Assembly: GCA_030539275.1 (NCBI GenBank)
Contig: JAUNSK010000014.1
Span: 39,934-103,933, forward strand
Direction of reading: 5' to 3'
Source: Oscillospiraceae bacterium
GTDB taxonomy: Bacteria > Bacillota > Clostridia > Oscillospirales > Ruminococcaceae
Length of the DNA: 64,000 nt
Below are positions 1 to 64,000 of this stretch, piece after piece. The notes beneath the pieces are model-generated. The model saw only the letters and a program-made list of their open reading frames with translations, was not told the origin of the DNA and searched no databases. Each line of letters begins with the position of its first letter. Position 1 is the first letter of the stretch. The position numbers were made by a program, and so were the translations under genes.

Positions 1-48
1 ACATTAAATTAAATAGATCAGATAAATTACAGTTTATGGAGGTTTAAC

Positions 49-666
49 ATGAAAGTCGTAGTCTTTCACGGAAGTCCGCGAAAAGGAAATACATATATAG
101 CAACCAGGCTTTTTATGGATGGACTGTCGCAGTGCGGAGAAGTTAGTTATTCGGAGTTTTTCCTGCCTGAAGCTATTCCGGAATTTTGTATGGGCTGCCA
201 GTTATGTCTTAGTAATTCTCATGAAAAATGTCCTCACTCCAGCTACATTGAGCCGATATTTCAGGAGATAATGGATGCTGATGCACTTGTTTTTACAACA
301 CCACATTATGGTGCCTGCAGTATGACCGGGGGCATGAAAAATTTACTGGATCATCTTGATTTTTTAACATTAACAGTGGCACCACGAAAAGAAATATTCA
401 ATAAAAAAGCCTTTGTACTTTCAACAGGTACTGGGTCAACTGCTGCAATCAAACCGATTAAGAAATATCTAAAGAACTGGGGAATTAACCGGGTATCTTC
501 AATTGGGATAAGGATGTTTATAGATAAATGGAATAGCATGCCAATCAGGAAACGGAGAAAACAAGAAAAAAGGCTCTGCCATGCAGCGCGGAAATTCTTT
601 TTTATGAAGAAAAAGATACCTTACATTTCTTCAATATTTATGTATCATATTAACAGGTTTATCTAA
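49..666 (+). CDS. Flavodoxin-family FMN-dependent NAD(P)H oxidoreductase-like protein
   Basis: A 205-residue cytoplasmic protein of the NADPH-dependent FMN reductase/flavodoxin-fold superfamily. The N-terminus has a beta strand followed by the phosphate-binding loop GSPRKGNT (residues 9-16) that holds the FMN phosphate. A Cys pair (CMGCQLC) near residue 50, a TPHYG-type loop and the GGMKNLLDHLDF helix are typical of the iron-sulfur flavoprotein-like branch. The last ~40 residues are Lys/Arg-rich and unlike the core. ATG 49 follows a GGAGG box at the right distance. The substrate is unknown. It stands alone, with no gene within 350 bp downstream on this strand. Confidence 0.8.
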   Translation: MKVVVFHGSPRKGNTYIATRLFMDGLSQCGEVSYSEFFLPEAIPEFCMGCQLCLSNSHEKCPHSSYIEPIFQEIMDADALVFTTPHYGACSMTGGMKNLLDHLDFLTLTVAPRKEIFNKKAFVLSTGTGSTAAIKPIKKYLKNWGINRVSSIGIRMFIDKWNSMPIRKRRKQEKRLCHAARKFFFMKKKIPYISSIFMYHINRFI

Positions 667-934
667 AAAAAATATGTCGGCAAGGGAAACTATCCCTACG
701 AATATTGGAAACAAAACGGATATTTTGATAAGTGCCCTTTATGATACAATATATTATGATAATAATTCATTCGTACGACAACTTCCTATTTGTCGGGGAG
801 TTGTCCGGACAAGCAAATTAAAATTTGCAGAAAAGATTATATTTATTTATACCGGGAAAGTAAACAATGGAATTTACAAATAAAAACACATTTTTTTTGA
901 TACGATCTTTAATATTGAATTTCAATTAACAGAA
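667..934. other. Intergenic stretch without a credible gene
   Basis: AT-rich DNA between the flavodoxin-like gene and the palindrome/terminator pair. A 69-codon frame from 674 has no ribosome binding site and no recognisable sequence, so I do not call it. Confidence 0.5.
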
Positions 935-958
935 ACGTTCGTCCCCGGGGACGAACGT
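935..958. repeat. 24-bp perfect GC-rich palindrome
   Basis: Positions 935-946 are the exact reverse complement of 947-958, centred on CCCCGGGG, in otherwise AT-rich DNA. No T-run follows directly, so it is not an ordinary terminator. It resembles the short dispersed palindromes with a GTCCCC/GGGGAC core found between Firmicute genes, but only one copy is seen in this window. Confidence 0.6.
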
Positions 959-963
959 ACAAA

Positions 964-999
964 AAAAGCAGTCGTCACTTAGACGGCTGCTTTTGGGTT
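964..999. terminator. Intrinsic terminator, bidirectional
   Basis: A 13-bp stem (964-976 with 982-994, one G-U pair) has a 5-nt loop, A-run on the left and T-run on the right. It would end transcription of the leftward dockerin remnant as well as rightward transcription. Confidence 0.75.
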
Positions 1000-1037
1000 T
1001 TATTTTGTTTATCTTATAACCTTATTCATTGATCGGA

Positions 1038-1661
1038 TTATTGTGCGGCAACAAGGCTCTGTAAATAAAACGGAACACCGTTATTAGCAGTACCGTTGTT
1101 TATCTTTGTAATCAATGCCGTATCAGCACTGTCACATACTCCGTCGAAATTAACGTCGCCCTTCTTTACGGTGAATGAACTGCTGGAATTGCCTATAGTA
1201 ATGCTGGTGCTTGTATTGCTGACAATTGATTTGTCAAACCATCTGCTCATAGATACATCTGAGCCAAAGGAGTATCCCGCCATTACAAGCTGCATATATG
1301 AAAGTTTTGCAGTTCCCTTGAAATATTTTGAAAGGAGTGTTTTGTCGGTAGCATTAACCACACCGTCAAGATTTATATCTCCGGCAGGATATGAAGATTT
1401 TAGAGCAAATGTTTTAAATAAATTCTTTTCAATGCTGTTACGCCATCCTATCTTGTATGCAGTTATAGTGCCTACTTTTGCGTTTGTAGTTTGTGTAGTC
1501 AACATTATGTCAGGAAAACTTCTGTAGAATGTATATGCAAAGACTTTTGATGCTGCTGACATACCGGTATTATCTACATTAGATACTGTAAGTGCATTGT
1601 TGGATTTGGAAACGCCATAAAAATCATGTGCACCATAAAGGTGATTAATCTCGTGTGCATA
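1038..1661 (-). pseudogene. C-terminal remnant of a metzincin-type metalloprotease with dockerin repeats
   Basis: The frame open from 1661 down to the stop at 1038 begins directly after a stop codon (1662-1664) with no signal peptide. Its first residues contain HEINHLYGAHD, which matches the HExxHxxGxxH/D zinc-binding signature of metzincin metallopeptidases (third ligand Asp, as in snapalysin-like enzymes). Two dockerin-type calcium-binding loops follow (GDINLDGVVN and GDVNFDGVCD), spaced farther apart than in a canonical dockerin. The N-terminal pro-region, signal peptide and first catalytic half are missing. I read this as the tail of a once-secreted cellulosomal protease. A shorter ATG-initiated frame starts at 1562, but it would lack the zinc motif. 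The terminator at 964-999 is still in place. Confidence 0.65.
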
Positions 1662-1694
1662 TTAGGAATATTATGCAAATTTATTATTTAATTG

Positions 1695-1723
1695 TTGACA
1701 GTATTTTGCATAAGTGATATAAT
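1695..1723 (+). promoter_or_regulatory. Consensus sigma-A promoter
   Basis: TTGACA, 17-bp spacer, TATAAT: a perfect consensus. The next gene on this strand is the alkylsulfatase, about 195 bp downstream. The leader between them shows no obvious riboswitch. Confidence 0.7.
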
Positions 1724-1919
1724 AATTTATACAATTGGAATAAAATGTATTGATGATTATTATCCACAAGCATCTGCGTCTTCAATAACGCTTTTTCTTA
1801 TTACATAAATTCAACGGCACAAGATAGAAAATACGGAGTGGATGATTGGATGATACAATTGTAGCATGTTTCAGGAGAAGTAAATAACACTATTTTTTTA
1901 AAGTAAAGGAGATAATAGA

Positions 1920-3890
1920 ATGAATCGTTTTTTTCCCAATGACCTTGGCCTGACAAAGGAATCAAAGCCGGCAACCAGATACACCGTTAAAGCAAATGAA
2001 GAAATATACACCCTGCTGGATTTTAAGAATAAGCAGGAAGCCGAGTTTGCCGTGCGCGGACAGAAAGATAAGCCAAAGAAGCTGGAGCTTACCGATGCGA
2101 AAGGCAATGTAATCTGGAGCCAGGCAGCCTATTGTTTTTTAAAAGAATATGAAAAAGCTCCGGATACAGCAAATCCGAGCCTTTGGGAGAACACAAAAAA
2201 CAATCACGCCTACGGGCTGTTTGAGGTGTGCGATCGTATTTATCAGGTGCGCGGCTATGATATGGCCAACCTGACGGTAATCAAAGGAGATACAGGATGG
2301 ATTGTCTTTGATCCTCTGATGAGCGTAGAATGCAGTCACGCAGCCATGCAGCTTATCGGGAAAAACCTCGGGAGTTATCCAGTCAAGGCAGTTATCATTT
2401 CACATCCGCATGTGGATCACTTTGGCGGAATTCTTGGCGTGATGAGAGAAAAACAGCGTGCAGATGACAGCCTGTCACTCACTGAGCAGATCGCCAGTGG
2501 TAAAATCCCGATTATTGTTCCTGAGAGCTTTGAGAAACACGCCATCGAAGAAAACGTTTATGCAGGAAAAGCCATGTCACGACGTGCCAATTATCAATAC
2601 GGCGTACTTCTGGAACCAGGTGTGAAAGGGAAGCTTGCTCAGGGTATTGGTATGGGACAGTCTACCGGTACAGTATCCTACCTTTCACCTACATACGAAA
2701 TCAGAGAGACCGGAGAGGTCATTACGGTTGACGGAGTGGAAATGGAGTTTCAGATGACACCCGGAACAGAAGCTCCGGCAGAAATGAACACATGGTTTCC
2801 TCAGTTTAAGGCATTGTGGGTAGCAGAAAACTGTACTGCAACGCTGCACAACCTCTATACGCTGCGTGGCGCACAGGTACGTGATGGTGCGGCTTGGGCA
2901 AGTTATCTGACTGAAACAATTATCCGCTACGGCAGCAAGGCTGAGGTCACTTTCCAGTCACACAACTGGCCTCATTGGGGCAATGCGGAGATCAACGACT
3001 ATCTTGTCAATACCGCTGCGGTATACAAGTATATCAATGATCAGACGTTGACTTATATCAATCAGGGATATACTTCTGATGAAATCTCCAATATGATAAA
3101 GCTGCCCAGTGAATTGGAAAAGATATGGTACACCCGCCAATACTATGGCACTGTGGCACATGACTCGAAAGCAGTTTATCAGAAGTACATGGGATGGTAT
3201 GATGCCAATCCTGTCAACCTTAACCCTCTTATGCCAACTGACAGCGCAAAGAAGTGGGTTGAATATATGGGGGATGTAGATAAGGCATTACTCAAGGCTA
3301 AAGCAGATTACGAAGACGGTCAGTATCAGTGGGTGGCAGAGGTGACCAATACCATTGTTTTTGCTTATCCCGAAAATGAGGCTGCACGGTTGCTGTGTGC
3401 CGACGCATTGGAGCAGCTTGGTTATCAGGCAGAATCAGGGCCATGGCGCAACGCTTATCTTACCGCAGCGCTGGAGCTTCGTTTCGGCAACTGTGCTGCA
3501 GATGCAAAGGTAGCAAAAAGCAACGGTGACATTATCAGGAAAATGACCGCTCATATGTTGTTTGACTACATGGGAATTCTGTTAAACAAACAGGCTCTTG
3601 AAGACTGTGACTTTGTTATGAACGTGATACTGCCCGATGTTGATGAACAGTATATGCTGCGAATTAAAAACGGTGTAGTTCTGGTGTATGATGATACCTT
3701 GTCAGATGAGGCAGATGTCTCTATTACATGTCCGAAAAATGCTCTGTTCTATATAGTAACAAACGATCAGGACAATATGGCAAAGGCCATACATATAGAG
3801 GGCGATACAAAGCTGGTTACATTACTTGCGGAAAATATGAATCAGGTTCCGGTCATGGGAACTGTTCCATTCAACATTATTGAACCGTAA
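1920..3890 (+). CDS. Alkyl sulfatase (SdsA1/BDS1-type, metallo-beta-lactamase superfamily)
   Basis: A 656-residue type III sulfatase. It is expected to hydrolyse linear alkyl sulfates such as dodecyl sulfate with two zinc ions and release the alcohol. The metal site HPHVDH at residues 162-167 is the superfamily HxHxDH motif. Downstream are the family hallmarks AENCTATLHNLYTLRGA, a conserved SHNWPHWG segment, the helical dimerisation domain (residues ~390-520), and a C-terminal SCP2-like hydrophobic-binding domain (~525-656). Length and architecture match the family. No signal peptide is seen, so the enzyme is probably cytoplasmic, unlike the secreted Pseudomonas SdsA1. AAAGGAGA precedes ATG 1920. 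The gene is flanked by a consensus promoter and a terminator, so it is probably monocistronic. Its codon use looks more GC-rich than its neighbours, which could mean transfer. Confidence 0.92.
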   Translation: MNRFFPNDLGLTKESKPATRYTVKANEEIYTLLDFKNKQEAEFAVRGQKDKPKKLELTDAKGNVIWSQAAYCFLKEYEKAPDTANPSLWENTKNNHAYGLFEVCDRIYQVRGYDMANLTVIKGDTGWIVFDPLMSVECSHAAMQLIGKNLGSYPVKAVIISHPHVDHFGGILGVMREKQRADDSLSLTEQIASGKIPIIVPESFEKHAIEENVYAGKAMSRRANYQYGVLLEPGVKGKLAQGIGMGQSTGTVSYLSPTYEIRETGEVITVDGVEMEFQMTPGTEAPAEMNTWFPQFKALWVAENCTATLHNLYTLRGAQVRDGAAWASYLTETIIRYGSKAEVTFQSHNWPHWGNAEINDYLVNTAAVYKYINDQTLTYINQGYTSDEISNMIKLPSELEKIWYTRQYYGTVAHDSKAVYQKYMGWYDANPVNLNPLMPTDSAKKWVEYMGDVDKALLKAKADYEDGQYQWVAEVTNTIVFAYPENEAARLLCADALEQLGYQAESGPWRNAYLTAALELRFGNCAADAKVAKSNGDIIRKMTAHMLFDYMGILLNKQALEDCDFVMNVILPDVDEQYMLRIKNGVVLVYDDTLSDEADVSITCPKNALFYIVTNDQDNMAKAIHIEGDTKLVTLLAENMNQVPVMGTVPFNIIEP

Positions 3891-3944
3891 TTTTATCTGC
3901 GGTTTTGCATTACATATACAGAAATTCAGGGCACTTATTAATTT

Positions 3945-3984
3945 AAAAAATTCTGCGGTCAGACTTGGCAGCAGGATTTTTTTC
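3945..3984 (+). terminator. Intrinsic terminator of the alkylsulfatase gene
   Basis: A 12-bp stem (3945-3956 with 3971-3982, one G-U pair) and a run of seven Ts. It lies 55 bp after the alkylsulfatase stop codon. Confidence 0.7.
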
Positions 3985-4091
3985 TTCCTATTATATGGCT
4001 TTCGATGACTTGTATACACAAAGATAAAATGATGATTATAAAGGGTTGTCAAAGTTTGCAGATCAGAGTAATTTTAATGCATTTTTGCCTA

Positions 4092-4120
4092 TTTACCAAT
4101 TCACAATTATATGTTATACT
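4092..4120 (+). promoter_or_regulatory. Probable sigma-A promoter
   Basis: TTTACC, 17-bp spacer, TATACT. It lies just ahead of the broken reading frame at 4169 and may also drive the genes at 4383 and 4947. Confidence 0.5.
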
Positions 4121-4168
4121 ATTATCATCAGTGGTATTATTTACAATAATTTATTGGAGGTAAAAAGC

Positions 4169-4300
4169 ATGGAGAACTATGAGTGAATAGACAGTGTGAA
4201 AATACAAAACATACCATGGAACAGACTTTTTTATGCATATGGTGCAACAGTGAATTTCCCGTCAATAAATCATTACTGCGTTTTAAATATGAAAAGGTAA
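4169..4300 (+). pseudogene. N-terminal remnant of a hypothetical protein, interrupted by a stop
   Basis: TGGAGG and ATG 4169 make a good start, but codon 6 is TGA (4184-4186). The same frame then reads on for 37 codons to TAA 4298 and contains IPWNRLFYAYGATVNFP. That segment resembles the opening of a small protein common in Ruminococcus and relatives (IPW-R---AYG---FP), whose function I do not know. The rest of the gene is absent. The next 70 bp also encode in-frame protein-like sequence (AAIKSVEEDSITIVIG), which suggests a second decayed fragment. A selenocysteine reading is unlikely because the frame ends soon afterwards. Confidence 0.4.
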
Positions 4301-4382
4301 TTAAGTACCGGGGTAACTGCAGCAATAAAAAGTGTTGAAGAAGATAGTATTACGATTGTAATCGGACAGGAAGGTGATTATC

Positions 4383-4922
4383 ATGATTTATTTTATTGCA
4401 TATCTGATATATGTTTTTGGTTTCATATTTCTATGGGCATTCGTTCACTTAATACGGAGAATGTATCATCTCATACACGCTGACAGGGTAGTTAAAGTCA
4501 TTGCCTGGGACAGAAAGCAGGAGTCAGTTAAACGGGTTTTATTCCTTGTGGCAATTATTATAGCATTCGTACGTTTTTTAAATAAGTACTTAATAAATCT
4601 TGAAAAGGGGAATATTGATTATTCTGATATATATTTTTTTCTGTGTATTTTAACTGGAATATTCTTTGTTTATTTCCTTCTAGTTGCGTTGAATTCAAGA
4701 TTTATTTACATAACTGACAGAATGATAATATTTGAAGATTGTGTAAAAAAAGCAGAGGGATACCAATATCGGATAACAGACGATATACTCGAATTATATG
4801 CATTAAAGCCCCCTAAAACGCTAAAAAAATATATTATTGAAGAAGATAAGTTCTTATTAGAAGATATATTGATTGAAAACTATAAGATGATTGAGAACCA
4901 GGTTGCTGTTAAAAGGTTTTAA
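4383..4922 (+). CDS. Hypothetical membrane protein
   Basis: A 179-residue protein of no family I recognise. Hydrophobic segments near residues 2-22, 48-66 and 80-105 suggest three membrane spans, followed by a charged C-terminal half rich in Lys, Glu and Asp, probably cytoplasmic. ATG 4383 is preferred over the in-frame GTG at 4374 because AGGAAGGTG lies at the right distance and would overlap the GTG. It is followed 24 bp later by the DUF1963 gene, so the two may be cotranscribed. Confidence 0.6.
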   Translation: MIYFIAYLIYVFGFIFLWAFVHLIRRMYHLIHADRVVKVIAWDRKQESVKRVLFLVAIIIAFVRFLNKYLINLEKGNIDYSDIYFFLCILTGIFFVYFLLVALNSRFIYITDRMIIFEDCVKKAEGYQYRITDDILELYALKPPKTLKKYIIEEDKFLLEDILIENYKMIENQVAVKRF

Positions 4923-4946
4923 AGGTCATGGAGGAATGCTATATCA

Positions 4947-5699
4947 TTGCGTAATAAAGCAGAACTTCGCGGCAAGGTAATACCAGTAGGAGCAAGCAAA
5001 GTCGGAGGCTTTCCTGATTTGCCTCCGGAAATAGAATATCCTGAAATGTCAGGATTTACGAGGACAAGGCTTAAAGGTCAGAGAAAAGATGAGGTAGAGT
5101 TGGTTCCTGAATCGTCAATGCAGCTTATGGCGCAGATAAATCTGTATGAACTTGCACAGACGGGTGCAGATTTAGAAAATTTTCTGCCGAAAAGAGGTAT
5201 GCTGTATTTCTTCTGCAACGGTTGTTATGGCTGCGATGTTTTTGACGTTAATAGCTATCCCGGTCCAAATGATAAAATATATGTGGATACTCCCGAAAAA
5301 GCACAAATTGCCAAGGTGATATACTGGGATGGTGATATAACAACATTGTGCAGGAAAGAACCCAAACTTTCTTATTTAGATGGAATTATGAAGTGCCTGA
5401 AAAAAGAATATGCCCTTGATTTTTGCAGTGATGACAATTACGATGAAGAGATGCTTGAAAATCTTGATGAGATACTGGATATACTTGAAATTGAAGAAAA
5501 TGATCTCTGCTATACGCATGATAAGCTTTTCGGAGTGCCGTGGACAGTTAATCCCCGTGATATGGGCGGCGATGATGTGAATTTGCTGCAAATGAGAGAC
5601 GGCGAAGGCTCGGTCGTTTCTGACTTCTGGGCGATAAACAAAAAAGATCTGGCAGACTGGGATTTTTCAGCGGCAAGATTCTGGGAGGACGTAGATTGA
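4947..5699 (+). CDS. YwqG-like DUF1963 protein
   Basis: A 250-residue protein of the DUF1963/YwqG family, whose biochemical role is unknown. Family features seen are KVGGFPDLPPEIEYP near the N-terminus, the segment MQLMAQINLYEL, and GMLYFFCNGCYG, followed by an acidic linker and the C-terminal LLQM/DF-WAINKKDL region. The start appears to be TTG 4947 behind GGAGG at a somewhat long spacing. YwqG homologues usually carry ~25 further N-terminal residues, so this copy may be slightly truncated, or the start may have moved with decay of upstream sequence. It is probably in an operon with the membrane protein before it. Confidence 0.7.
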   Translation: MRNKAELRGKVIPVGASKVGGFPDLPPEIEYPEMSGFTRTRLKGQRKDEVELVPESSMQLMAQINLYELAQTGADLENFLPKRGMLYFFCNGCYGCDVFDVNSYPGPNDKIYVDTPEKAQIAKVIYWDGDITTLCRKEPKLSYLDGIMKCLKKEYALDFCSDDNYDEEMLENLDEILDILEIEENDLCYTHDKLFGVPWTVNPRDMGGDDVNLLQMRDGEGSVVSDFWAINKKDLADWDFSAARFWEDVD

Positions 5700-5811
5700 T
5701 TAGTTTGACGACCGAAAAATGTTACTGACTATAATGATATAGATCACAACAGTAAAAATACAGTCAAAAAAAGAATAATTTCTATGTTAAATAGAAAAGT
5801 ACGGAGATATT

Positions 5812-7344
5812 ATGGATAAATCATATATAAAGTTTAAACGCCTTGGCATCAGTCTTTCGCCAATCGGAATAGAGCAATCCGAGGAATGTGTACCATATTT
5901 CTGCACACCGAAAGGAGCATCCATAATCGGTTGGGCCGGAACAGACGGCATCCACTATTGCAGAATCCGCGGCTTTGGAAATATGATCTTTGCTGTCAAC
6001 CCCATGAACGCTACAAATGACTATGTACATCCCATTGCAGAGGACTTTGAAACCTTGCTGCGTTTGATCCTTGCCTGTGGAGATGCAGCGGGAGTGGAAC
6101 AGGCGTGGCTGTTGGACAAGGAGCAGTTTGATGCTTATTTAAAGCAAAACGTGCCGACATCCATACAGAACTCTGTTATCACTGAGATCAGCAGCAGATT
6201 TGAACTGTCTGAATTGCCTGAAGCATGGCAGTATCTTCACGACTTGCAGCAGAATTTTGATCATAGCAAAATTAAATATACCGAGGATTATTACGATCCT
6301 GAAATGAATCCTAATGCGGTAAGCACACCTTACGAATGGAAGGTTTACTATGACGGCAGTTTCTGGGGACACCAGGGCAGGGCACGTGCCGGAACTGAAA
6401 TTCCTGTTGACCGACACTTTGACTGGTCAGGACATCACTGGATTATCCCCTCGGTCTACTCATGCAGCAAAGGAATTGTCGTTGATTTCTGTATGCGTGT
6501 TGATGCAGAAGAAATCAGAGCTTTCATGAAAAAATGGAATCTGAGCCGGGAGAACGATTCATGTGAAAACTATACGCATGACCAACAGATAAAAATAGAA
6601 CTTGACAATCCCCTGAATCTGAATATTCAACCCAAGTTGGAACTGAACGGGCGAAAGATGCAGAATTTCAGTGGATGTTCAGTGAGTTATAATCCATGCC
6701 TGCCGAATGAAATGATAAATGAATCAGAAGCAAAACTGGCAGTGGATCATTATGGCCTGGACGCCACTTATGGATGGGTCATATCCAGAAATGCTTTCCC
6801 GTGGTCAACCAGAGGCCGCCCGGAAATCAACTCGCTTTTTCTCACCATGAAGCAGCAGCCGGAATTGATTCCGGGATCACATTTCAAGGTCCACGCTCCA
6901 GGAGATTCATTTGTTTTCAGTCATCCTGTAAGCATGCAGGAATACATTTTAACTGTGCAGGATCTGGAACAACAGGCTTTGCCAGAGAATAGTTTTGACA
7001 CAGACCACTGGATTTATCCAACACATTTTACTTTCATGAGCTACACATTGTCACCTGAAACTACAGAGAAAATTATTATCAGTGATTGCAACGAGGGTGA
7101 TAAGCCGATCGAAAACGTACAGACAGAAGATCCTATAACTCCGGCTGCAAGCAGCAATGTAAGCTGTATCGGGATCATTGGCGGTGCAGACGGGCCAACT
7201 GCAATTGCATTCGGAGGAAATAAACAGGGGAATCTCCGTACTGCATGTTCAGCACTGCATTTTGAACCGGTACAGTCAGACATTGAGTGGCAGATCTCTT
7301 TTCATGAGAAACGCTTTGATAATTTTACGATTTCGCTGATATAG
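5812..7344 (+). CDS. Large hypothetical protein with a GIIGGADGPTAI tail motif
   Basis: A 510-residue soluble protein that I cannot assign to a family. It has no signal peptide or membrane span. The first ~120 residues and the Trp/His-rich middle (WKVYYDGSFWGHQG, HHWIIPSVYSC, GIVVDFCM) look like a compact conserved domain. Near the C-terminus (residues ~453-465) is IGIIGGADGPTAIAF. That signature is otherwise typical of the beta subunit of sodium-pumping decarboxylases (OadB/GcdB), yet none of that protein's membrane helices are present. A TATGG-type start at 5812 has a weak GGAG box. The gene is followed by its own terminator at 7365. Confidence 0.6.
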   Translation: MDKSYIKFKRLGISLSPIGIEQSEECVPYFCTPKGASIIGWAGTDGIHYCRIRGFGNMIFAVNPMNATNDYVHPIAEDFETLLRLILACGDAAGVEQAWLLDKEQFDAYLKQNVPTSIQNSVITEISSRFELSELPEAWQYLHDLQQNFDHSKIKYTEDYYDPEMNPNAVSTPYEWKVYYDGSFWGHQGRARAGTEIPVDRHFDWSGHHWIIPSVYSCSKGIVVDFCMRVDAEEIRAFMKKWNLSRENDSCENYTHDQQIKIELDNPLNLNIQPKLELNGRKMQNFSGCSVSYNPCLPNEMINESEAKLAVDHYGLDATYGWVISRNAFPWSTRGRPEINSLFLTMKQQPELIPGSHFKVHAPGDSFVFSHPVSMQEYILTVQDLEQQALPENSFDTDHWIYPTHFTFMSYTLSPETTEKIIISDCNEGDKPIENVQTEDPITPAASSNVSCIGIIGGADGPTAIAFGGNKQGNLRTACSALHFEPVQSDIEWQISFHEKRFDNFTISLI

Positions 7345-7364
7345 AAAATAAATAAAACTGTAAT

Positions 7365-7389
7365 GCCGGTCGGTTGACCGGCTTTTTTT
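7365..7389 (+). terminator. Intrinsic terminator
   Basis: A perfect 7-bp GC-rich stem (GCCGGTC with GACCGGC), a 4-nt loop and seven Ts, 20 bp after the preceding stop codon. Confidence 0.85.
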
Positions 7390-7456
7390 CTTATATGAGA
7401 CGAAGAATTCAAAGACACATGCCTTAGAAAAACAAGATAAATTCTCAAAAATGCCC

Positions 7457-7485
7457 TTGACAAATGTATCCTTAATCGTTATAAT
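7457..7485 (+). promoter_or_regulatory. Consensus promoter of the ytrA-like operon
   Basis: TTGACA, 17-bp spacer, TATAAT. The -10 box lies inside the left arm of a perfect inverted repeat (7474-7518), so a protein bound there would block polymerase. The GntR-family start codon is 87 bp downstream. Confidence 0.85.
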
Positions 7486-7518
7486 TGTATACATAGGAGT
7501 TATACAATTATAACGATT
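7474..7518. promoter_or_regulatory. Putative GntR operator: 17-bp perfect inverted repeat
   Basis: Positions 7474-7490 and 7502-7518 are exact reverse complements with an 11-bp gap. The left arm covers the -10 box. YtrA-type GntR proteins repress their own operon from such long inverted repeats, so this is the likely autoregulatory site. It could also fold as an RNA hairpin, but no T-run follows. Confidence 0.7.
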
Positions 7519-7572
7519 GCTATATTCCGGAATGTACAATCGTTTTTGTACTCGTAAGGAGTGTACACTTAA

Positions 7573-7953
7573 ATGAATATTAATATAAGCAATGCATCTG
7601 GTGAGCCGATATATCTGCAGATCGTAAACCAGATAAAAACTCTGATCCTTGAGGGCAAGCTCAAAGAGGGGGAAATGCTTCCTTCCATGCGCAATCTTGC
7701 ACTTGAACTCAGGATCAGCTTTATGACAACAAAACGAGCATATGATGAGCTGGAACGTGACGGATTTATTGAATCATATACCGGAAAGGGCAGCTTCGTC
7801 AAGGCTCAGAATCTGGAGCTTTATCGGGAGGAGCAGATAAAAGCCATTGAGGCCTTGCTGATGGAGGCAGGTGAGAAGGCAAGAAAATGCGGTATAACAA
7901 ACGAGGAACTCCATGAATTACTTGATCTTGTTAATGGAGGAGATCAGACATGA
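7573..7953 (+). CDS. GntR-family (YtrA subfamily) transcriptional regulator
   Basis: A 126-residue repressor. Residues ~8-75 form the GntR winged helix (PIYLQIVNQIKTLILEG, LPSMRNLALEL, TTKRAYDELERDGFIES, GKGSFV). A short C-terminal helical tail follows instead of a large ligand domain, which is the YtrA architecture. YtrA proteins usually control the ABC exporter encoded next to them, often in response to cell-wall-active antibiotics. AAGGAG precedes ATG 7573. The stop overlaps the ATPase start (ATGA), so regulator and transporter are translationally coupled. The inverted repeat over the promoter is its probable operator. Confidence 0.92.
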   Translation: MNINISNASGEPIYLQIVNQIKTLILEGKLKEGEMLPSMRNLALELRISFMTTKRAYDELERDGFIESYTGKGSFVKAQNLELYREEQIKAIEALLMEAGEKARKCGITNEELHELLDLVNGGDQT

Positions 7954-8828
7954 AAGAATATACAAATGCAATTGAGTTGAGAGATGTAACAAAAAAATAT
8001 GACGGGTTTACTCTTGACCGAATAAGTTTCAATGTTCCTAAGGGCTGTATTATGGGATTTATCGGACAAAACGGAGCGGGCAAGACTACAACGATACGCA
8101 GTCTGCTGCATATTACAAATATAGACGGCGGAGAAATAAAGATGCTTGGACTTGACCATATAGGTGATGAACAGGAGATAAAGGATCGTATATCTGTAGT
8201 ATTAGACGATATACCTTTTCATGAAATGCTTACTGCAAAGGATATCGGCAGGATATTTGAAGGACTGTATACAAGGTGGGACAACAGCGTATATCAGCAG
8301 TATCTTAAACGCTTCGGGCTGCCTGAAAAAAAGAAGACTGGACAGTTTTCCAAGGGCATGAAAATGAAGCTGCAGATAGCATGTGCTCTTTCTCATAATG
8401 CCGAACTTCTTATAATGGATGAGCCGACTGCAGGACTTGATCCGATCATTCGAGATGAAATATTACATATTTTCATGGAATACTTACAGGACGGTGAACG
8501 CAGTATTCTTCTGTCATCCCATATTACTTCTGATCTTGAAAAGATAGCAGACAGCGTGACTTACATCGACAACGGAAAGATCCTGATTTCAGGATATAAG
8601 GACGAGTTACTTGAAAGTCATGGTGTTATCAAGTGCAGCAAAAAAGAACTAAGTAATATAGATTCAACGGATATCATCAGTGTAAGGATAAACGCTTATG
8701 GTGCACAAGCAATGGTCTGGGACCGTCAAGCAGTGCAGTATAAGTACAGCGGTCATATGATCGAACCAACTACTCTTGAAGAGATAATGCTGTTCTATGT
8801 GAACAGGGACAAAAAGGAGTGGTCATAA
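7950..8828 (+). CDS. ABC transporter ATP-binding protein (YtrB-like)
   Basis: A 292-residue ATPase subunit of an ABC-2-type exporter. Walker A is GQNGAGKTT (residues 39-47). The signature is the variant FSKGM (133-137). Walker B with the catalytic Glu is LLIMDEPTAGLD (~153-164), and the switch His is in LLSSHITSD. The C-terminal ~70 residues form the small extra domain seen in this exporter group. ATG 7950 overlaps the regulator stop, and its own stop overlaps the permease start. The substrate is unknown; the YtrA context suggests an antimicrobial or envelope-stress role. Confidence 0.93.
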   Translation: MKEYTNAIELRDVTKKYDGFTLDRISFNVPKGCIMGFIGQNGAGKTTTIRSLLHITNIDGGEIKMLGLDHIGDEQEIKDRISVVLDDIPFHEMLTAKDIGRIFEGLYTRWDNSVYQQYLKRFGLPEKKKTGQFSKGMKMKLQIACALSHNAELLIMDEPTAGLDPIIRDEILHIFMEYLQDGERSILLSSHITSDLEKIADSVTYIDNGKILISGYKDELLESHGVIKCSKKELSNIDSTDIISVRINAYGAQAMVWDRQAVQYKYSGHMIEPTTLEEIMLFYVNRDKKEWS

Positions 8829-9544
8829 TGATGAGTAAATATAAATCTCTCCTTTTCAGGGAACTTCTGATTTCCAGAAAGCACAATATTATTGTTCTTG
8901 TACTGGTGCTTTTGTATGTTGCACTTATTTTTCTGGCGATCAATATGACTGGAGAACAGGATGATTCGCAAAGCGTTATCATGATGCAGTGTATAATTCT
9001 GGCGACTATTACTTCAGTTGTAGCAGCAGAAGATAATGAGGTAGTCAAATCAGATATTAAAACTAAATGGCGCAGCTATTCTTACGCTCTGCCGATAACT
9101 GCACTTGAAAAGACTGTGTCAAGGTTTATTATCAGGGTAGGAATGATATCTATCGGAGCAGTAATCTGTTTCGTATGTACTGCAGTTGTTGACAAATTAT
9201 GCAGTGTGTCTGTATTAGGCAGTGTTATTACTATATATTTTATATCTGTTGCTCTGATGATGCTGTATGATGCTTTATATTCCGGATTTATTCTTCGTGC
9301 CAGAAACGAAAAACAGTACAAAAGATATGCAGCAATAGGAACAGTTATTATCTTCGTTGTGGCTAAGTTTATATCTAACTCAGAATTTAATTTTGATGTT
9401 GATGATAATAATTTACCTGATATTTTAAACTATATAATACATATTTCGGAGTCTCTGTCTTTGTGGGCTGTTCCGGCAATTATAGCAGCACTTGCGGTAA
9501 ACTTTGTGGTTACAATAAAAAGCTATGAGAGGAGAGAAAACTGA
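8828..9544 (+). CDS. ABC-2 type permease subunit
   Basis: A 238-residue integral membrane protein with about six hydrophobic segments and a short charged N-terminus. It is the first of two tandem permeases that would pair with the upstream ATPase. ATG 8828 overlaps the ATPase stop (TAATG) and has AAGGAG nine bases upstream, so I prefer it to the in-frame GTG at 8819. An acidic loop rich in Asp and Asn (around residues 185-200) lies between the last helices. Its stop overlaps the next permease (TGATG). Confidence 0.82.
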   Translation: MMSKYKSLLFRELLISRKHNIIVLVLVLLYVALIFLAINMTGEQDDSQSVIMMQCIILATITSVVAAEDNEVVKSDIKTKWRSYSYALPITALEKTVSRFIIRVGMISIGAVICFVCTAVVDKLCSVSVLGSVITIYFISVALMMLYDALYSGFILRARNEKQYKRYAAIGTVIIFVVAKFISNSEFNFDVDDNNLPDILNYIIHISESLSLWAVPAIIAALAVNFVVTIKSYERREN

Positions 9545-10290
9545 TGACAGGACTTATCTATAATGAATTTAAACAAAACAAGATCTATATATTTCTTATA
9601 ACAGCGGCTGCTGCTTTAGCTGTCATTTTTCCTGTTTTGTTTTATATAACATTTGAAGATAAGTCAATGTACGCAGTTCTTGCCGATCTGACAAAAAATT
9701 CAGGCACTAAACGTGCACCATTTCTTATCCTCGGATTTGTGGCAGCAGGCGCCCTGCAGGGACTCACGATGAAGGGTAATGACAGAAAAACATGGAGTTA
9801 TTTTGTAAGCTCTGTTCCCCAGGGATTCAGAGGCTATATAAGAATTAAGTATGAGATGATCCTTTCTATGAGCCTGCTTATGCTGGTATCCTGCATTTTC
9901 TTTGATGATGTTCTTTGCTCGGTAGTTTATAGTGTGACAGAGCGAGACCTTGCATCTGCAGCCTCTTCGTTTACAATGTTTTTTTACATACAGATCTTAC
10001 TTCGTGCAGCAGAACTTCCTTTTTTAATAAGGTTCGGCTTAAAAACAGGTAGTCTGATCAAAACGATCATCATACTGACAGGTGTTGTTATAATATCTGT
10101 TCTGATGGTATTTAATCCTTGTGACGTGATGATGAGAATATCTGAATTTATCATAAATCAAAATAAACTTGGTGATACAGGAAGGCTTTTACTGTACAGT
10201 TTTCCGTTTGCAGCTGCTGCGGCATATTTTATGTCATATAAGATCTCATGCAAACTGTATATGAAGGGGGCAGAGCATTATGACAAGTAA
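9544..10290 (+). CDS. ABC-2 type permease subunit
   Basis: A 248-residue membrane protein with six predicted spans, similar in layout to the preceding permease (N-terminal span, large loop, then a run of helices). It is the second half of a heterodimeric channel. The segment GLTMKGNDRKTWSYFVSSVPQG matches the ABC-2 permease group in which spans 1 and 2 flank a loop with a -WSYF- motif. The start overlaps the previous stop by four bases, and its end overlaps the CPBP gene by 11 bases. Confidence 0.82.
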   Translation: MTGLIYNEFKQNKIYIFLITAAAALAVIFPVLFYITFEDKSMYAVLADLTKNSGTKRAPFLILGFVAAGALQGLTMKGNDRKTWSYFVSSVPQGFRGYIRIKYEMILSMSLLMLVSCIFFDDVLCSVVYSVTERDLASAASSFTMFFYIQILLRAAELPFLIRFGLKTGSLIKTIIILTGVVIISVLMVFNPCDVMMRISEFIINQNKLGDTGRLLLYSFPFAAAAAYFMSYKISCKLYMKGAEHYDK

Positions 10291-11188
10291 GAAATCTGAG
10301 GCGAAGCGCCTCGTAATTTTCCTGCTGCTTGCTTTTGCACTTGACTGGATTCCTATGATAATATTCAACACGATTTTTGGATATGAACAATGGTTTGAGA
10401 GTGATCATTTTCCGATTTTTGCTGCACTGGTTGGCTACGGACCGGCACTTGCAAATATCATAACCCGAAAGATAACAAAAGAGGGATGGCATAACAGCTT
10501 ACTTCATATAAGGCTGAAGGGTAATATCAGGTATTATGTTGCTGCACTTGTTATTCCTGGTTTATACGGTTTAATTTCAGGAATTCTGATCACAAGCTTA
10601 TATGGCAACTGGGACTTTTCACAGATCGTCAGCCGCTTATCTCTGAAGAGTGACCTGGGCTCCATACTGCTTATATACTCAGGAGGTCCGTTGTTTGTAT
10701 ACAGCACTTTTGGTGAAGAATTTGGCTGGCGCGGTTATATGAATCAGAAAATGGAGCCTCTTCTGGGTACTGCCGGGACATGTATTGCCGGTGGTGTTAT
10801 CTGGGGAATATGGCATGCTCCGCTTACCATTCAGGGACACAATTTTGGATCTGATTATCCCGGATATCCTTATCTTGGCATAATCCTGATGTGTCTTCAC
10901 TGCTTATCTGAAGGAACGATCCTTATGTGGCTGACTAAAAAAACCGGTTCTGTATATCCTGCAGCACTGCTGCATGCAATGAACAACTGCGGGGGAGCAT
11001 TAACTTCAGATCTCCTGACCACAGGAGTACCGGATAATTTTCTGAGTCAGATGAGCCTGGTAAAGCAGTTTTCTGTACAGACAGCCGGTGAGGCTCTCAT
11101 CGCAATGATTTGTCTTATACTGATGATAACTGATGGTAAGAAGAAAAAAGAATGTATAAACTCCGCAGCGGTTTCAGGGCAGGCATAA
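10280..11188 (+). CDS. CPBP-family intramembrane glutamic protease (CAAX/Abi type)
   Basis: A 302-residue multi-span membrane protein. The conserved motif EEFGWR (146-151) supplies the two catalytic Glu and the Arg. Motif 2 is IWHAPLT (His179) and motif 3 is LLHAMNNCGG (His ~233). Family members cleave prenylated or membrane proteins in eukaryotes. In Firmicutes they are often linked to bacteriocin self-immunity. It ends the regulator-ABC operon, overlapping the second permease by 11 bp, which supports a shared defence or export role. A terminator follows 65 bp later. Confidence 0.9.
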   Translation: MTSKKSEAKRLVIFLLLAFALDWIPMIIFNTIFGYEQWFESDHFPIFAALVGYGPALANIITRKITKEGWHNSLLHIRLKGNIRYYVAALVIPGLYGLISGILITSLYGNWDFSQIVSRLSLKSDLGSILLIYSGGPLFVYSTFGEEFGWRGYMNQKMEPLLGTAGTCIAGGVIWGIWHAPLTIQGHNFGSDYPGYPYLGIILMCLHCLSEGTILMWLTKKTGSVYPAALLHAMNNCGGALTSDLLTTGVPDNFLSQMSLVKQFSVQTAGEALIAMICLILMITDGKKKKECINSAAVSGQA

Positions 11189-11253
11189 TAAATGATGATT
11201 GAATTTACAGCTTCCTGTTTACATACTGCAATTTACAGAATATTTAATACACA

Positions 11254-11291
11254 GCAGTCAAGCTGATAAAGTTTGACTGCTTATTTTTTAT
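11254..11291 (+). terminator. Intrinsic terminator of the GntR-ABC-CPBP operon
   Basis: An 11-bp stem (11254-11264 with 11270-11280, one mismatch), then a T-rich tract. Confidence 0.75.
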
Positions 11292-11423
11292 CCGCAAGGG
11301 AGATTGAATTATGAAATATATCAGCACCCCCCGCATGCAGGGATATAATCTCTGAGGTGAGGGTTAAAATTTCTTTATTAAAATAAAAAACTGATATTAT
11401 ATTCCATAATCAAAAAAATATGG

Positions 11424-11575
11424 TATAATAGAACTATTGAACAACGATTAAGCACAGCTTAATTTAATTACATATGAACTAAAGGTTAAGATAACACTGG
11501 AAATAACAGCACCGGTCAGGCGGTGATTATAATGGCAGAAAACCGCCGGTTCAAGATCTGAAAAGGAGATAATGA
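11424..11575 (+). promoter_or_regulatory. Promoter (-10) and long leader of the first GNAT gene
   Basis: TATAAT at 11424-11429 has no good -35 partner. A ~140-nt leader follows. It holds a 9-residue frame (ATG 11532 to TGA 11559) whose start lies in the loop of a hairpin formed by GGCGGT (11519-11524) and ACCGCC (11542-11547). AAAAGGAG and the GNAT start come right after. This could be a leader peptide or chance. Confidence 0.35.
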
Positions 11576-12532
11576 ATGAAAGTAATTGATTTTAAAAAAG
11601 AACATATTAAAGAGGCTGAAATGTTAGCCTGTTCAGATTATGATGAACAAAGAATGTACGTCGCACCTTTGCCGATACATAACACTGGAATTAATTTAAC
11701 GTCGTTTGCCGACAACAATTTTAGTGTTGCAGCAATTGATGAAAATAAATTAGTTGGTTTCTTATGCAGCTTTCCTCCATTTGAACATGCTTTTGGATCA
11801 ACGGATATAACAGGTGTTTTTTCACCAATGGGAGCTAATGCTGCAGTTAAAGAAAACAGGGAAAAAATTTATGACATAATGTATCAGACCGCTGCAGAAA
11901 AATGGGTAAAAGCAGGAGCATTATCTCATGCAGTCTGTATACCAGCCCATGATCTGAAATTACAGCGCGAATTCTATAGATTGGGATTTGGACTGCGTTG
12001 TATGGATGCGATAAGAAAAACGGACAATATTGAGTGTGCAGATATATCCGGATATGATTTTGTTGAGATACCTATATCAGATTATCAGAAAATCTATTCT
12101 TTATATACAGATCTGTGCAGACATTATCAGAAGAGCCCGTTCTTTATGAATCGCGCAAATAAAACGAAAGAAGAATTCATAACATCTGCAAAAGAGAGCG
12201 ATTCAAGATTATTTGCAGCTTTCCACAAAGGAGAGATATGCGCATATTTTGAATCAGCAAAAGCAGGGGAGACATATATATGTAATTCACCAAACTATAT
12301 TCATATATGCGGTGCATATTGCTTACCTCAATACCGGGGAAAAGGAATTGTACAGAATTTACTTGATTATATGATCACAGCACTGAGGAACGACGGTTAT
12401 ACTTTGCTTGGAGTAGATTTTGAAAGCATCAATCCAACTGCGTATGGTTTCTGGACAAAATATTTTACACCATATACTCATAGTGTAGTAAGAAGAATAG
12501 ATGAACATATCTTAAATGGATCAAAAATGTAA
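11576..12532 (+). CDS. GNAT-family N-acetyltransferase, tandem-domain type
   Basis: A 318-residue protein with two acetyltransferase-like halves. The N-terminal half (residues ~1-150) has weak GNAT features (AAIDENKLVGFLCSFPP, REFYRLGFGLR) and no clear acetyl-CoA loop. The C-terminal half has the motif A segment YCLPQYRGKGIVQNLLDYMI, where QYRGKG is the acetyl-CoA pyrophosphate loop, and ends with GFWTKYFTPYTHSVVRRID. The substrate is unknown. AAGGAG precedes ATG 11576. It begins a run of three GNAT genes, probably expressed in series. Confidence 0.82.
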   Translation: MKVIDFKKEHIKEAEMLACSDYDEQRMYVAPLPIHNTGINLTSFADNNFSVAAIDENKLVGFLCSFPPFEHAFGSTDITGVFSPMGANAAVKENREKIYDIMYQTAAEKWVKAGALSHAVCIPAHDLKLQREFYRLGFGLRCMDAIRKTDNIECADISGYDFVEIPISDYQKIYSLYTDLCRHYQKSPFFMNRANKTKEEFITSAKESDSRLFAAFHKGEICAYFESAKAGETYICNSPNYIHICGAYCLPQYRGKGIVQNLLDYMITALRNDGYTLLGVDFESINPTAYGFWTKYFTPYTHSVVRRIDEHILNGSKM

Positions 12533-12601
12533 GACTTATTGCGGCTGCTTGTTAGCAGAGATTAAGTACTTCATCTGATATTAATTTATGGAGGATTTTT
12601 A

Positions 12602-13150
12602 ATGTCAATAATATTTACTACTGAAAGATTAACCATAAGAAAATTTGAACCGGATGATTATAATGATCTGGCTGATATTCTTACAGATAAAGCTGTTACA
12701 TATTTTGAACCTTATGAAACTTTTACGAGAGAAGCATGTATTCAGGAGGCCATAGATTTCTCTGAAAGCGAAGAATTTTTTGCAGTTGTTCTCTCAGATA
12801 AGGTTATAGGAAAAATATATATTTCTCAGAGAAAGTACGGCAGTTATGAGATCGGGTATACTTTTAACGCTGAATATCAGGGCATGGGATATGCTTACGA
12901 GAGTGTAAAAGGCATGATAAAGTACGCATTCAACGACATGAAGATAAGACGTATTTTTGCAGAGATCAATACCCGAAACTTTAAATCAGTCAATTTAGCA
13001 CAGCGACTCGGGCTGAGAAAAGAAGCAGAACATATAGAAGTATGTCCAAGAAAAGAAGACAGCAGCATTTATGACAGTTTTTATGTTTATGCTTTACTCA
13101 GAAAAGAATTCGAAAAACTTCAAGGAGACAATAACCATGGACGTAATTAA
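12602..13150 (+). CDS. GNAT-family N-acetyltransferase (RimJ/RimL-like)
   Basis: A 182-residue protein of the ribosomal-protein-alanine acetyltransferase-like branch. The start TTERLTIRKFEPDDYNDL is the classic beta1/alpha1 of this group. Motif A is EIGYTFNAEYQGMGYAYESVKGM, with QGMGYA as the acetyl-CoA loop. Motif B includes NTRNFKSVNLAQRLGLRKE. Many members acetylate small molecules rather than ribosomal proteins, so the substrate is left open. TGGAGG precedes ATG 12602. The 3' end overlaps the next GNAT gene by 14 bp. Confidence 0.88.
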   Translation: MSIIFTTERLTIRKFEPDDYNDLADILTDKAVTYFEPYETFTREACIQEAIDFSESEEFFAVVLSDKVIGKIYISQRKYGSYEIGYTFNAEYQGMGYAYESVKGMIKYAFNDMKIRRIFAEINTRNFKSVNLAQRLGLRKEAEHIEVCPRKEDSSIYDSFYVYALLRKEFEKLQGDNNHGRN

Positions 13151-13577
13151 AGTAGTTAGCGACAAAAAGAAATATCTTGATCTGCTCCTGTTGGCTGATG
13201 AGCAGGAAGATATGATAGACAAATACCTTGAGAGAGGTGAAATGTTTGTATTAAATGATAACGGTGTGAAGGCAGAGTGCGTAGTAACAAAAGAAGCTGA
13301 TAACGTATATGAACTTAAGAACATTGCAGTAATGCCTGAATATCAGCGCATGGGTTACGGAAAGCTTCTTATAGAATACGTTTTTAACTTCTATACGGAC
13401 TGCAGTCAGATGCTTGTCGGTACAGGTGATGTACCATCAGCGCTTTCGTTTTATACAAACTGTGGTTTTACTGAATCTCATAGGAAAAAGAATTTTTTTA
13501 TAGATAATTACGACCATCCTATGTATGAGGATGATATACAGCTGGTTGATATGGTGTATCTGAAAAGAGATCGATAA
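13137..13577 (+). CDS. GNAT-family N-acetyltransferase
   Basis: A 146-residue single-domain acetyltransferase. Motif A is LKNIAVMPEYQRMGYGKLLIEYVFNFY, with QRMGYG binding acetyl-CoA. The later segment SALSFYTNCGFTESHR is the usual motif B, with Tyr before the C-terminal strand. ATG 13137 is chosen because CAAGGAGA lies eight bases upstream; an earlier in-frame ATG at 13071 lies inside the preceding gene and has no such box. The overlap with that gene implies translational coupling. Confidence 0.85.
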   Translation: MDVIKVVSDKKKYLDLLLLADEQEDMIDKYLERGEMFVLNDNGVKAECVVTKEADNVYELKNIAVMPEYQRMGYGKLLIEYVFNFYTDCSQMLVGTGDVPSALSFYTNCGFTESHRKKNFFIDNYDHPMYEDDIQLVDMVYLKRDR

Positions 13578-13741
13578 GATCTGCAGTAACTGAATACCTT
13601 AAAATCTTCAGCACTATAAATTCCCGGGAAGAATACGATCGTATTGTAGATAATACTGCCTCAATAACCGGTGACAGAACACTTGCCACTGAATGTCTGT
13701 GCTTTATTTCTGAGATCTGTGCGCAGCAGGCTTTTGAGTAA
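13550..13741 (+). pseudogene. C-terminal protein fragment without a start
   Basis: A 63-codon frame runs from just after TGA 13547 to TAA 13739, partly overlapping the end of the GNAT gene in another frame. It reads as normal helical protein (for example AVTEYLKIFSTINSREEYDR and CLCFISEICAQQAFE), but it has no start codon or ribosome binding site. I take it to be the tail of a gene lost by deletion. Confidence 0.3.
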
Positions 13742-13774
13742 AACATAATTTAATTAATAGGAGGTATCAGTCAA

Positions 13775-14263
13775 ATGCAGAATATAAGAATCATTGAATT
13801 ACCAGTAATAAAGGCCGCATATTCCGGTCTTGTTCAGGGTGGGAGCAAGGAATTTCTTGAATTTAACCAGTGGTTCAGCAAGTTTCATGCTAACTTAAAA
13901 TATGAACTTTTTCCACGTGACTTTCTGCGGTATAATGAACGCCTGAATGGCTTTGAGTGGTATTATGCTCTGCCTTGTGATCTATCAAAAAAGGACTGCG
14001 GCGGTTATGATATTGTAGATCTGCCTGCTGGTCTGTGTGCTGTTTCGTCCTGTTTAGATGGTGATATGGATCAGGCGAAAGATTGGCTTGACACACGCTC
14101 CATGCTTATTGAATGGGTAAATCAAAACGATCACTTTGATCTGTATCAAAACGCTCAGGACAAACCTGAACGCTATCCTATGTTCACAATTACATCGCCA
14201 CATCGGTTTTATCAGCAGAAAATTTCTATCGAGGATTTTTATTTACCGATAGTTGAAAGATAA
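13775..14263 (+). CDS. GyrI-like small-molecule-binding protein
   Basis: A 162-residue protein resembling the stand-alone GyrI-like/AraC effector-binding domain (SHS2 fold). Supporting features are the strand RIIELPVIKAAYSG, the central FEWYYALPCDLSK-type core, the segment YDIVDLPAGLCAVSSCLDGD, and the C-terminal RYPMFTITSPHRFYQQK. Such domains bind amphipathic drugs or, in some cases, hydrolyse cyclopropanoid toxins. There is no DNA-binding domain. AGGAGG precedes ATG 13775. The upstream sequence holds only the fragment at 13550. Confidence 0.72.
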   Translation: MQNIRIIELPVIKAAYSGLVQGGSKEFLEFNQWFSKFHANLKYELFPRDFLRYNERLNGFEWYYALPCDLSKKDCGGYDIVDLPAGLCAVSSCLDGDMDQAKDWLDTRSMLIEWVNQNDHFDLYQNAQDKPERYPMFTITSPHRFYQQKISIEDFYLPIVER

Positions 14264-14404
14264 ATCAATGGATTACAGTAAGTTTGTATGAAATACTGTA
14301 TCAGGACATACTGTGTGGCAATAAAGATATCCGCAGACGAATAAATCAGGTAACAAAAATGACTTACCATAACATTCGGTGATATAAAAAGCATGGAGGG
14401 GATT

Positions 14405-14800
14405 ATGAAAAAATTTAAATTTTTTGTGATAATTCTGACTGTTTTATCTTTAATTATGAGTATTTATAATGTAATTGACGGAGTTCGCAAGAGGGACTGG
14501 TTCGTTACAACCGCAACGATTGACCGTATAGGATTACCTGATGGCGCAGTGTTTGGTACATATAAAGATCAAAAAGGCATTGTTCATTCTGAGGAACTAT
14601 TTCTAGGCACTTTTCTTCAGGGATATAAGATAGAATCCAGGAAGTATATCGGAGAAAAAGTAAAAATTATTTATGAACCTCAGACAGGCAAAATATTAAA
14701 TTATTACAAAATAATCTTTTATCGTTGGATTTCAGGTATTCTGTTGGTAGTTTCAGTTTTATTGATAATATTTATTAACAAGAAAAGAGATGGCAAATAA
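14405..14800 (+). CDS. DUF3592-like membrane protein
   Basis: A 131-residue protein with a transmembrane segment at each end (residues ~4-22 and ~103-123) and an extracytoplasmic beta-rich domain between them. The pattern TATIDRIGLP, YKDQKGIVHSEELFLG and GEKVKIIYEPQTGKI is that of DUF3592. Function is unknown. ATG 14405 is preferred to ATG 14393 because GGAGGGG lies just ahead of it and would overlap the upstream start. A second protein of similar layout is encoded at 50154 on the other strand. Confidence 0.68.
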   Translation: MKKFKFFVIILTVLSLIMSIYNVIDGVRKRDWFVTTATIDRIGLPDGAVFGTYKDQKGIVHSEELFLGTFLQGYKIESRKYIGEKVKIIYEPQTGKILNYYKIIFYRWISGILLVVSVLLIIFINKKRDGK

Positions 14801-14915
14801 TAAATGCTGTTTACCAATTAATATTGTCTGGATTTTTAATGATTAAAAGCATTAACACAGTTAGTTTATCTGAACCAGGCAGATATGGCTTCAGCTCTGC
14901 TTTTGTGGTTTGAAA

Positions 14916-14958
14916 TGAAAAAGTCGTATTCGAATATTCTGCGAATACGACTTTTTCA
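14916..14958. terminator. Bidirectional intrinsic terminator
   Basis: A perfect 17-bp stem (14916-14932 with 14942-14958), a 9-nt loop, A-run on one side and T-run on the other. It separates the convergent genes ending at 14800 and 15008. Confidence 0.85.
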
Positions 14959-15007
14959 TATGTTAGCTGATATAACAATTGTAATTCAATAGTTTGAAAA
15001 TTTTTAC

Positions 15008-15412
15008 TCATTTTAGAGGCAATTGCCCTTGAGCTATTGCAATTGCAACTTTATAAAAAGATTTCACGCTGTCTTCGCTGCCGTTTTTAATTCTTTTTAA
15101 TACTTTCGAAAGGGGATACATTTTCCTGTCATCTTTTTTTAAGCAGGGTTCAGTTTCTTCAAATTCCCACCTGTATCCACATTCAGAAAGCTTGTTATCA
15201 AGCAAAACCTGACCGAGATATATTCCTAAGGAAACAGCAATTTCTTCAGCACCTTGATCATTTAGCTTTTTGCTTTCATAATCTCTATGTACAATTTCAA
15301 GAATATTTTCCAAATCATCAATATCCTCAGGTTTATAAGAAAAATTCTTTTCAAATTGCTGAGCGAATTTTACTGCACCCTCGCAGTAAGGCTTTAAACC
15401 ATATGTATCCAT
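15008..15412 (-). CDS. Hypothetical protein (DUF3806-like)
   Basis: A 134-residue acidic soluble protein. The segment EIAVSLGIYLGQVLLDN followed by GYRWEFEETEP and the C-terminal MYPLSKVLKRIKNGSEDSVKSFYKVA resemble the DUF3806 family of small proteins, often found near toxin/immunity loci. I am not certain of the assignment. GAGGTG precedes its ATG (complement of 15410-15412). It is transcribed away from the ABC/two-component module and is flanked by the bidirectional terminator. Confidence 0.55.
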   Translation of the reverse strand: MDTYGLKPYCEGAVKFAQQFEKNFSYKPEDIDDLENILEIVHRDYESKKLNDQGAEEIAVSLGIYLGQVLLDNKLSECGYRWEFEETEPCLKKDDRKMYPLSKVLKRIKNGSEDSVKSFYKVAIAIAQGQLPLK

Positions 15413-15723
15413 AATTACACCTCATTTATATTTCTATGATTACGCATATTATACCAATAATTTTCATTCGTGTCAACCAGACAAAAGGTGTCATCATGAT
15501 ATTTATGCTTATACTTAAATATTTACCTGCGTATCACGTACCCTTCGTGTAAGATATGAAGATATTGTGTTATATTTATTTGTAAAATATATTTATATAT
15601 GGTATCATAAAAGATATTGCATAATTTTTAGTAAATATATAATCATATTATTCCTAAAAAGAAAATAATCCTCTGATTATAATAGCCAGATTCGCAAACC
15701 AGATCCTCTGCATATATAAACGA

Positions 15724-15767
15724 GATAAGAATCTGATAAGAATTTGATATTACTCTGATAAAGAACT
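15724..15767 (+). promoter_or_regulatory. Four tandem 11-bp repeats: probable OmpR-family regulator site
   Basis: Four consecutive 11-mers beginning GATA occupy 15724-15734, 15735-15745, 15746-15756 and 15757-15767 (consensus GATAAGAAYCT). OmpR/PhoB-type regulators bind such one-turn direct repeats as tandem dimers. The block ends where a -35 box would stand for the -10 at 15784, so binding should activate. The likely binder is the response regulator encoded at 21128. Confidence 0.7.
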
Positions 15768-15783
15768 GCTGTTACAAATAATG

Positions 15784-15789
15784 TATAAT
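15784..15789 (+). promoter_or_regulatory. -10 box of the ABC/two-component module
   Basis: TATAAT with no recognisable -35; position 15761-15766 reads AAGAAC and lies within the last 11-bp repeat. This is the layout of an activator-dependent promoter. About 80 nt of leader precede the ATPase start. Confidence 0.65.
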
Positions 15790-15878
15790 AGAATTACAGA
15801 CATAAGATATCTGTAAATTTATACTGCAGCCTAAAAAAAATAATATCACAATGCTGCAGAAAAAAGGAGTGTATACAT

Positions 15879-16637
15879 ATGAATTCTATCCTACGTACTG
15901 AAAAGTTATGCAAGTCCTTTTCTAACGGAGGCGTACAGCAGCATGTAATAAAAAATCTTGATATTGAGATAAAAGAGAAGGATTTTACTGTAATTATGGG
16001 TGCTTCAGGCTCCGGAAAATCTACTCTTCTGTACGCTTTGTCAGGTATGGATAAGCCAACACTGGGTAAGGTGTTCTTTGGAAATGAAGATATTTCAGAT
16101 TATTCAAATGATCAGCTTGCAGTATTCAGAAGAAAGAACTGCGGTTTTGTTTTTCAGAGTATTTATCTTCTTGAAAATATGAATATCTTTGATAATATCC
16201 TGACAGGAGCTCTGGTAGCTCAGAAAAATTCTGCAGAGCTTATAAAAAAGACTGAGGAACTGCTGAAAAAAGTCGGAATCAAAGAAGATGTGTGGAACAA
16301 ATATCCTAACCAGCTTTCCGGCGGTGAATGTCAGAGAGTAGGTATTGTAAGAGCGGTTATCAATGAACCGAAGATCCTTTTTGCTGACGAACCCACAGGA
16401 AGTCTGAACTCATCATCAAGCAGTGACGTGATGGATATTTTCACTGAGTTAAACAGAAGGGGACAGAGTATAGTTTTGATCACCCATGATCTTAAAACTG
16501 CTCTGAGGGGAAACCGTGTCATATATATAAGAGACGGAAGCAGTGTCGGAGAGTATGAGATGCCACACTACGGCACTGATGATATCAGGAAACGCAGAGA
16601 CGGTCTGCAGAGCTTTCTTGACTCAATGGGATGGTGA
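15879..16637 (+). CDS. ABC transporter ATP-binding protein (MacB/BceA type)
   Basis: A 252-residue ATPase of the mechanotransmission-type ABC family (MacB/LolD/BceA). Walker A is GASGSGKST (41-49), the signature LSGGE (146-150), Walker B with catalytic Glu ILFADEPTG (167-174), and the switch His is in LITHDLKT. The query-length spacing QSIYLLENMNIFDNI is typical of this branch. Its partner is the FtsX permease that follows. With a two-component system in the same run, this is like BceAB-type peptide-antibiotic detoxification. AAGGAG precedes ATG 15879. The 3' end is within a few bases of the permease start. Confidence 0.93.
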   Translation: MNSILRTEKLCKSFSNGGVQQHVIKNLDIEIKEKDFTVIMGASGSGKSTLLYALSGMDKPTLGKVFFGNEDISDYSNDQLAVFRRKNCGFVFQSIYLLENMNIFDNILTGALVAQKNSAELIKKTEELLKKVGIKEDVWNKYPNQLSGGECQRVGIVRAVINEPKILFADEPTGSLNSSSSSDVMDIFTELNRRGQSIVLITHDLKTALRGNRVIYIRDGSSVGEYEMPHYGTDDIRKRRDGLQSFLDSMGW

Positions 16638-16642
16638 TTAAT

Positions 16643-19156
16643 ATGAACAAAATCCTCAGACTGTCCCTTTTTAACATCAAAAAGCACAAAATTGAGTCTG
16701 TATGCCTGGTAATACTCATTATGTTTTGTATGCTTCTGCTTGGTTCGTCACTTTCAGGCGGTATAAGCATTAAGAATATCTTTCCTGATGTCATGAATTC
16801 AACCGGAAGTATGGAAAACTATGTGATAATTCAGAATAAAAATTATGATGATCAGTTTATTGACATTCTTAATGAGGATGAACGTGTGACTATCAGTGCA
16901 AATGTCAGTGTCGTATATGATATGAGTACCTGTTACCTTGACAGTCAAGGCGAAGAACAGCCTCTTTCTATGTGCTTCATAACAAAGGAAAATCAGGCAA
17001 AAATGTCCCATTATGAACCTGTTTCCTCGCTGAGCCATGAGGAAATAGAAACTCTGGCACATCCTGTTTACATGCCGTTTGCAGCAAAGGATTCTCTTCA
17101 TATGAATGAGGGAGAAAAATTTGATCTGATATGTGGCAAAAGAAAGTTTTCGTTTGATATTGCCGGGTTTTACGAGGAAACATTTCTATGCAGTACAGAC
17201 CTTGCACTTAAGATGATAGTATCAGACAATGATTACAATACACTTACCGGCGTACTCGATAAGTATGAAATGATAGGCTTTGATACAGTAAACGCAAGTG
17301 ACACTTATGATGTCATGTATGATTTTCTGGATAACTGTGAGAACTATGCCGGGAAGGATATAAAAAACGGATCTATGGGTGCACCCAAAGAATATATAGA
17401 GTCAAACGCTACATTTACTATTAATATTCTGCTTAATATCATGAAGGTCATGGCAGTAATAATTATTATATCAGTAGCAGTAATGATCAGATTCCGAATA
17501 ACTGACGATATTCAGGAGCAGATAGTATCTATCGGTGTACTTGAGGTCCTGGGCTATACATCAGGACAAATTGCACTATCTTATGTAGTAGAATATCTTC
17601 TTATCACAATGGCAGGCATTATTATTGCTGCGGCAGGGTGTCTGGTACTTATTCCTGTACTTTTCCATCTGGGAGAGATTATGTCTGGTCATCACAGCAC
17701 TTTAAGATACAATTTTATGCCTGTTGTACTGACAGCAGCCGGTCTTCTTGTATTTGTTTCTTCTGTTACCTGTATAAAAACACTGGTTATAAAAAAGTAT
17801 CCTCCTGTAAAGGCATTCCGCGGAGGCATAGACGACAATCACTTCGGGAAGAAATATTTGTCCCTGAAAAATACAAAAAGAAATGTGCATCTTCGCATTG
17901 CAATAAAAAATGTGTTTTCCAATCCAAAGCAGAATCTCGGTCTCATACTGTGTATCACTTTATCCTCTGCATCAATAGTTTCCAGCTTTATTGTGTACGA
18001 TTTTCTGGCTGATGAGAAAAATATCGTAATGTCTGTAACAGGCCTGGAAATGAGCGATATAGATATGCATCTTACAGCTTCTGCCGACGCTGAAGAACTT
18101 GCTGATGAACTGATTGAAGAATATCCTGAGATAAGAAAGATCCTGCCTACAAACAGCGATATTGTAGTTACTTATCCTGAAAAGAATTCAAATATGTATC
18201 CTATTGTTTACAGCGATTACAATCAGACAGAATACATTTTTCCTGCGGAGGGAAGATTCCCTGAACATGACAATGAGGTCATGATCTCAAAATTAATGTC
18301 GGGAAACTACAAAATCAAAGTCGGAGATACAGTAACACTTGCAAAAGGAAAGATAGAAAGACAATATATTGTAACAGGCCTTGTTACGAGTGTTGCAAAC
18401 AGTGGAGCCAATCTTTACATAACAGAAGGCGGATATAAGAGGTTTGATCCTGCATACCGTCCTTTGTTACTGGAAATATATCTGAATGATGGCGTTGATG
18501 CTGATGATTTCAAATCCAAACTAACTCACAGATACGGCAGAAGCATATCCGATGTAATGCAGGATGGTGACAAAACCGGTACATACGAAGAAAAAATAAA
18601 ATACGAAGCGGATGAAAAAATAGCTGAGCTCATGGCAGCATACGGGGTCAGCCATATAGAATATGCAATAAAGTCCGGAGATACCATGATTACAGGTGAC
18701 AGCAGTGCATTTAAGGTCAGACATCTGATAAACAAAGGTGATTACATAAAAAATCAGATCTCAGGCATCTGTTCGGCAATCCATATATTCACCAGACTTT
18801 TCATGGCCATTTCAGCGGCAGTAGTAATGATAATCATATTTATACTTATGGAATCATCAGTCAGGAAACAGCGAAAAGATCTTGGAATCTTGAAGGGTAT
18901 GGGCTATACATCAAAGGAACTAATGTTTCAGCTTGCATTCAGAATAATGCCTGCAGCGTTTATTTCAGTAGCAGCTGCAACAGCATTAAGCGTTCTTGGT
19001 ACAAATCTGCTTACAAGCCTGATTGGCAAAGTATCAGTAGATCTGCCGTCAGTGATAATTCTTGATATCGTATTTCTGATATTCTGTTTTTTATGTGCAT
19101 ATATCAGTGCTGGAAAAATCAAAAAGATATCAGTGTACCAACTAATTACCGAGTAG
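16643..19156 (+). CDS. FtsX-family ABC transporter permease
   Basis: An 837-residue membrane protein with an N-terminal span (~residues 15-35), a large extracytoplasmic domain, a three-span FtsX domain (~255-380), a second cytoplasm-proximal span with another extracytoplasmic domain (~430-690), and a final FtsX domain (~700-830). The KxRKDLGILKGMGYTSKEL segment is the usual coupling-helix region. The duplicated layout is that of long MacB-like permeases that move or release envelope substrates. ATG 16643 is preferred; an in-frame ATG at 16631 lies inside the ATPase gene. No substrate can be named. Confidence 0.88.
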   Translation: MNKILRLSLFNIKKHKIESVCLVILIMFCMLLLGSSLSGGISIKNIFPDVMNSTGSMENYVIIQNKNYDDQFIDILNEDERVTISANVSVVYDMSTCYLDSQGEEQPLSMCFITKENQAKMSHYEPVSSLSHEEIETLAHPVYMPFAAKDSLHMNEGEKFDLICGKRKFSFDIAGFYEETFLCSTDLALKMIVSDNDYNTLTGVLDKYEMIGFDTVNASDTYDVMYDFLDNCENYAGKDIKNGSMGAPKEYIESNATFTINILLNIMKVMAVIIIISVAVMIRFRITDDIQEQIVSIGVLEVLGYTSGQIALSYVVEYLLITMAGIIIAAAGCLVLIPVLFHLGEIMSGHHSTLRYNFMPVVLTAAGLLVFVSSVTCIKTLVIKKYPPVKAFRGGIDDNHFGKKYLSLKNTKRNVHLRIAIKNVFSNPKQNLGLILCITLSSASIVSSFIVYDFLADEKNIVMSVTGLEMSDIDMHLTASADAEELADELIEEYPEIRKILPTNSDIVVTYPEKNSNMYPIVYSDYNQTEYIFPAEGRFPEHDNEVMISKLMSGNYKIKVGDTVTLAKGKIERQYIVTGLVTSVANSGANLYITEGGYKRFDPAYRPLLLEIYLNDGVDADDFKSKLTHRYGRSISDVMQDGDKTGTYEEKIKYEADEKIAELMAAYGVSHIEYAIKSGDTMITGDSSAFKVRHLINKGDYIKNQISGICSAIHIFTRLFMAISAAVVMIIIFILMESSVRKQRKDLGILKGMGYTSKELMFQLAFRIMPAAFISVAAATALSVLGTNLLTSLIGKVSVDLPSVIILDIVFLIFCFLCAYISAGKIKKISVYQLITE

Positions 19157-19167
19157 GAGGAAGTGTT

Positions 19168-21108
19168 ATGAAAAAATACATAATAACTGCAATTGCAGCA
19201 ACTGCTGTAATTGTAATGATCCCTAAGCTCATAAGCGGGACATTAACGTATGCTGGTACTGACGACAGCATGGATAAAGCTGCCGCCAGCGAACCTGATA
19301 CCATATCATGCATAGGCTCGGTCAGTAAAATGTTTGTGACTACTGCAGCTATGCAGCTTGCAGGGGAGGGAAAGATCAAGCTCGATGCTCCTGTGACCGA
19401 CTATATCCCCGAATTCCACATGGCTGACGAAAGGTATAAGGATATAACAGTTCGTATGCTTATGAATCATACCTCAGGATTGATGGGAACAACTTCAAAG
19501 AATGGTATGCTCCTGGACGACAGGGATATATCTATGCATGACGGATTTATCAGTGCACTGAACAGTCAGAAGCTGAAAGCTGACCCCGGAGATTACAGCA
19601 CTTACTGCAATGATGGCTTTACACTGCTTGAACACGTAGTTGAGCGTGTAAGCGGGGAGAGTCTGACCGACTATATAAACGATCACATATGTTCTCCATT
19701 GAACTTAAAACAGACAGGTACTCCGTGGAATACATTTGATAAAAAGGAACAGGCGGAGATATTTATTAATGAAAACGTCAGATTTGCAACTGATTACTGC
19801 ATGGCTATCGGAAGCGGAGGAGTGATTTCAACAGCAGGTGAGCTTTGTACCTTTGGAAGTGCGTTTTTTAAGGGAGACAACACACTTCTGAGTGAAAAAT
19901 CAAAAGAAGAGATGTCTGTAAATTATTCAGAGGATAAGTACGAGGACGGATTCGGACTTGGCTGGGACAGCGTCGAAGATCCTGATTATTCACAGTCAGG
20001 CGTAAAGGTAGTCACCAAGGGCGGAGATGTATTAAATCAACACGCTCAGCTGATCGTAGCTCCGGATGAGAAAATAAGTGTTTCAGTATTGTCATCCGGC
20101 TCAAACAGTACTTTTGACGGACTTATGGGTCAGGCACTCCTGGATATTGCTCTTAATGAAAAAGGTATTACTGTAAAGCATGAAAAACCTGAAGAAAAAC
20201 AAACACTTTCTCATGTACCTGAAAGTTACCTGAAATACGAGGATATATACGTTTCCGGCTCAGATATATCTCTGGTTACATTCCCGGACTTAAGATATAT
20301 GGAGATAAAGTGCATAAGTAAAGATAAAACAGAGATAAAACAATATATGTACACAAAAGAAAATACTTTCGTTCTTATGGACGGAAAAATCGAAACGGGC
20401 AGGGCAGTACAGGACCAGAATCAGACTGTACTCAGATTTCAGAAGAGAAAAGGTACCGACTACATATGCGCGGATATCTGTAATGACTATGGCGGTATTG
20501 GAAACGAGAAACAGTCAGGCTACTTTCTTGTTCGCGCAGGCAAAAACCCGGTAAGCGATGAAGTACAGAAAAGCTGGGATGAGCGCAATGGAAAGAAGTA
20601 TTATCTGTGCAATGAAAAATATTCAAGTGCTAATTATGTCGATATGGTATCATTAAAAATAAAAACCTATGATGAAGCAAAAGGATATGTGTCATCATTT
20701 AAAATGGCTGACAAAAACAATGCAGTGGTGTGTGCATCGTTACCGGGATTTTCAGGCCGCGACCTTAACAATATTAAACTCACAACAGAAAACGGCACTG
20801 AGTATCTCACTCTGACAAACAGCATGACAGAATTAATTTCGGAGGATGCAATGCCTGAACTGACTGACAGTGTTTGTGAAGTTAAGCTGGCATCTCAAAA
20901 GGCTGCATGGTACAAAATAGGCAAATCTGAGGTAAACAAAACGATAACTCTGAATATGCCTGAGAGAGCGGCAGTCTACGTTTATGATAAGTATGACAAG
21001 ATGACATATTCAAGCTATATGACAGACTACGGCAATACAGTGCCGCTTCCATCCGGAGGTAAAATAGTATTCCTCGGAGAAAGCGGGAGCAGTATAGAGA
21101 TCTCATAA
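19168..21108 (+). CDS. Secreted serine hydrolase, beta-lactamase/PBP4* family
   Basis: A 646-residue protein with an N-terminal signal or anchor (MKKYIITAIAATAVIV-). The catalytic SxxK is SVSK (51-54), the second motif is Tyr-Cys-Asn in DYSTYCNDGF, and the third is the TKGG segment. A ~280-residue C-terminal beta-rich extension follows. Homologues normally have ~60-70 residues of fold before SxxK; here only ~20 separate the signal peptide from it, so the first strands appear deleted and activity is in doubt. GGAGGAAG precedes ATG 19168. It sits between the permease and the two-component genes, as peptide-resistance or sensing components do. Confidence 0.82.
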   Translation: MKKYIITAIAATAVIVMIPKLISGTLTYAGTDDSMDKAAASEPDTISCIGSVSKMFVTTAAMQLAGEGKIKLDAPVTDYIPEFHMADERYKDITVRMLMNHTSGLMGTTSKNGMLLDDRDISMHDGFISALNSQKLKADPGDYSTYCNDGFTLLEHVVERVSGESLTDYINDHICSPLNLKQTGTPWNTFDKKEQAEIFINENVRFATDYCMAIGSGGVISTAGELCTFGSAFFKGDNTLLSEKSKEEMSVNYSEDKYEDGFGLGWDSVEDPDYSQSGVKVVTKGGDVLNQHAQLIVAPDEKISVSVLSSGSNSTFDGLMGQALLDIALNEKGITVKHEKPEEKQTLSHVPESYLKYEDIYVSGSDISLVTFPDLRYMEIKCISKDKTEIKQYMYTKENTFVLMDGKIETGRAVQDQNQTVLRFQKRKGTDYICADICNDYGGIGNEKQSGYFLVRAGKNPVSDEVQKSWDERNGKKYYLCNEKYSSANYVDMVSLKIKTYDEAKGYVSSFKMADKNNAVVCASLPGFSGRDLNNIKLTTENGTEYLTLTNSMTELISEDAMPELTDSVCEVKLASQKAAWYKIGKSEVNKTITLNMPERAAVYVYDKYDKMTYSSYMTDYGNTVPLPSGGKIVFLGESGSSIEIS

Positions 21109-21127
21109 CAAAAGGAGAATTATCTTA

Positions 21128-21865
21128 ATGAAGTATCAGTGCCTTATAATAGATGACGATGTGGTGATTGCAGAGACCACGGCAGAGTATTTTAACATAT
21201 TCAATATAAAAACAGCCTATGTTACCAGTTTTGAGGATGCAACCAGGTTTCTGGACAGCACTCAGGTCTCACTGCTGCTTCTGGATATAAATCTTGGCAG
21301 CAGGTCAGGATTTGAACTCTGCAAGCAGATAAGAAAAGAATATGATATGCCTATTCTTTTCATAAGTGCAAGAACAAGTGATGATGATGTTCTTACAGCA
21401 CTGAATATAGGTGGTGATGACTATATAAAAAAACCGTATACACTGAATATTCTTCTAGCAAAAGTTAAGGCGATACTTAACAGATATGAAAAATCAGCAC
21501 AGGCAGCAATTGCTGTCTGTGCACAAAACGTTTCTACACATGATGAGATCAGGCAGGGAAGAATACAGATATCGGATGAAAAGTATCTTGATACCGCAAG
21601 CCATAAGATAATCGACGGTAAATGCATTGTTAATATGAAAGCGATGGAGTACAAAATGCTGCTTTATCTTCTTGAAAATCGCGGAAGAGTCGTAACAAAG
21701 GATGAATTTCTGAAAAATGTCTGGCAGGATGAATTTATTGGTGAAGGCACTCTTGCAGTACATATCAGACACCTGCGGGAAAAAACGGAGAAGGATCCGA
21801 ATGCTCCTGACATTATAAAGACTGTCTGGGGGGTAGGTTATATCATAGAAGGTATGGAGGAATGA
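21128..21865 (+). CDS. OmpR/PhoB-family response regulator
   Basis: A 245-residue two-component regulator. The receiver (1-115) has the acidic pocket DDD (9-11), phosphoacceptor Asp53 in LLDINLG, and Lys102 in IKKPY. The DNA-binding winged helix (~150-243) contains MKAMEYKMLLYLLENRGRVVTKDEFL and the recognition region GTLAVHIRHLREKTEKDP. AAAGGAG precedes ATG 21128. The kinase follows 11 bp later. The four 11-bp repeats ahead of the module are its likely target, so it would activate its own operon. Confidence 0.94.
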   Translation: MKYQCLIIDDDVVIAETTAEYFNIFNIKTAYVTSFEDATRFLDSTQVSLLLLDINLGSRSGFELCKQIRKEYDMPILFISARTSDDDVLTALNIGGDDYIKKPYTLNILLAKVKAILNRYEKSAQAAIAVCAQNVSTHDEIRQGRIQISDEKYLDTASHKIIDGKCIVNMKAMEYKMLLYLLENRGRVVTKDEFLKNVWQDEFIGEGTLAVHIRHLREKTEKDPNAPDIIKTVWGVGYIIEGMEE

Positions 21866-21876
21866 AATAGCAGGCT

Positions 21877-23151
21877 ATGAAAAATTACATCAGATTTTTT
21901 GTTATTCTGGCAATTGCTGTGACAGCCTTCATTCTGCTGGCGCTGAAGGTCTCAGGCTCTTACAAAAGTCAAGAAACAAATATTCTGCAGCTCAATGACA
22001 TAGTGCAGACCATAAAGGAAAAATGGAATGATCCGGAATCACTTGAAAGCAGCCGCCTTGGCACACAGCTCCTCATATTCAACAGTAACGATCAGATAAT
22101 ATATTCAGCGTCAGACGGTGAACTCAAAGATATAAAGTCACCTTTAGAAGCCATTGATAAAGGCTGCAAATGCATGACAATTGCTGACGGCGGTAAATAT
22201 CTTGGTTGCGTAGTTATTCCTGATTCTGAAAAGTCTGAAAGTAAATTAATTAAACAGCGCCTTATCATAATCTCTGCTGCCATGATCGTTATATTGCTTG
22301 TCTCAGTTATTGTGATCGGACTGTATGTAAACAGCAGAATAATAAAACCATTCCGGAGGATGAAGAAGTTTGCAGGAAATATAGCCGAGGGCAGATTAGA
22401 TGAACCTCTTATGATGGAAAAGAATAATATGTTCGGAATATTTACCGAAAGCTTTGACATAATGCGTGAAGAACTCAGGGAGTCACGCCGCAGAGAAACA
22501 GATCTGAAACTCAAAGAAAAGGAGCTTGTTGCATCACTCAGTCATGATCTCAAAACTCCGGTCACAGGTATTAAACTGATATGTGAACTGCTTACGGTCA
22601 AAACAGAGGACAGTTACGTAAAACAAAAGATAGATAACATAAATCAGAAAGCAGAGCAGATAAATGTTCTTGTAAGTGATCTTCTTTCATCGGCACTTGA
22701 TGACCTTGGTGAGATGAATGTAAGCTGTCAGGATGAGACATCAGATATTCTGCATGAACTTGTTGCCGAACATGACTCACGTTCACTTATAACCGACGAA
22801 TCAGTACCGGCGTGTATTATCTGCGTTGACAGGATCCGTCTTTCTCAGGTGATCGGAAATATTATAAACAATTCATATAAATACGCAGATACACGTATAG
22901 ACATTATCTACAGAATAAATGGAAGCTATCTTGAAATGTCTATAAGAGATTACGGTGACGGCGTTGCGGAGGAAGAGATAAATATGATCACAAATAAATT
23001 CTACAGAGGACGAACAAATACTACAGGAAAGGACGGCAGTGGACTCGGACTATATATCTCAAGTGAACTTATGGCAAAGATGAACGGAGAGCTTATCTGT
23101 TCATGCAAAGACAAAGGACTCACAGTAACTCTGATGATCCCGTTGTCCTGA
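21877..23151 (+). CDS. Sensor histidine kinase
   Basis: A 424-residue membrane kinase. It has TM1 (~5-25), an extracytoplasmic sensor of ~100 residues, TM2 (~127-150), a HAMP linker (~151-205), the H-box SLSHDLKTPVTG with His223, the N-box VIGNIINNSYKYAD, and G-boxes DYGDGV and GSGLGLYIS. It should phosphorylate the regulator encoded just upstream. The sensor domain is not one I recognise. It ends the module; there is no clear terminator after it. Confidence 0.93.
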   Translation: MKNYIRFFVILAIAVTAFILLALKVSGSYKSQETNILQLNDIVQTIKEKWNDPESLESSRLGTQLLIFNSNDQIIYSASDGELKDIKSPLEAIDKGCKCMTIADGGKYLGCVVIPDSEKSESKLIKQRLIIISAAMIVILLVSVIVIGLYVNSRIIKPFRRMKKFAGNIAEGRLDEPLMMEKNNMFGIFTESFDIMREELRESRRRETDLKLKEKELVASLSHDLKTPVTGIKLICELLTVKTEDSYVKQKIDNINQKAEQINVLVSDLLSSALDDLGEMNVSCQDETSDILHELVAEHDSRSLITDESVPACIICVDRIRLSQVIGNIINNSYKYADTRIDIIYRINGSYLEMSIRDYGDGVAEEEINMITNKFYRGRTNTTGKDGSGLGLYISSELMAKMNGELICSCKDKGLTVTLMIPLS

Positions 23152-23544
23152 CTTAAATCTGTTTAATGAGCTGATGAATGAAGAGCTGATTAAAACAGTA
23201 AATTAAAATATTCCGGTGGCAATTGAAAAATACTATGCTTTTAATGATGGTCACTGCTTGTACCGAACAGACTAAGATCCGACCTTTACAGATTTGGGGT
23301 ATAGTGGTATAATAGGCCTAACAATAAATCAGGATCCGGCAGCTCGTTAATAGGGAGACTTGCCTGCCTGTAAAGCTGATGACAAATACAACGCTAAATA
23401 AAAGGAGTATCGTCCATGCTGAAGTTTTGATTCCTGAGTACTCAATAAGTTAATAGGTGCCGCACTGTTATCAATCACATATTTTTCATATAAGTCAGGA
23501 TTAAAAAGTTTGGATGCTTATAATTTATTTTGGAGGACACTATA
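23152..23544 (+). promoter_or_regulatory. Intergenic region with a promoter and degraded leader
   Basis: A promoter TTTACA, 17-bp spacer, TATAAT lies at 23285-23313. About 100 nt downstream, AAAGGAG and ATG 23416 open a frame of only four codons (MLKF) before TGA, probably the remnant start of a lost gene. The CPBP gene begins at 23545 with its own GGAGG. Nothing else is recognisable. Confidence 0.45.
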
Positions 23545-24150
23545 ATGTCAGGTTTTTTGTCTGTTTTATTTACATCATTAATTCAATTAATTGCATTTTG
23601 CATAATTCCGTTCATCTGGTGGTTATTATCAGCCAGAAAAACAAATTTCTTTCAATGGATAGGTCTTAAGAAACCGGTCTTTAAAGATTCCATATACAAA
23701 ATTATCGGAATAATTATCATTGTTGCAGGATTATACATAGGTGCTATGTTTTTATTCATGACTACACTGTTAAGAGACGTTCCTACAGCAACCAGTCAAT
23801 TCGGGGGGAAAGGCCTGTCTGCGATTCCTTCAATAATAATATATGCTGGCATTCAGACAAGCTTAAGTGAAGAGTTATTTTTCAGAGGATTCCTTTGCAA
23901 GAGATTATCAGATCATTCAGGCTTCGTTAAAGGCAATATTATTCAATCTGTATTTTTTGGATTATTACATGGTATTCCATTCGGAATGGCAACAGGCAAG
24001 TGGTATGTATATATTCTGCTTACTTTATTGCCGGCAAGTATAGGTTTTATACAGGGCTGGCTCAATGAGAAAAAAGCTGACGGCTCCATAATTCCAAGTT
24101 GGATACTTCATGCTCTTATGAATGTGTTATCTGCACTATCTGCTGTATAG
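23545..24150 (+). CDS. CPBP-family intramembrane glutamic protease
   Basis: A 201-residue membrane protein with ~6 hydrophobic segments. Motif 1 is EELFFR (109-114), motif 2 is FFGLLHGIPFG (His ~139), and motif 3 is WILHALMNVLSA (His ~194). It belongs to the same family as the protein at 10280 but is shorter and not closely similar. ATG 23545 is chosen over an in-frame TTG at 23530 because GGAGGAC lies between them. Its role is unknown; Firmicute members are often immunity-like or stress-linked. Confidence 0.86.
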   Translation: MSGFLSVLFTSLIQLIAFCIIPFIWWLLSARKTNFFQWIGLKKPVFKDSIYKIIGIIIIVAGLYIGAMFLFMTTLLRDVPTATSQFGGKGLSAIPSIIIYAGIQTSLSEELFFRGFLCKRLSDHSGFVKGNIIQSVFFGLLHGIPFGMATGKWYVYILLTLLPASIGFIQGWLNEKKADGSIIPSWILHALMNVLSALSAV

Positions 24151-24327
24151 TTAAGAGCAGGGCGATCGTATCTACTTATTATTATGGATTTACTGACTGA
24201 TCTGATTAAAGAAATGGGGTTTACGATCACAGACGTCAGAAACGGGCTATATTGGTAGCAAGTATCATAATAGTTTACCCGGTAGTTTGTACCGGAAAAC
24301 ATATCAGTATCTTCAGGAGAGGACACA

Positions 24328-24894
24328 ATGGAGACAAAAGAAGCAATTTTTAAAAGAAGAAGCTGCAGAGAATATACGCAGCAGGAAGTCAGTACAGAAC
24401 AGTTAAAAATATTATTAAATTCAGCGTTTTCAGCTCCGACAGCTGTAAATGCGCAGCCCTGGGAGTTTGTAGTGATCAATGAAAAATCAGTACTGGACAA
24501 ACTGAGAGAAAAATTAAGATATGCCAGATATAATGCGCCGGCTGCGGTTGTCGTATGTGGAAACAGTGATCTGGGGCTGAAGGGCCAGGATAAAGATTTA
24601 TGGGTATGCGATTGTAGTGCAGCCATAGAAAATATGCTATTGACTGCAACAGATATGGGACTTGGAAGTCTGTGGGTCGGGATATACCCGATAAAATCAC
24701 GTATGCAGATGGTGAGAACTGTCCTGGATATGCCTGAAAACGTTAATCCACTTGGAATGGTGTATGTGGGATACGCTGCTAAAGCACAAGAGGGACGATG
24801 TCGTTATAATGAAAAAGCGGTGTATTGGCAGAAGTACGATAAGTCACGCAAACACCGAAAAAAGAATAAGCCTGTCATCGGACATTATGCTTAG
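24328..24894 (+). CDS. Nitroreductase-family flavoprotein
   Basis: A 188-residue FMN-dependent oxidoreductase. The start IFKRRSCREYTQQEV is the conserved R-S-x-R FMN-phosphate contact, followed by APTAVNAQPWEFVVIN, a central AAVVVCGNSD strand, and GLGSLWVGIYP. The C-terminal GYAAKAQEGRCRYNEKAVYW carries the last FMN-binding segment. Length fits the small nitroreductase group, which reduces nitro compounds or quinones with NAD(P)H. CAGGAGAGG precedes ATG 24328. It is flanked by short intergenic regions without clear operon partners. Confidence 0.9.
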   Translation: METKEAIFKRRSCREYTQQEVSTEQLKILLNSAFSAPTAVNAQPWEFVVINEKSVLDKLREKLRYARYNAPAAVVVCGNSDLGLKGQDKDLWVCDCSAAIENMLLTATDMGLGSLWVGIYPIKSRMQMVRTVLDMPENVNPLGMVYVGYAAKAQEGRCRYNEKAVYWQKYDKSRKHRKKNKPVIGHYA

Positions 24895-25171
24895 TTTAAA
24901 CCTGTAACTTGAGATATTTTAAATGGAATCTCTGGCATGAGCAAAACCACTATGCTCAGCTTATGCCTTTAAAATGATATACATTTTAAAGATGTAAGCC
25001 GTGAGTTCCCTGAGGGCGAAATAAATTAAATATGAAAACCAGTCCTATTAAGAACGACAAATAATTAGTATTCTCTGCAAAGGAATATATGCAGGAAAAT
25101 ACGGGAATATCAATCTTGTTGATGCACTAAAGAATACAAAGCATCATTAAGATATTATGGAGAAGTAATAA
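24895..25171. other. Intergenic region with imperfect hairpins
   Basis: Contains an imperfect hairpin GGCATGAGC...GCTCAGCTTATGCC (from ~24934) and a short AAAATGATATACATTTT palindrome. No gene is seen. A few codons before 25172 read as decayed coding sequence. Confidence 0.35.
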
Positions 25172-27616
25172 ATGAAACATAAGATAAAAACAAATTTAAA
25201 CAACAAAGATCATGTTTCAATTGATACGGCTCTTATTCCGAGGAAAATAACACGTAGTCACACTGACCCCAAAACAGGACTTACAAGTGCGCAAGCCGAA
25301 GAAAGGGTTCTGTTTGGACAAGATAATGTAATAACAGTATCTTCCTCGAAATCAGTTAAAGGAATCATCGTCGATAACGTATGCACATACTTTAACTTAG
25401 TGTTTACAATCATTGCTGTTTTATTGATTCTGGTCGGCTCATTTCGAAATCTGACCTTTTACGGAGTTGTGATTACTAACACATGTATCGGAATAATTCA
25501 GGAACTTCGTTCAAAGCGGATAATAGACCAATTGCAGGTACTAAATGCTCCAGAGGCTACCGTAGTGCGTGATGGAAAAGAGCATTCTGTTCCGGTGCAT
25601 TCACTTGTTCTGGATGATATAGTTGTTTTTGCGTCAGGCAACCAAATTTGCGCAGATGCAGTTGTTGTTTCAGGCAGGGTACAGGTTAACGAGTCACTGA
25701 TCACCGGCGAACCGGATGAGATCACCAAAGAAGCAGGCGACAGCTTACTGTCCGGAAGCTATATCGTTTCCGGAAGCTGCAGCGCTCAGCTTACACAGGT
25801 CGGCAGTGACTCTTATATTTCCAGACTGACAATTGCAGCAAAGGCATCCCGAAATGGTGAGCAGTCAGAGATGATACGTTCTCTGAACAGGTTGGTTATA
25901 ATCATCGGTTTTTTGATTATCCCGATCGGTATACTTTTGTTCTGTCAGCAATATTTCATACTTGAAAATTCATTCAGAGTCAGTATCGTAGGTATGGTTG
26001 CCGCTATTCTTGGCATGATTCCCGAAGGACTGTATCTGCTCGCCAGTATTGCTTTGGTCGTAAGTGTTATACGGCTGGCTAAGAAGAAGGTTCTTGTAAA
26101 CGACATGAAGTGCATAGAATCCCTGGCAAGAGTTGATATGCTGTGCGTAGACAAGACAGGCACAATAACTGAAAATTCAATGGAAGTAGTCGATTCGGAG
26201 CTGCTTGACGGCTATGATCCCGATACCGACCTTCCTATTGATATCATATTGAGCCGCTTTGTTGATTCAATGACGGGCGACAATAATACGATGAAAGCAT
26301 TAAAGGAATATTACCGCCATTCAGATGGAATAAAGCCGGATGCGGTTACAGCGTTTTCGTCCTCCACCAAATACAGCAGTGCAACTTTTGATGGAAAATG
26401 CTACTTGCTTGGTGCTCCTGAATTCATTCTTCGTGAAAAATATGAAGAATATCGTAAACAGATTGAAGAATACGCATCAAAAGGTTACAGAGTGCTGGTA
26501 TTCGGCCTTTATCATGGCAAAACAGACGGAAAGGCTCTTTGCGAAAATGTTACTGCCATGGCGTTGATAAAGCTTACTAACCCCATCCGAAAAGAGGCAA
26601 AGCAGACATTTGAGTACTTTGCCAAACAAGGAGTTGAAATTAAAGTTATTTCCGGTGATAACCCACTAACAGTATCTGAGGTTGCAAAAAAAGCAGGGAT
26701 CCGAAATGCCGGGAACTATGTTGATGCGTCATCGCTTATTACAGATGAAGATATTTTCGAGGCAGCCGCAAAGTACACAGTTTTTGGACGTGTCAGCCCT
26801 GATCAGAAGCGGCAGTTAGTCAGCGCATTGAAAAGCCAGGGCCATACAGTTGCCATGACAGGTGACGGCGTAAACGATATTCTGGCTCTGAAAGATGCCG
26901 ACTGCAGCGTTGCCATGGCATCAGGGAGTGACGCAACAGCAAAAGCGGCTCAGCTTGTTTTGCTGGAATCCAACTTTGCCTGTATGCCGTCCGTTGTTCT
27001 TGAGGGTAGACGAGTTGTTAACAACATACAGCGCTCAGCCAGTTTATTTCTTGTTAAAAACATATTCTCATTCCTGCTTGCATTCTTCTCAATGGCTTAC
27101 ATGATAACCTATCCTCTTGAGCCATCACAGCTCTCGCTCATCAGTATGTTTACAATAGGCTGTCCGGCATTCCTGCTTGCACTTGAGGTAAACGACAAGC
27201 GTATTGAAGGACACTTTCTTTCAAACGTGCTGCTGAGAGCGTTACCGGCCGGACTTACCGATTTTATCGTAATATGCACATTTGTTATATTTTGTCAGAC
27301 ATTCGGTGTTGCAGAATCTGATGTTTCTACAGCATGTGCACTGATCATGGCAGTCGTAGGTCTGTTAATACTATTAAGAATTAGCAGTCCTTTAAACAAA
27401 TTCCGCGGTCGTATTTTGTTCCTGATGCTTATCGGCCTTGTTATGACATCATTCTTCCTCAACGATTTATTCGGACTCAAAAGCATTTCTGTTAAATGCA
27501 CAATGCTGCTTGGCATATTCGCAATGATTACTGAACCTTTGCTGCGTTACCTAAGCTTATTCACTGAGAAAATCAGAGATTTAATTAAAAAGAATAAGGC
27601 AAAAGAGTACAGATAA
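25172..27616 (+). CDS. P-type cation-transporting ATPase (CtpE-like)
   Basis: An 814-residue P-type ATPase. Actuator motif is LITGEPDE (TGE), the phosphorylated Asp327 is in CVDKTGTITEN, the nucleotide domain has KVISGDNPLTVSE, and the hinge is MTGDGVNDILALKDADCSVAM. The M4 segment ILGMIPEGLYLLASIAL (P-E-G-L) and the sequence ECIESLARVD-like run before DKTGT match cation-transporting ATPase E, a calcium-uptake type, better than the copper or zinc classes. There is no N-terminal metal-binding domain. About ten membrane spans are predicted. AGAAG precedes ATG 25172. A terminator follows at 27668, so it is monocistronic. Confidence 0.9.
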   Translation: MKHKIKTNLNNKDHVSIDTALIPRKITRSHTDPKTGLTSAQAEERVLFGQDNVITVSSSKSVKGIIVDNVCTYFNLVFTIIAVLLILVGSFRNLTFYGVVITNTCIGIIQELRSKRIIDQLQVLNAPEATVVRDGKEHSVPVHSLVLDDIVVFASGNQICADAVVVSGRVQVNESLITGEPDEITKEAGDSLLSGSYIVSGSCSAQLTQVGSDSYISRLTIAAKASRNGEQSEMIRSLNRLVIIIGFLIIPIGILLFCQQYFILENSFRVSIVGMVAAILGMIPEGLYLLASIALVVSVIRLAKKKVLVNDMKCIESLARVDMLCVDKTGTITENSMEVVDSELLDGYDPDTDLPIDIILSRFVDSMTGDNNTMKALKEYYRHSDGIKPDAVTAFSSSTKYSSATFDGKCYLLGAPEFILREKYEEYRKQIEEYASKGYRVLVFGLYHGKTDGKALCENVTAMALIKLTNPIRKEAKQTFEYFAKQGVEIKVISGDNPLTVSEVAKKAGIRNAGNYVDASSLITDEDIFEAAAKYTVFGRVSPDQKRQLVSALKSQGHTVAMTGDGVNDILALKDADCSVAMASGSDATAKAAQLVLLESNFACMPSVVLEGRRVVNNIQRSASLFLVKNIFSFLLAFFSMAYMITYPLEPSQLSLISMFTIGCPAFLLALEVNDKRIEGHFLSNVLLRALPAGLTDFIVICTFVIFCQTFGVAESDVSTACALIMAVVGLLILLRISSPLNKFRGRILFLMLIGLVMTSFFLNDLFGLKSISVKCTMLLGIFAMITEPLLRYLSLFTEKIRDLIKKNKAKEYR

Positions 27617-27667
27617 TTAATTTGTTATTCAATTATCTTAAGTGCCGTAATATAAGAACTAATAATG

Positions 27668-27714
27668 AAATAGTCAAAGAATTAATGTGTATACTTTCTT
27701 TGACTATTTCTTTT
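27668..27714 (+). terminator. Intrinsic terminator of the P-type ATPase gene
   Basis: A perfect 13-bp stem (27668-27680 with 27697-27709), 16-nt loop, and a T-rich tail. Confidence 0.8.
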
Positions 27715-28150
27715 GTGATAATGGAGCTAAGCGCACATCTATGCATATACCGAGGGCAGTGCACTTACAGGTGAATGCCTGAGAACAAAGAAACAGGAAA
27801 TAAACGATACATAACGAGATGAATATGATATCTTAGATCCCGTATCAAAATACTTAATGATTGTCTGTCTGAAGCTTCATAACGAATTTACTTGACGTTA
27901 ATGATCGTTTATGGTATATTAATATCGATATAAATCAAAGCAAGTCAAAATCATTTTTACAAAAGCATTTCCTGATGCAAAAGGCATTTCCATAACTGCA
28001 GGCTAAAAAGCACCGGTGCAGATCATTGCGCCTGTATGAAGTAAGACCGTGAGGCTGAGATCATTGAAAACGGCGGTGATGAAGAAGCTGTGTATGCAGC
28101 TGCTCTGGCAATAAACGCCTGAATTTTATTATTTTGAGAGGAATAAAGAT
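27715..28150 (+). promoter_or_regulatory. Promoter region with decayed coding fragments before ppa
   Basis: A promoter TTGACG, 17-bp spacer, TATATT lies at 27892-27920. Between it and the pyrophosphatase start, protein-like pieces lack starts. One frame at 28045-28122 reads DREAEIIENGGDEEAVYAAA and ends in TGA. Another around 27750-27810 gives ~27 codons. I think these are remains of an earlier gene; the transcript probably continues into ppa. Confidence 0.4.
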
Positions 28151-28699
28151 ATGAACATCTGGCACGATATTGACCCCGGAAGAATCTTCCCGACAGACTT
28201 TGTAGCTGTTGTAGAAATATCAAAAGGCAGCAACATGAAATATGAACTCGACAAGCAGACAGGTATGCTTACACTTGACAGAATACTTTTTACAGCGACC
28301 TATTACCCGATGAATTATGGTTTTATTCCAAGAACCTACGGCAGAGATAACGACCCGCTTGATGTTCTTATCCTATGTTCTCAGCCCATCCAGCCAATGA
28401 CACTTGTCAGATGTTTTCCAATTGGAGTAATGGCTATGGAAGACGGGGGAATGGGTGATGAAAAGATTATTGCTATCCCGTACAGTGATCCTACATATAT
28501 GAGCTATACAGATGTAAAGGAACTGCCTGAACATATCTTTAAGGAACTTAAGCACTTCTTTTCTGTGTACAAGGACTTAGAAGGCAAATCCACAGATGTA
28601 AAGGATATCGGCGGACCCGTCGAAGCGGTTAAGATCATTGAGGACGCAATGGAACGCTATAATAAAAAATTTGTGAAAATGGAAATCTTAGAATGCTGA
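28151..28699 (+). CDS. ppa: Inorganic pyrophosphatase, family I
   Basis: A 182-residue soluble pyrophosphatase that hydrolyses PPi to phosphate and pulls biosynthetic reactions forward. It shows the family I signature DNDPLDVLIL (residues ~65-74), where the three Asp bind magnesium. Also present are EISKGSNMKYELDKQTGMLTLDR (substrate Lys/Glu/Arg), YYPMNYGFIPRTYG, and the late Lys-Asp region EGKSTDVKDIGG with conserved Tyr/Lys. The length is typical of bacterial enzymes. GAGAGGA precedes ATG 28151. It is probably constitutive. Confidence 0.93.
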   Translation: MNIWHDIDPGRIFPTDFVAVVEISKGSNMKYELDKQTGMLTLDRILFTATYYPMNYGFIPRTYGRDNDPLDVLILCSQPIQPMTLVRCFPIGVMAMEDGGMGDEKIIAIPYSDPTYMSYTDVKELPEHIFKELKHFFSVYKDLEGKSTDVKDIGGPVEAVKIIEDAMERYNKKFVKMEILEC

Positions 28700-28777
28700 C
28701 TATAAATGCTTAACTGTTTGAGACGGCTTCTCTATAGGTAATTATAAGTTTTTTTTAAAGGACAAGTAAGAAGTTAA

Positions 28778-28966
28778 CAGTGTAAAACTGCAGACAAGCA
28801 GATCGGTATTTTAAGTTTATACAGAGGAAAAACTGGCGCAGAAACTAAGCTCACCGAACGCCGGCTCAGAAATGGGAGCGGAGAGCTTTCAGTGTCTGCG
28901 GACTATGTTTCAGGATTCAGTAATACTGTCAGAAAGATCGATATGAGCAAATATCTAATACCGTAA
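28778..28966 (+). pseudogene. Open protein fragment of unknown origin
   Basis: From CAG 28778 (just after a TAA) to TAA 28964, a 62-codon frame reads as normal protein (IGILSLYRGKTGAETKLTE, then GELSVSADYVSGFSNTVRKI). It has no start codon and no ribosome binding site. The family is not recognised. It lies between the pyrophosphatase and a terminator, and is most likely a gene remnant. The rest of 28700-29028 holds nothing I can name. Confidence 0.3.
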
Positions 28967-29028
28967 AGAAATAGAAGACTGATGCTTTTGACCTGATGCA
29001 CATAAAACCGGAATAATTAAATAAGGCT

Positions 29029-29058
29029 AAAAAAGCAATCGATATGGTTGCTTTTTTT
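29029..29058 (+). terminator. Intrinsic terminator
   Basis: A 10-bp stem (29029-29038 with 29048-29057) with a 9-nt loop and a T-run, upstream of the fbp promoter. Confidence 0.7.
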
Positions 29059-29081
29059 ATTCATTTGCCTAAAAAGAATTA

Positions 29082-29110
29082 TTGACTTTTAACTAAAAGT
29101 TTGATATGAT
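29082..29110 (+). promoter_or_regulatory. Promoter of fbp
   Basis: TTGACT, 17-bp spacer, TATGAT; about 100 nt of leader to ATG 29212. Confidence 0.65.
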
Positions 29111-29211
29111 ATCAATATTAAAATTGTGAAAATAGCTAAAAGGCAGTTATAAAAAACTGCGTAATAAACACGCCCACCCTGATTAAAATAAAATAGGAAG
29201 AAACAAATTTT

Positions 29212-31131
29212 ATGGAAAAATATCTTAGGCTCCTTTCAAAAAAATATCCTACTATAGATAGTGCTGCAAGTGAAATTATCAATCTTTCAGCAATACGAAG
29301 TCTCCCCAAAGGTACAGAGTATTATTTCAGTGACCTGCACGGTGAGTATGAATCCTTCTTACATATGCTCAAGAGTGCATCCGGTGTTATCAGAAAAAAA
29401 CTGGACTTAGTATTTTCCAAGACGCTTTCAAATGCGCAGAGAGAAAAGCTTGCAACCCTGATCTATTATCCGAAGGAAGAAATGAAACGTTATTCTGATG
29501 AGGGACAAATCGATTCAGAATGGCTGAAGCTTACAATATACAGACTTATTTTGCTTTGTGAGTCGGTGTCTGCTAAATATACCAGATCAAAGGTAAGAAA
29601 GCGTATTCCAAAGGATCTGCAGTATATATTTGATGAGCTTTTAAATGTTACTGATGACGTCTGCAAAGATTTTTATTATGAAGAAATAATCAGGACAATT
29701 CTTGATACAGGTATTGCAGAGAATTTTATAATAACTCTCTGTCAGGTTATTCAGTCTCTTGCACTTGATAAACTGCATATAATAGGTGACATTTTTGACA
29801 GAGGTCCCCGTGCTGATATAATCATGGACGAACTGCTTACATTACACGACGTTGATATTCAATGGGGAAATCATGATATATCCTGGATAGGGGCAGCAGC
29901 AGGGAATCAGACTCTCATTGCCAATGTAATCCGTATAGCAATGCGTTACAACAATTTTGATATTCTTGAAGATGGATATGGTCTTAATCTTCGTGCACTG
30001 GCTGTATTTGCAGGAAAGGCATACAAAGAAGATGAATGCAGACTGTTTCATCCGAATACTTTTGACGACAATATATATGATCCGGTTGATGCTGATCTTG
30101 TCGCAAAAATGCACAAGGCAATCACAATTATTCAGCTGAAATTAGAAGGACAGCTTATTACTGCACATCCCGAATGGAATATGTCACAGCGTAATGTGTT
30201 TGCAAACACGGATTTTGTTAATTTCACAGTCAGAATTGATGGGAAAATTCATGAACTTAAGAGCAGATATTTTCCGACAGTATCACCTGAATCGCCCCTT
30301 GAACTTTCTCAGGGCGAAAAGGAACTTATGCTTGTTCTCACTAATTCTTTTCTTCATAGTGAGAAGCTGCAAAAGCATATTAAATTTCTGATAGCGCACG
30401 GTTCGATGTATAAGCTCTGCAATGAAAACCTTATGTTTCACGGATGTATACCGATGAACAGTGACGGGGGCTATATGTCTCTTAATATTGATGGTATTGA
30501 GTTCAGTGGGAAGTCTCTTATGGATAAGACAGACAGTCTTGTTCATACAGCATATTATGGCGCCGGGGAAGAGAAAAAATATGCCTGTGATTTTATGTGG
30601 TATCTCTGGTGCGGTGAAAGATCTCCGCTTTACGGCAAGAATAAAATGACTTTTTTTGAGCGCATTTTTCTTGATGATAAATCCCTGCATATTGAAACTT
30701 ATAACGACTATTACACTTTCAGTGAAAGACGTGAGACGTGCGAACAAATCATGTCTGAATTTGGCATGGATGTAAGAAAGGGACACATTATTAACGGTCA
30801 CGTCCCGGTAAAGATCAAAGACGGAGAAAGCCCGGTAAAAGCTGGAGGAAAATTATTTGTTATTGACGGCGGCATCGCAAAAGCATATCAGCAGACTACA
30901 GGAATTGCAGGGTATACACTTATTTACGATTCACACACCTTAAGTCTTGCTGAGCATAAGCCTTTTATTAACGGAAGGTGTGATAATACTCCAACTGTAA
31001 GGATCGTTGAAAAAATGGAACATCGTATGAATGTTGCTGATACCGATAACGGACAGCGTATCCTTGATGAAATTGATGATCTGCGCAGATTACTTGATGC
31101 TTATAAATGCGGAAAAATCAAACAGGGATAA
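29212..31131 (+). CDS. fbp: Fructose-1,6-bisphosphatase, class III
   Basis: A 639-residue gluconeogenic enzyme that dephosphorylates fructose 1,6-bisphosphate. It is the Firmicutes-specific class III type, built on a metallophosphatase fold and not related to the common class I enzyme. Metal-binding motifs are FSDLHGEYE (Asp41, His43), HIIGDIFDRGPRAD (~190-203) and WGNHDISW (~218-225). Later comes the conserved INGHVPVKIKDGESPVKAGG block and FVIDGGIAKAYQQTTGIAGYTLIYDS. The length is that of Bacillus Fbp. Ribosome binding site AGGAAG precedes ATG 29212. It stands alone with its own promoter. Confidence 0.95.
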   Translation: MEKYLRLLSKKYPTIDSAASEIINLSAIRSLPKGTEYYFSDLHGEYESFLHMLKSASGVIRKKLDLVFSKTLSNAQREKLATLIYYPKEEMKRYSDEGQIDSEWLKLTIYRLILLCESVSAKYTRSKVRKRIPKDLQYIFDELLNVTDDVCKDFYYEEIIRTILDTGIAENFIITLCQVIQSLALDKLHIIGDIFDRGPRADIIMDELLTLHDVDIQWGNHDISWIGAAAGNQTLIANVIRIAMRYNNFDILEDGYGLNLRALAVFAGKAYKEDECRLFHPNTFDDNIYDPVDADLVAKMHKAITIIQLKLEGQLITAHPEWNMSQRNVFANTDFVNFTVRIDGKIHELKSRYFPTVSPESPLELSQGEKELMLVLTNSFLHSEKLQKHIKFLIAHGSMYKLCNENLMFHGCIPMNSDGGYMSLNIDGIEFSGKSLMDKTDSLVHTAYYGAGEEKKYACDFMWYLWCGERSPLYGKNKMTFFERIFLDDKSLHIETYNDYYTFSERRETCEQIMSEFGMDVRKGHIINGHVPVKIKDGESPVKAGGKLFVIDGGIAKAYQQTTGIAGYTLIYDSHTLSLAEHKPFINGRCDNTPTVRIVEKMEHRMNVADTDNGQRILDEIDDLRRLLDAYKCGKIKQG

Positions 31132-31335
31132 AACAATACCCAACTTATAGAGTTAATATTTTTTATTTAGTACGTTGACTATTAAAATCTGCCTCTTATT
31201 GGTGGATATTATGTTATATTAGTTAAGAGACCAGTTAATGCGGGATCTGCTTGTGTTCCTATGATACTTGATTTGGTATTTACAAACACCTGTAGAAAAG
31301 GAGTTGAAAAAAATAATCAGCAGCTGCGAAATATA

Positions 31336-31365
31336 TTGACATATCATTTACTTTAACTGTATAAT
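31336..31365 (+). promoter_or_regulatory. Promoter of the DUF5131 gene
   Basis: TTGACA, 18-bp spacer, TATAAT; transcript would start ~25 nt before ATG 31398. A 12-codon frame (TTG ~31305, RBS AAAGGAG) precedes it and ends at the -35 box; it is likely a remnant. Confidence 0.65.
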
Positions 31366-31397
31366 TTTATTATATTTATAGAATAAAACACCATGAA

Positions 31398-32240
31398 ATG
31401 ACAGGTACAAAAACTATGAGCAACGGCTTAAATATCTGGAATCCGTGGCACGGCTGTAAAAAATACAGCGAAGGCTGCGAACACTGTTATATGTACTATC
31501 TTGATGCAAGGCGGGACAAAGACGGCAGCGAGATCTACAAAACAAAAACAAATTTTAATCTTCCCATAAAGAAAAATCGTCAGGGTGAATATAAGATCCC
31601 GTCCGGAATGATGATTCATGTATGTCTGACCTCCGACTTTTTTCTTAAAGAAGCTGACGAATGGCGCACTGAAGCTTGGGATATGATCCGTACACGCCAC
31701 GATGTAAACTTCTGGATCCAGACAAAACGTGCTGACAGGATCGCTGATAATCTGCCTTGCGACTGGGGTACCGGCTGGGATAACGTTACACTGTGTGTTA
31801 CAACTGAAAATCAGAAACGTGCAGACGAAAGACTGCCGGTTCTCCTTGATATTCCGGCAATGCATAAGGCATTTATGATCGCACCGATCCTTTCAGAGAT
31901 GCATATAGAAAAATATCTGAAAACAGGACAGTTTGAAAAGGTACTGTGTGACGGCGAAAATTATGACGGAAACAGACCCTGCTATTATGAATGGGTAAAA
32001 TCCCTGCATGACCAGTGTGAAAGTGCTGACGTCAGATTTGATTTCATAGGAACAGGAAATGTATTTGTAAGAGACAACAAGATCTATCACATACCGAAAG
32101 CATACCAGAGGGTTCAGGCACGGCGTTCCGGACTATCTTATCCGTCAGGGATCACTGAAATAAAAATGCAGCCTCGCTGTAAAAACTGTAAAAGAAGATT
32201 CAGCTGTAATGGCTGCCGCTGGTGCGGAAAATGCATCTGA
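31398..32240 (+). CDS. DUF5131 family protein (phage Gp37/Gp68-like)
   Basis: A 280-residue protein. Its start, NIWNPWHGCKKYSEGCEHCYMYYLD, has the Cys-x7-Cys-x2-Cys spacing of the DUF5131/Gp37-Gp68 family, which has a radical-SAM-like fold, though the cluster motif is not CxxxCxxC. The middle has VCLTSDFFLKEADEW and FWIQTKRADRI. The C-terminal cluster CKNCKRRFSCNGCRWCGKC (seven Cys) may be a zinc ribbon or a second metal site. The reaction is unknown. The start could also be ATG 31416, with neither preceded by a good ribosome binding site. A bidirectional terminator follows. Confidence 0.8.
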   Translation: MTGTKTMSNGLNIWNPWHGCKKYSEGCEHCYMYYLDARRDKDGSEIYKTKTNFNLPIKKNRQGEYKIPSGMMIHVCLTSDFFLKEADEWRTEAWDMIRTRHDVNFWIQTKRADRIADNLPCDWGTGWDNVTLCVTTENQKRADERLPVLLDIPAMHKAFMIAPILSEMHIEKYLKTGQFEKVLCDGENYDGNRPCYYEWVKSLHDQCESADVRFDFIGTGNVFVRDNKIYHIPKAYQRVQARRSGLSYPSGITEIKMQPRCKNCKRRFSCNGCRWCGKCI

Positions 32241-32343
32241 ATTTAACTGTCCGGCTTCAGCTTCTGAAAGTGAAAACCGATAATAATCAAAACCGTACAG
32301 ATATTTTTGATTCATCTGATTTATGGCCTTTAATAATAAAAAA

Positions 32344-32396
32344 AATAAAAGTCCTTTCACTGAAAAATCTGATTTTTCATGAAAAGACTTTTATTT
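32344..32396. terminator. Bidirectional intrinsic terminator
   Basis: Two nested perfect stems: 32344-32353 with 32386-32395, and 32361-32368 with 32372-32379. A-rich left flank and T-rich right flank. It separates convergent genes. Confidence 0.75.
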
Positions 32397-32415
32397 TCTT
32401 ATTTTGATCTGTTTC

Positions 32416-32724
32416 TTAAAACAGACCCTTATTATACTTAATAATTGTTCCTAATGAAACGGTTAATCCGAATACTACTGTTGATCCTGTGATTATTAAT
32501 GAAGTAATCTGTGACGCAAGTAGGTTTACAGGCGGAAAAAGGAGCAGACCTGCGCCCACTATAATATTACCATTTCCAACACCTTTGCAAAAGTAAGGTA
32601 TGTCTTCTTTTTTTACACGCTTATAGTGATATGAATGTATTAAATTTATTTTATTATTGAAACTTATAAGGCAGCCTAACACCACTAACAGTATTCCGAC
32701 TGATACTAAAACTATATTTTCCAT
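32416..32724 (-). CDS. DUF3784-like small membrane protein
   Basis: A 102-residue protein with three predicted spans (residues ~4-21, ~50-65, ~72-93). The loop between spans 1 and 2, INLIHSYHYKRVKKEDIPYFCK, matches the DUF3784-type signature -K-LI--Y---K--D---Y-K--G. Function is unknown. A good TGGAGGG box precedes its start (complement of ~32726-32732). It is convergent with the DUF5131 gene and ends at their shared terminator. Confidence 0.65.
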   Translation of the reverse strand: MENIVLVSVGILLVVLGCLISFNNKINLIHSYHYKRVKKEDIPYFCKGVGNGNIIVGAGLLLFPPVNLLASQITSLIITGSTVVFGLTVSLGTIIKYNKGLF

Positions 32725-32815
32725 ACGCCCTCCATTAGTAAACTTATAATCAGCATTCTAATTGTAATATAGAGCTAAGGAAGTGTCAAGCAGCAGCCGT
32801 TCAATAAGAATAGTA

Positions 32816-32844
32816 TTGACTTTTTGTTACTTTTGGTGTAAAAT
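32816..32844 (+). promoter_or_regulatory. Promoter
   Basis: TTGACT, 17-bp spacer, TAAAAT, 57 bp ahead of ATG 32901. Confidence 0.65.
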
Positions 32845-32900
32845 GTGGTTATTATAGTATTTTGTACATATTTATTAAAAATTATTGGAGGATGTGAAAT

Positions 32901-33251
32901 ATGGAATACGAACTTGACAATATGATTGGTGTTGACAGACTGGGACTTTATTTTGAGGCACACGTGGCAGACATTGACGGTGAGTGCTTTAATTACAGTG
33001 TTTATTTTGAGAACGGTATAACCGATGAAAAATTTGAAGAAACAAATAAAGCGATAGCAGAGTTTATGAAGCCATATAATGATGAGGATACTTATCTTGG
33101 CTACATTGACGTTACAAAAGAAGATGACAAGGTCAGCATTTATCTCGATCTCGGCAATGTTGATCCGGATTATGAGGACACTGCAATTCATGGCATTCTG
33201 GAAGCTCTTAACAATGTTTCCGGAATAAAGTCTGTTATTATAAACGAATAA
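32901..33251 (+). CDS. Hypothetical acidic protein
   Basis: A 116-residue soluble protein, strongly acidic, with an alternating beta/alpha pattern (GVDRLGLYFEAHVADIDG, then YLGYIDVTKEDDKVSIYLDLG, then AIHGILEALNNVSGIKSVIINE). It has the size and composition of a small immunity or adaptor protein, but I cannot place it in a family. TGGAGGATG precedes ATG 32901. It has its own promoter and terminator. Confidence 0.65.
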   Translation: MEYELDNMIGVDRLGLYFEAHVADIDGECFNYSVYFENGITDEKFEETNKAIAEFMKPYNDEDTYLGYIDVTKEDDKVSIYLDLGNVDPDYEDTAIHGILEALNNVSGIKSVIINE

Positions 33252-33301
33252 CATGACTTGACTTAAAAATACTGATTTTTTAAATGTTAAAAAAATAAAT
33301 A

Positions 33302-33350
33302 CAAAGCCCTTATGACAGATAATTATTCTGCCGTAAGGGCTTTGAGTTTT
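33302..33350. terminator. Bidirectional intrinsic terminator
   Basis: An 11-bp perfect outer stem (33302-33312 with 33334-33344) around a partly paired loop. It lies between the hypothetical gene and the convergent GH43 gene. Confidence 0.75.
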
Positions 33351-33379
33351 AAACAATAATTTTCATATCTGTATATCTG

Positions 33380-34960
33380 TTATAAGCTGTCATTTATGCC
33401 AAGAAGATAGTCTCTGAGAAGAATTATGTCTGCAGCAGTTACTGAACCGTCACCGTTTACATCAGCTGCAAGTGTCGCTGCTTTGGAGTCAAATTTGCCT
33501 AAAACTCCTGATATCTGCAGACAGAAATCAAGAATATTTATCTTACCGTCTGAGTTAATATCTCCAGGGGTAAAATCAACAGTTTCACCTTCAAACTGCC
33601 ACCAGTCTATGTTATAAAGATAACTGCTGCCGCCTGTGAAAACGAAGTAAAGATCATGTTCTCCCTCGGCTCCGCTTACAGCACAGCTTACAGTCTGATA
33701 GTCCTGCCATCCTCCTGTAACAGGCACTTCACATGAACCTATCAGTTTTCCGTCCTTACTGTCAAGATGCATCTCTATCTTTCCGCCGCTTCCGTCAGAA
33801 GCTGTACTTGCCTTGAAGGACTTTGCTCCTTCTTTGAAGTCAACGCCTTTTACCATTACATAGTCGCCGTTCTCAATAAATGAAACATTAACTCCTCCTT
33901 GGGAACAGGCTTCTGTTTTGACGCCTTCACTCCAGCATATTGTTTCTGCTTCTGTTTTTTTGTATGGATCTAAGGCTTCAAGCTGTGCAGGACCTTCCTT
34001 TGTGCATTTTATTTCATTGAATGTTCCATCAGCATTATAAGTAAACTCTTCTACACAGGTACTTCTGTCAAAAATACCGCCGCCTTTAAGAGCTGTATTA
34101 TGATAAAAGAAATATGAATGTCCTTTATAGTCAGCAACGCCGCTGTGATTTGTAAAATTGCCGGGTTGTGGAGGCATAATAACGCCCCTGTATGTCCATG
34201 GTCCGGTAGGGGAAGGTGCTGTTGAATATCTTATATCCTCTGAACTGTTTCCGGGACCGAAAGCTGAATAAATAAGATAATACAGACTACCTCTTTTATA
34301 GAACCATGGTCCTTCACCGTAAGATGATCCGGTATTACGTGATGTCGGACCGAATGCTTCCGCTGTCATATTGAATGACTGTACAGGACCATCTAAGGAG
34401 ATCATGTCTTCATTGAGTTTTGCATAGTAACATTTAGGATTGCCCCACATTAACCACGCCTGACCGTCATCATCAATAAACACAGTCGGATCTATATAAT
34501 CCCAGTTTGGTCCGGCCAGAGGCTTGCCTATGGCATCCTTGAATGGTCCGGTCGGTGAGTCAGCAACTGCTACGCCTATACCTCTTCCGCCGCCTGATTT
34601 ATTCTCAAGTGTAACATAATAATAGAACTTTCCGTTTCGTTGCGTGCACTGAGCTGCCCAGGCAGAATCTTCTTTGCCCCACGTAAATGAATTCCATGAA
34701 AGGAGCATTCCGTGATCTGTCCAGTTCTGCATATCTGTAGTTGAATAACAGTGCCAGTCCGGCATGTAGTAGAAATCAGCGTTATCTTTATCACGTCCTG
34801 TATAGCAGTACATAACCCCATCATAGACCATAGGTGCGGGATCTGTTGAGTAAATGGTCTGAACCATAGGATTTGCTGCTTTACATATCATTGCTGAAGA
34901 ACTTGTTATAGCTGATACTGCCATTATAACTGAAGAAACATACAAAACTATCTTTTTCAT
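33380..34960 (-). CDS. Cellulosomal GH43 glycoside hydrolase with CBM6 and dockerin
   Basis: A 526-residue secreted enzyme with a signal peptide (1-~28). The five-bladed propeller GH43 domain (~32-330) has the expected catalytic base Asp40 (STDPAPM), pKa modulator Asp157 (WDYIDPTV) and general acid Glu216 (YGEGPWF). A CBM6 module (~335-457) has the typical opening KTEAETICWSEG and closing YNIDWWQFE. The dockerin (~466-521) has two calcium loops, DINSDGKINILD and DVNGDGSVTAAD. It probably removes arabinose or xylose units from xylan or arabinan; specificity cannot be fixed from sequence. It is transcribed leftward, alone, with GGAGG ahead of its start. Confidence 0.93.
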   Translation of the reverse strand: MKKIVLYVSSVIMAVSAITSSSAMICKAANPMVQTIYSTDPAPMVYDGVMYCYTGRDKDNADFYYMPDWHCYSTTDMQNWTDHGMLLSWNSFTWGKEDSAWAAQCTQRNGKFYYYVTLENKSGGGRGIGVAVADSPTGPFKDAIGKPLAGPNWDYIDPTVFIDDDGQAWLMWGNPKCYYAKLNEDMISLDGPVQSFNMTAEAFGPTSRNTGSSYGEGPWFYKRGSLYYLIYSAFGPGNSSEDIRYSTAPSPTGPWTYRGVIMPPQPGNFTNHSGVADYKGHSYFFYHNTALKGGGIFDRSTCVEEFTYNADGTFNEIKCTKEGPAQLEALDPYKKTEAETICWSEGVKTEACSQGGVNVSFIENGDYVMVKGVDFKEGAKSFKASTASDGSGGKIEMHLDSKDGKLIGSCEVPVTGGWQDYQTVSCAVSGAEGEHDLYFVFTGGSSYLYNIDWWQFEGETVDFTPGDINSDGKINILDFCLQISGVLGKFDSKAATLAADVNGDGSVTAADIILLRDYLLGINDSL

Positions 34961-35209
34961 TTTTCTTTCCTCCTCAAAAATATAATAATGTACTCATTTA
35001 ACAAAACTATCTCTCTATACTTAAGTAATATTATCATATTTTAACAATAACAGGCAACCTACAAAATACATATTTAGTGGAGAAAATGAATGTAACAATA
35101 GTAATTAAAATAACTTAGTGGCACTGGTTTGACGTAGATTTTTAATCCTTGTGATGTGGCGGGGAAGCAGCAGCGCAAACTAAAATTAAAATACGTATGC
35201 TGTGTCTGA
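34961..35209. other. Divergent intergenic region
   Basis: Promoter region for the leftward GH43 gene and the rightward small gene. On the minus strand a TTGCCT...TAATAT pair (~35025-35060) could serve GH43. No gene or clear operator is seen. Confidence 0.4.
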
Positions 35210-35239
35210 TTGACGTGATCAAAGGTTCAGTGGTATAAT
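35210..35239 (+). promoter_or_regulatory. Promoter
   Basis: TTGACG, 18-bp spacer, TATAAT, 37 bp before ATG 35276. Confidence 0.65.
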
Positions 35240-35275
35240 TTATGTATATAAATAAAACATTGTGGAGGTATGAAA

Positions 35276-35482
35276 ATGTTTGAAGAATTATTAAACTGTA
35301 CACCTGAGGACCTGCAGGAAAAAGCAGAGAGAATATCGATGACGGTAGATGAAGAGAATGCAGAGACATTTATCAGAACTTTATTCAGTCGTGTAACGGA
35401 ATTATCTGATGAACAGGAAAAAGAGCTTCATAAACTGGGAAGGAAAGTCCGCAAGAAGTTCCACATGAAGCCTATACACTAG
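35276..35482 (+). CDS. Small hypothetical protein
   Basis: A 68-residue, mostly helical protein (MFEELLNCTPEDLQEKAERI, basic C-terminal tail KVRKKFHMKPIH). No family is recognised. GGAGG lies seven bases before ATG 35276; the in-frame ATG at 35270 is too close to the box. It has its own promoter and precedes a GNAT gene by ~80 bp, so the two may share a transcript. Confidence 0.6.
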   Translation: MFEELLNCTPEDLQEKAERISMTVDEENAETFIRTLFSRVTELSDEQEKELHKLGRKVRKKFHMKPIH

Positions 35483-35561
35483 TGATAGATCTATAAAGCA
35501 GATCCGGACTTGAATTTACTGACATATTAATAATAATTTTTTAAGCGGAGGACCAATACAG

Positions 35562-35981
35562 ATGAAAATAAAAACATACTCCTTTCTTCCGGATGAAGCA
35601 GTAACCATCAGGACTGCAGTGTTCATGGAGGAGCAGGGCTTTCAAAATGAATTTGATGAAACAGATAACCATGCATTTCATCTTGTAGCATACAGTGAAA
35701 ATGATGAGCCTGTTGCTGTGTGCAGGATCTATGAATCTGAAAAAGGAGCATTTGTCTTCGGGCGCCTGGCAGTAGTCAAAGAGTTCCGGGGCAAAAAAGT
35801 CGGTTCGAGATTAATAACGCAAGCCGAAAGAGTTGTTTCTGATAATGGCGGTAAATCTCTTATCCTTCATGCTCAGTGCAGAGCAAAAGGCTTTTACAGT
35901 AAACTTGGATACTGTACTGTCGGCGAACAGGACGAGGATGAAGGATGTCCGCATATATGGATGAAGAAAACTTTAATATAA
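35562..35981 (+). CDS. GNAT-family N-acetyltransferase (ElaA-like)
   Basis: A 139-residue acetyltransferase of the ElaA-like type. The opening IRTAVFMEEQGFQNEFDETDN (R--VF--EQ----E-D--D) is diagnostic. Motif A is FGRLAVVKEFRGKKVGSRLI, with RGKKVG as the acetyl-CoA loop. The tail is AKGFYSKLGYCTVGEQDEDEGCPHIWMKK, with Phe-Tyr and the E--CPH-WM end of the group. The substrate is unknown. GGAGGA precedes ATG 35562; a strong terminator follows. Confidence 0.87.
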   Translation: MKIKTYSFLPDEAVTIRTAVFMEEQGFQNEFDETDNHAFHLVAYSENDEPVAVCRIYESEKGAFVFGRLAVVKEFRGKKVGSRLITQAERVVSDNGGKSLILHAQCRAKGFYSKLGYCTVGEQDEDEGCPHIWMKKTLI

Positions 35982-35990
35982 AATACATGC

Positions 35991-36038
35991 AAAATAAATG
36001 GTGTTGTGCAGGCATATGCGCAACACCATTTATTTTTG
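35991..36038 (+). terminator. Strong intrinsic terminator
   Basis: A perfect 16-bp stem (35991-36006 with 36021-36036), T-rich tail, 10 bp after the GNAT stop. Confidence 0.85.
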
Positions 36039-36204
36039 CTTTATTCATAAAGATATATCTTAAATTCCTTATCATCTCATTTCTTACATTTTTTACATAG
36101 GGTAGAATTATGCAACAAAAATACTGTAAAAATTTAAATTATTGTATACATTTGTATATTTTTTTGGTATAATATTATAGATAATTTATCCGGAGGTGAA
36201 AATT

Positions 36205-36783
36205 TTGAAAAAATTTCTTGACCGATTACTTGAATCTATGAGCGAATATGGTATTGTCAACGATGAAGATAGTTATGATATTGTCAGGTATGGAGCAGAG
36301 ATGTTTATTATGAAAATAATTTTTTTACTCGCTACAATACTTGTGGGTATCATTACTCACAGCCTGATGGAAATAACAATTTTCATGATCGTCTTTCAGC
36401 CGCTGCGAACGTATGGCGGCGGTTACCATTCCAAAACTAAGATGAGGTGCTTTATATCTTCTGTGCTGTTGATGTTTCTGGTTGTATTTTCAGGCAAGGT
36501 GATGCCAGAAAAAATATTACCGGTTCTATCGGTGGCATCCGTACTGATAGGTGGGACTGTTATTTTTTTTCTCGCTCCTATAGGAACCCCAAACAAACCC
36601 CTTGATGAAGTAGAAAAGATCGTCTACAGAAAAAGAACAAGGTTGATCTTAACTGCAATTATTGCAGCCGGTATAATCATACTTGCATTACACAGATATA
36701 ACTGGCTTTTTATGATTGCCCTGGGATTACTGGCAGTAAGTCTGCTGTTGATATTAGGTAAGTTTATTTGTGAAGATGAATAA
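36205..36783 (+). CDS. agrB: AgrB-like peptide-processing membrane protease
   Basis: A 192-residue integral membrane cysteine protease that cuts and cyclises AgrD-type pheromone precursors. The catalytic pair is present: His75 in RTYGGGYHSKT and Cys82 in MRCFISS, at nearly the positions of Staphylococcus AgrB (His77, Cys84). About five hydrophobic spans follow a short amphipathic N-terminus (KKFLDRLLESM). TTG 36205 is chosen as start because GGAGGTG ends just before it and overlaps the in-frame GTG at 36196. A -10 TATAAT (36168-36173) precedes it. Downstream are the LytTR regulator and, after its own promoter, the precursor gene at 37843. Confidence 0.92.
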   Translation: MKKFLDRLLESMSEYGIVNDEDSYDIVRYGAEMFIMKIIFLLATILVGIITHSLMEITIFMIVFQPLRTYGGGYHSKTKMRCFISSVLLMFLVVFSGKVMPEKILPVLSVASVLIGGTVIFFLAPIGTPNKPLDEVEKIVYRKRTRLILTAIIAAGIIILALHRYNWLFMIALGLLAVSLLLILGKFICEDE

Positions 36784-36812
36784 CTAAAGTGAACAGGGAT
36801 GTGGATAGTGAT

Positions 36813-37523
36813 ATGATACGAATTGCAATTTGTGACTATGAAAGAGAGACTGTTAAGAAAATTGAAAATACAGTTCATGATTATCAGTATAAATTACGGT
36901 CTCAGTTTGAAATACATACTTTTCTTGACAGCAGGGATCTGATCAGTTGTCATTGTAAATTTGACTTAATATTTCTTGACATAGAAATGCCCGATATAGA
37001 CGGGATCAAAGCGGCAAAGAAAATAAGGGAAAAGGACAAGAAGGTAAAACTAGTGTATGCAGCTGACCATTCAGAGTATGCTGTAAATGCATTTACAGTT
37101 CATCCGTTTGATTTTGCTGTAAAGCCCCTTGATCCACCAAAAATCAGGGCAATTCTTGATGAATACATAAAATATACAGTACAGCAGGATGAAGAGAAAA
37201 AAGTAACACTGAAAACCTCAGGCGGTACTATAGTTTTTAGTTTAGGCGACATAATTGCGTTTGAGTATATTGATAACAGACGTATTTTAGTGCATACGAC
37301 AAGTAAAAGTGAAGAGATACGAGGCAGCATATCTGAAATACTTCAGACTATTAATTGCGAATATTTCGTCTCACCGCACAGAAGTTTCATTGTTAATCTA
37401 CGGGAAGTTAATAAAATAGACGATTATATAATCTATATGAGCAATGGCCTGCAGATACCGGCAGCTCAGAAGCGACTGAAAGAATTTCAGAACATGCTGA
37501 ACTCATATATTTCAGATAATTAA
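36813..37523 (+). CDS. LytTR-family response regulator (AgrA-like)
   Basis: A 236-residue regulator. The receiver has Asp56 in LIFLDIEMPDIDG as phosphoacceptor and Lys104 in FAVKPLD; the acidic pocket reads CDYE. The LytTR DNA-binding domain (~130-232) contains GDIIAFEYIDNRRILVHT, ISEILQTINCEYFVSPHRSFIVNL and NGLQIPAAQKRLKEFQ. ATG 36813 is preferred to GTG 36789. It lies 29 bp after agrB. No sensor kinase gene lies between here and the AgrD gene, so its kinase must be elsewhere or it acts without one. It is the likely activator at the repeats ahead of agrD. Confidence 0.92.
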   Translation: MIRIAICDYERETVKKIENTVHDYQYKLRSQFEIHTFLDSRDLISCHCKFDLIFLDIEMPDIDGIKAAKKIREKDKKVKLVYAADHSEYAVNAFTVHPFDFAVKPLDPPKIRAILDEYIKYTVQQDEEKKVTLKTSGGTIVFSLGDIIAFEYIDNRRILVHTTSKSEEIRGSISEILQTINCEYFVSPHRSFIVNLREVNKIDDYIIYMSNGLQIPAAQKRLKEFQNMLNSYISDN

Positions 37524-37730
37524 GATGCTTACCAGTTCATAACATCATCAGGCGGCATATATTTAAATGTTTTAACGCAATTATTACAGTTACTGCATAA
37601 CTAGTATTTGTTTATATATTTTGCATATTTAAGTATACTTCAACATATTTATCTATTTATTTCACAATAATTTTTCTCAATTTTTTGAAATAATATAAAA
37701 TAATCTATTTAATTAATAAAAATTCACGGC

Positions 37731-37795
37731 ATTTAATGCAAAAAGCTGTTGTTTAGTGCAAACCCATTGACTTTTGATCCATAACGCAATATTAT
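37731..37795 (+). promoter_or_regulatory. agrD promoter with direct repeats (probable LytTR site)
   Basis: Two near-identical 10-mers, ATTTAATGCA (37731-37740) and GTTTAGTGCA (37751-37760), lie exactly 20 bp apart. They end just before the -35 TTGACT (37767-37772), which is followed by a 17-bp spacer and -10 TATTAT (37790-37795). LytTR regulators bind paired direct repeats about two helical turns apart immediately upstream of -35 boxes. Confidence 0.65.
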
Positions 37796-37842
37796 GGGAT
37801 TGTTGGAAAAACCAATTATACAAAATATGAGGAGGACTAATT

Positions 37843-37992
37843 ATGAAAAAGTCAACAATCAAATCAAACGCATTAAAGGCAATGGCAGCTGTATCTGCAA
37901 AGTCAGCTGAAAAGAATTCAAACTCAGCTTGCTTCTGGTTCCTTGGTCAGCCTAAACAGCCAAAGGCAGTTAAGAAACTGAGAAAATTCTAA
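37843..37992 (+). CDS. agrD: AgrD-like cyclic autoinducer peptide precursor
   Basis: A 49-residue gene with a strong GGAGGA ribosome binding site. The N-terminal ~24 residues form a Lys-rich amphipathic helix (membrane anchor). The core is NSACFWFL followed by the recognition tail GQPKQPKAVKKLRKF. By alignment with AgrD proteins (ring, then x-x-P-x-x-P), Cys30 and Leu34 would close a five-residue thiolactone, Cys-Phe-Trp-Phe-Leu, much like the Clostridium perfringens CLWFT ring. The tail is basic where staphylococcal tails are acidic. AgrB (36205) is the matching processor. It has its own promoter at 37767 and a terminator at 38131. Confidence 0.9.
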   Translation: MKKSTIKSNALKAMAAVSAKSAEKNSNSACFWFLGQPKQPKAVKKLRKF

Positions 37993-38130
37993 TAGGAATA
38001 CGAGTAAGGAAAATTCATATTTTTCTGAAAAATGACTTGCAGGGGTTGAATGCATCAGCAATGATTTGATCAAAGCTTCTTTCAATTTCGATGCTTACGT
38101 CACACAAACGATTACATATTTCTATGAATT

Positions 38131-38193
38131 AATAATCCCCTTATAGTTGACACCTGATAAAAAGTTTCAGGACAACAATAAGGGGATTATTCT
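38131..38193. terminator. Bidirectional intrinsic terminator
   Basis: A perfect 14-bp stem (38131-38144 with 38178-38191) around a partly paired loop, ~140 bp after agrD and 43 bp from the convergent regulator stop. The region 37993-38130 has no gene I can see. Confidence 0.75.
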
Positions 38194-38235
38194 ATACCAG
38201 TGAAAATTGGATTCGTCAGGATATTTATATAGCAT

Positions 38236-40410
38236 TTATGTTTTCATCAGATCTCTGTAATGCTTCGCCGTGATCCCTACACTTGCAGTGAACTGTCTCT
38301 GAAAATACTTGTGATCGAGAAAACCGCATTTTTCTGCAGTATCAGTAAGGCTCATCGATGTGACCGCAAGATAGTATTTTGCTTTTGAAATACGTGCATT
38401 TATACAGTCCTGATGAAAACTGATACCAAAACATTTTTTATACATAACTCTCATGCTGTTCAGATTTCCGGTATACAGTTTCATAAGACCATCCCCGAAT
38501 GTAAGTTCCGGACAGGTATAGATACTGTTGCGAAGTGTAAGCATTTCATTATAATGAGGCATAGAATAATTAATTTCCAAATGATGCTTGTACGACTTTG
38601 CTCTGTTAAGGCATGTATCAAATAAAGATTCAAAGTCAAGGTCTGAGCACAATTCACCTGTACAGAAAACAGAATTTATGCCGAATAGGTCCATATATTC
38701 TTTATGCTGGATCATTATTGAAATAAGTGTACTGCACAACAGCTCAATGCCGGCATTGCTCTGTACAATGCATACAAAAGTATGATCGCCCATATATCCG
38801 CAGATATCATTGCACCCGCAGAATTCCTGTACTGCTTTTGATGCACTTATCAGTGCCTTTACCTTCTGATCGACCTCGCTGGTAAATGATGATGTAACAT
38901 TTATACAGACACGAAGTATGATAAAGCAAAGAGCTTTACTGTCATTAACGACTACATTTTTATAAGCATGACGTATCCCGTTTCTGTTTAACATGCCTGT
39001 AAGTGTATCTCTGGAATTTGAAAGGTCCTGACAGCTTAACAGATACTTGATATCATTTTTCATTCTAAGAAACTCAAGGCATGTAGATACTGATTTTGTC
39101 CATGTCCTGAAAGCTTCATCATAGCTGTCAGGTTTGTTATATCTGAGGACCAGATGTCCGAAAAGCCTTGTACCGAAAAAAACAGGTGTAAAGTAATATA
39201 CTGCAGGATGTTCTTCTCTGTGGAATATGGCTGCAAAATCATATTTGTGTGCTTCAAAAGAACAGCTATCTGGCAATGGAATAATGTTTCTGCACGAAAT
39301 GAGAGAAGATGCAGGATTGATATCATACCAGTCTATATACAGACACAGGTATACAGACTGGACATTTCTGATCATCCACTGAAATTCACCCATGATAGCA
39401 GCAAATTCATCAGGATTTTTCGCAGCAGTTAGTTTCTGCTCCATTGTGCTGAACACAACATAACGTTCATAGTCCTTCATATCAAGTTCATTCTCAAGCT
39501 GATCATATGTGACCCCCGCATCAGCATGACAGTGACAGCTCTCGCCGCAGATAAGCTCCCCGGGAGGAGAATTGATATCCGGCAACTGGGTATTGTTAAG
39601 CAGGCTATTGATCAGCATTACTGCTTTTTTACCCAATGATCTGCGGTTTCGCCTGTAAACGGTAAGAAGAGGAGAGAAGAATATACGGCGTTCAGATAAT
39701 TCATATGCCACAACAGCAACATCATCAGGAACTTTTATATTACTATGTTTGAATGTTCTGAGCATTCCAAACGCCATGCGGTCATTTGCACAGACGATCG
39801 CTTCCGGCAATTCCAGTTCTCCGCTTATATATCGATTCGCAAGATTTTCTCCGGAAGTCAGCCAGAAATCACCGTAGAAATAATTATTATCTTCCGGAAA
39901 AAGTCCATGCCTGATCAGAGATTTTCTGTAGCCTTCCAGACGATTTTCTGATATCTGATTTTTCTTCGGTCCGGTAAGAATATCGATCTTAGAAAATTTA
40001 TGTACTTCAATCAGATGATTAGTCAATAACTCGAGATCATAACAATCATTTGTATTTATACAGAAAAAAGCCGGGTTGCTGAAATCCGGAAGCTGTTCAC
40101 CAACGAGTATCACAGGAGTATTCTTCTTCATGATCAGTTTAGAAATATACTTTATCAGCGAGTGGCTTACAAATGCCTCTGAATCCAGTATTACTGCAGC
40201 GATCTGATCCGAGAGTATCAGATCAAATATCCTTTGTTCGCATATGAGATTCTCATTTTCCTGACTCATATTATATATGTTTGAAAACACAGCAGTATCA
40301 TATCCAAATGCCTTTGCCTGCTCAATAATACCAAGCATCAATTCCTTTTGAGCAGACTGACTGGCAACAGCAGTTATAACAGCAACAATTGGTCGTCCTG
40401 AGTTGTCCAT
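38236..40410 (-). CDS. LacI-like sensor / degenerate GGDEF / AraC transcriptional regulator
   Basis: A 724-residue cytoplasmic regulator. The N-terminal ~290 residues follow a LacI-type periplasmic-binding-protein fold (IVAVITAV, AIVCANDRMAFGMLRTF, VPDDVAVVAYE) without a LacI helix-turn-helix. A middle ~190 residues of unknown fold leads into a GGDEF-like domain that starts DTLTGMLNRNGI but has MGDHTFV where GGDEF should be, so it is probably catalytically dead. The C-terminal ~80 residues are an AraC helix-turn-helix pair (ISKAKYYLAVTSMSLTDTAEKCGF, YFQRQF). AAGGAG precedes ATG (complement 40410). It lies divergent from the GH30 gene and is a paralogue of the protein at 43874. Confidence 0.85.
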   Translation of the reverse strand: MDNSGRPIVAVITAVASQSAQKELMLGIIEQAKAFGYDTAVFSNIYNMSQENENLICEQRIFDLILSDQIAAVILDSEAFVSHSLIKYISKLIMKKNTPVILVGEQLPDFSNPAFFCINTNDCYDLELLTNHLIEVHKFSKIDILTGPKKNQISENRLEGYRKSLIRHGLFPEDNNYFYGDFWLTSGENLANRYISGELELPEAIVCANDRMAFGMLRTFKHSNIKVPDDVAVVAYELSERRIFFSPLLTVYRRNRRSLGKKAVMLINSLLNNTQLPDINSPPGELICGESCHCHADAGVTYDQLENELDMKDYERYVVFSTMEQKLTAAKNPDEFAAIMGEFQWMIRNVQSVYLCLYIDWYDINPASSLISCRNIIPLPDSCSFEAHKYDFAAIFHREEHPAVYYFTPVFFGTRLFGHLVLRYNKPDSYDEAFRTWTKSVSTCLEFLRMKNDIKYLLSCQDLSNSRDTLTGMLNRNGIRHAYKNVVVNDSKALCFIILRVCINVTSSFTSEVDQKVKALISASKAVQEFCGCNDICGYMGDHTFVCIVQSNAGIELLCSTLISIMIQHKEYMDLFGINSVFCTGELCSDLDFESLFDTCLNRAKSYKHHLEINYSMPHYNEMLTLRNSIYTCPELTFGDGLMKLYTGNLNSMRVMYKKCFGISFHQDCINARISKAKYYLAVTSMSLTDTAEKCGFLDHKYFQRQFTASVGITAKHYRDLMKT

Positions 40411-40443
40411 AATGAGATTCTCCTTTATAAATTTATATATATA

Positions 40444-40472
40444 ATTATAAACAATTATTGTATTAAAATCAA
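40444..40472 (-). promoter_or_regulatory. Promoter of the sensor-AraC regulator
   Basis: Read on the minus strand: TTGATT (40472-40467), 17-bp spacer, TATAAT (40449-40444). Confidence 0.6.
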
Positions 40473-40535
40473 TTATATTATTCAAAAATTGCTATACATT
40501 ATATCACATTGTCCACCTTTATATCATTTTATGGG

Positions 40536-40564
40536 TTTACATAATATGAATTATATGCTATATT
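40536..40564 (+). promoter_or_regulatory. Promoter of the GH30 gene
   Basis: TTTACA, 17-bp spacer, TATATT, ~55 bp before ATG 40618. The regulator promoter diverges from it ~60 bp away, so one bound regulator could affect both. Confidence 0.6.
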
Positions 40565-40617
40565 TTATACAATAAAAGTGTTATGATTTTAAATAACAAA
40601 TTAGGAGGAATTCGTAT

Positions 40618-42651
40618 ATGAAAACGATTAAGGCAGTCAAATCCCTCATTGCTGGTCTGACTGCGGGTGTTATGTTATGTTCAGCATCTGCTGCAATACC
40701 TGACTTAAATATGGAAGTTAAAGCAGCTAGTGTATGTTCAGTAAATACTGATAAGACATATCAGATGATCCGTGGCTTTGGCGGCATGAACCTTCCTGAA
40801 TGGATCTCACAGGGTGACCTGACAGATGCACAGAGACAGAAAGCTTTTGGTAACGGAGCAGATGAACTTGGTCTTACAGTTCTGCGTATCTACGTCAGTG
40901 ATGACAAAAATTCATGGAGTCGTGCTGTTCCGACGGCAAAATATGCACAAAAGATGGGTGCAACTGTCTTTGCAACACCGTGGAATCCGCCTTCAAGCAT
41001 ACGCCAGAATGGAACCGGTGGTGCAAGAGGAGGTAAATATCATCTTCCAAGCAATCAATATTCCGCTTATGTTCAGCATCTGAATGATTATTACAACTAT
41101 ATGAAAAACAATGGAGTAGATCTTTATTCGATCTCAATTCAGAACGAACCTGATTATTCAATGGACTGGACGGCATGGTCATCAGACGAAGCAACAACTT
41201 TCCTTGCCAATTACGGTGATCAGCTTCAGTTCCGTGTTATGTCTCCTGAGACATTCCAGTATACCAATAAGGATTATTACACAAAGATCCTGAACAATTC
41301 GAAAGCTTTCGCAAATACTGATGTATTCGGTACTCATTTCTATGGAACACTCAGATCACAGATGGATTTTGCGCAGCTTGAAGCATCAGGCAAAGAGATA
41401 TGGATGACAGAAGTCTATGTTCCGAACTCTGATGCTGATTCTGCCAACAGATGGCCTGAAGCAGTTAAGGTTGGTGTAAATATACATAACGGTCTCGTTG
41501 TTGGTAATATGAGTGCATACACATGGTGGTATATCCGCAGAAGCTACGGTCTTATGACTGAAGACGGAAAGATATCAAAGCGCGGTTACTGCATGGCTCA
41601 GTATTCAAAGTATGTACGTCCCGGTGATGTACGTATTGATGTCACAGAGCAGCCTGCAACTGACGTATATGTTTCAGCTTATAAGCACAGCGATAAACAG
41701 ATCGAGATCGTTGCAGTAAATGCCAGCGACACAGGCTATTCACAGCAGTTCTCTGTCGGCAACAGAACGATCACAGATATAGACAGATACAGAACCTCTT
41801 CTAACGAAAATATTGCTGCAACAAATGATCTGGATCATGAAGCTTCTACATTCTGGGCACAGCTTCCTGCACAGAGCGTTTCAACTTTTGTTATTTCACT
41901 TGAAAGTGACGGCAAGGATGTTCCTTCCGGTCCTGATACTCCTAAGGCTGATGAGCCGGATGAAAACGGATATTACTTCCACGACACATTTGAAGGCGAT
42001 GTATCATCATGGGAGGCAAGAGGTTCTTCTGAAATATTACTCAGCGGAAGATCACCATATAAGGATGCAGAAGCACTTCTCGTACAGAACCGTGAAAGCG
42101 CATGGAACGGTGCACAGAAAGCACTCAACGGCCTTACCTTTGAAGCAGGCAAGGAATACAGCTTCAGCGCATGTGTTCAGAATCTGGATGGAGCTGATTC
42201 ACAGAACTTCATGCTTTCACTTCAGTACACGCTGGACGGGGAGACCAAATATGATCACATTGCACAGGCAACTGCGATAAAGGGTCATTATGTACAGCTC
42301 GCAAATCCTTCCTATAAGATTCCTGCGGGTGCATCATCCCCTGTACTGTATATTGAAACTGAATCAGGAACTGACAATTTCTATATTGACGAGGTTATCG
42401 GGGCAGTAAAGGGTACTAAAATCGACGGTCCTTCAGCTGTAAATGTTACTTTAGGTGATATCAACAGTGACGGTTTTATAAATATTGCAGATCTTGTGCT
42501 TTGCAAGAACGTAATTCTCACAGCAGAAACAGCAGATGCTGTAGCAAAAGTCGCTGCTGATGTAGATAAAAACGGACAAAATAATGCTGCAGATTTAGTA
42601 CTGATGCAGAAATACCTTTTCGGTATCATTGACACTTTCCCGGCAGCATAA
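40618..42651 (+). CDS. Cellulosomal GH30 (subfamily 8-like) glucuronoxylanase with CBM22 and dockerin
   Basis: A 677-residue secreted enzyme with a signal peptide (1-~37). The GH30 barrel plus beta side domain (~40-428) has the acid/base Glu177 in SIQNEPDY and the nucleophile Glu265 in IWMTEVYV. The sequence WWYIRRSYG (303-311) carries the Arg that binds the methylglucuronic acid side chain in subfamily 8 xylanases, so it should cut glucuronoxylan at positions set by that branch. A CBM22 (~451-598) and a type I dockerin (613-669) follow. GGAGG precedes ATG 40618. It is divergent from the sensor-AraC regulator at 38236. Confidence 0.93.
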   Translation: MKTIKAVKSLIAGLTAGVMLCSASAAIPDLNMEVKAASVCSVNTDKTYQMIRGFGGMNLPEWISQGDLTDAQRQKAFGNGADELGLTVLRIYVSDDKNSWSRAVPTAKYAQKMGATVFATPWNPPSSIRQNGTGGARGGKYHLPSNQYSAYVQHLNDYYNYMKNNGVDLYSISIQNEPDYSMDWTAWSSDEATTFLANYGDQLQFRVMSPETFQYTNKDYYTKILNNSKAFANTDVFGTHFYGTLRSQMDFAQLEASGKEIWMTEVYVPNSDADSANRWPEAVKVGVNIHNGLVVGNMSAYTWWYIRRSYGLMTEDGKISKRGYCMAQYSKYVRPGDVRIDVTEQPATDVYVSAYKHSDKQIEIVAVNASDTGYSQQFSVGNRTITDIDRYRTSSNENIAATNDLDHEASTFWAQLPAQSVSTFVISLESDGKDVPSGPDTPKADEPDENGYYFHDTFEGDVSSWEARGSSEILLSGRSPYKDAEALLVQNRESAWNGAQKALNGLTFEAGKEYSFSACVQNLDGADSQNFMLSLQYTLDGETKYDHIAQATAIKGHYVQLANPSYKIPAGASSPVLYIETESGTDNFYIDEVIGAVKGTKIDGPSAVNVTLGDINSDGFINIADLVLCKNVILTAETADAVAKVAADVDKNGQNNAADLVLMQKYLFGIIDTFPAA

Positions 42652-42685
42652 TAAATAGTGAATAATTAATAACTCACTTCTCATA

Positions 42686-42720
42686 AATGCCCTGTCACTT
42701 TTTGTGACAGGGCATTTTTA
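42686..42720 (+). terminator. Intrinsic terminator of the GH30 gene
   Basis: A perfect 13-bp stem (42686-42698 with 42704-42716), 5-nt loop, T-run. Confidence 0.88.
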
Positions 42721-42757
42721 ATAATTTTAAAATTATATATAATTCAGCATTAAAAAA

Positions 42758-42786
42758 TTGACAGTTCAGGATTTTTAGTATATACT
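42758..42786 (+). promoter_or_regulatory. Promoter of the lipoprotein gene
   Basis: TTGACA, 17-bp spacer, TATACT, ~120 bp before ATG 42909. Confidence 0.65.
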
Positions 42787-42908
42787 GAAACATATATTTA
42801 TGGTATCCCGACACATAAACTTAAAGAATAAACAGATCTGTAGAATGCCAGCGCTGAACACATAATTATCACAGTATAATAAAACATAAAGAAATGGAAG
42901 TGGAGTAC

Positions 42909-43769
42909 ATGATCAGAATCAAAAAGATAGTAAACAGCATCATTTTATGCCTGTCTATGATGTTGTTTTCGAGTGGATGCAGTGCTGCTTTAAAGTCTGA
43001 GATGGTTTCTTATTCCAGAAAAAATTTTGGTGATGCAAACTGCATTTCATACTCCTATACCGAAGAAAAAAGCACAGCCGTAATGGAGGACAAACAGTAC
43101 GGGTTTACATATACAGTTACTTCTTCTATTGATGATTTTAATCTTGACGGAAGCTCGTTTTTCAAGTACGAGAACAAGTATTCTGATTTCTTTGACAAAT
43201 ATACAAGATATATCATGGGTACGCAGATGTTTGGAGAAATGCTTGATGAATATAATGCGGAAGTTAAATTTGACAGCGCTAAGTGTGTTTTTCTGAAAAT
43301 ATCTGATACAGAAAATGCAGTCAGTGCAGCAGGTAAGCTGTCAGAAATAATTAAAGATACTGACACAAGAAAATATATTATCGGAGAAAATTTTGTTATA
43401 TATATAAGCGACAAAAATGATAACCCGGCAGGAGAATACAGTCTGGATGATTCATGTTACAGCTCTCCTGAGGAAGCTGAAATAAACTGGATTCTTCAGT
43501 CAGCAGCATCTTCGATTTATAACCTGAATGAATATGAAGGCAGTATGCCTGACGCTGATAAATTTGAATACATGTATTCGGAATATATGGACAGCTCTGA
43601 TATTCCCGGGAGAACTGCAGAAGGCTATTCGATGAGGATAGATGATACGCCGGAGAGCCTTGCACATACTCTGGTCGTGCATTTTAAGTATAAAAAAAGG
43701 GAATGGATAGTTGCTGACTGCCTCGGGGAAAGTTCATATCTTTATGTATATTGCCTTACTGACAAATAG
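42909..43769 (+). CDS. Putative lipoprotein of unknown function
   Basis: A 286-residue exported protein. The N-terminus has basic residues, a hydrophobic stretch (IVNSIILCLSMMLF) and a lipobox SSGC (Cys about residue 24), so it should be lipidated and anchored outside the membrane. The rest is soluble, acidic and rich in Asp, Ser and Tyr; no family is recognised. ATG 42909 is chosen because GTGGAG precedes it and the in-frame ATG 42894 has no box. It lies between the two regulator/enzyme pairs and could be a surface accessory of the fibre-degradation system. Confidence 0.7.
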   Translation: MIRIKKIVNSIILCLSMMLFSSGCSAALKSEMVSYSRKNFGDANCISYSYTEEKSTAVMEDKQYGFTYTVTSSIDDFNLDGSSFFKYENKYSDFFDKYTRYIMGTQMFGEMLDEYNAEVKFDSAKCVFLKISDTENAVSAAGKLSEIIKDTDTRKYIIGENFVIYISDKNDNPAGEYSLDDSCYSSPEEAEINWILQSAASSIYNLNEYEGSMPDADKFEYMYSEYMDSSDIPGRTAEGYSMRIDDTPESLAHTLVVHFKYKKREWIVADCLGESSYLYVYCLTDK

Positions 43770-43820
43770 AAGTATTGTGTGATCTGATATATTAAAAATT
43801 CTTTTGTTACTACAGATTAT

Positions 43821-43865
43821 AACCCCTTACTGCCGGTATCAGCACCGGCAGCCAGGGGTTTATTT
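43821..43865. terminator. Intrinsic terminator between convergent genes
   Basis: Outer stem AACCCC/GGGGTT and inner perfect stem CTGCCGGT/ACCGGCAG with a 6-nt loop. Confidence 0.7.
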
Positions 43866-43873
43866 GCAGGTAT

Positions 43874-46078
43874 CTATATTTTTATTTTTCTGTACATATT
43901 AGGAGTCATTCCTGTGATAAGTCTGAACTGCTGCATAAAGTATTTTTCATTGTTATACCCGCATTTTTCTGCAATGGAAGCAATACTCATACCACTTGAG
44001 AGAAGAAGATATTTTGAGAGTCTTACACGCATAATGATGCTGTCATGATGATAACTGGTATTAAAAAACTGTCTGTAAACGGCGCGAAAATGTCCGCTGC
44101 TCAGACAAAACTCTCTGCATGCTTCATTTGCCTGTAAAATACCAGAAGGTTTAATGTAATTACGATTTCTGAATTTGCAGTATCTTATATACTGAGGATC
44201 ACTTGAACGACCATCCGGTACAGATGTTTCTGATTCAGAACGGGTCTGCAGATCATTCAGTATCTGAGAAGATTCACTGCCTGCGATTTTCCCGCTGAAT
44301 GTAGATATAGTGCAAAATTCCGGACCATATATACCGTACTTAACAAAACACCTGTACATCAATGCTTCTATACGGTCTGCGAGCCGGTCTTCATACTCAC
44401 TGCTGCTGTCATGTCCGATAACAGCAGCAGCAAAGATATTTTCATCGATCCTTCCACATATTTTTCCGGGACTTATGGCAAATGATCTGAAAATTTCAGC
44501 TGTATCAGTCAGAAATGAGGTTTTCTCAAATATATAATTATCATCAAATACAGTATTTTCACTATTAAGTCTCATCAGAAGCATTGTGATATCTGATTCA
44601 TTTCCTGCGTTTCTGACAGAAATATCAAGCTCGTTTATAAATCCTGTTCGGTTATAAAGTCCGGTAACAGAATCATGCAGTTCAGACAGATTTCTGCATT
44701 GCATCAGATAGTCAATATCATTTTTCATTCGCAGAAATTCAAGAGCATTTGATACTATTTTAAGCCAGTTTCGCAATGAATCACCCGGATTTGCTGATTT
44801 GTCGTATCTGACGGTCATATATCCAAAGTCTCTGTCCATAAAAAAGAGAGGCAGGCAGAAGTATGCATTCGGCTTTTGTGATATCCTCAGAAAACCGGGG
44901 AGGAGGTCTGTTTTACTGAAATGTACAGGGCCCTGATCTTCTGTAAATTTATCCTGAATGCTGTAGCAGATCATATCACAGCTGCTGTCTGAGTTCATTA
45001 TTTTCGGTGAGATGCACCAGTCTTCATTCAGACATAAAAACAATCCTGAAAGGTCAGGAAGAAAATATGAGTGTGTTCTCAGCTCACGGATAAGATCTGA
45101 TATTGTTTTTGTGTTGGTTAGATACTGTTCAAGCATACCTGTTGCATTATACTGTAAAAATAACTGCTGACGATGAATTTCAGCTGTCTCAGAAGAAATA
45201 TATTTATAGTCAGCACCGCACTCACAAGTATCTCCTCTGATAATTTTTCCCTCAAGGGATATATCTGTTTTATCACATTTTCCGGTGACCCGCTCATATA
45301 GCATATCAAACAGTCTTATTCCCAGTGCTTTTCTGTTGCGTTCATATGTAGTAAGTATCGGATAGTGATTTGTTCGGCCTTCGACATATTCGTACCCGAC
45401 GACTGTGATGTCTTCGGGGATCCTGACACCATGAGCAACAAAAGTATCGCACATAGCAAAAGCCATATAGTCATTTGCACAGATCACAGCCTGAGGCATT
45501 CTTCTCTCACCTCTGATATAGGCAAGTGCTGTATTTTCGCCGCCGGAGAGCCAGAAGTCTCCATAAATAATATTATTATCATCATTATGTAAACCATGTT
45601 TTTGCAGTGATCTCTGAAAACCTCTGACCCTGTCGTGTGAAGTAGCCAGGTTATCAGGACCGGTTAGAATATCAATCTCTGAAAAATGATGAATATTGAT
45701 AAGATGATCCGTTATTTGTTCAAAATCTGATTCAGTACAGCTGTCAATGGACGGATAACGTGTAATGGTACTTCCTGAACAGACAACAGGTATATCATGT
45801 TCGTCAAGATATGAAAATATTTGTTCAAGAAGGCTTTTATTCATAAATGCATCCCCTGTAATTAAAAATCCTTCAGGCTTCTCAGAACTTATCAGACTAT
45901 ATATATTGTTTTCAAGCTTAATAAAATCATTGTATTCAGAAGCATTATAAATATTAGAGATAATTACAATATCAGTATTCATTTTCAGACCCTGTGATAT
46001 TATACCATCAAGAAGCTGAATTTGCTCACAGGCAAACGGACGAGCTGTTATAACTGCGAAAATATGTCTGTTTTCCAT
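43874..46078 (-). CDS. LacI-like sensor / degenerate GGDEF / AraC transcriptional regulator
   Basis: A 734-residue paralogue of the protein at 38236, with the same domain order. The LacI-like ligand-binding part (~1-290) has IFAVITARPFA, AVICANDYMAFAMCDTF and IPEDITVVGYEY. A middle domain follows, then a GGDEF-like domain opening DSVTGLYNRTGF with IDENIF in place of GGDEF (inactive), and a C-terminal AraC pair (SIASIAEKCGYNNEKYFMQQF). The start is set by alignment with the paralogue (MENRHIFAVITA versus MDNSGRPIVAVITA); an in-frame ATG at 46096 is possible, and neither has a strong ribosome binding site. It is divergent from the GH5 gene, its probable target. Confidence 0.84.
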   Translation of the reverse strand: MENRHIFAVITARPFACEQIQLLDGIISQGLKMNTDIVIISNIYNASEYNDFIKLENNIYSLISSEKPEGFLITGDAFMNKSLLEQIFSYLDEHDIPVVCSGSTITRYPSIDSCTESDFEQITDHLINIHHFSEIDILTGPDNLATSHDRVRGFQRSLQKHGLHNDDNNIIYGDFWLSGGENTALAYIRGERRMPQAVICANDYMAFAMCDTFVAHGVRIPEDITVVGYEYVEGRTNHYPILTTYERNRKALGIRLFDMLYERVTGKCDKTDISLEGKIIRGDTCECGADYKYISSETAEIHRQQLFLQYNATGMLEQYLTNTKTISDLIRELRTHSYFLPDLSGLFLCLNEDWCISPKIMNSDSSCDMICYSIQDKFTEDQGPVHFSKTDLLPGFLRISQKPNAYFCLPLFFMDRDFGYMTVRYDKSANPGDSLRNWLKIVSNALEFLRMKNDIDYLMQCRNLSELHDSVTGLYNRTGFINELDISVRNAGNESDITMLLMRLNSENTVFDDNYIFEKTSFLTDTAEIFRSFAISPGKICGRIDENIFAAAVIGHDSSSEYEDRLADRIEALMYRCFVKYGIYGPEFCTISTFSGKIAGSESSQILNDLQTRSESETSVPDGRSSDPQYIRYCKFRNRNYIKPSGILQANEACREFCLSSGHFRAVYRQFFNTSYHHDSIIMRVRLSKYLLLSSGMSIASIAEKCGYNNEKYFMQQFRLITGMTPNMYRKIKI

Positions 46079-46185
46079 ATCTTTAGTCACTTTCATTTAG
46101 TATTATAGAATTATTATATCTGTTTTTTATTACTAAATCAATAGTCTGAATCTTCATTTTTTATACCTATCCTACAGAAATAAGG

Positions 46186-46214
46186 TTGTACATAAAATCC
46201 TTCAGGTGTATAAT
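46186..46214 (+). promoter_or_regulatory. Promoter of the GH5 gene
   Basis: TTGTAC, 17-bp spacer, TATAAT, 75 bp before ATG 46289. Confidence 0.65.
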
Positions 46215-46225
46215 AATATAAGTTA

Positions 46226-46237
46226 AACTGATCAGTT
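46226..46237. promoter_or_regulatory. 12-bp perfect palindrome just after the GH5 promoter
   Basis: AACTGATCAGTT lies about +5 to +16 from the expected transcription start. Its position suits a repressor operator. No copy is obvious at the GH30 promoter. Confidence 0.35.
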
Positions 46238-46288
46238 ATTTACAACAGGCAAACAATATAAAAAAAGGTGAAAATGGAGTGAAATGAT

Positions 46289-48070
46289 ATGAAACTTAAC
46301 AAAATGACGTCACTTATTACCTCACTTGCTATGATCGTGATCTGTATCTTTTCTTCAGCACCGGCTGTAAACGCTGAATTGAATATGCGTGATATCACAA
46401 CAATGGAACTTGTAAGTGATATGGGAATAGGAATCAACCTCGGCAACACACTTGAAGCATGCGGTGACTGGATCGATGGAAAATCGGCAGAAAGCTATGA
46501 AACAGCATGGGGAAGCCCTGTGATCACAAAGGAAATGATCCAGGGATACAAGGATGCCGGATTCGGAGTTCTGAGAATACCTGTAGCATGGTCAAATATG
46601 ATGGCTCAGGACGGAAACTATGAGATAAACAAGGAGTATATGAGCAGAGTAACACAGGTCGTTGACTGGACACTCGATGCAGGCTTATATGCTATAGTAA
46701 ACATTCACTGGGATAATGGCTGGGTAAACACATTTCCTGATAATAAAGATGAATGTATGAAGCGTTATACAAAAATGTGGACACAGATCTGTGATAACTT
46801 TAAAGATTACGGTGATTACCTGATGTTCGAATCACAGAATGAGGAACTCGGATGGGATACATTGTGGAACAGATGGGCAGGAAATCAGGGCAAAACAGAG
46901 TCATATGCTCTGGTTAATGAAATAAACCAGAAGTTTGTTGACGTAGTAAGAAGCTCCGGCGGAAACAATCCCAAACGTCACCTCCTGATCTCAGGTTATA
47001 ATACCGGCATTGATGTTACTTGCGATTCACTTTTTGTTATGCCGGATGATCCGGCAGGAAGATGTGCTGTTTCAGTTCATTACTATTCACCTTCAACATT
47101 TGCCATTCTTGAGGAAGATGCTGACTGGGGAAAAGCACAGTCAACATGGGGAACTGATAAAGAAATTTCTGACCTTAACAATGAAATGGATATGATGAAG
47201 TCAACATTTGTAGATAAAGGAATACCGGTTATCATCGGTGAATACGGATGTCCGACAAAGAACAAAGAACCGGAATCAGTATACAAATTCCTTACATCAG
47301 TATGCAAAGCTGCATTTTCAAGAAATATGTGTCCGGTACTCTGGGATACTCCCGGCGGAAGATATGACAGAATAGAATGCAAAATGGTTGATGAGCAGCT
47401 TAACAAAGCACTTTGTGATATAGCCGGCTCAACAATAAAACAGCCAGGATCAGACGGTACCACGTCAGTTACATACCAGATAAGTGATCTGAAGAAGAGT
47501 TCCACAGGAGGATATATTGTACCTGTCTCAGGTGATCTTCAGAAGGCTATTATAAATCTTAAGGTAACATCAAGTGAAAATTCAGGCTGGTTCTGCGGAG
47601 GCGGTGCACTGACATTTGGCAGTGTAAAGGATTTAAGTACTTCAGAGACTTTCTGGAGCAATAAAACTTTCAACTATGACGGTGGAAAGGAAAAGGTCCT
47701 GATCAATTTTGACGGAACATTCAATGACACAGATGACAATGTTCATCAAGCAAAAATTGACTGTAATCAGGCTGAACTTGTTGACTACTGGCGTTCATCA
47801 GAAAAGTATCCTGAAGGCGGAGATGATGTAAACGTTGAATACCTGAGCATCACTCTTTACTATGCAGCCCAGGAGACACCTGCTGCTGTGCCGGGAGATG
47901 TTGACTGCAATGGCACAACCAATTCAGCTGATGTAGTAAGCATGATACAGTATATGCTAGGAAAAACAACACTCACTGACGATCAGCTTAAAAATGCTGA
48001 TTTAAATGCTGACAGCAGGGTTACGATCATTGATCTTATAATGCTTAAAAATCTGCTTCTTAAGGCATAA
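46289..48070 (+). CDS. Cellulosomal GH5 (subfamily 4-like) endoglucanase/xyloglucanase with CBM and dockerin
   Basis: A 593-residue secreted enzyme with a signal peptide (1-~29). The GH5 barrel (~35-380) opens MGIGINLGNTLEA, has the acid/base Glu185 in FESQNEELG and the nucleophile Glu318 in VIIGEYGCP. The pattern fits subfamily 4, which covers cellulase, lichenase and xyloglucanase. A ~130-residue beta-rich module (~394-525, GWFCGGGALTFG) is probably a carbohydrate-binding module like those of ruminococcal cellulosomes; I cannot name its family. A dockerin (535-592) ends the chain. GGAG precedes ATG 46289. It is divergent from the sensor-AraC regulator. Confidence 0.92.
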   Translation: MKLNKMTSLITSLAMIVICIFSSAPAVNAELNMRDITTMELVSDMGIGINLGNTLEACGDWIDGKSAESYETAWGSPVITKEMIQGYKDAGFGVLRIPVAWSNMMAQDGNYEINKEYMSRVTQVVDWTLDAGLYAIVNIHWDNGWVNTFPDNKDECMKRYTKMWTQICDNFKDYGDYLMFESQNEELGWDTLWNRWAGNQGKTESYALVNEINQKFVDVVRSSGGNNPKRHLLISGYNTGIDVTCDSLFVMPDDPAGRCAVSVHYYSPSTFAILEEDADWGKAQSTWGTDKEISDLNNEMDMMKSTFVDKGIPVIIGEYGCPTKNKEPESVYKFLTSVCKAAFSRNMCPVLWDTPGGRYDRIECKMVDEQLNKALCDIAGSTIKQPGSDGTTSVTYQISDLKKSSTGGYIVPVSGDLQKAIINLKVTSSENSGWFCGGGALTFGSVKDLSTSETFWSNKTFNYDGGKEKVLINFDGTFNDTDDNVHQAKIDCNQAELVDYWRSSEKYPEGGDDVNVEYLSITLYYAAQETPAAVPGDVDCNGTTNSADVVSMIQYMLGKTTLTDDQLKNADLNADSRVTIIDLIMLKNLLLKA

Positions 48071-48125
48071 GCTGTAATAATTTATAATTATACCGGCTTT
48101 AAAAACTGATAATCAATTATTATTC

Positions 48126-48162
48126 AAAAATCCCGATCTCTGATAATGAGACCGGGATTTTT
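48126..48162 (+). terminator. Intrinsic terminator of the GH5 gene
   Basis: Stem AAAAATCCCG-TCTC with GAGA-CGGGATTTTT (one bulged position each side), 7-nt loop, T-run. Confidence 0.8.
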
Positions 48163-48344
48163 AAATATTGTTACGAAAATTCATTTATAAACATTTCTGA
48201 CTGCCTATTCAATTATTGACAGGAGACGATATATCGCTGTAATTTATACACCATTATGACAGTCAATAACGACATTACGGAGTTGTGTACATCCGGCACG
48301 GCCTGATCATTTACAAACGACACTATCCTTTACAAAGTCTGCCG
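48163..48344. other. Intergenic region without recognised features
   Basis: Between the GH5 and ribokinase terminators. A CGATATATCG palindrome (48229-48238) is present; no gene. Confidence 0.3.
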
Positions 48345-48392
48345 AAAACAGCTCCCGGAGAATGATCAATTACATTCGCAGGGAGCTGTTTT
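48345..48392 (-). terminator. Intrinsic terminator of the ribokinase gene
   Basis: A perfect 12-bp stem (48345-48356 with 48381-48392); reading leftward it ends in a U-run. Confidence 0.75.
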
Positions 48393-48403
48393 ACGTATAA
48401 TGA

Positions 48404-49285
48404 CTACAGATCAAGTTCAGCCAGCAGCGGAATAGATGATGAAGCACCAGCGCGTGTAACAGCGATAGAAGAGGCTTTGGAAGCTTCATTCATAGCCGTT
48501 TTTACATCTTTGCCCCTGGAGACAGCAGAGATGAAATACCCTGTAAAAGTATCTCCGGCAGCCGTAGTATCTACCGCAGATACTTTATATACGTCCTGAA
48601 AATGCTGCTCATGATCAGAAACATATATGCTGCCCTTTGTACCCATAGTAAGCAGAATGCATGACCCGGGATATTTCTTATGCAGAAGCTGCGCATAATC
48701 AGCAGGTGTTTCCAATTGTGTCTGACATATATCAGAAGCCTCAATTTCATTAAGGATCAGACAGTGGATCTTTTCCAGAGGAAGCTTACGAAGCTTATCT
48801 GTTACAGGTGATGGGTTAAGAAAAATAAGCATGCCTTTCTTATAGGCCTCGTCAATAATATATTCAAGATTACTGATCTCATTCTGCAATAAAATTATAT
48901 CTCCTTTAGAAAAGTGAGACAGCGTCTCATCGATCTGTTCGGGTGAAATTGCCTGATTTGCTCCGCCAAAAAGGATAATGCAGTTCTGACCGGATTCAGA
49001 TACCTGAATAACTGCATGGCCTGTCGGCATATCAAGCGTTTTGACATAGTCAGTATTCACATTATTTCTTTTAAGTTCTTCTTTAAGCATTTCTCCGTCA
49101 CTTCCGATGCAGCCGGCGTGATAAACATCGCTTCCTGCTCTTGCAATAGCGATAGTCTGGTTAAGACCTTTCCCGCCGCAGAAGAAATTCATACTTTCTG
49201 ATGATATTGTTTCACCGGGACGAACGAAATTTTTTACCTGATACACCTTATCAATATTTAAAGAACCAAAATTTAATATTTTCAT
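48404..49285 (-). CDS. rbsK: Ribokinase (PfkB-family carbohydrate kinase)
   Basis: A 293-residue cytoplasmic kinase that phosphorylates ribose to ribose 5-phosphate. The N-terminal GSLNIDKVYQV and the signature GGKGLNQTIAIARAG (37-51) match ribokinases. The C-terminal DTTAAGDTFTGYF (239-251) holds the catalytic Asp245 and the anion hole. LNPSPV and LILNEIEA are also typical. A different pentose or nucleoside cannot be ruled out. GAGAGGT precedes its ATG. It is alone; there is no ribose transporter nearby. Confidence 0.92.
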   Translation of the reverse strand: MKILNFGSLNIDKVYQVKNFVRPGETISSESMNFFCGGKGLNQTIAIARAGSDVYHAGCIGSDGEMLKEELKRNNVNTDYVKTLDMPTGHAVIQVSESGQNCIILFGGANQAISPEQIDETLSHFSKGDIILLQNEISNLEYIIDEAYKKGMLIFLNPSPVTDKLRKLPLEKIHCLILNEIEASDICQTQLETPADYAQLLHKKYPGSCILLTMGTKGSIYVSDHEQHFQDVYKVSAVDTTAAGDTFTGYFISAVSRGKDVKTAMNEASKASSIAVTRAGASSSIPLLAELDL

Positions 49286-49599
49286 AAATAATTACCTCTC
49301 AATCATTCATATTTCTTTGTAGATCTGTTACTGGATAGTAGTTCTTCAGGTATTACCTGCATTCTGAATAGTTCGGGACTGTATTTCATAATGCAGCATT
49401 CATATTATATCCTATAATTCATTTACTTACAAGGGTTAAAAAATGGTGATTATGTAATGATAATATTCTTACTTTTTCTCAACAGCATTACTGGCTATCA
49501 AAACCTTATTGATTGAGAAAAAAATAATAGTATGTTATAATAATAATAAATAAACGCGACTTTACTGATGATCTAATTACTGTATCAAGGAGAAATATT
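49286..49599 (+). promoter_or_regulatory. Divergent intergenic region with promoter for the HD gene
   Basis: Rightward promoter TTGAGA, 17-bp spacer, TATAAT at 49513-49541, ~55 bp before ATG 49600. The leftward ribokinase promoter should also be here, but I cannot fix it. No other feature. Confidence 0.55.
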
Positions 49600-50091
49600 A
49601 TGAACATATCAGAACTGATGAAAAAAATGATTGAATATTCAGAAGGAAACCTTCATGATATCAATCATTTTATTAAAGTATGGACTTATGCAAAAACAAT
49701 CGGAGAACTTGAAAAAATTGATGAAGATACATTATTTATTCTTGAGGCAGCTGCGATAACTCATGATATTGCATGTCCTCTGTGCAGAAAAAAGTATGGC
49801 AGTACAAACGGAAAATATCAGGAGCTTGAAGGCGGCATACTAGTAAGAGACCTACTGAAGGACTGTGGTCTTTCAGTAGGTCAGATCGATCGGATTGCGT
49901 ATCTTGTGGAACACCATCATACCTATGACAATATTGACTCAATGGATTATCAGATACTTTTAGAAGCAGATTATATTATCAATGCAGATGAAAGCAGCTA
50001 TTCAAAACAAAATATCACAGAATTCTGTAAAAAAGTATTCCGTACAGAATCGGGCATTACTTTATTGAAATCCATCTATGGCATTGCTTAG
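49600..50091 (+). CDS. HD-domain phosphohydrolase-like protein
   Basis: A 163-residue soluble protein with the HD metal-binding order: His23 (HDINHFIKVWTYAK), His55-Asp56 (AAITHDIACP), the His pair in LVEHHHTYDN and Asp in LLEADYIINADES. It matches small HD hydrolases that act on nucleotides or related phosphates. A Cys-rich piece CPLCRKKYG after HD is typical of one Firmicute subgroup. CAAGGAG precedes ATG 49600. The substrate is not known. Confidence 0.85.
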   Translation: MNISELMKKMIEYSEGNLHDINHFIKVWTYAKTIGELEKIDEDTLFILEAAAITHDIACPLCRKKYGSTNGKYQELEGGILVRDLLKDCGLSVGQIDRIAYLVEHHHTYDNIDSMDYQILLEADYIINADESSYSKQNITEFCKKVFRTESGITLLKSIYGIA

Positions 50092-50153
50092 ATATAGATA
50101 GTTTTTGTTTCAGATATCAAAGTATCAGATCTGAGATGGCAGCAGAGTAAAGT

Positions 50154-50585
50154 TCATCCGCGATCCAGTACCTGAGCTGTATATTTTCCATTTTTGCATT
50201 TTGCATATTTCATAGCTACTTTGTCGCCGGGACGATGTGACCCACTGTAAAAGCACTCTTCCAGATACTGAACGTTATGTTCGGAGTCGGTGTATTTTAT
50301 ATTTGCATATGTAATACCATTGTCCTGTTTTGTCTGAATAATTTCACCTTCGGTAAATATTCCTTCAGTATCAAGGATATTACCGTCGCTCAGGCTCTTT
50401 ATTCCGACAATGCTGATCACAATTCCAATGATACCGATAAAACCGGCAAGTGCATAAATTCCTATAGACAAAAATGTGTCACACGGTACTTTCTTAGTTT
50501 TTTTGGTAAACAAACAGATAATAAAAACTCCTAATGCCATCAGAACAAGACCAATTGTAATAAAGATTGCAGATTTCTTTTTCAT
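50154..50585 (-). CDS. DUF3592-like membrane protein
   Basis: A 143-residue protein with two N-terminal spans (residues ~5-24, ~39-62) and a C-terminal extracytoplasmic domain containing EGIFTEGEIIQTKQDNGITYANIKY and PGDKVAMKYAKCKNGKYTAQVL. That matches the beta domain of DUF3592 proteins, as in the gene at 14405, though here both spans come first. Function is unknown. AAGGAG precedes its ATG. Confidence 0.62.
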   Translation of the reverse strand: MKKKSAIFITIGLVLMALGVFIICLFTKKTKKVPCDTFLSIGIYALAGFIGIIGIVISIVGIKSLSDGNILDTEGIFTEGEIIQTKQDNGITYANIKYTDSEHNVQYLEECFYSGSHRPGDKVAMKYAKCKNGKYTAQVLDRG

Positions 50586-50805
50586 ATTTTCTTCTCCTTA
50601 TTCATTTTTAATTATATAAATATATCTAAGTATATCATATAATGGGATGACATTCAATTATTGGTTATATTTTAATCCGCATTCAGTAAATATTTATTAT
50701 GTGAATACTTGCTGACAATGAAGTACCGGGAATAGTCTCACCAACATACTATTTACAACTGCTTATAACAATGAAAGAATTATAAGAAAAACTTATATTA
50801 AAATC

Positions 50806-50842
50806 AAAAACAGGAGAACACGTCAGAAGTTCTCCTGTTTTT
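50806..50842. terminator. Orphan intrinsic terminator
   Basis: A perfect 13-bp stem (50806-50818 with 50830-50842), with A and T runs. No gene ends within 200 bp on either strand; the gap 50586-51043 otherwise holds only a TATAAT (50914-50919) for the next gene. Confidence 0.7.
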
Positions 50843-51043
50843 ATGTCGTTCATAAAAATTTAACCGAAACAAAATTCTAAACGATTTTATTCTGTGTTGC
50901 TGCGTGGTATAATTATACGCGTAAAACAAAGTTCAGGTTATTTATGTAACTTATTTAATATATTAAATGTAAATATTTTGCGGTACAATAACAGAAAATC
51001 ACCTAATAAAAATATGTATAATCAGGTTATATGGAGGAGACAT

Positions 51044-51568
51044 ATGCGGGGAATAATTCTTTATCAGTCAAAATACGGAGCAACAGAAAAATATGCCAGA
51101 TGGATCTCAGATAAAATGAGCTTTGATATCATAGAAACTAAAAAAGCAAAAATATCTGAAATTCAGGATTACGATGTAATTATCTTAGGTGGAGGTGTGT
51201 ACGCTTCCGGAATAGCAGGACTATCTTTTTTACGCAAAAACATCAATGTTTTATGCGACAGGAAGATAATAGTATTTTGTGTTGGAGCATCTCCTTATGA
51301 ACAGGAAGCTTTTCAGGCAATTGTACAACATAACATGACAGCAAAGCTTAAGGATATCCCAGTATTTTATTGCAGAGGTGCATGGGATATGGATTCAATG
51401 AGCGCTATGGACAGAAATCTGTGCAAAATGCTAAGAAAATCAGTTGCGAAAAAATCTCCGGACGACTATCAGGTCTGGGAAAAAGCACTGATGGCAGCAG
51501 GGGATGAGAAATGTGACTGGACAGACAGGAAATATATTGCTCCGATTATCGAGGAGATAAACAGATAA
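51044..51568 (+). CDS. Flavodoxin-domain protein
   Basis: A 174-residue protein with the FMN-binding loop YQSKYGATEKYA (residues 6-17; T/S-x-x-G-x-T type) and the second loop ILGGGVYASGI. This is the flavodoxin_5/HemG-like branch, an electron carrier or quinone-linked oxidoreductase rather than a short-chain flavodoxin. ATG 51044 has TGGAGGAG in front; an upstream in-frame ATG at 50894 would add 50 residues of unrelated sequence and has no box. It is followed by the DUF1697 and TfoX-like genes, probably as one operon. Confidence 0.83.
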   Translation: MRGIILYQSKYGATEKYARWISDKMSFDIIETKKAKISEIQDYDVIILGGGVYASGIAGLSFLRKNINVLCDRKIIVFCVGASPYEQEAFQAIVQHNMTAKLKDIPVFYCRGAWDMDSMSAMDRNLCKMLRKSVAKKSPDDYQVWEKALMAAGDEKCDWTDRKYIAPIIEEINR

Positions 51569-51603
51569 CTGACTAGTAAAAAAGACGGAGGATAAAGAGA
51601 GAA

Positions 51604-52143
51604 ATGAATAGATATATTGCTCTGTTAAGAGGAATTAATATAAGCGGAAAAAACAAAATATCAATGCCTGAATTAAAAAAAGATTTAGCTGATCTTGACT
51701 TTGCAGATATTAAGACATATCTGAACAGCGGAAATGTTATCTTCTCCAGCGATACTCATGACAGTGAACTTCTTGCACATAAAATCAGGATGCTGATCAA
51801 AGAAAAATTTGAACTGGATATACCTGTTTATATAATTTTACAGGATGAGCTGGAAGAACGATTAAGCAACGCACCAGGCTGGTGGGGCGATGATAACAAG
51901 GAAATATATGATAACCTTATATTCATGATGCCCCCTTTAACATATGATGAATTTTATAGTAAGATCGGAGATCCAAAAGAGGAATATGAGAAAGTTCATA
52001 ATTACAAGGATATTATATTCTGGTCATTCAGCAGGGCAGATTACCGAAAGACAAACTGGTGGTCAAAGACTGCAAGCTCCGTTGTAAGTGACTTGATTAC
52101 GATCAGAACTGCAAATACATTAAAAAAAATAGTAAGCATGTGA
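51604..52143 (+). CDS. DUF1697 family protein
   Basis: A 179-residue soluble protein of DUF1697. It has the highly conserved opening YIALLRGINISGKNKISMPELKK, LNSGNVIFSS near residue 45, and the closing DYRKTNWWSKTAS/-TIRTANTL-KI. Its function is not established. GGAGG-like GACGGAGGA precedes ATG 51604. It lies 35 bp after the flavodoxin gene and 22 bp before the TfoX-like gene. Confidence 0.9.
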   Translation: MNRYIALLRGINISGKNKISMPELKKDLADLDFADIKTYLNSGNVIFSSDTHDSELLAHKIRMLIKEKFELDIPVYIILQDELEERLSNAPGWWGDDNKEIYDNLIFMMPPLTYDEFYSKIGDPKEEYEKVHNYKDIIFWSFSRADYRKTNWWSKTASSVVSDLITIRTANTLKKIVSM

Positions 52144-52165
52144 TAAGTGAGAAAGTGGAGAAGTA

Positions 52166-52489
52166 ATGGCATCAAGTAAAGAATATCTGGAATTCATTCT
52201 GGAGCAGTTATCAGATCTGCAGGATATAACATACCGTCCAATGATGGGAGAATTCATTATCTATTACCGGAGTAAGATATCCGCGTATATTTGCGATGAC
52301 AGACTGCTTGTCAAACCTGTAAAATCAGCAGTCGCATTTATCAAAACGGTCTCGTACGAACGGCCTTACGATGGTGCAAAGGAAATGTTATTAGTTGAGG
52401 AAGTTGACAATAAGGATTACCTGACTGGGTTATTTAATACTATGTATGATGAATTGCCGGCTCCAAAACCCAAAAAGAAAAAAAATTGA
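52166..52489 (+). CDS. TfoX/Sxy N-terminal domain protein
   Basis: A 107-residue protein made of only the TfoX N-terminal domain (YLEFILEQLSDLQDITYRPMMGEF, then YICDDRLLVKPVKSA, and PYDGAKEMLLVEEVDN). In proteobacteria the full-length relative regulates competence. The short Firmicute versions, often next to DUF1697 and acetyltransferase genes, have no known role. The C-terminus is a Pro/Lys tail. GTGGAG precedes ATG 52166. Confidence 0.88.
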   Translation: MASSKEYLEFILEQLSDLQDITYRPMMGEFIIYYRSKISAYICDDRLLVKPVKSAVAFIKTVSYERPYDGAKEMLLVEEVDNKDYLTGLFNTMYDELPAPKPKKKKN

Positions 52490-52649
52490 TCTTAAACATT
52501 GTTATTATTGTTCTGTTATAGTTTTGAAAAAAATATTAAATTAACAGTCGACAAATGTCCTAAAATCTGCTAAAATAAAAATAGGTCATTTCAGGAAAAC
52601 ATAAAAAAGAGCTTCCTGTATCTGGTCTGTTTAAGAAAGGAGAAAAATA

Positions 52650-53915
52650 ATGAGAGTATTTAAAAAGCTGTCATCATTTATCCTGGCAGCAGTGATTTCA
52701 GTAATTACAATCCCGGCAGCAACATCATCTTCTGCACAGGCAGGTATTGAAGCAGAATCAGGAAAGACTTACAATGTAATAGTCCTGAATTTTGATCCTG
52801 TATTCAGTATGGATGAAAATAAAAAGCAGCACGAACTCATGCCCTGGTGGAACGATCCGCACTGGCTTGCTGATGAGTTCAGATCTGATATGTCAGATAT
52901 AAGCTATGGTTATGCAAACTACAATATTTCTGACTGGATCGACATAGAAGAATTGCCCAGAAGCACTGACGGAAAATCCTATACACTTAAGAATTATTAC
53001 GACACACTGATGACTGCAAATGAAGAAACAGGGGGAGCATACTGGTCATACAGCGGTTGGGACAAGTACGGATATACTTTTGATTATACATACTATCTTG
53101 ATAAATATAATGTTTTTGATCAGGTGAACAGTGGTGAGGTAGATGAGGTCTGGATCTTTACCGGACCTATGGTTGGTGTAACATTATATGAAACAAGAAT
53201 GGTAGGAAAAGATACATACTGGTGTAATAGTCCTGAGCTTGAATATGACTGTAAACCGTTTGTTGTTTACGGATTTAATTATGAACGCGGTGTGGGCGAA
53301 ATGCTTGAAGATGCCGGACACCGTACCGAATCCATCATGAACAGGATTATGGGCAAACCTGATTACAAAAAAGATTATTCTGATTATACTGACTGGGAGA
53401 AGTTCACAGCATATGATCTGGTTGCACCCGGTAAATCAGGCGTTGGAAACGTACACTATGCACCGAACAGCGATACAGATTACGACTGGGGCAATACAAA
53501 AGATGTATATTCAAACTGCGAGGACTGGCTTAACTATCCTGATATGACAGCAGACCCTGAAAAGGTCAATTGCAAAACCTGGGGTAACGGAGATATCCGT
53601 GAACATCATAGATGGTGGTTCAAGCGTTTACCTCACGCAGCTGGAGTCAATTCTGAAACCGGCTTTCTTAACAACTGGTGGACATATTTCACTCTGGACT
53701 ATATAAATGATCCGCCTGTGCCTCCGGCTGAGATGATTCAGGGTGATGTGAACGACGATGGTGATTTTAATATTAAAGATATAGTTGTACTTACGGGATG
53801 GATTCTCGGTTACGGTACAGATTCCATAAACATGAAAGCTGCTGATTTAAACAATGATGACAAAATAAATATACTGGATCTTTGTCTTATGAAGCAGAAG
53901 CTTTTATATAAATAG
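52650..53915 (+). CDS. Secreted dockerin protein with an unknown N-terminal domain
   Basis: A 421-residue protein with a signal peptide (1-~31), a ~325-residue module of no family I recognise, and a type I dockerin (~363-420, loops DVNDDGDFNIKD and DLNNDDKINILD). The module is rich in Trp, Tyr and Asp and has conspicuous conserved-looking patches: GFNYERGVGEMLEDAGHRTES (His224/Glu227), NVHYAPNS and REHHRWWFKRLPHAAG. These could form a metal or active site. It does not look like a glycoside hydrolase. AAAGGAG precedes ATG 52650. It would be carried on a cellulosome. Confidence 0.78.
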   Translation: MRVFKKLSSFILAAVISVITIPAATSSSAQAGIEAESGKTYNVIVLNFDPVFSMDENKKQHELMPWWNDPHWLADEFRSDMSDISYGYANYNISDWIDIEELPRSTDGKSYTLKNYYDTLMTANEETGGAYWSYSGWDKYGYTFDYTYYLDKYNVFDQVNSGEVDEVWIFTGPMVGVTLYETRMVGKDTYWCNSPELEYDCKPFVVYGFNYERGVGEMLEDAGHRTESIMNRIMGKPDYKKDYSDYTDWEKFTAYDLVAPGKSGVGNVHYAPNSDTDYDWGNTKDVYSNCEDWLNYPDMTADPEKVNCKTWGNGDIREHHRWWFKRLPHAAGVNSETGFLNNWWTYFTLDYINDPPVPPAEMIQGDVNDDGDFNIKDIVVLTGWILGYGTDSINMKAADLNNDDKINILDLCLMKQKLLYK

Positions 53916-54020
53916 TCGATATACACGATCTGAACACGGGCATATCAATTCACTACAAATAAGAAGATACAATTTAAATTTAAATATCTGACAATTTCAT
54001 TAAGACACAAGGAGTAAATT

Positions 54021-54593
54021 ATGAGCGATTACGTTGATCCGAATTCAATGGCAGAAAATGCAGGAGGAGTCTTCCTCTCCAAAAAAAAATTCAAAGAACT
54101 CAGAAAGGATATTTTAAAATTATCTCCACTCAGAACAATTTATTACAACAAACAATTCAACCGTATTTCTCAGTATCTGCTGGACGGAGATACTCAGCCG
54201 GCTATCGTAAAATCCGTGTCACCGTTGATTGTATCCGCATATTCAGATGAAATGGATGCTGTAGTTCTGCTTAGATTCCCTGATGCACTTTCCGCTAAGT
54301 ACAATCTGGTGCCCGGATCAAGACTTGTTACTTCTAATGTCTATTCTGTACGACCTAAAATGGCAAAGGATATTACCCCGGGAGATAATTATCTGGGAAA
54401 CTATTATAATTTTACTCCTACTGTTCAGCTCTTTTTGTCTGACAAAGAAGAGTACATAATTAACAGAGTAAATATGTTTGATGAAGATCATTGGTCATAT
54501 GTTCAACAGCTGACTGCTGACAAAGACAGCAGCTTAGTAAGAGATGGTTTTGAGCCGGTTACAAAATTCAATCTTTTATTTATGATCTTCTGA
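54021..54593 (+). CDS. Hypothetical protein
   Basis: A 190-residue soluble protein that I do not recognise. It has an N-terminal basic helix (FLSKKKFKELRKDILKL), a central segment that reads as a beta barrel (PAIVKSVSPLIVSAYSDEMDAVVLLRFP), and a C-terminal DEDHWSYVQQLTADKDS. No signal peptide. AAGGAG precedes ATG 54021. It is followed by a terminator. Confidence 0.6.
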   Translation: MSDYVDPNSMAENAGGVFLSKKKFKELRKDILKLSPLRTIYYNKQFNRISQYLLDGDTQPAIVKSVSPLIVSAYSDEMDAVVLLRFPDALSAKYNLVPGSRLVTSNVYSVRPKMAKDITPGDNYLGNYYNFTPTVQLFLSDKEEYIINRVNMFDEDHWSYVQQLTADKDSSLVRDGFEPVTKFNLLFMIF

Positions 54594-54615
54594 AATATGT
54601 AATAATGTTTCCTGC

Positions 54616-54658
54616 AAAATACAAGCTTATGATGCTCTTCATCAGCTTGTATTTTTTT
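54616..54658 (+). terminator. Intrinsic terminator
   Basis: A perfect 12-bp stem (54616-54627 with 54644-54655) with an inner GATG/CATC pair, T-run. Confidence 0.8.
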
Positions 54659-54691
54659 ATCCGAATCTGACGCGTCAATGGAAAAGATATG

Positions 54692-54721
54692 TTGACTTAA
54701 CAGTAATATGAGTGGTACAAT
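54692..54721 (+). promoter_or_regulatory. Promoter
   Basis: TTGACT, 18-bp spacer, TACAAT, 30 bp before ATG 54751. Confidence 0.6.
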
Positions 54722-54750
54722 TAATAATAAAAATATGGAGGATTATCTCA

Positions 54751-55779
54751 ATGATCATCGAGGACGTATTTAAGCAAAATCTGAAATTCATAAGTCAGAC
54801 AAAACTTGATACAGAAAAAACCCGCAGACAATATACTAAAACTGATACAAGAGACTTTGTAACTATAGGTAAAGTGGATCTGCCTTCAGGAAGAATAAGG
54901 ATCGGTGACCCGTTTGTATATATGTGTGAAGGAAAACTGTCACCGGAACTTGACAGAACTGTTGCACCAGGTACATATCCTGTTGAGATAGCTGTATCAA
55001 AAACACCTGTTGCGGGAATGAGAATATGCTGCGCCAGAATCAGATTCAGCAGCAATTCAGCTGCAAGCTATACCCTGGCAGAACCTACGCATGAAACTGC
55101 AGTCAGCATATGCAAAGACGGTGATATGACAGGTTTTCCGGTAGATGCCGGAATGCTTGCTTTCATGGATACAAACGTTTTGCCTCAGTACATATCTTAT
55201 TTTGAAAAATGCCGGACTGATAACACAGAATTTAATATCTATGATGATTATTTTGCGCAGAAATTTGAAGAGAGTTATAAAAAAATGCCTGAATATCAGC
55301 GTGCCGGCGGTGATTTTCTTGAATGGGCCATTCCGGAAACGAATCACAGAGCCGTTATGCTGTCAACAGGATTTGGTGACGGATTCTATCAGTGCTACTG
55401 GGGACTGGATATGAACGGGGAAATCTGTGAACTGACAGTACCTTTAATAGACAGTGACATCGTAGATAAGGCGAATAAAGAATTCCTGGATATCTGGGAC
55501 GGACCGGAGTACTGTATTGTAACAAAACATATTGCAGACGGCGGAAAAATAACTTATATGGTACATGATGAACCATCAGGTCGTCCGGGAGACAGCGGCT
55601 GGCAGTTTTTCGGTGAAAATGAGAATGATGAGTACTGGAGCAATGCAAAAAATTATGTGCTGTATTCGGTACACAGACTGGCTGACCGTTATCCTGCCAT
55701 TATCGCACTTCTGAGATCACCTGACGGCACCGCATTCTTCTGTGATAAAAACGGTAATTTTGTACCGGATGAAGGTTAA
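54751..55779 (+). CDS. DUF4241 family protein
   Basis: A 342-residue protein. The middle KVDLPSGRIRIGDPFVYM, then GTYPVEIAVSKT and the late DGFYQCYWGLDMNGEICELTVPLI are the DUF4241 hallmarks, here in a longer-than-minimal form with C-terminal additions (~residues 275-342). The family is often found beside polymorphic toxin or immunity genes; its function is unknown. ATG 54751 follows TGGAGG, whereas the longer frame from 54712 has none. The next gene is 25 bp downstream. Confidence 0.78.
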   Translation: MIIEDVFKQNLKFISQTKLDTEKTRRQYTKTDTRDFVTIGKVDLPSGRIRIGDPFVYMCEGKLSPELDRTVAPGTYPVEIAVSKTPVAGMRICCARIRFSSNSAASYTLAEPTHETAVSICKDGDMTGFPVDAGMLAFMDTNVLPQYISYFEKCRTDNTEFNIYDDYFAQKFEESYKKMPEYQRAGGDFLEWAIPETNHRAVMLSTGFGDGFYQCYWGLDMNGEICELTVPLIDSDIVDKANKEFLDIWDGPEYCIVTKHIADGGKITYMVHDEPSGRPGDSGWQFFGENENDEYWSNAKNYVLYSVHRLADRYPAIIALLRSPDGTAFFCDKNGNFVPDEG

Positions 55780-55804
55780 GAATTGAAGCTTTCCGGAGGT
55801 TTAT

Positions 55805-56314
55805 ATGAAAAAAATTTATATAATAGGCGGGACAATGGGAGTCGGAAAAACTACTGTCAGTCAGAGATTAAAAACTATATTGCCTGACAGTGTGTTCCTG
55901 GATGGTGACTGGTGCTGGGATGCACACCCTTTTAAAGTTACAGATGAAACAAAAAAAATGGTTATGGAGAATATTATTTTTCTGCTAAACCAGTTCATTC
56001 ACTGCTCAGCCTTTGAAAACATCATATTTTGCTGGGTGATGCATGAACAAAGTATTATCGACAATATCTTAGCCGGCATTGATAAGCAGGATTGTGAAGT
56101 AAAAGTGATTTCTCTTGTCTGTGATCCGGAAACACTGAAAAACCGCATTCAAAAGGATATTAATGACGGTAAACGTACAATTGAAAGTATAAAACGAAGT
56201 ACAGACAGACTACCGCTGTACAATATACTCAGTACTATTAAAATAAAGACAGATAATAAAAGTGTTGATCGTATTGCTGAGGAGATAACATTATGTATGA
56301 ACATTGTGACTTAA
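55805..56314 (+). CDS. P-loop nucleotide kinase-like protein
   Basis: A 169-residue P-loop protein with Walker A GGTMGVGKTT (8-17) and FLDGDWCWD as the acidic substrate-binding loop, like small adenylate/gluconate kinase-type enzymes. The late TIESIKRSTDRLPLY resembles the lid. It probably phosphorylates a small metabolite. CGGAGG precedes ATG 55805. It overlaps the next gene by 22 bp. Confidence 0.75.
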   Translation: MKKIYIIGGTMGVGKTTVSQRLKTILPDSVFLDGDWCWDAHPFKVTDETKKMVMENIIFLLNQFIHCSAFENIIFCWVMHEQSIIDNILAGIDKQDCEVKVISLVCDPETLKNRIQKDINDGKRTIESIKRSTDRLPLYNILSTIKIKTDNKSVDRIAEEITLCMNIVT

Positions 56315-56763
56315 ACGACAGCTGCATCAGTCTTCATGACTGTCATGCAGAAAAAATGAATTATGAAAACGGTATTTTATCATTTGTTTTCCCTGATGGC
56401 TTCTGGATAACTGATAAACATCCATGCAACAAGTCAGACAACTGTGTTCGGACCAGCTCATCCCAAGTGGATTTTCAGATATTAGACGAAGAAACAGACA
56501 GCATTGAAATCTATGTTTTCAGAAAAAACAGAAGTTCAAAATTGATCCGTGAAGACCGGGAGCCGGATAATTTTATAAGTGCGGTAAACTCAGGTGATCT
56601 CAGACTTGAGTTTATAAAACAGTATAAAAGCTTTCAGTCTTTTTTATTTAAGTGCTGGGTATGGTTTGAAAAACCTCCATATCATTATGAATGTGAGGTC
56701 ATTTTACACTCCGAAAAAGCAGTGTATAAATGGAATCAGCTGCGCTATGACCGTGTATGGTAA
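56293..56763 (+). CDS. Hypothetical protein
   Basis: A 156-residue soluble protein without a family I recognise. SLHDCHAEKMNYENGILSF near the N-terminus and YHYECEVILHSEKAVYKWNQL near the end suggest a compact alpha/beta fold, found in small Firmicute proteins with H-C/H-type residues that could bind metal. GAGGAGA precedes ATG 56293, within the kinase gene, so the two are coupled. Confidence 0.62.
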   Translation: MYEHCDLNDSCISLHDCHAEKMNYENGILSFVFPDGFWITDKHPCNKSDNCVRTSSSQVDFQILDEETDSIEIYVFRKNRSSKLIREDREPDNFISAVNSGDLRLEFIKQYKSFQSFLFKCWVWFEKPPYHYECEVILHSEKAVYKWNQLRYDRVW

Positions 56764-56994
56764 CAGACAGACTGCCCTATACTATTTCTTACAGCAAAAA
56801 CTTAAGAAGCAGATATCATAAAAGGTTCAGGCGCGGGTGCAGATGATTATCTGACAAAACCATTTGGAGTCTGGGAGCTTCGTGCAAGGGTAGATGCTCA
56901 TATCAGAAGAGAGCAGAGAGAAAGCGTCAGTTTCAGTAAACATTCCGTATATTCACAAAAGAGATCATTAAATATATTTTCCTATAGATTTTAG
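56764..56994 (+). pseudogene. Remnant of a response-regulator receiver domain
   Basis: The frame following TAA 56761 reads TDCPILFLTAKT, then an in-frame TAA (56803-56805), then [20 protein letters not shown] and the adjoining [18 protein letters not shown], ending at TAG 56992. This is the second half of an OmpR-type receiver (Lys-Pro-Phe switch present). The phosphoacceptor half and the DNA-binding domain are gone, and the fragment is broken by a stop. The DNA after 56930 no longer matches a regulator. Confidence 0.75.
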
Positions 56995-57042
56995 TTTCAG
57001 ACCTGGGTAAATCATTTATTTTTTTTAACAGAAGGTGATATT

Positions 57043-57882
57043 TTGGTACGTGAAGCAAAACAAGATGAACTGCATGAAATATTAGAACTATACCTGTACC
57101 TGCATGAGGATTCTCTGCCTGAACTTACAGAGCATCTGACTAAAACGTGGAACCAGATAATGAATGATAAAAATCACCATATTATAGTCAACGAGATCGA
57201 TTCAAAGATCGTTTCATCCTGCGTGTGTGTAATTATCCCTAATCTTACAAGAAATGTGCGTCCGTATGCTTTTATTGAAAACGTAGTTACACATTCAGAC
57301 TACAGAGGCAAAGGATATGCCACGCAGTGTCTGGATTATGCAAAGATTCTGGCGATGAAGCAAAACTGCTATAAAATTATGCTGCTTACCGGTTCAAAGG
57401 AGAAATCAACACTGGATTTTTATCAGAAAGCAGGTTATAACAGCACAGATAAAACAGCTTTCATAGTGTGGCTTGATAAGGAGACAGAGGAAGTACTAAG
57501 TACATCACCGGAGAAAATAACTCTATGCGGCGATAACTGCTTGTGTTGTCCGAGATATCTGGCAGCAACTGATGAAGAACTCAGCAGTACTGCCGAGCTC
57601 TGGTTCAGAGTCGGCTGGCGTGATCATATCGTATCAATTGAAGAGATAAGATGTACAGGATGTTCTTCACATAAGACATGTACATATGGTCTGGTGGAAT
57701 GCACAAAGGAACATAACGTTGAAAAATGCAGTCAGTGTACAGAATTTCCATGTATAAAAATTAATAAAATGCTTAATAAGTCATTCCAGGATAAAGAAAA
57801 GTGCAAAAAAATATGTAATGAAAAAGAATATAAGATGCTTGCAGATTCTTTTTTTAATAAAGAAGAAAATCTAAGAAAGTAA
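57043..57882 (+). CDS. GNAT acetyltransferase fused to a DUF3795 Cys-rich domain
   Basis: A 279-residue two-domain protein. The GNAT part (~1-150) has FIENVVTHSDYRGKGYATQCLDYA with RGKGYA as the acetyl-CoA loop and STLDFYQKAGYNSTDKTAF. The C-terminal part (~165-275) is DUF3795: CGDNCLCCPRYLA, then IRCTGCSSHKTC, and VEKCSQCTEFPCIKI, where the spaced Cys pairs probably bind metal. The fusion suggests the two act on the same substrate. The start is TTG 57043 behind GAAGGTG. There is little DNA between this gene and the next. Confidence 0.85.
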   Translation: MVREAKQDELHEILELYLYLHEDSLPELTEHLTKTWNQIMNDKNHHIIVNEIDSKIVSSCVCVIIPNLTRNVRPYAFIENVVTHSDYRGKGYATQCLDYAKILAMKQNCYKIMLLTGSKEKSTLDFYQKAGYNSTDKTAFIVWLDKETEEVLSTSPEKITLCGDNCLCCPRYLAATDEELSSTAELWFRVGWRDHIVSIEEIRCTGCSSHKTCTYGLVECTKEHNVEKCSQCTEFPCIKINKMLNKSFQDKEKCKKICNEKEYKMLADSFFNKEENLRK

Positions 57883-58028
57883 AACCTGAGAATCCTATCC
57901 ACCGTGATCCGAACTGTCCGGAAAGCATCGGCGGTATGCCGGCAGATGAAGGAGATTACTTCATCAGGTTTGAAATAGTAATAAAGGAGAAGAGTATATT
58001 TTATTGCAGGTATTATAAGGAGTACGTC
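57883..58028 (+). other. Possible gene fragment ahead of the oxidoreductase
   Basis: One frame is open from 57861 to the oxidoreductase start. It contains NPIHRDPNCPESIGGMPADE and then YFIRFEIVIKEK, protein-like but without a start of its own. It may be the tail of a lost gene or an out-of-frame continuation of the DUF3795 gene. Confidence 0.3.
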
Positions 58029-58625
58029 ATGAAAAATATTTTTATTGTTTACTGTCATCCGAGTCATAACAGTTTTACATACAAGGTTCGTGAAGCATTT
58101 ATAGAAGGTCTTAAAAATGCATCGCACAGCTATGAAATTTCTGACTTGTACGATATGAATTTCAATCCGGTTTTTTCTGAAGAAGAATATCTCAGAGAGG
58201 CATTTTACTGTGAAGAAAAAACAGTTCCTGAAGATGTTCTCAAAGAGCAGGAAAAAATCAACAAAGCCGATGCTGTCGTATTTATTTACCCTGATTTCTG
58301 GACTGCATCACCGGCTATGCTTGAAGGATGGTTTCAGCGTATTCTTACATATGGGTATGCATATGGTGAAAACGCAAGGATGAAGCCAATTAAAAAAGCA
58401 GTATTCTTAATAACAATGGGTGGTTCAATGTCTGATAAGATAAGGCGGGAACAGCTTGAGGCTATGGAAACTATCATGATCGGTGACCGTCTGAGATCAA
58501 GGGCAGAAGAGTGTGAGGTTCATGTTTTTGATGAAATGACAAGGGGATACTCTAATGATAAACACCGTGAAGAAAAAGCAGTCATTTATCTAAAAAAAGC
58601 GAGAAAACTTGCGGAAAATATTTAG
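58029..58625 (+). CDS. NAD(P)H-dependent oxidoreductase (NQO/KefF-like flavodoxin fold)
   Basis: A 198-residue flavoprotein. The phosphate loop is CHPSHNSFTYKV, followed by DLYDMNFNPVFS, then FIYPDFWTASPAMLEGWFQRI, matching the NQO/MdaB/KefF group, which reduces quinones or ancillary substrates by two electrons. The YGYAYGE segment contacts FAD/FMN in the family. ATG 58029 follows AAGGAG; an in-frame ATG at 57936 has no box and lacks family similarity. Confidence 0.87.
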   Translation: MKNIFIVYCHPSHNSFTYKVREAFIEGLKNASHSYEISDLYDMNFNPVFSEEEYLREAFYCEEKTVPEDVLKEQEKINKADAVVFIYPDFWTASPAMLEGWFQRILTYGYAYGENARMKPIKKAVFLITMGGSMSDKIRREQLEAMETIMIGDRLRSRAEECEVHVFDEMTRGYSNDKHREEKAVIYLKKARKLAENI

Positions 58626-58691
58626 AATATACCGTAAAGGAGATAAAAACAGCAGTTTTAGGTATAAGTTTATAATTCTGAATTCTTTTTA

Positions 58692-58720
58692 TTGAAAATA
58701 TAAGTAATATACTGTATAAT
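58692..58720 (+). promoter_or_regulatory. Promoter
   Basis: TTGAAA, 17-bp spacer, TATAAT, 60 bp before ATG 58780. Confidence 0.65.
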
Positions 58721-58779
58721 ATAAATGTCTTATATTTACATTAATTCGTTAAAACAATAATTATGAACGGAGAATACTT

Positions 58780-59763
58780 ATGAATAACGATTCAGGTAAC
58801 AAAATAAAACATGTAATGGAAGATAAAACACTTGAACAGCTTGAAAAGGAAAGCAAAACAAATACACTCATCTTCGGATCTGTATTTACACTCATAGGTA
58901 TTGTTTTCATAGCAGCTTCCGGCAATTCATTAAATTATTCAGCCAGAATACGCGGCATAATTATCGGCACTCTGATAATCCTATCAGGCCTGTATTTTTT
59001 AAGCAGAAAAGAAATTGAAAAATTACGTCGTATACAGCTCAAAGATGAAAACAGCCTGATGTATAAAATAAAACATTCAGGCATGGAGAAAAAGCAAAGA
59101 CGATGGCTTAACAAAGCACAGCATCACAACAGTTTAAAACATGAAGCAAGTAGAAACATAAAGATAATTACAGGTATATTTACAGCAACAGCTTTCTTTT
59201 TAACCTGGTTTGTTTCCAGAAGCGAAAAACTGCCTGCTGCTTTTTATTTTCTGGACATAGGTGCTGTGATAAGCTTTGGTTATTCATTTCTTGGCAGGAA
59301 ATACAAGAAACTCCTGAAGCATTATTCAGAATACGGGTTTGATGAACAGATGGCCGAAAAAGATTTTGAACAGAGCAATCTGTACAGAAAGTATGCTGCA
59401 GTAAGCAAAAGATTTATGACGATGTTTTCTCCTGCAGTTCTACTCCCGGTTGAAAAAATAGTATGGGTATTCCCTAAAGTAAGCTATACATATCATTATT
59501 TCAACTGCATATACTGTGGAATCAAAGAACAATACAGCGTTATGATATATGATGAGAACGGATCATATTTTATACTTGATTGTCCTGAAGCACTATGCAA
59601 AATAATTATTGATGAAATAATCGCTGCAGGAACAGCTGTCACCAGCGGATACAGTGATGAACTTGCTCACTTATATTCTGCATCACCTGGAAATTTCAGA
59701 AACGCTGTCAGAGGCTGCCAAGCACCTTTTCCATATCAGATGCCTGCAAACGAAATAAATTAA
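58780..59763 (+). CDS. Hypothetical membrane protein
   Basis: A 327-residue protein with two pairs of hydrophobic spans (residues ~28-46 and ~52-68, then ~130-148 and ~154-170), and a soluble C-terminal part (~180-327) that includes FPKVSYTYHYFNCIYCGIKEQYSVMIYDENGSY. No family is recognised. CGGAG precedes ATG 58780. It has its own promoter and terminator. Confidence 0.65.
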   Translation: MNNDSGNKIKHVMEDKTLEQLEKESKTNTLIFGSVFTLIGIVFIAASGNSLNYSARIRGIIIGTLIILSGLYFLSRKEIEKLRRIQLKDENSLMYKIKHSGMEKKQRRWLNKAQHHNSLKHEASRNIKIITGIFTATAFFLTWFVSRSEKLPAAFYFLDIGAVISFGYSFLGRKYKKLLKHYSEYGFDEQMAEKDFEQSNLYRKYAAVSKRFMTMFSPAVLLPVEKIVWVFPKVSYTYHYFNCIYCGIKEQYSVMIYDENGSYFILDCPEALCKIIIDEIIAAGTAVTSGYSDELAHLYSASPGNFRNAVRGCQAPFPYQMPANEIN

Positions 59764-59791
59764 TCAGTCTTTTTTTAGTGTGTATCTTTCA

Positions 59792-59840
59792 GAGATCCCC
59801 GTAATCATGAGCTTTACAGCCTGATACGGGGATCTCATTT
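59792..59840 (+). terminator. Intrinsic terminator
   Basis: A perfect 12-bp stem (59792-59803 with 59825-59836) followed by a T-rich tract. Confidence 0.8.
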
Positions 59841-59883
59841 ATTTTACTCTTTAACATATATTGTCATATTTTAAATGTCAATA

Positions 59884-59912
59884 TTGATTTTTAAAAATTT
59901 TACTGATATACT
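59884..59912 (+). promoter_or_regulatory. Promoter of the HD/serine hydrolase genes
   Basis: TTGATT, 17-bp spacer, TATACT, 90 bp before ATG 60003. Confidence 0.6.
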
Positions 59913-60002
59913 TTTACTGTAAAGACATATATATTTCTATCATCTTGCAGTAAATAATGAATAAAATAAAACAAATATTTTTATATATCAGGAGGAACGG
60001 CA

Positions 60003-60590
60003 ATGGACGAACGTTTAAAAAAACAGCTGGAGTTTATTCTTGAAATCGATAAGGAAAAAAGTATATACAGACAGACTCACATTTCAGGATATACAAGAAA
60101 TGAAAATGATGCTGAGCATGCCTGGCATATGGCTGTAATGGCGTATCTCCTGAAGGAATACTCAAATGAGGAAATAGATATATCAAGAGTTATGATAATG
60201 TGCCTGATCCATGATGTTGTAGAGATCGACGCGGGTGACACATACGCGTATGATACTGAGGGACTGAAAACTCAGAAAGCCAGGGAAGACGCTGCAAAGG
60301 AACGTATTTATTCAATTCTGCCTGATGATCAGAAATCCGAACTTCAGAAAATTTTCGATGAATTTGAAGAAAATAAATCACCTGAAGCAAGATTTGCTCA
60401 TTCAATGGACAATCTTCAGCCTTTGCTGTTAAACAACAGTAATAACGGAGAGGACTGGAGAAAACACGGCGTAACCTCGGCTCAGATCTATAAGAGACAG
60501 ACAAAAACAAAAGATGGTTCTCATAAGCTATACGAGCTAACAGATGAACTGATACAGGAAAACATAAAAAAAGGGAATATCATCAACTAA
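60003..60590 (+). CDS. HD-domain 5'-nucleotidase-like hydrolase (YfbR/HDDC2 type)
   Basis: A 195-residue HD hydrolase of the deoxyribonucleoside 5'-monophosphatase-like group. Metal ligands are His39 (NDAEHAWHMA), His70-Asp71 (CLIHDVVEID) and Asp near residue 140 (AHSMDNLQPLLL). The E--AGD--Y motif (EIDAGDTYAYD) is diagnostic. Family members remove phosphate from dNMPs. AGGAGGA precedes ATG 60003. The serine hydrolase follows 55 bp later. Confidence 0.9.
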   Translation: MDERLKKQLEFILEIDKEKSIYRQTHISGYTRNENDAEHAWHMAVMAYLLKEYSNEEIDISRVMIMCLIHDVVEIDAGDTYAYDTEGLKTQKAREDAAKERIYSILPDDQKSELQKIFDEFEENKSPEARFAHSMDNLQPLLLNNSNNGEDWRKHGVTSAQIYKRQTKTKDGSHKLYELTDELIQENIKKGNIIN

Positions 60591-60645
60591 TACTCATATG
60601 CAAAACTGAAACGAAACGCAAAACATATAAAGGAGAAACAAACAT

Positions 60646-61638
60646 ATGAATAAAAATGAACTTCATAACTATATTTCATCTGATCAGAAAAATATATGTC
60701 AGACAGCTGCTTCAATAAACGGCGCAATGGTATACAGCGATACATTCAATAACTATAAAAATACTGATGCATGCCATATTGCCTCAGCGACCAAGAGTAT
60801 TACATCTTTGCTGATAGGTATAGCAATTGACAAAGGGCTTATTATCAGTACGAATCAGAAAGTACTTGATTTCTTTCCGGACTATCATGTAAAACGAGGA
60901 GAGAAAACCATCCATCAGGTAACGCTCAGACACCTGATGACTATGACCGCTCCTTACAAGTACAAGTCAGAACCATGGACAAAGGTATGTACAAGTGACA
61001 ACTGGACCAGGGCAGTACTTGACCTCCTTGGCGGCAGAGCCGGAATTACTGGTGAATTTAAATACTCAACTCTCGGCATGCAGATACTGAGCGCTGTTAT
61101 AACCAAAGTCAGCGGCATGACAACAACAGACTTTGCAAACAGATATCTTTTTGAACCGCTTGGAACTGCACCGCGAAAAAGCTTTACTGTCAGTAACAAG
61201 GACGAACATTTACGCTTTGTAACATCTGAATCGCCTAAAGATAATATATGGTTTTGTGATTCGCAGGGAATAGCTGCAGCAGGCTTTGGACTTTGCCTGT
61301 CTGCAGAAGATATGCTGAAAATCGGTCAGCTTTGTCTTGACGACGGCGTATTTAATGGCAGACGCATTGTTTCATCCGGGTGGATCCATGAAATCACATC
61401 GGCAAAAACTGCTGCCGGTGAACGTTTCGGCAATATGGCATACGGGCTATTATGGTGGATCCCTAACAAGGAAAGATCCGCTTATGCAGCAATTGGTGAC
61501 AGTGGAAATGTCATATATGTAGATCCCGATAAAAATATTGTTATTACTGTTGCGTCATCCTTTAAACCGGCAGTATCTGACCGCGTTGGGTTTATACAAA
61601 AGTACATAGAGCCTTTTATTGAAACACTCAGTCAGTAA
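60646..61638 (+). CDS. Serine hydrolase, beta-lactamase (class C-like) family
   Basis: A 330-residue protein of the EstB/AmpC-like group without a signal peptide, so probably cytoplasmic. The SxxK motif is SATK (47-50). The second motif is Tyr-Ser-Thr (YSTLGMQ) where Tyr-x-Asn is expected, so the Asn is replaced. The IGDSGNVIYVDP segment near the end takes the place of the KTG/HxG motif. It may be an esterase or peptidase; antibiotic hydrolysis is unlikely. AAAGGAG precedes ATG 60646. Confidence 0.85.
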   Translation: MNKNELHNYISSDQKNICQTAASINGAMVYSDTFNNYKNTDACHIASATKSITSLLIGIAIDKGLIISTNQKVLDFFPDYHVKRGEKTIHQVTLRHLMTMTAPYKYKSEPWTKVCTSDNWTRAVLDLLGGRAGITGEFKYSTLGMQILSAVITKVSGMTTTDFANRYLFEPLGTAPRKSFTVSNKDEHLRFVTSESPKDNIWFCDSQGIAAAGFGLCLSAEDMLKIGQLCLDDGVFNGRRIVSSGWIHEITSAKTAAGERFGNMAYGLLWWIPNKERSAYAAIGDSGNVIYVDPDKNIVITVASSFKPAVSDRVGFIQKYIEPFIETLSQ

Positions 61639-61712
61639 ATATGTTTATTTTATCTGCGCGGGTACAGATTTGAAAATATTCATTATATAAAACGGAAAGA
61701 AGGAAGATCGTT

Positions 61713-61961
61713 ATGGATCTGAATTTATCAAGATACTTTGAAGCTCTTGAAAGATTTAAAAGGGAACACCCTGATGAAGTTATCAAATACTGGAAATCAG
61801 AAAAAGAATTCGATAAAATGGTAAGTCGATTCAAAAAGAAGGAAAAACAAATAGCAAAGGATGCTGTTAAAAGTCATGGTAGTTTAGAAAAATATATAGA
61901 TGAAATGACAGATAACATAAATCATTTATCTCAAAAAGTGGATGAGTTAATGAGTAAGTGA
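61713..61961 (+). CDS. Small helical hypothetical protein
   Basis: An 82-residue charged protein (RYFEALERFKREHPDEVIKYW, then MVSRFKKKEKQIAKDAVKS and MTDNINHLSQKVDELMSK) expected to form a coiled coil. No family is recognised. GAAGGAAG precedes ATG 61713. Confidence 0.6.
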   Translation: MDLNLSRYFEALERFKREHPDEVIKYWKSEKEFDKMVSRFKKKEKQIAKDAVKSHGSLEKYIDEMTDNINHLSQKVDELMSK

Positions 61962-62032
61962 GTATACAATTAACAAATTGATCACTCTTACATACAACAG
62001 TATAATGTAAATAAAATAAAGGAGACACAAAA

Positions 62033-62605
62033 ATGATGAAAGATGTATATGAAGAAGTGCCGGTACTTCAGAATGATCGTTTCTTATTACGAGCTGCAGA
62101 CAAAAAAAAGGATGCCCCGGACCTATTGAAGGTATACTCAGACATTAAGGCTGCAGAGCTGTTCAACAGTGATAACTGCGAAGGGGACGATTTTTATTAC
62201 ACAACTTTGGAGCGAATGTGTCAGGCACTTGATTTCTGGGATTTTTCCTATAAGAACAGATATTTCGTGCGATGGTCAGTCATAGAAAAGAAAAACAATA
62301 CTGCAATAGGAACTATTGAACTCTTTAACAGACAATCACAGGATTATTTTGACAACTGTGGTATACTGAGGCTGGATCTGAGAAGTGATTATGAAACAAG
62401 TGAAAACTGCCTGAGTATTATTGATCTTATTACTCCAAAAGCAAAAGATCTTTTTTCTTGTGATATGATCGCCACAAAAGCAATCCCCGCAGCAAAACAG
62501 CGTATTGCAGCCCTTATCAGCTGCGGATTTCATCTGTCTGATGAAAAACTATGTGGAAATGACATGACTTTATATGACTCATACTACGTAAAAGAATTGC
62601 TGTAA
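62033..62605 (+). CDS. GNAT-family N-acetyltransferase
   Basis: A 190-residue protein with the fold of RimL-like GNATs (VPVLQNDRFLLRAADKKK at the start, YFVRWSVIEKKNNTAIGTIEL in the core, CDMIATKAIPAAKQRIAAL and GFHLSDE near the end). The usual R/Q-x-x-G-x-G/A acetyl-CoA loop is poorly conserved (RSDYETSENC), so activity is uncertain. AAAGGAG precedes ATG 62033, with a second ATG three bases later. A terminator follows immediately. Confidence 0.7.
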   Translation: MMKDVYEEVPVLQNDRFLLRAADKKKDAPDLLKVYSDIKAAELFNSDNCEGDDFYYTTLERMCQALDFWDFSYKNRYFVRWSVIEKKNNTAIGTIELFNRQSQDYFDNCGILRLDLRSDYETSENCLSIIDLITPKAKDLFSCDMIATKAIPAAKQRIAALISCGFHLSDEKLCGNDMTLYDSYYVKELL

Positions 62606-62611
62606 AATAAC

Positions 62612-62668
62612 AAAATACTTCCTGAGATTATTCTATTATAAGAATATGTTCTGACAGGAAGTATTTTA
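62612..62668. terminator. Bidirectional intrinsic terminator
   Basis: A perfect 13-bp stem (62612-62624 with 62655-62667) with a long loop, between convergent genes. Confidence 0.75.
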
Positions 62669-62688
62669 TTATATAACAGCTCTTTATA

Positions 62689-63189
62689 TTAAAATCTTGG
62701 CCTCATATTGTTATTGACATTATTTCTCCTGACAATACCATAATTAAATATGCCTGACTCAATTTTATCAATAGACATATTCATTTTTGTTAAGTCTGTA
62801 TCTACTTTGGTAAGATCTGTATCCATCTTGGATAAATCTGTATCCATTCTGTTCAGATCTGTATTCATTTCATTCATATCTGAGTGCATTTTACTTATTG
62901 ATTTATCCATTTTTGTCAGGGATGATTCTATGTTCGAAAATGCTTTATCAATAAAATCCAGTGTACTTTCGATTTTACTGATCCTGTTAAGAATATCATT
63001 AAGGATAATTTCAGTATTATTACTGTTCTGGTCAGAATTCATTTTATCCCACGAAGATGTTGCTTTAAAAACACTGCCTGTTGAATTCTGAATCAGTTTA
63101 TTTATTTTTTCCATCTCATCAATAATATTCCTGTCATTTGCTTCAGTATTCTGATCAAGGGTGTTATTGTTTATTTGTTCAGTATCCAT
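62689..63189 (-). CDS. Heptad-repeat coiled-coil protein
   Basis: A 166-residue, Asn/Asp-rich protein with no signal peptide. Residues ~93-148 are eight consecutive heptads (for example KMDTDLS, KMDTDLT, KVDTDLT, RMDTDLS) with Met, Ile or Val at a and Leu or Ile at d: a parallel coiled coil. The DNA there (62746-62913) is a run of 21-bp repeats, so length could vary between strains. The C-terminal 20 residues are basic and Asn-rich (RRNNVNNNMRPRF). ATG at complement 63189 is used because AAAGGTG is just upstream; a GTG at 63198 lies inside that box. It is probably cotranscribed with the Cys-rich gene to its right. Confidence 0.7.
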   Translation of the reverse strand: MDTEQINNNTLDQNTEANDRNIIDEMEKINKLIQNSTGSVFKATSSWDKMNSDQNSNNTEIILNDILNRISKIESTLDFIDKAFSNIESSLTKMDKSISKMHSDMNEMNTDLNRMDTDLSKMDTDLTKVDTDLTKMNMSIDKIESGIFNYGIVRRNNVNNNMRPRF

Positions 63190-63219
63190 ATTATTCACCT
63201 TTATGATTTATTTATTTTT

Positions 63220-63246
63220 AAGGAATGCTTTCAGAAAGCATTCCTT
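63220..63246. repeat. Perfect hairpin between two leftward genes
   Basis: 12-bp stem (63220-63231 with 63235-63246) and a 3-nt loop. No T-run on either side, so it is more likely an RNA-stability or attenuation element in the transcript than a terminator. Confidence 0.55.
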
Positions 63247-63267
63247 ACCTGTTTATTGAAGTGATCT

Positions 63268-64000
63268 CTAGGCGCCTGAACATGGACTGGCTGTGCACTG
63301 GCCGACAGAATGATCAGCGTTAAATGTTTCTGTAAGAGTTATGTTTTCTTCCTGATTTGCAGCAGGAGTATAAGGTTTTATTGCCGATACAAGAAGGTTT
63401 TCTTTTTTCCACAGTTTATCAATTACTCTGTACACTATTCTCAGCTGACAATTGGAACCGGCAGCAGGAATTACATCAACTGAATTAATAAAGATCACTT
63501 TGGATGATCCATCTATTACTTTCAGATCTTCTCTGAATGCTCTCTGGGTAAGATATCTGTTACCGCTTGGGAATCTGTAAAAATCATTATATGGAATAAC
63601 AAATTCATCTCTTGGTTTTATAACTACAAGAGTAGGAGGACATCCATGAGATTGGCTTTGATAGCTCAGAACAACTTCAAATTCAACCTTATTTTTAATA
63701 GAGTTGCATTGATCATTAGGAGTTATAAATTCTGATGCACAGCTAACCCTGGCATTTACTACACTCGGTAAACCATCAGGAAGAAATCCTCCACGGCAAC
63801 CAGTATTTGTAATGTCGGCTCTGCAAGGAACACAGTCGTAAATTGTTTTCGTTGTTACAGCTACTGCTCTTACATCATCCACAACAATATCGTGACATGC
63901 GCATACAAGTGGACTTGAATAGCCGAATCTTTGTCTGTTTACAGCGCTTAGATTACACTCATCACAATTTCTGGAGTGCCATGGAAAACCTTCCGCTGCC
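63268..64000 (-). CDS. Cys-rich protein, 5' end beyond the window
   Basis: The frame is open from the right edge to the stop at 63268 (243 residues visible; the true start lies outside). Thirteen cysteines are spread through it (WHSRNCDECN, LVCACHD, DCVPC, TGCRGG, SCASEF, DQCN, HGCPP, SNCQL, QCTASPCSGA). The rest is beta-rich (VEFEVVLSY, VYRVIDKLW). The pattern suggests a disulfide-linked structural protein such as a spore-coat or appendage subunit, but I recognise no family. It is followed on the same strand by the coiled-coil gene. Confidence 0.65.
   Translation of the reverse strand, partial: AAEGFPWHSRNCDECNLSAVNRQRFGYSSPLVCACHDIVVDDVRAVAVTTKTIYDCVPCRADITNTGCRGGFLPDGLPSVVNARVSCASEFITPNDQCNSIKNKVEFEVVLSYQSQSHGCPPTLVVIKPRDEFVIPYNDFYRFPSGNRYLTQRAFREDLKVIDGSSKVIFINSVDVIPAAGSNCQLRIVYRVIDKLWKKENLLVSAIKPYTPAANQEENITLTETFNADHSVGQCTASPCSGA

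Follow-up and report, generated by a model that had tools for sequence, protein, structure and literature searches.

An agr-type locus without AgrC

The stretch of DNA analysed here, called the window in what follows, comprises 64,000 nucleotides and contains an agr-type locus in which agrB, a LytTR regulator gene and agrD follow one another (order B-A-D), with no kinase ORF at the locus. The gene content, the gene order of the relatives, the absence of AgrC at the locus, the residue changes in the regulator and an operator common to several loci can be read directly from the sequences. The explanation that we regard as rather probable is that of a derived agr locus, from which agrC was lost, whose regulator lost its switch residues and in which agrD is driven without AgrC. 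Starting from an ancestor ordered B-A-C-D, the sensor kinase gene agrC would have disappeared and the response regulator would have lost residues of its phosphorylation switch. What is left of the locus still seems usable: AgrB would cleave AgrD and close it into a Cys-Phe-Trp-Phe-Leu thiolactone. The regulator, for its part, would attach to a direct repeat of 20-bp period beside the agrD promoter and activate agrD without AgrC, either constitutively or through its abundance. The direction of change, the processing and secretion of the peptide, the DNA binding of the regulator, its independence of phosphorylation and the lack of self-sensing are deduced from sequence comparison. Because the receptor gene is gone and the phosphate switch of the regulator looks worn, the cell may broadcast a signal that it does not hear itself.

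A preliminary description of this DNA had presented the locus as a quorum-sensing system. In the full sense of the term this is doubtful, since the sole AgrC found in the genome belongs to another agr locus and switch residues of the regulator are changed. The description did not mention that the genome has two more agrBD pairs, that the receiver is altered and that the agrD promoter carries an operator. The genome that carries the window (G000; 3.68 Mb in 49 contigs, 96.16% complete) is referred to below by its contigs C3, C6 and C35, while G-numbers designate other genomes and L-numbers designate loci. The bacterium degrades fibre and is probably related to Ruminococcus.

AgrB, AgrD and the predicted peptide

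The agrB gene (36205..36783, plus strand) encodes a membrane peptidase/cyclase of 192 aa that scores 137.7 bits against the Pfam AgrB model (cut-off 23). It starts with a TTG codon, with GGAGG 8 nt upstream. His75 and Cys82, to which the preliminary description had drawn attention, are kept and are invariant across the nine aligned AgrBs. A promoter-like site, TATACA-17-TATAAT with TG before the -10, precedes the gene (36145..36173, plus strand); it is a weak indication from a consensus scan that returned 19 sites against 11.7 expected in shuffles. A search of the genome and viral contig sets with two AgrB sequences gave no named close relatives.

The AgrD-like gene that had been proposed as a separate downstream unit (37843..37992, plus strand) encodes a precursor of 49 aa and is recognized by the NCBI model TIGR04223 with 49.1 bits (E 4.2e-13), above the curated cut-off of 19. 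A five-residue ring had also been predicted and is supported by the alignment of eight AgrDs, all of which display a Cys/Ser+4 core followed by x-Gln. The codons of the predicted thiolactone ring, Cys30-Phe-Trp-Phe-Leu34, would occupy 37930..37944 (plus strand), its probable limits being taken from this alignment. The closeness of this ring to the C. perfringens pheromone CLWFT, as claimed earlier, agrees with a table in PMC12312760.

Gene order and the missing kinase

The regulator gene and agrD are separated by a gap of 319 bp (37524..37842, plus strand), located where the B-A-C-D relatives have agrC. No histidine kinase had been reported in the locus, and this holds: there is no kinase ORF, and a tblastn search of the gap with six AgrC proteins produced chance-level matches only (best E 0.052). 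The order had been described as B-A-D and not B-D-C-A. B-A-D is indeed the order present, but the best reading of it is a B-A-C-D locus from which C is missing. The order B-A-C-D is that of four loci in other genomes (L118 in G335, L119 in G144, L121 in G398 and L182 in the MAG Ruminococcus sp. RGIG9739), so that agrC appears to have been lost from the window locus. B-A-D need not be a rearrangement, the closest loci with a regulator gene being ordered B-A-C-D. In G233 (L120), B-A-C is followed by the contig end. An ancestral B-A-C-D order, with agrD on its own LytTR-controlled promoter, is most likely from these comparisons. This ancestry is made less direct by the nearest AgrB outside the own genome (G031, 37%), which belongs to a D-B locus, and by other loci of the family, which run A-C-D-B (G423, and G010, G007 and G008 of the window's own genus). 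The D-B locus (L092; G031:C130, 2838-3704, minus strand) has an operator at a 21-bp period before agrD, and neither a regulator nor a kinase was detected on its 6.4-kb contig.

Another 26 AgrB loci from the family were examined over about 1.5 kb on either side: 22 have an AgrC-like kinase nearby, and some of the remaining four are cut by contig ends. The genome-wide search for an AgrC-like kinase that had been suggested was carried out with a five-sequence AgrC profile. It gave a single match in the whole own genome, the C6 kinase, which lies beside another AgrD in a separate agr locus; none was found at the window locus. In a crude hydropathy count, the C6 AgrC has seven membrane stretches and 15 others have one to four (17 HATPase_c_5 places; L011, at a contig edge, was left out). 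A regular expression for the kinase H-box was uninformative, since it missed the C6 AgrC itself.

The own genome contains three agrB genes and, above the model cut-off, three agrD genes. The C6 locus is canonical, with its own AgrA, AgrB and AgrC in the order A-C-B-D and a serine-core AgrD. It is followed (L027; G000:C6, 2747-10378, plus strand) by ORFs that resemble, by eye, a small secreted protein, a lipoprotein and an ABC transporter; these resemble the ORFs found behind an operator in G334 (L292). The C35 locus consists of B and D only (L026; G000:C35, 5139-6030, minus strand), without adjacent AgrC or AgrA and with a promoter that lacks the RTGCA operator. Its AgrB is 54-56% identical to that of the window, and its AgrD combines a ring, CMLLI, unlike that of the window with a tail, GQPKQPKAVKKLRKF, identical to that of the window AgrD. 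The best tblastn match to AgrC in the C35 region (E 0.004, 26.2 bits over 70 aa) lies outside the B-D gap. This borderline match falls in a 326-aa ORF downstream of agrD (3818-4798, minus strand) that has no Pfam match.

A direct-repeat operator at the agrD promoter

The agrD gene has its own promoter, TTGACT-17-TATTAT (37767..37795, plus strand; consensus scan), with a predicted LytTR operator of 20-bp period. The two half-sites of this direct repeat, TTTAATGCAAA (37732..37742) and TTTAGTGCAAA (37752..37762), are on the plus strand with a spacing of 20, and the second ends 4 nt upstream of the -35. The same geometry of repeat and -35 is found in the promoter that follows a second LytTR regulator gene, on C3. 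The pattern RTGCA-N15-RTGCA-N6-TTGAC occurs without mismatch at only two sites in 3.68 Mb, before agrD and before the C3 gene for a CBM2 protein, each just downstream of one of two sister regulators. This count is not independent, because a first pattern, TTTARTGCAA with a variable spacer, matched the window copy only and was loosened after the C3 promoter had been read. With up to two mismatches, 26 matches were obtained in the own genome against 10 for a reversed control.

Since the pattern came from the own two sites, its outside support is given by the sites of other genomes. When a period of either 20 or 21 bp was allowed, 396 genomes yielded 30 matches, spread over 26 of them, against four for the reversed-pattern control. 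According to the AgrD profile, an AgrD lies just downstream of three of these matches (the window, G335 and G031). One more is the C3 site, and another, in G334, precedes ORFs that look by eye like those of a lipoprotein and an ABC transporter; the 25 matches without an assigned gene are probably mostly due to chance. Outside the 396-genome set, the operator is found before agrD in L182 and, in L183, before a 175-aa ORF that follows a regulator-kinase pair. The pattern is thus common to three agrD promoters of other genomes (G335, RGIG9739 and G031).

When promoters were scored for self-repetition at a set distance from the -35, those of the window and C3 reached 9 of 12. Of 361 promoter-like sites, taken from a set rich in agr loci, 12 scored at least as high. 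By this measure the repeats of G335 (6) and RGIG9739 (7) are weak, and the C35 agrD promoter (7), which is devoid of the RTGCA letters, scores no lower. The agrD promoters of G144 and G423 also carry direct repeats, with letters that differ from those of the window operator. With the settings used, a repeat-finding search reported no repeat at the C3, G335, RGIG9739 and G355 promoters. An RNAIII-like or other known RNA at the locus was considered and set aside, Rfam having returned two sub-threshold matches to eukaryotic families.

A regulator with an altered receiver

The regulator gene (36813..37523, plus strand) encodes an AgrA-like LytTR response regulator of 236 aa, in which the Pfam Response_reg and LytTR domains both score above their cut-offs. 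It is best read from the ATG at 36813, the start position in the proteins of its relatives and the origin of the residue numbering used here; GTG 36789 is an alternative. The LytTR motif PH-R/K-SF-IVN is kept. Asp56 and Lys104, noted previously, are present, as is Asp8, so that the regulator may still be phosphorylated. The second acidic residue is replaced by Tyr9 and the switch Thr/Ser by Ala84. The C3 regulator, 45% identical to that of the window, has Asn and Met at positions 9 and 84, and no kinase or AgrB was found beside it in the 13-kb stretch read.

These positions were compared in 31 regulators, out of 47 places of the family outside the own genome; of the 31 compared, 28 adjoin a kinase. 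Position 84 is Thr/Ser in every one of them, whereas the acidic pair, Asp-Asp in 29, is Asp-Val in one (G355) and unreadable in one. Among 80 wider relatives, position 84 is again Thr/Ser without exception, and the acidic pair is DD, ED or DN in 75, SS in one and unreadable in four. The DN pair, with the Asn of the C3 sister, occurs once among these 80 and has a kinase alongside, so that Ala84 and Met84 are more exceptional than Asn9. Both the second acidic residue and the Thr/Ser are lost from the two own copies, which have no kinase, but not from any of the family relatives that adjoin a kinase and have a readable N-terminus (27 in all).

The window and C3 regulators are sisters in two trees (support 96/94 and 98/94). 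The fork that joins this pair to the kinase-paired regulators of G335, RGIG9739 and G334 type has a support of only 87/82 and 88/82. The altered regulators (the own pair and that of G355) require at least two origins on the tree. In an uncultured Clostridia MAG (L188, 5001-5893, plus strand), a regulator with an intact receiver is followed directly by an AgrD gene. No kinase or AgrB was detected in the 6.9 kb of this locus, in which an upstream ORF resembles an integrase by eye.

Alternative explanations

The strongest of the mutually exclusive rival readings is sensing of the peptide in trans, by a kinase that would phosphorylate the window regulator and might be either the C6 AgrC or a member of another family. 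Its rank is due to the retention of Asp56 and Lys104 and to the existence of clostridial agr loci without agrC; an AgrC is moreover present at C6, and one acting in trans could be missing from the data since the genome is 96% complete. A distant two-component pair, VirS/VirR, is known for the agrBD-only locus of C. perfringens. C. difficile Agr1 has likewise been linked to RgaS-RgaR (PMC10602386), and some clostridia have agr loci that lack both agrC and agrA (PMC12312760). The C6 AgrC, however, has its own AgrA, AgrB and serine-core AgrD, and the double receiver change seen in both kinase-less copies is absent from the 27 readable relatives that adjoin a kinase, which makes sensing in trans unlikely. 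A simpler variant would place the missing AgrC within an assembly gap, as an incomplete assembly in 49 contigs might allow. The window contig is nevertheless continuous across B-A-D, and the altered receivers of both sisters speak against a kinase still acting on these regulators; we give this variant very little credit.

The locus could also be a decaying remnant: the loss of AgrC would have come first, the regulator would now be drifting, and the peptide would at present serve no purpose. The loss of agrC fits such decay, as do the receiver letters that differ between the two copies (Tyr/Asn and Ala/Met). Yet all three frames are intact, the AgrB His/Cys pair, the AgrD core, the LytTR motif, the operator and the -35/-10 elements are kept, and the second AgrBD pair (C35), with another ring and the identical tail, is intact as well, so that decay seems quite improbable. 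A signal acting between species is compatible with the derived locus, the two not being mutually exclusive: the peptide of a receptor-less producer would interfere with, or signal to, the AgrC of relatives. The B-A-C-D relatives do have AgrC together with AgrD cores of like design (NSAC-AWWL, NSAC-FFWH), the AIP groups of S. aureus are known to inhibit one another (PMC12312760), and the own genome retains two agrBD pairs that differ in their rings and have no AgrC beside them. The similarity of the ring to the cores of the relatives is only partial, and this role is put forward as a doubtful possibility.

Comparison with known systems

The derived locus that we prefer resembles the agr system of Staphylococcus and clostridia in the His/Cys pair of AgrB, the Cys+4 core of AgrD and the LytTR regulator. 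A direct-repeat operator upstream of an agr promoter is also common to both, the AgrA repeats preceding P2/P3 (PMC4227749); the promoter spacer is 17 bp for the window agrD and 18 and 20 bp for S. aureus P2/P3 (PMC4227749). It differs from that system in the absence of AgrC, in the changed switch residues of the receiver and in agrD standing alone behind the operator. The agrBD-only loci of C. perfringens, C. botulinum and C. difficile (Agr1) likewise have no AgrC gene beside agrBD, but the window keeps an AgrA-like gene, and its relatives have AgrC where it has a gap.

Another AgrD peptide of a cellulolytic bacterium, the cyclic pentapeptide of Clostridium thermocellum Clo1313_2818, was demonstrated by LC-MS/MS and likewise has no identified receptor (PMC5322536). 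That peptide is a lactone for which no AgrB, AgrC or AgrA was identified (PMC5322536), whereas in the window AgrB and an AgrA-like regulator are adjacent to agrD. A precedent for LytTR activation independent of a kinase and of phospho-aspartate is provided by S. mutans ComE, which at raised levels activates its promoter without ComD, and also with Asp60 changed to Ala (PMC12323615). Unlike the window regulator, ComE is paired with a kinase, ComD, and its Asp60 is phosphorylated (PMC12323615).

Both agr loci without agrC and agrA (PMC12312760) and an AgrD pentapeptide with no receptor identified in a cellulolytic clostridium (PMC5322536) are already known. A review mentions agrA/agrB in 199 rumen genomes and calls the evidence limited (PMC10838665). 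Our literature search, which covered titles and opening lines of abstracts in a library with few subscription papers, returned no agr locus that keeps AgrB, AgrD, an AgrA-like regulator and the operator while losing AgrC and receiver switch residues. The window lets one follow stepwise how a quorum-sensing circuit changed, from the B-A-C-D relatives through the surviving operator to the lost kinase and the changed receiver. Continued synthesis of the peptide, if it takes place, would mean that AIPs can go on being produced after self-sensing has ended, a point relevant to the question of who benefits from such signals, the producing cell or those around it. The operator, in addition, yields a short list of testable promoters and ties agr-type regulators in a concrete way to the cellulose-degradation genes of the family.

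A possible link with fibre degradation

As previously described, the locus is surrounded by genes for cellulosomal enzymes: at least four window genes encode dockerin proteins, including GH43, GH30-like and GH5 enzymes. It had been proposed that the signal tunes fibre degradation. A route through the adjoining dockerin genes is not favoured, because the only strict operator of the window is that of agrD and none precedes a dockerin gene; the general idea of a fibre link survives as a suggestion from the C3 and G355 cases. The gene behind the C3 operator (L117; G000:C3, 7407-10190, plus strand) encodes a protein of 927 aa that has two CBM2 stretches and is probably secreted. Its C-terminal part gave no Pfam match and one chance-level PDB match; this half contains HG and C motifs which, by eye, we take to resemble those of clan CD cysteine peptidases. 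As the sister regulator adjoins this CBM2 gene and the operator is the same as that of agrD, the comparison suggests that the same type of switch may have been co-opted for the attachment to, or the degradation of, cellulose.

In G355, which belongs to another genus, an altered LytTR regulator is encoded just upstream of a GH5 cellulase gene (L294; G355:C69, 2935-6081, minus strand). This regulator has Val at position 9 and Glu in place of Asp56 and keeps the Thr, and no kinase was detected on its 7.3-kb contig. The GH5 promoter carries a 9-of-12 repeat of 20-bp period, in different letters but equally far from its TTGACA. Taken from gene neighbourhoods and promoters, the link between agr-type regulators and fibre degradation is suggestive. 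A broader proposal, which we offer tentatively, is that AgrA-type regulators of this family were repeatedly freed of their kinase, partly lost the phospho-switch and now act as stand-alone activators. One of the two own sisters would drive a receptor-less peptide and the other a CBM2 protein from the same operator; the G355 regulator, altered independently, stands before GH5. The AIP of such a deaf broadcaster would be tied to fibre attachment and be heard, or be antagonistic, only in other species.

Two large regulator-like genes of the window (38236-40485 and 43874-46096, minus strand) are each divergent from a dockerin gene. The former combines a binding part of LacI type with an end of AraC type, and the latter looks alike by eye. 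These two genes are the likelier local controllers of the dockerin enzymes.
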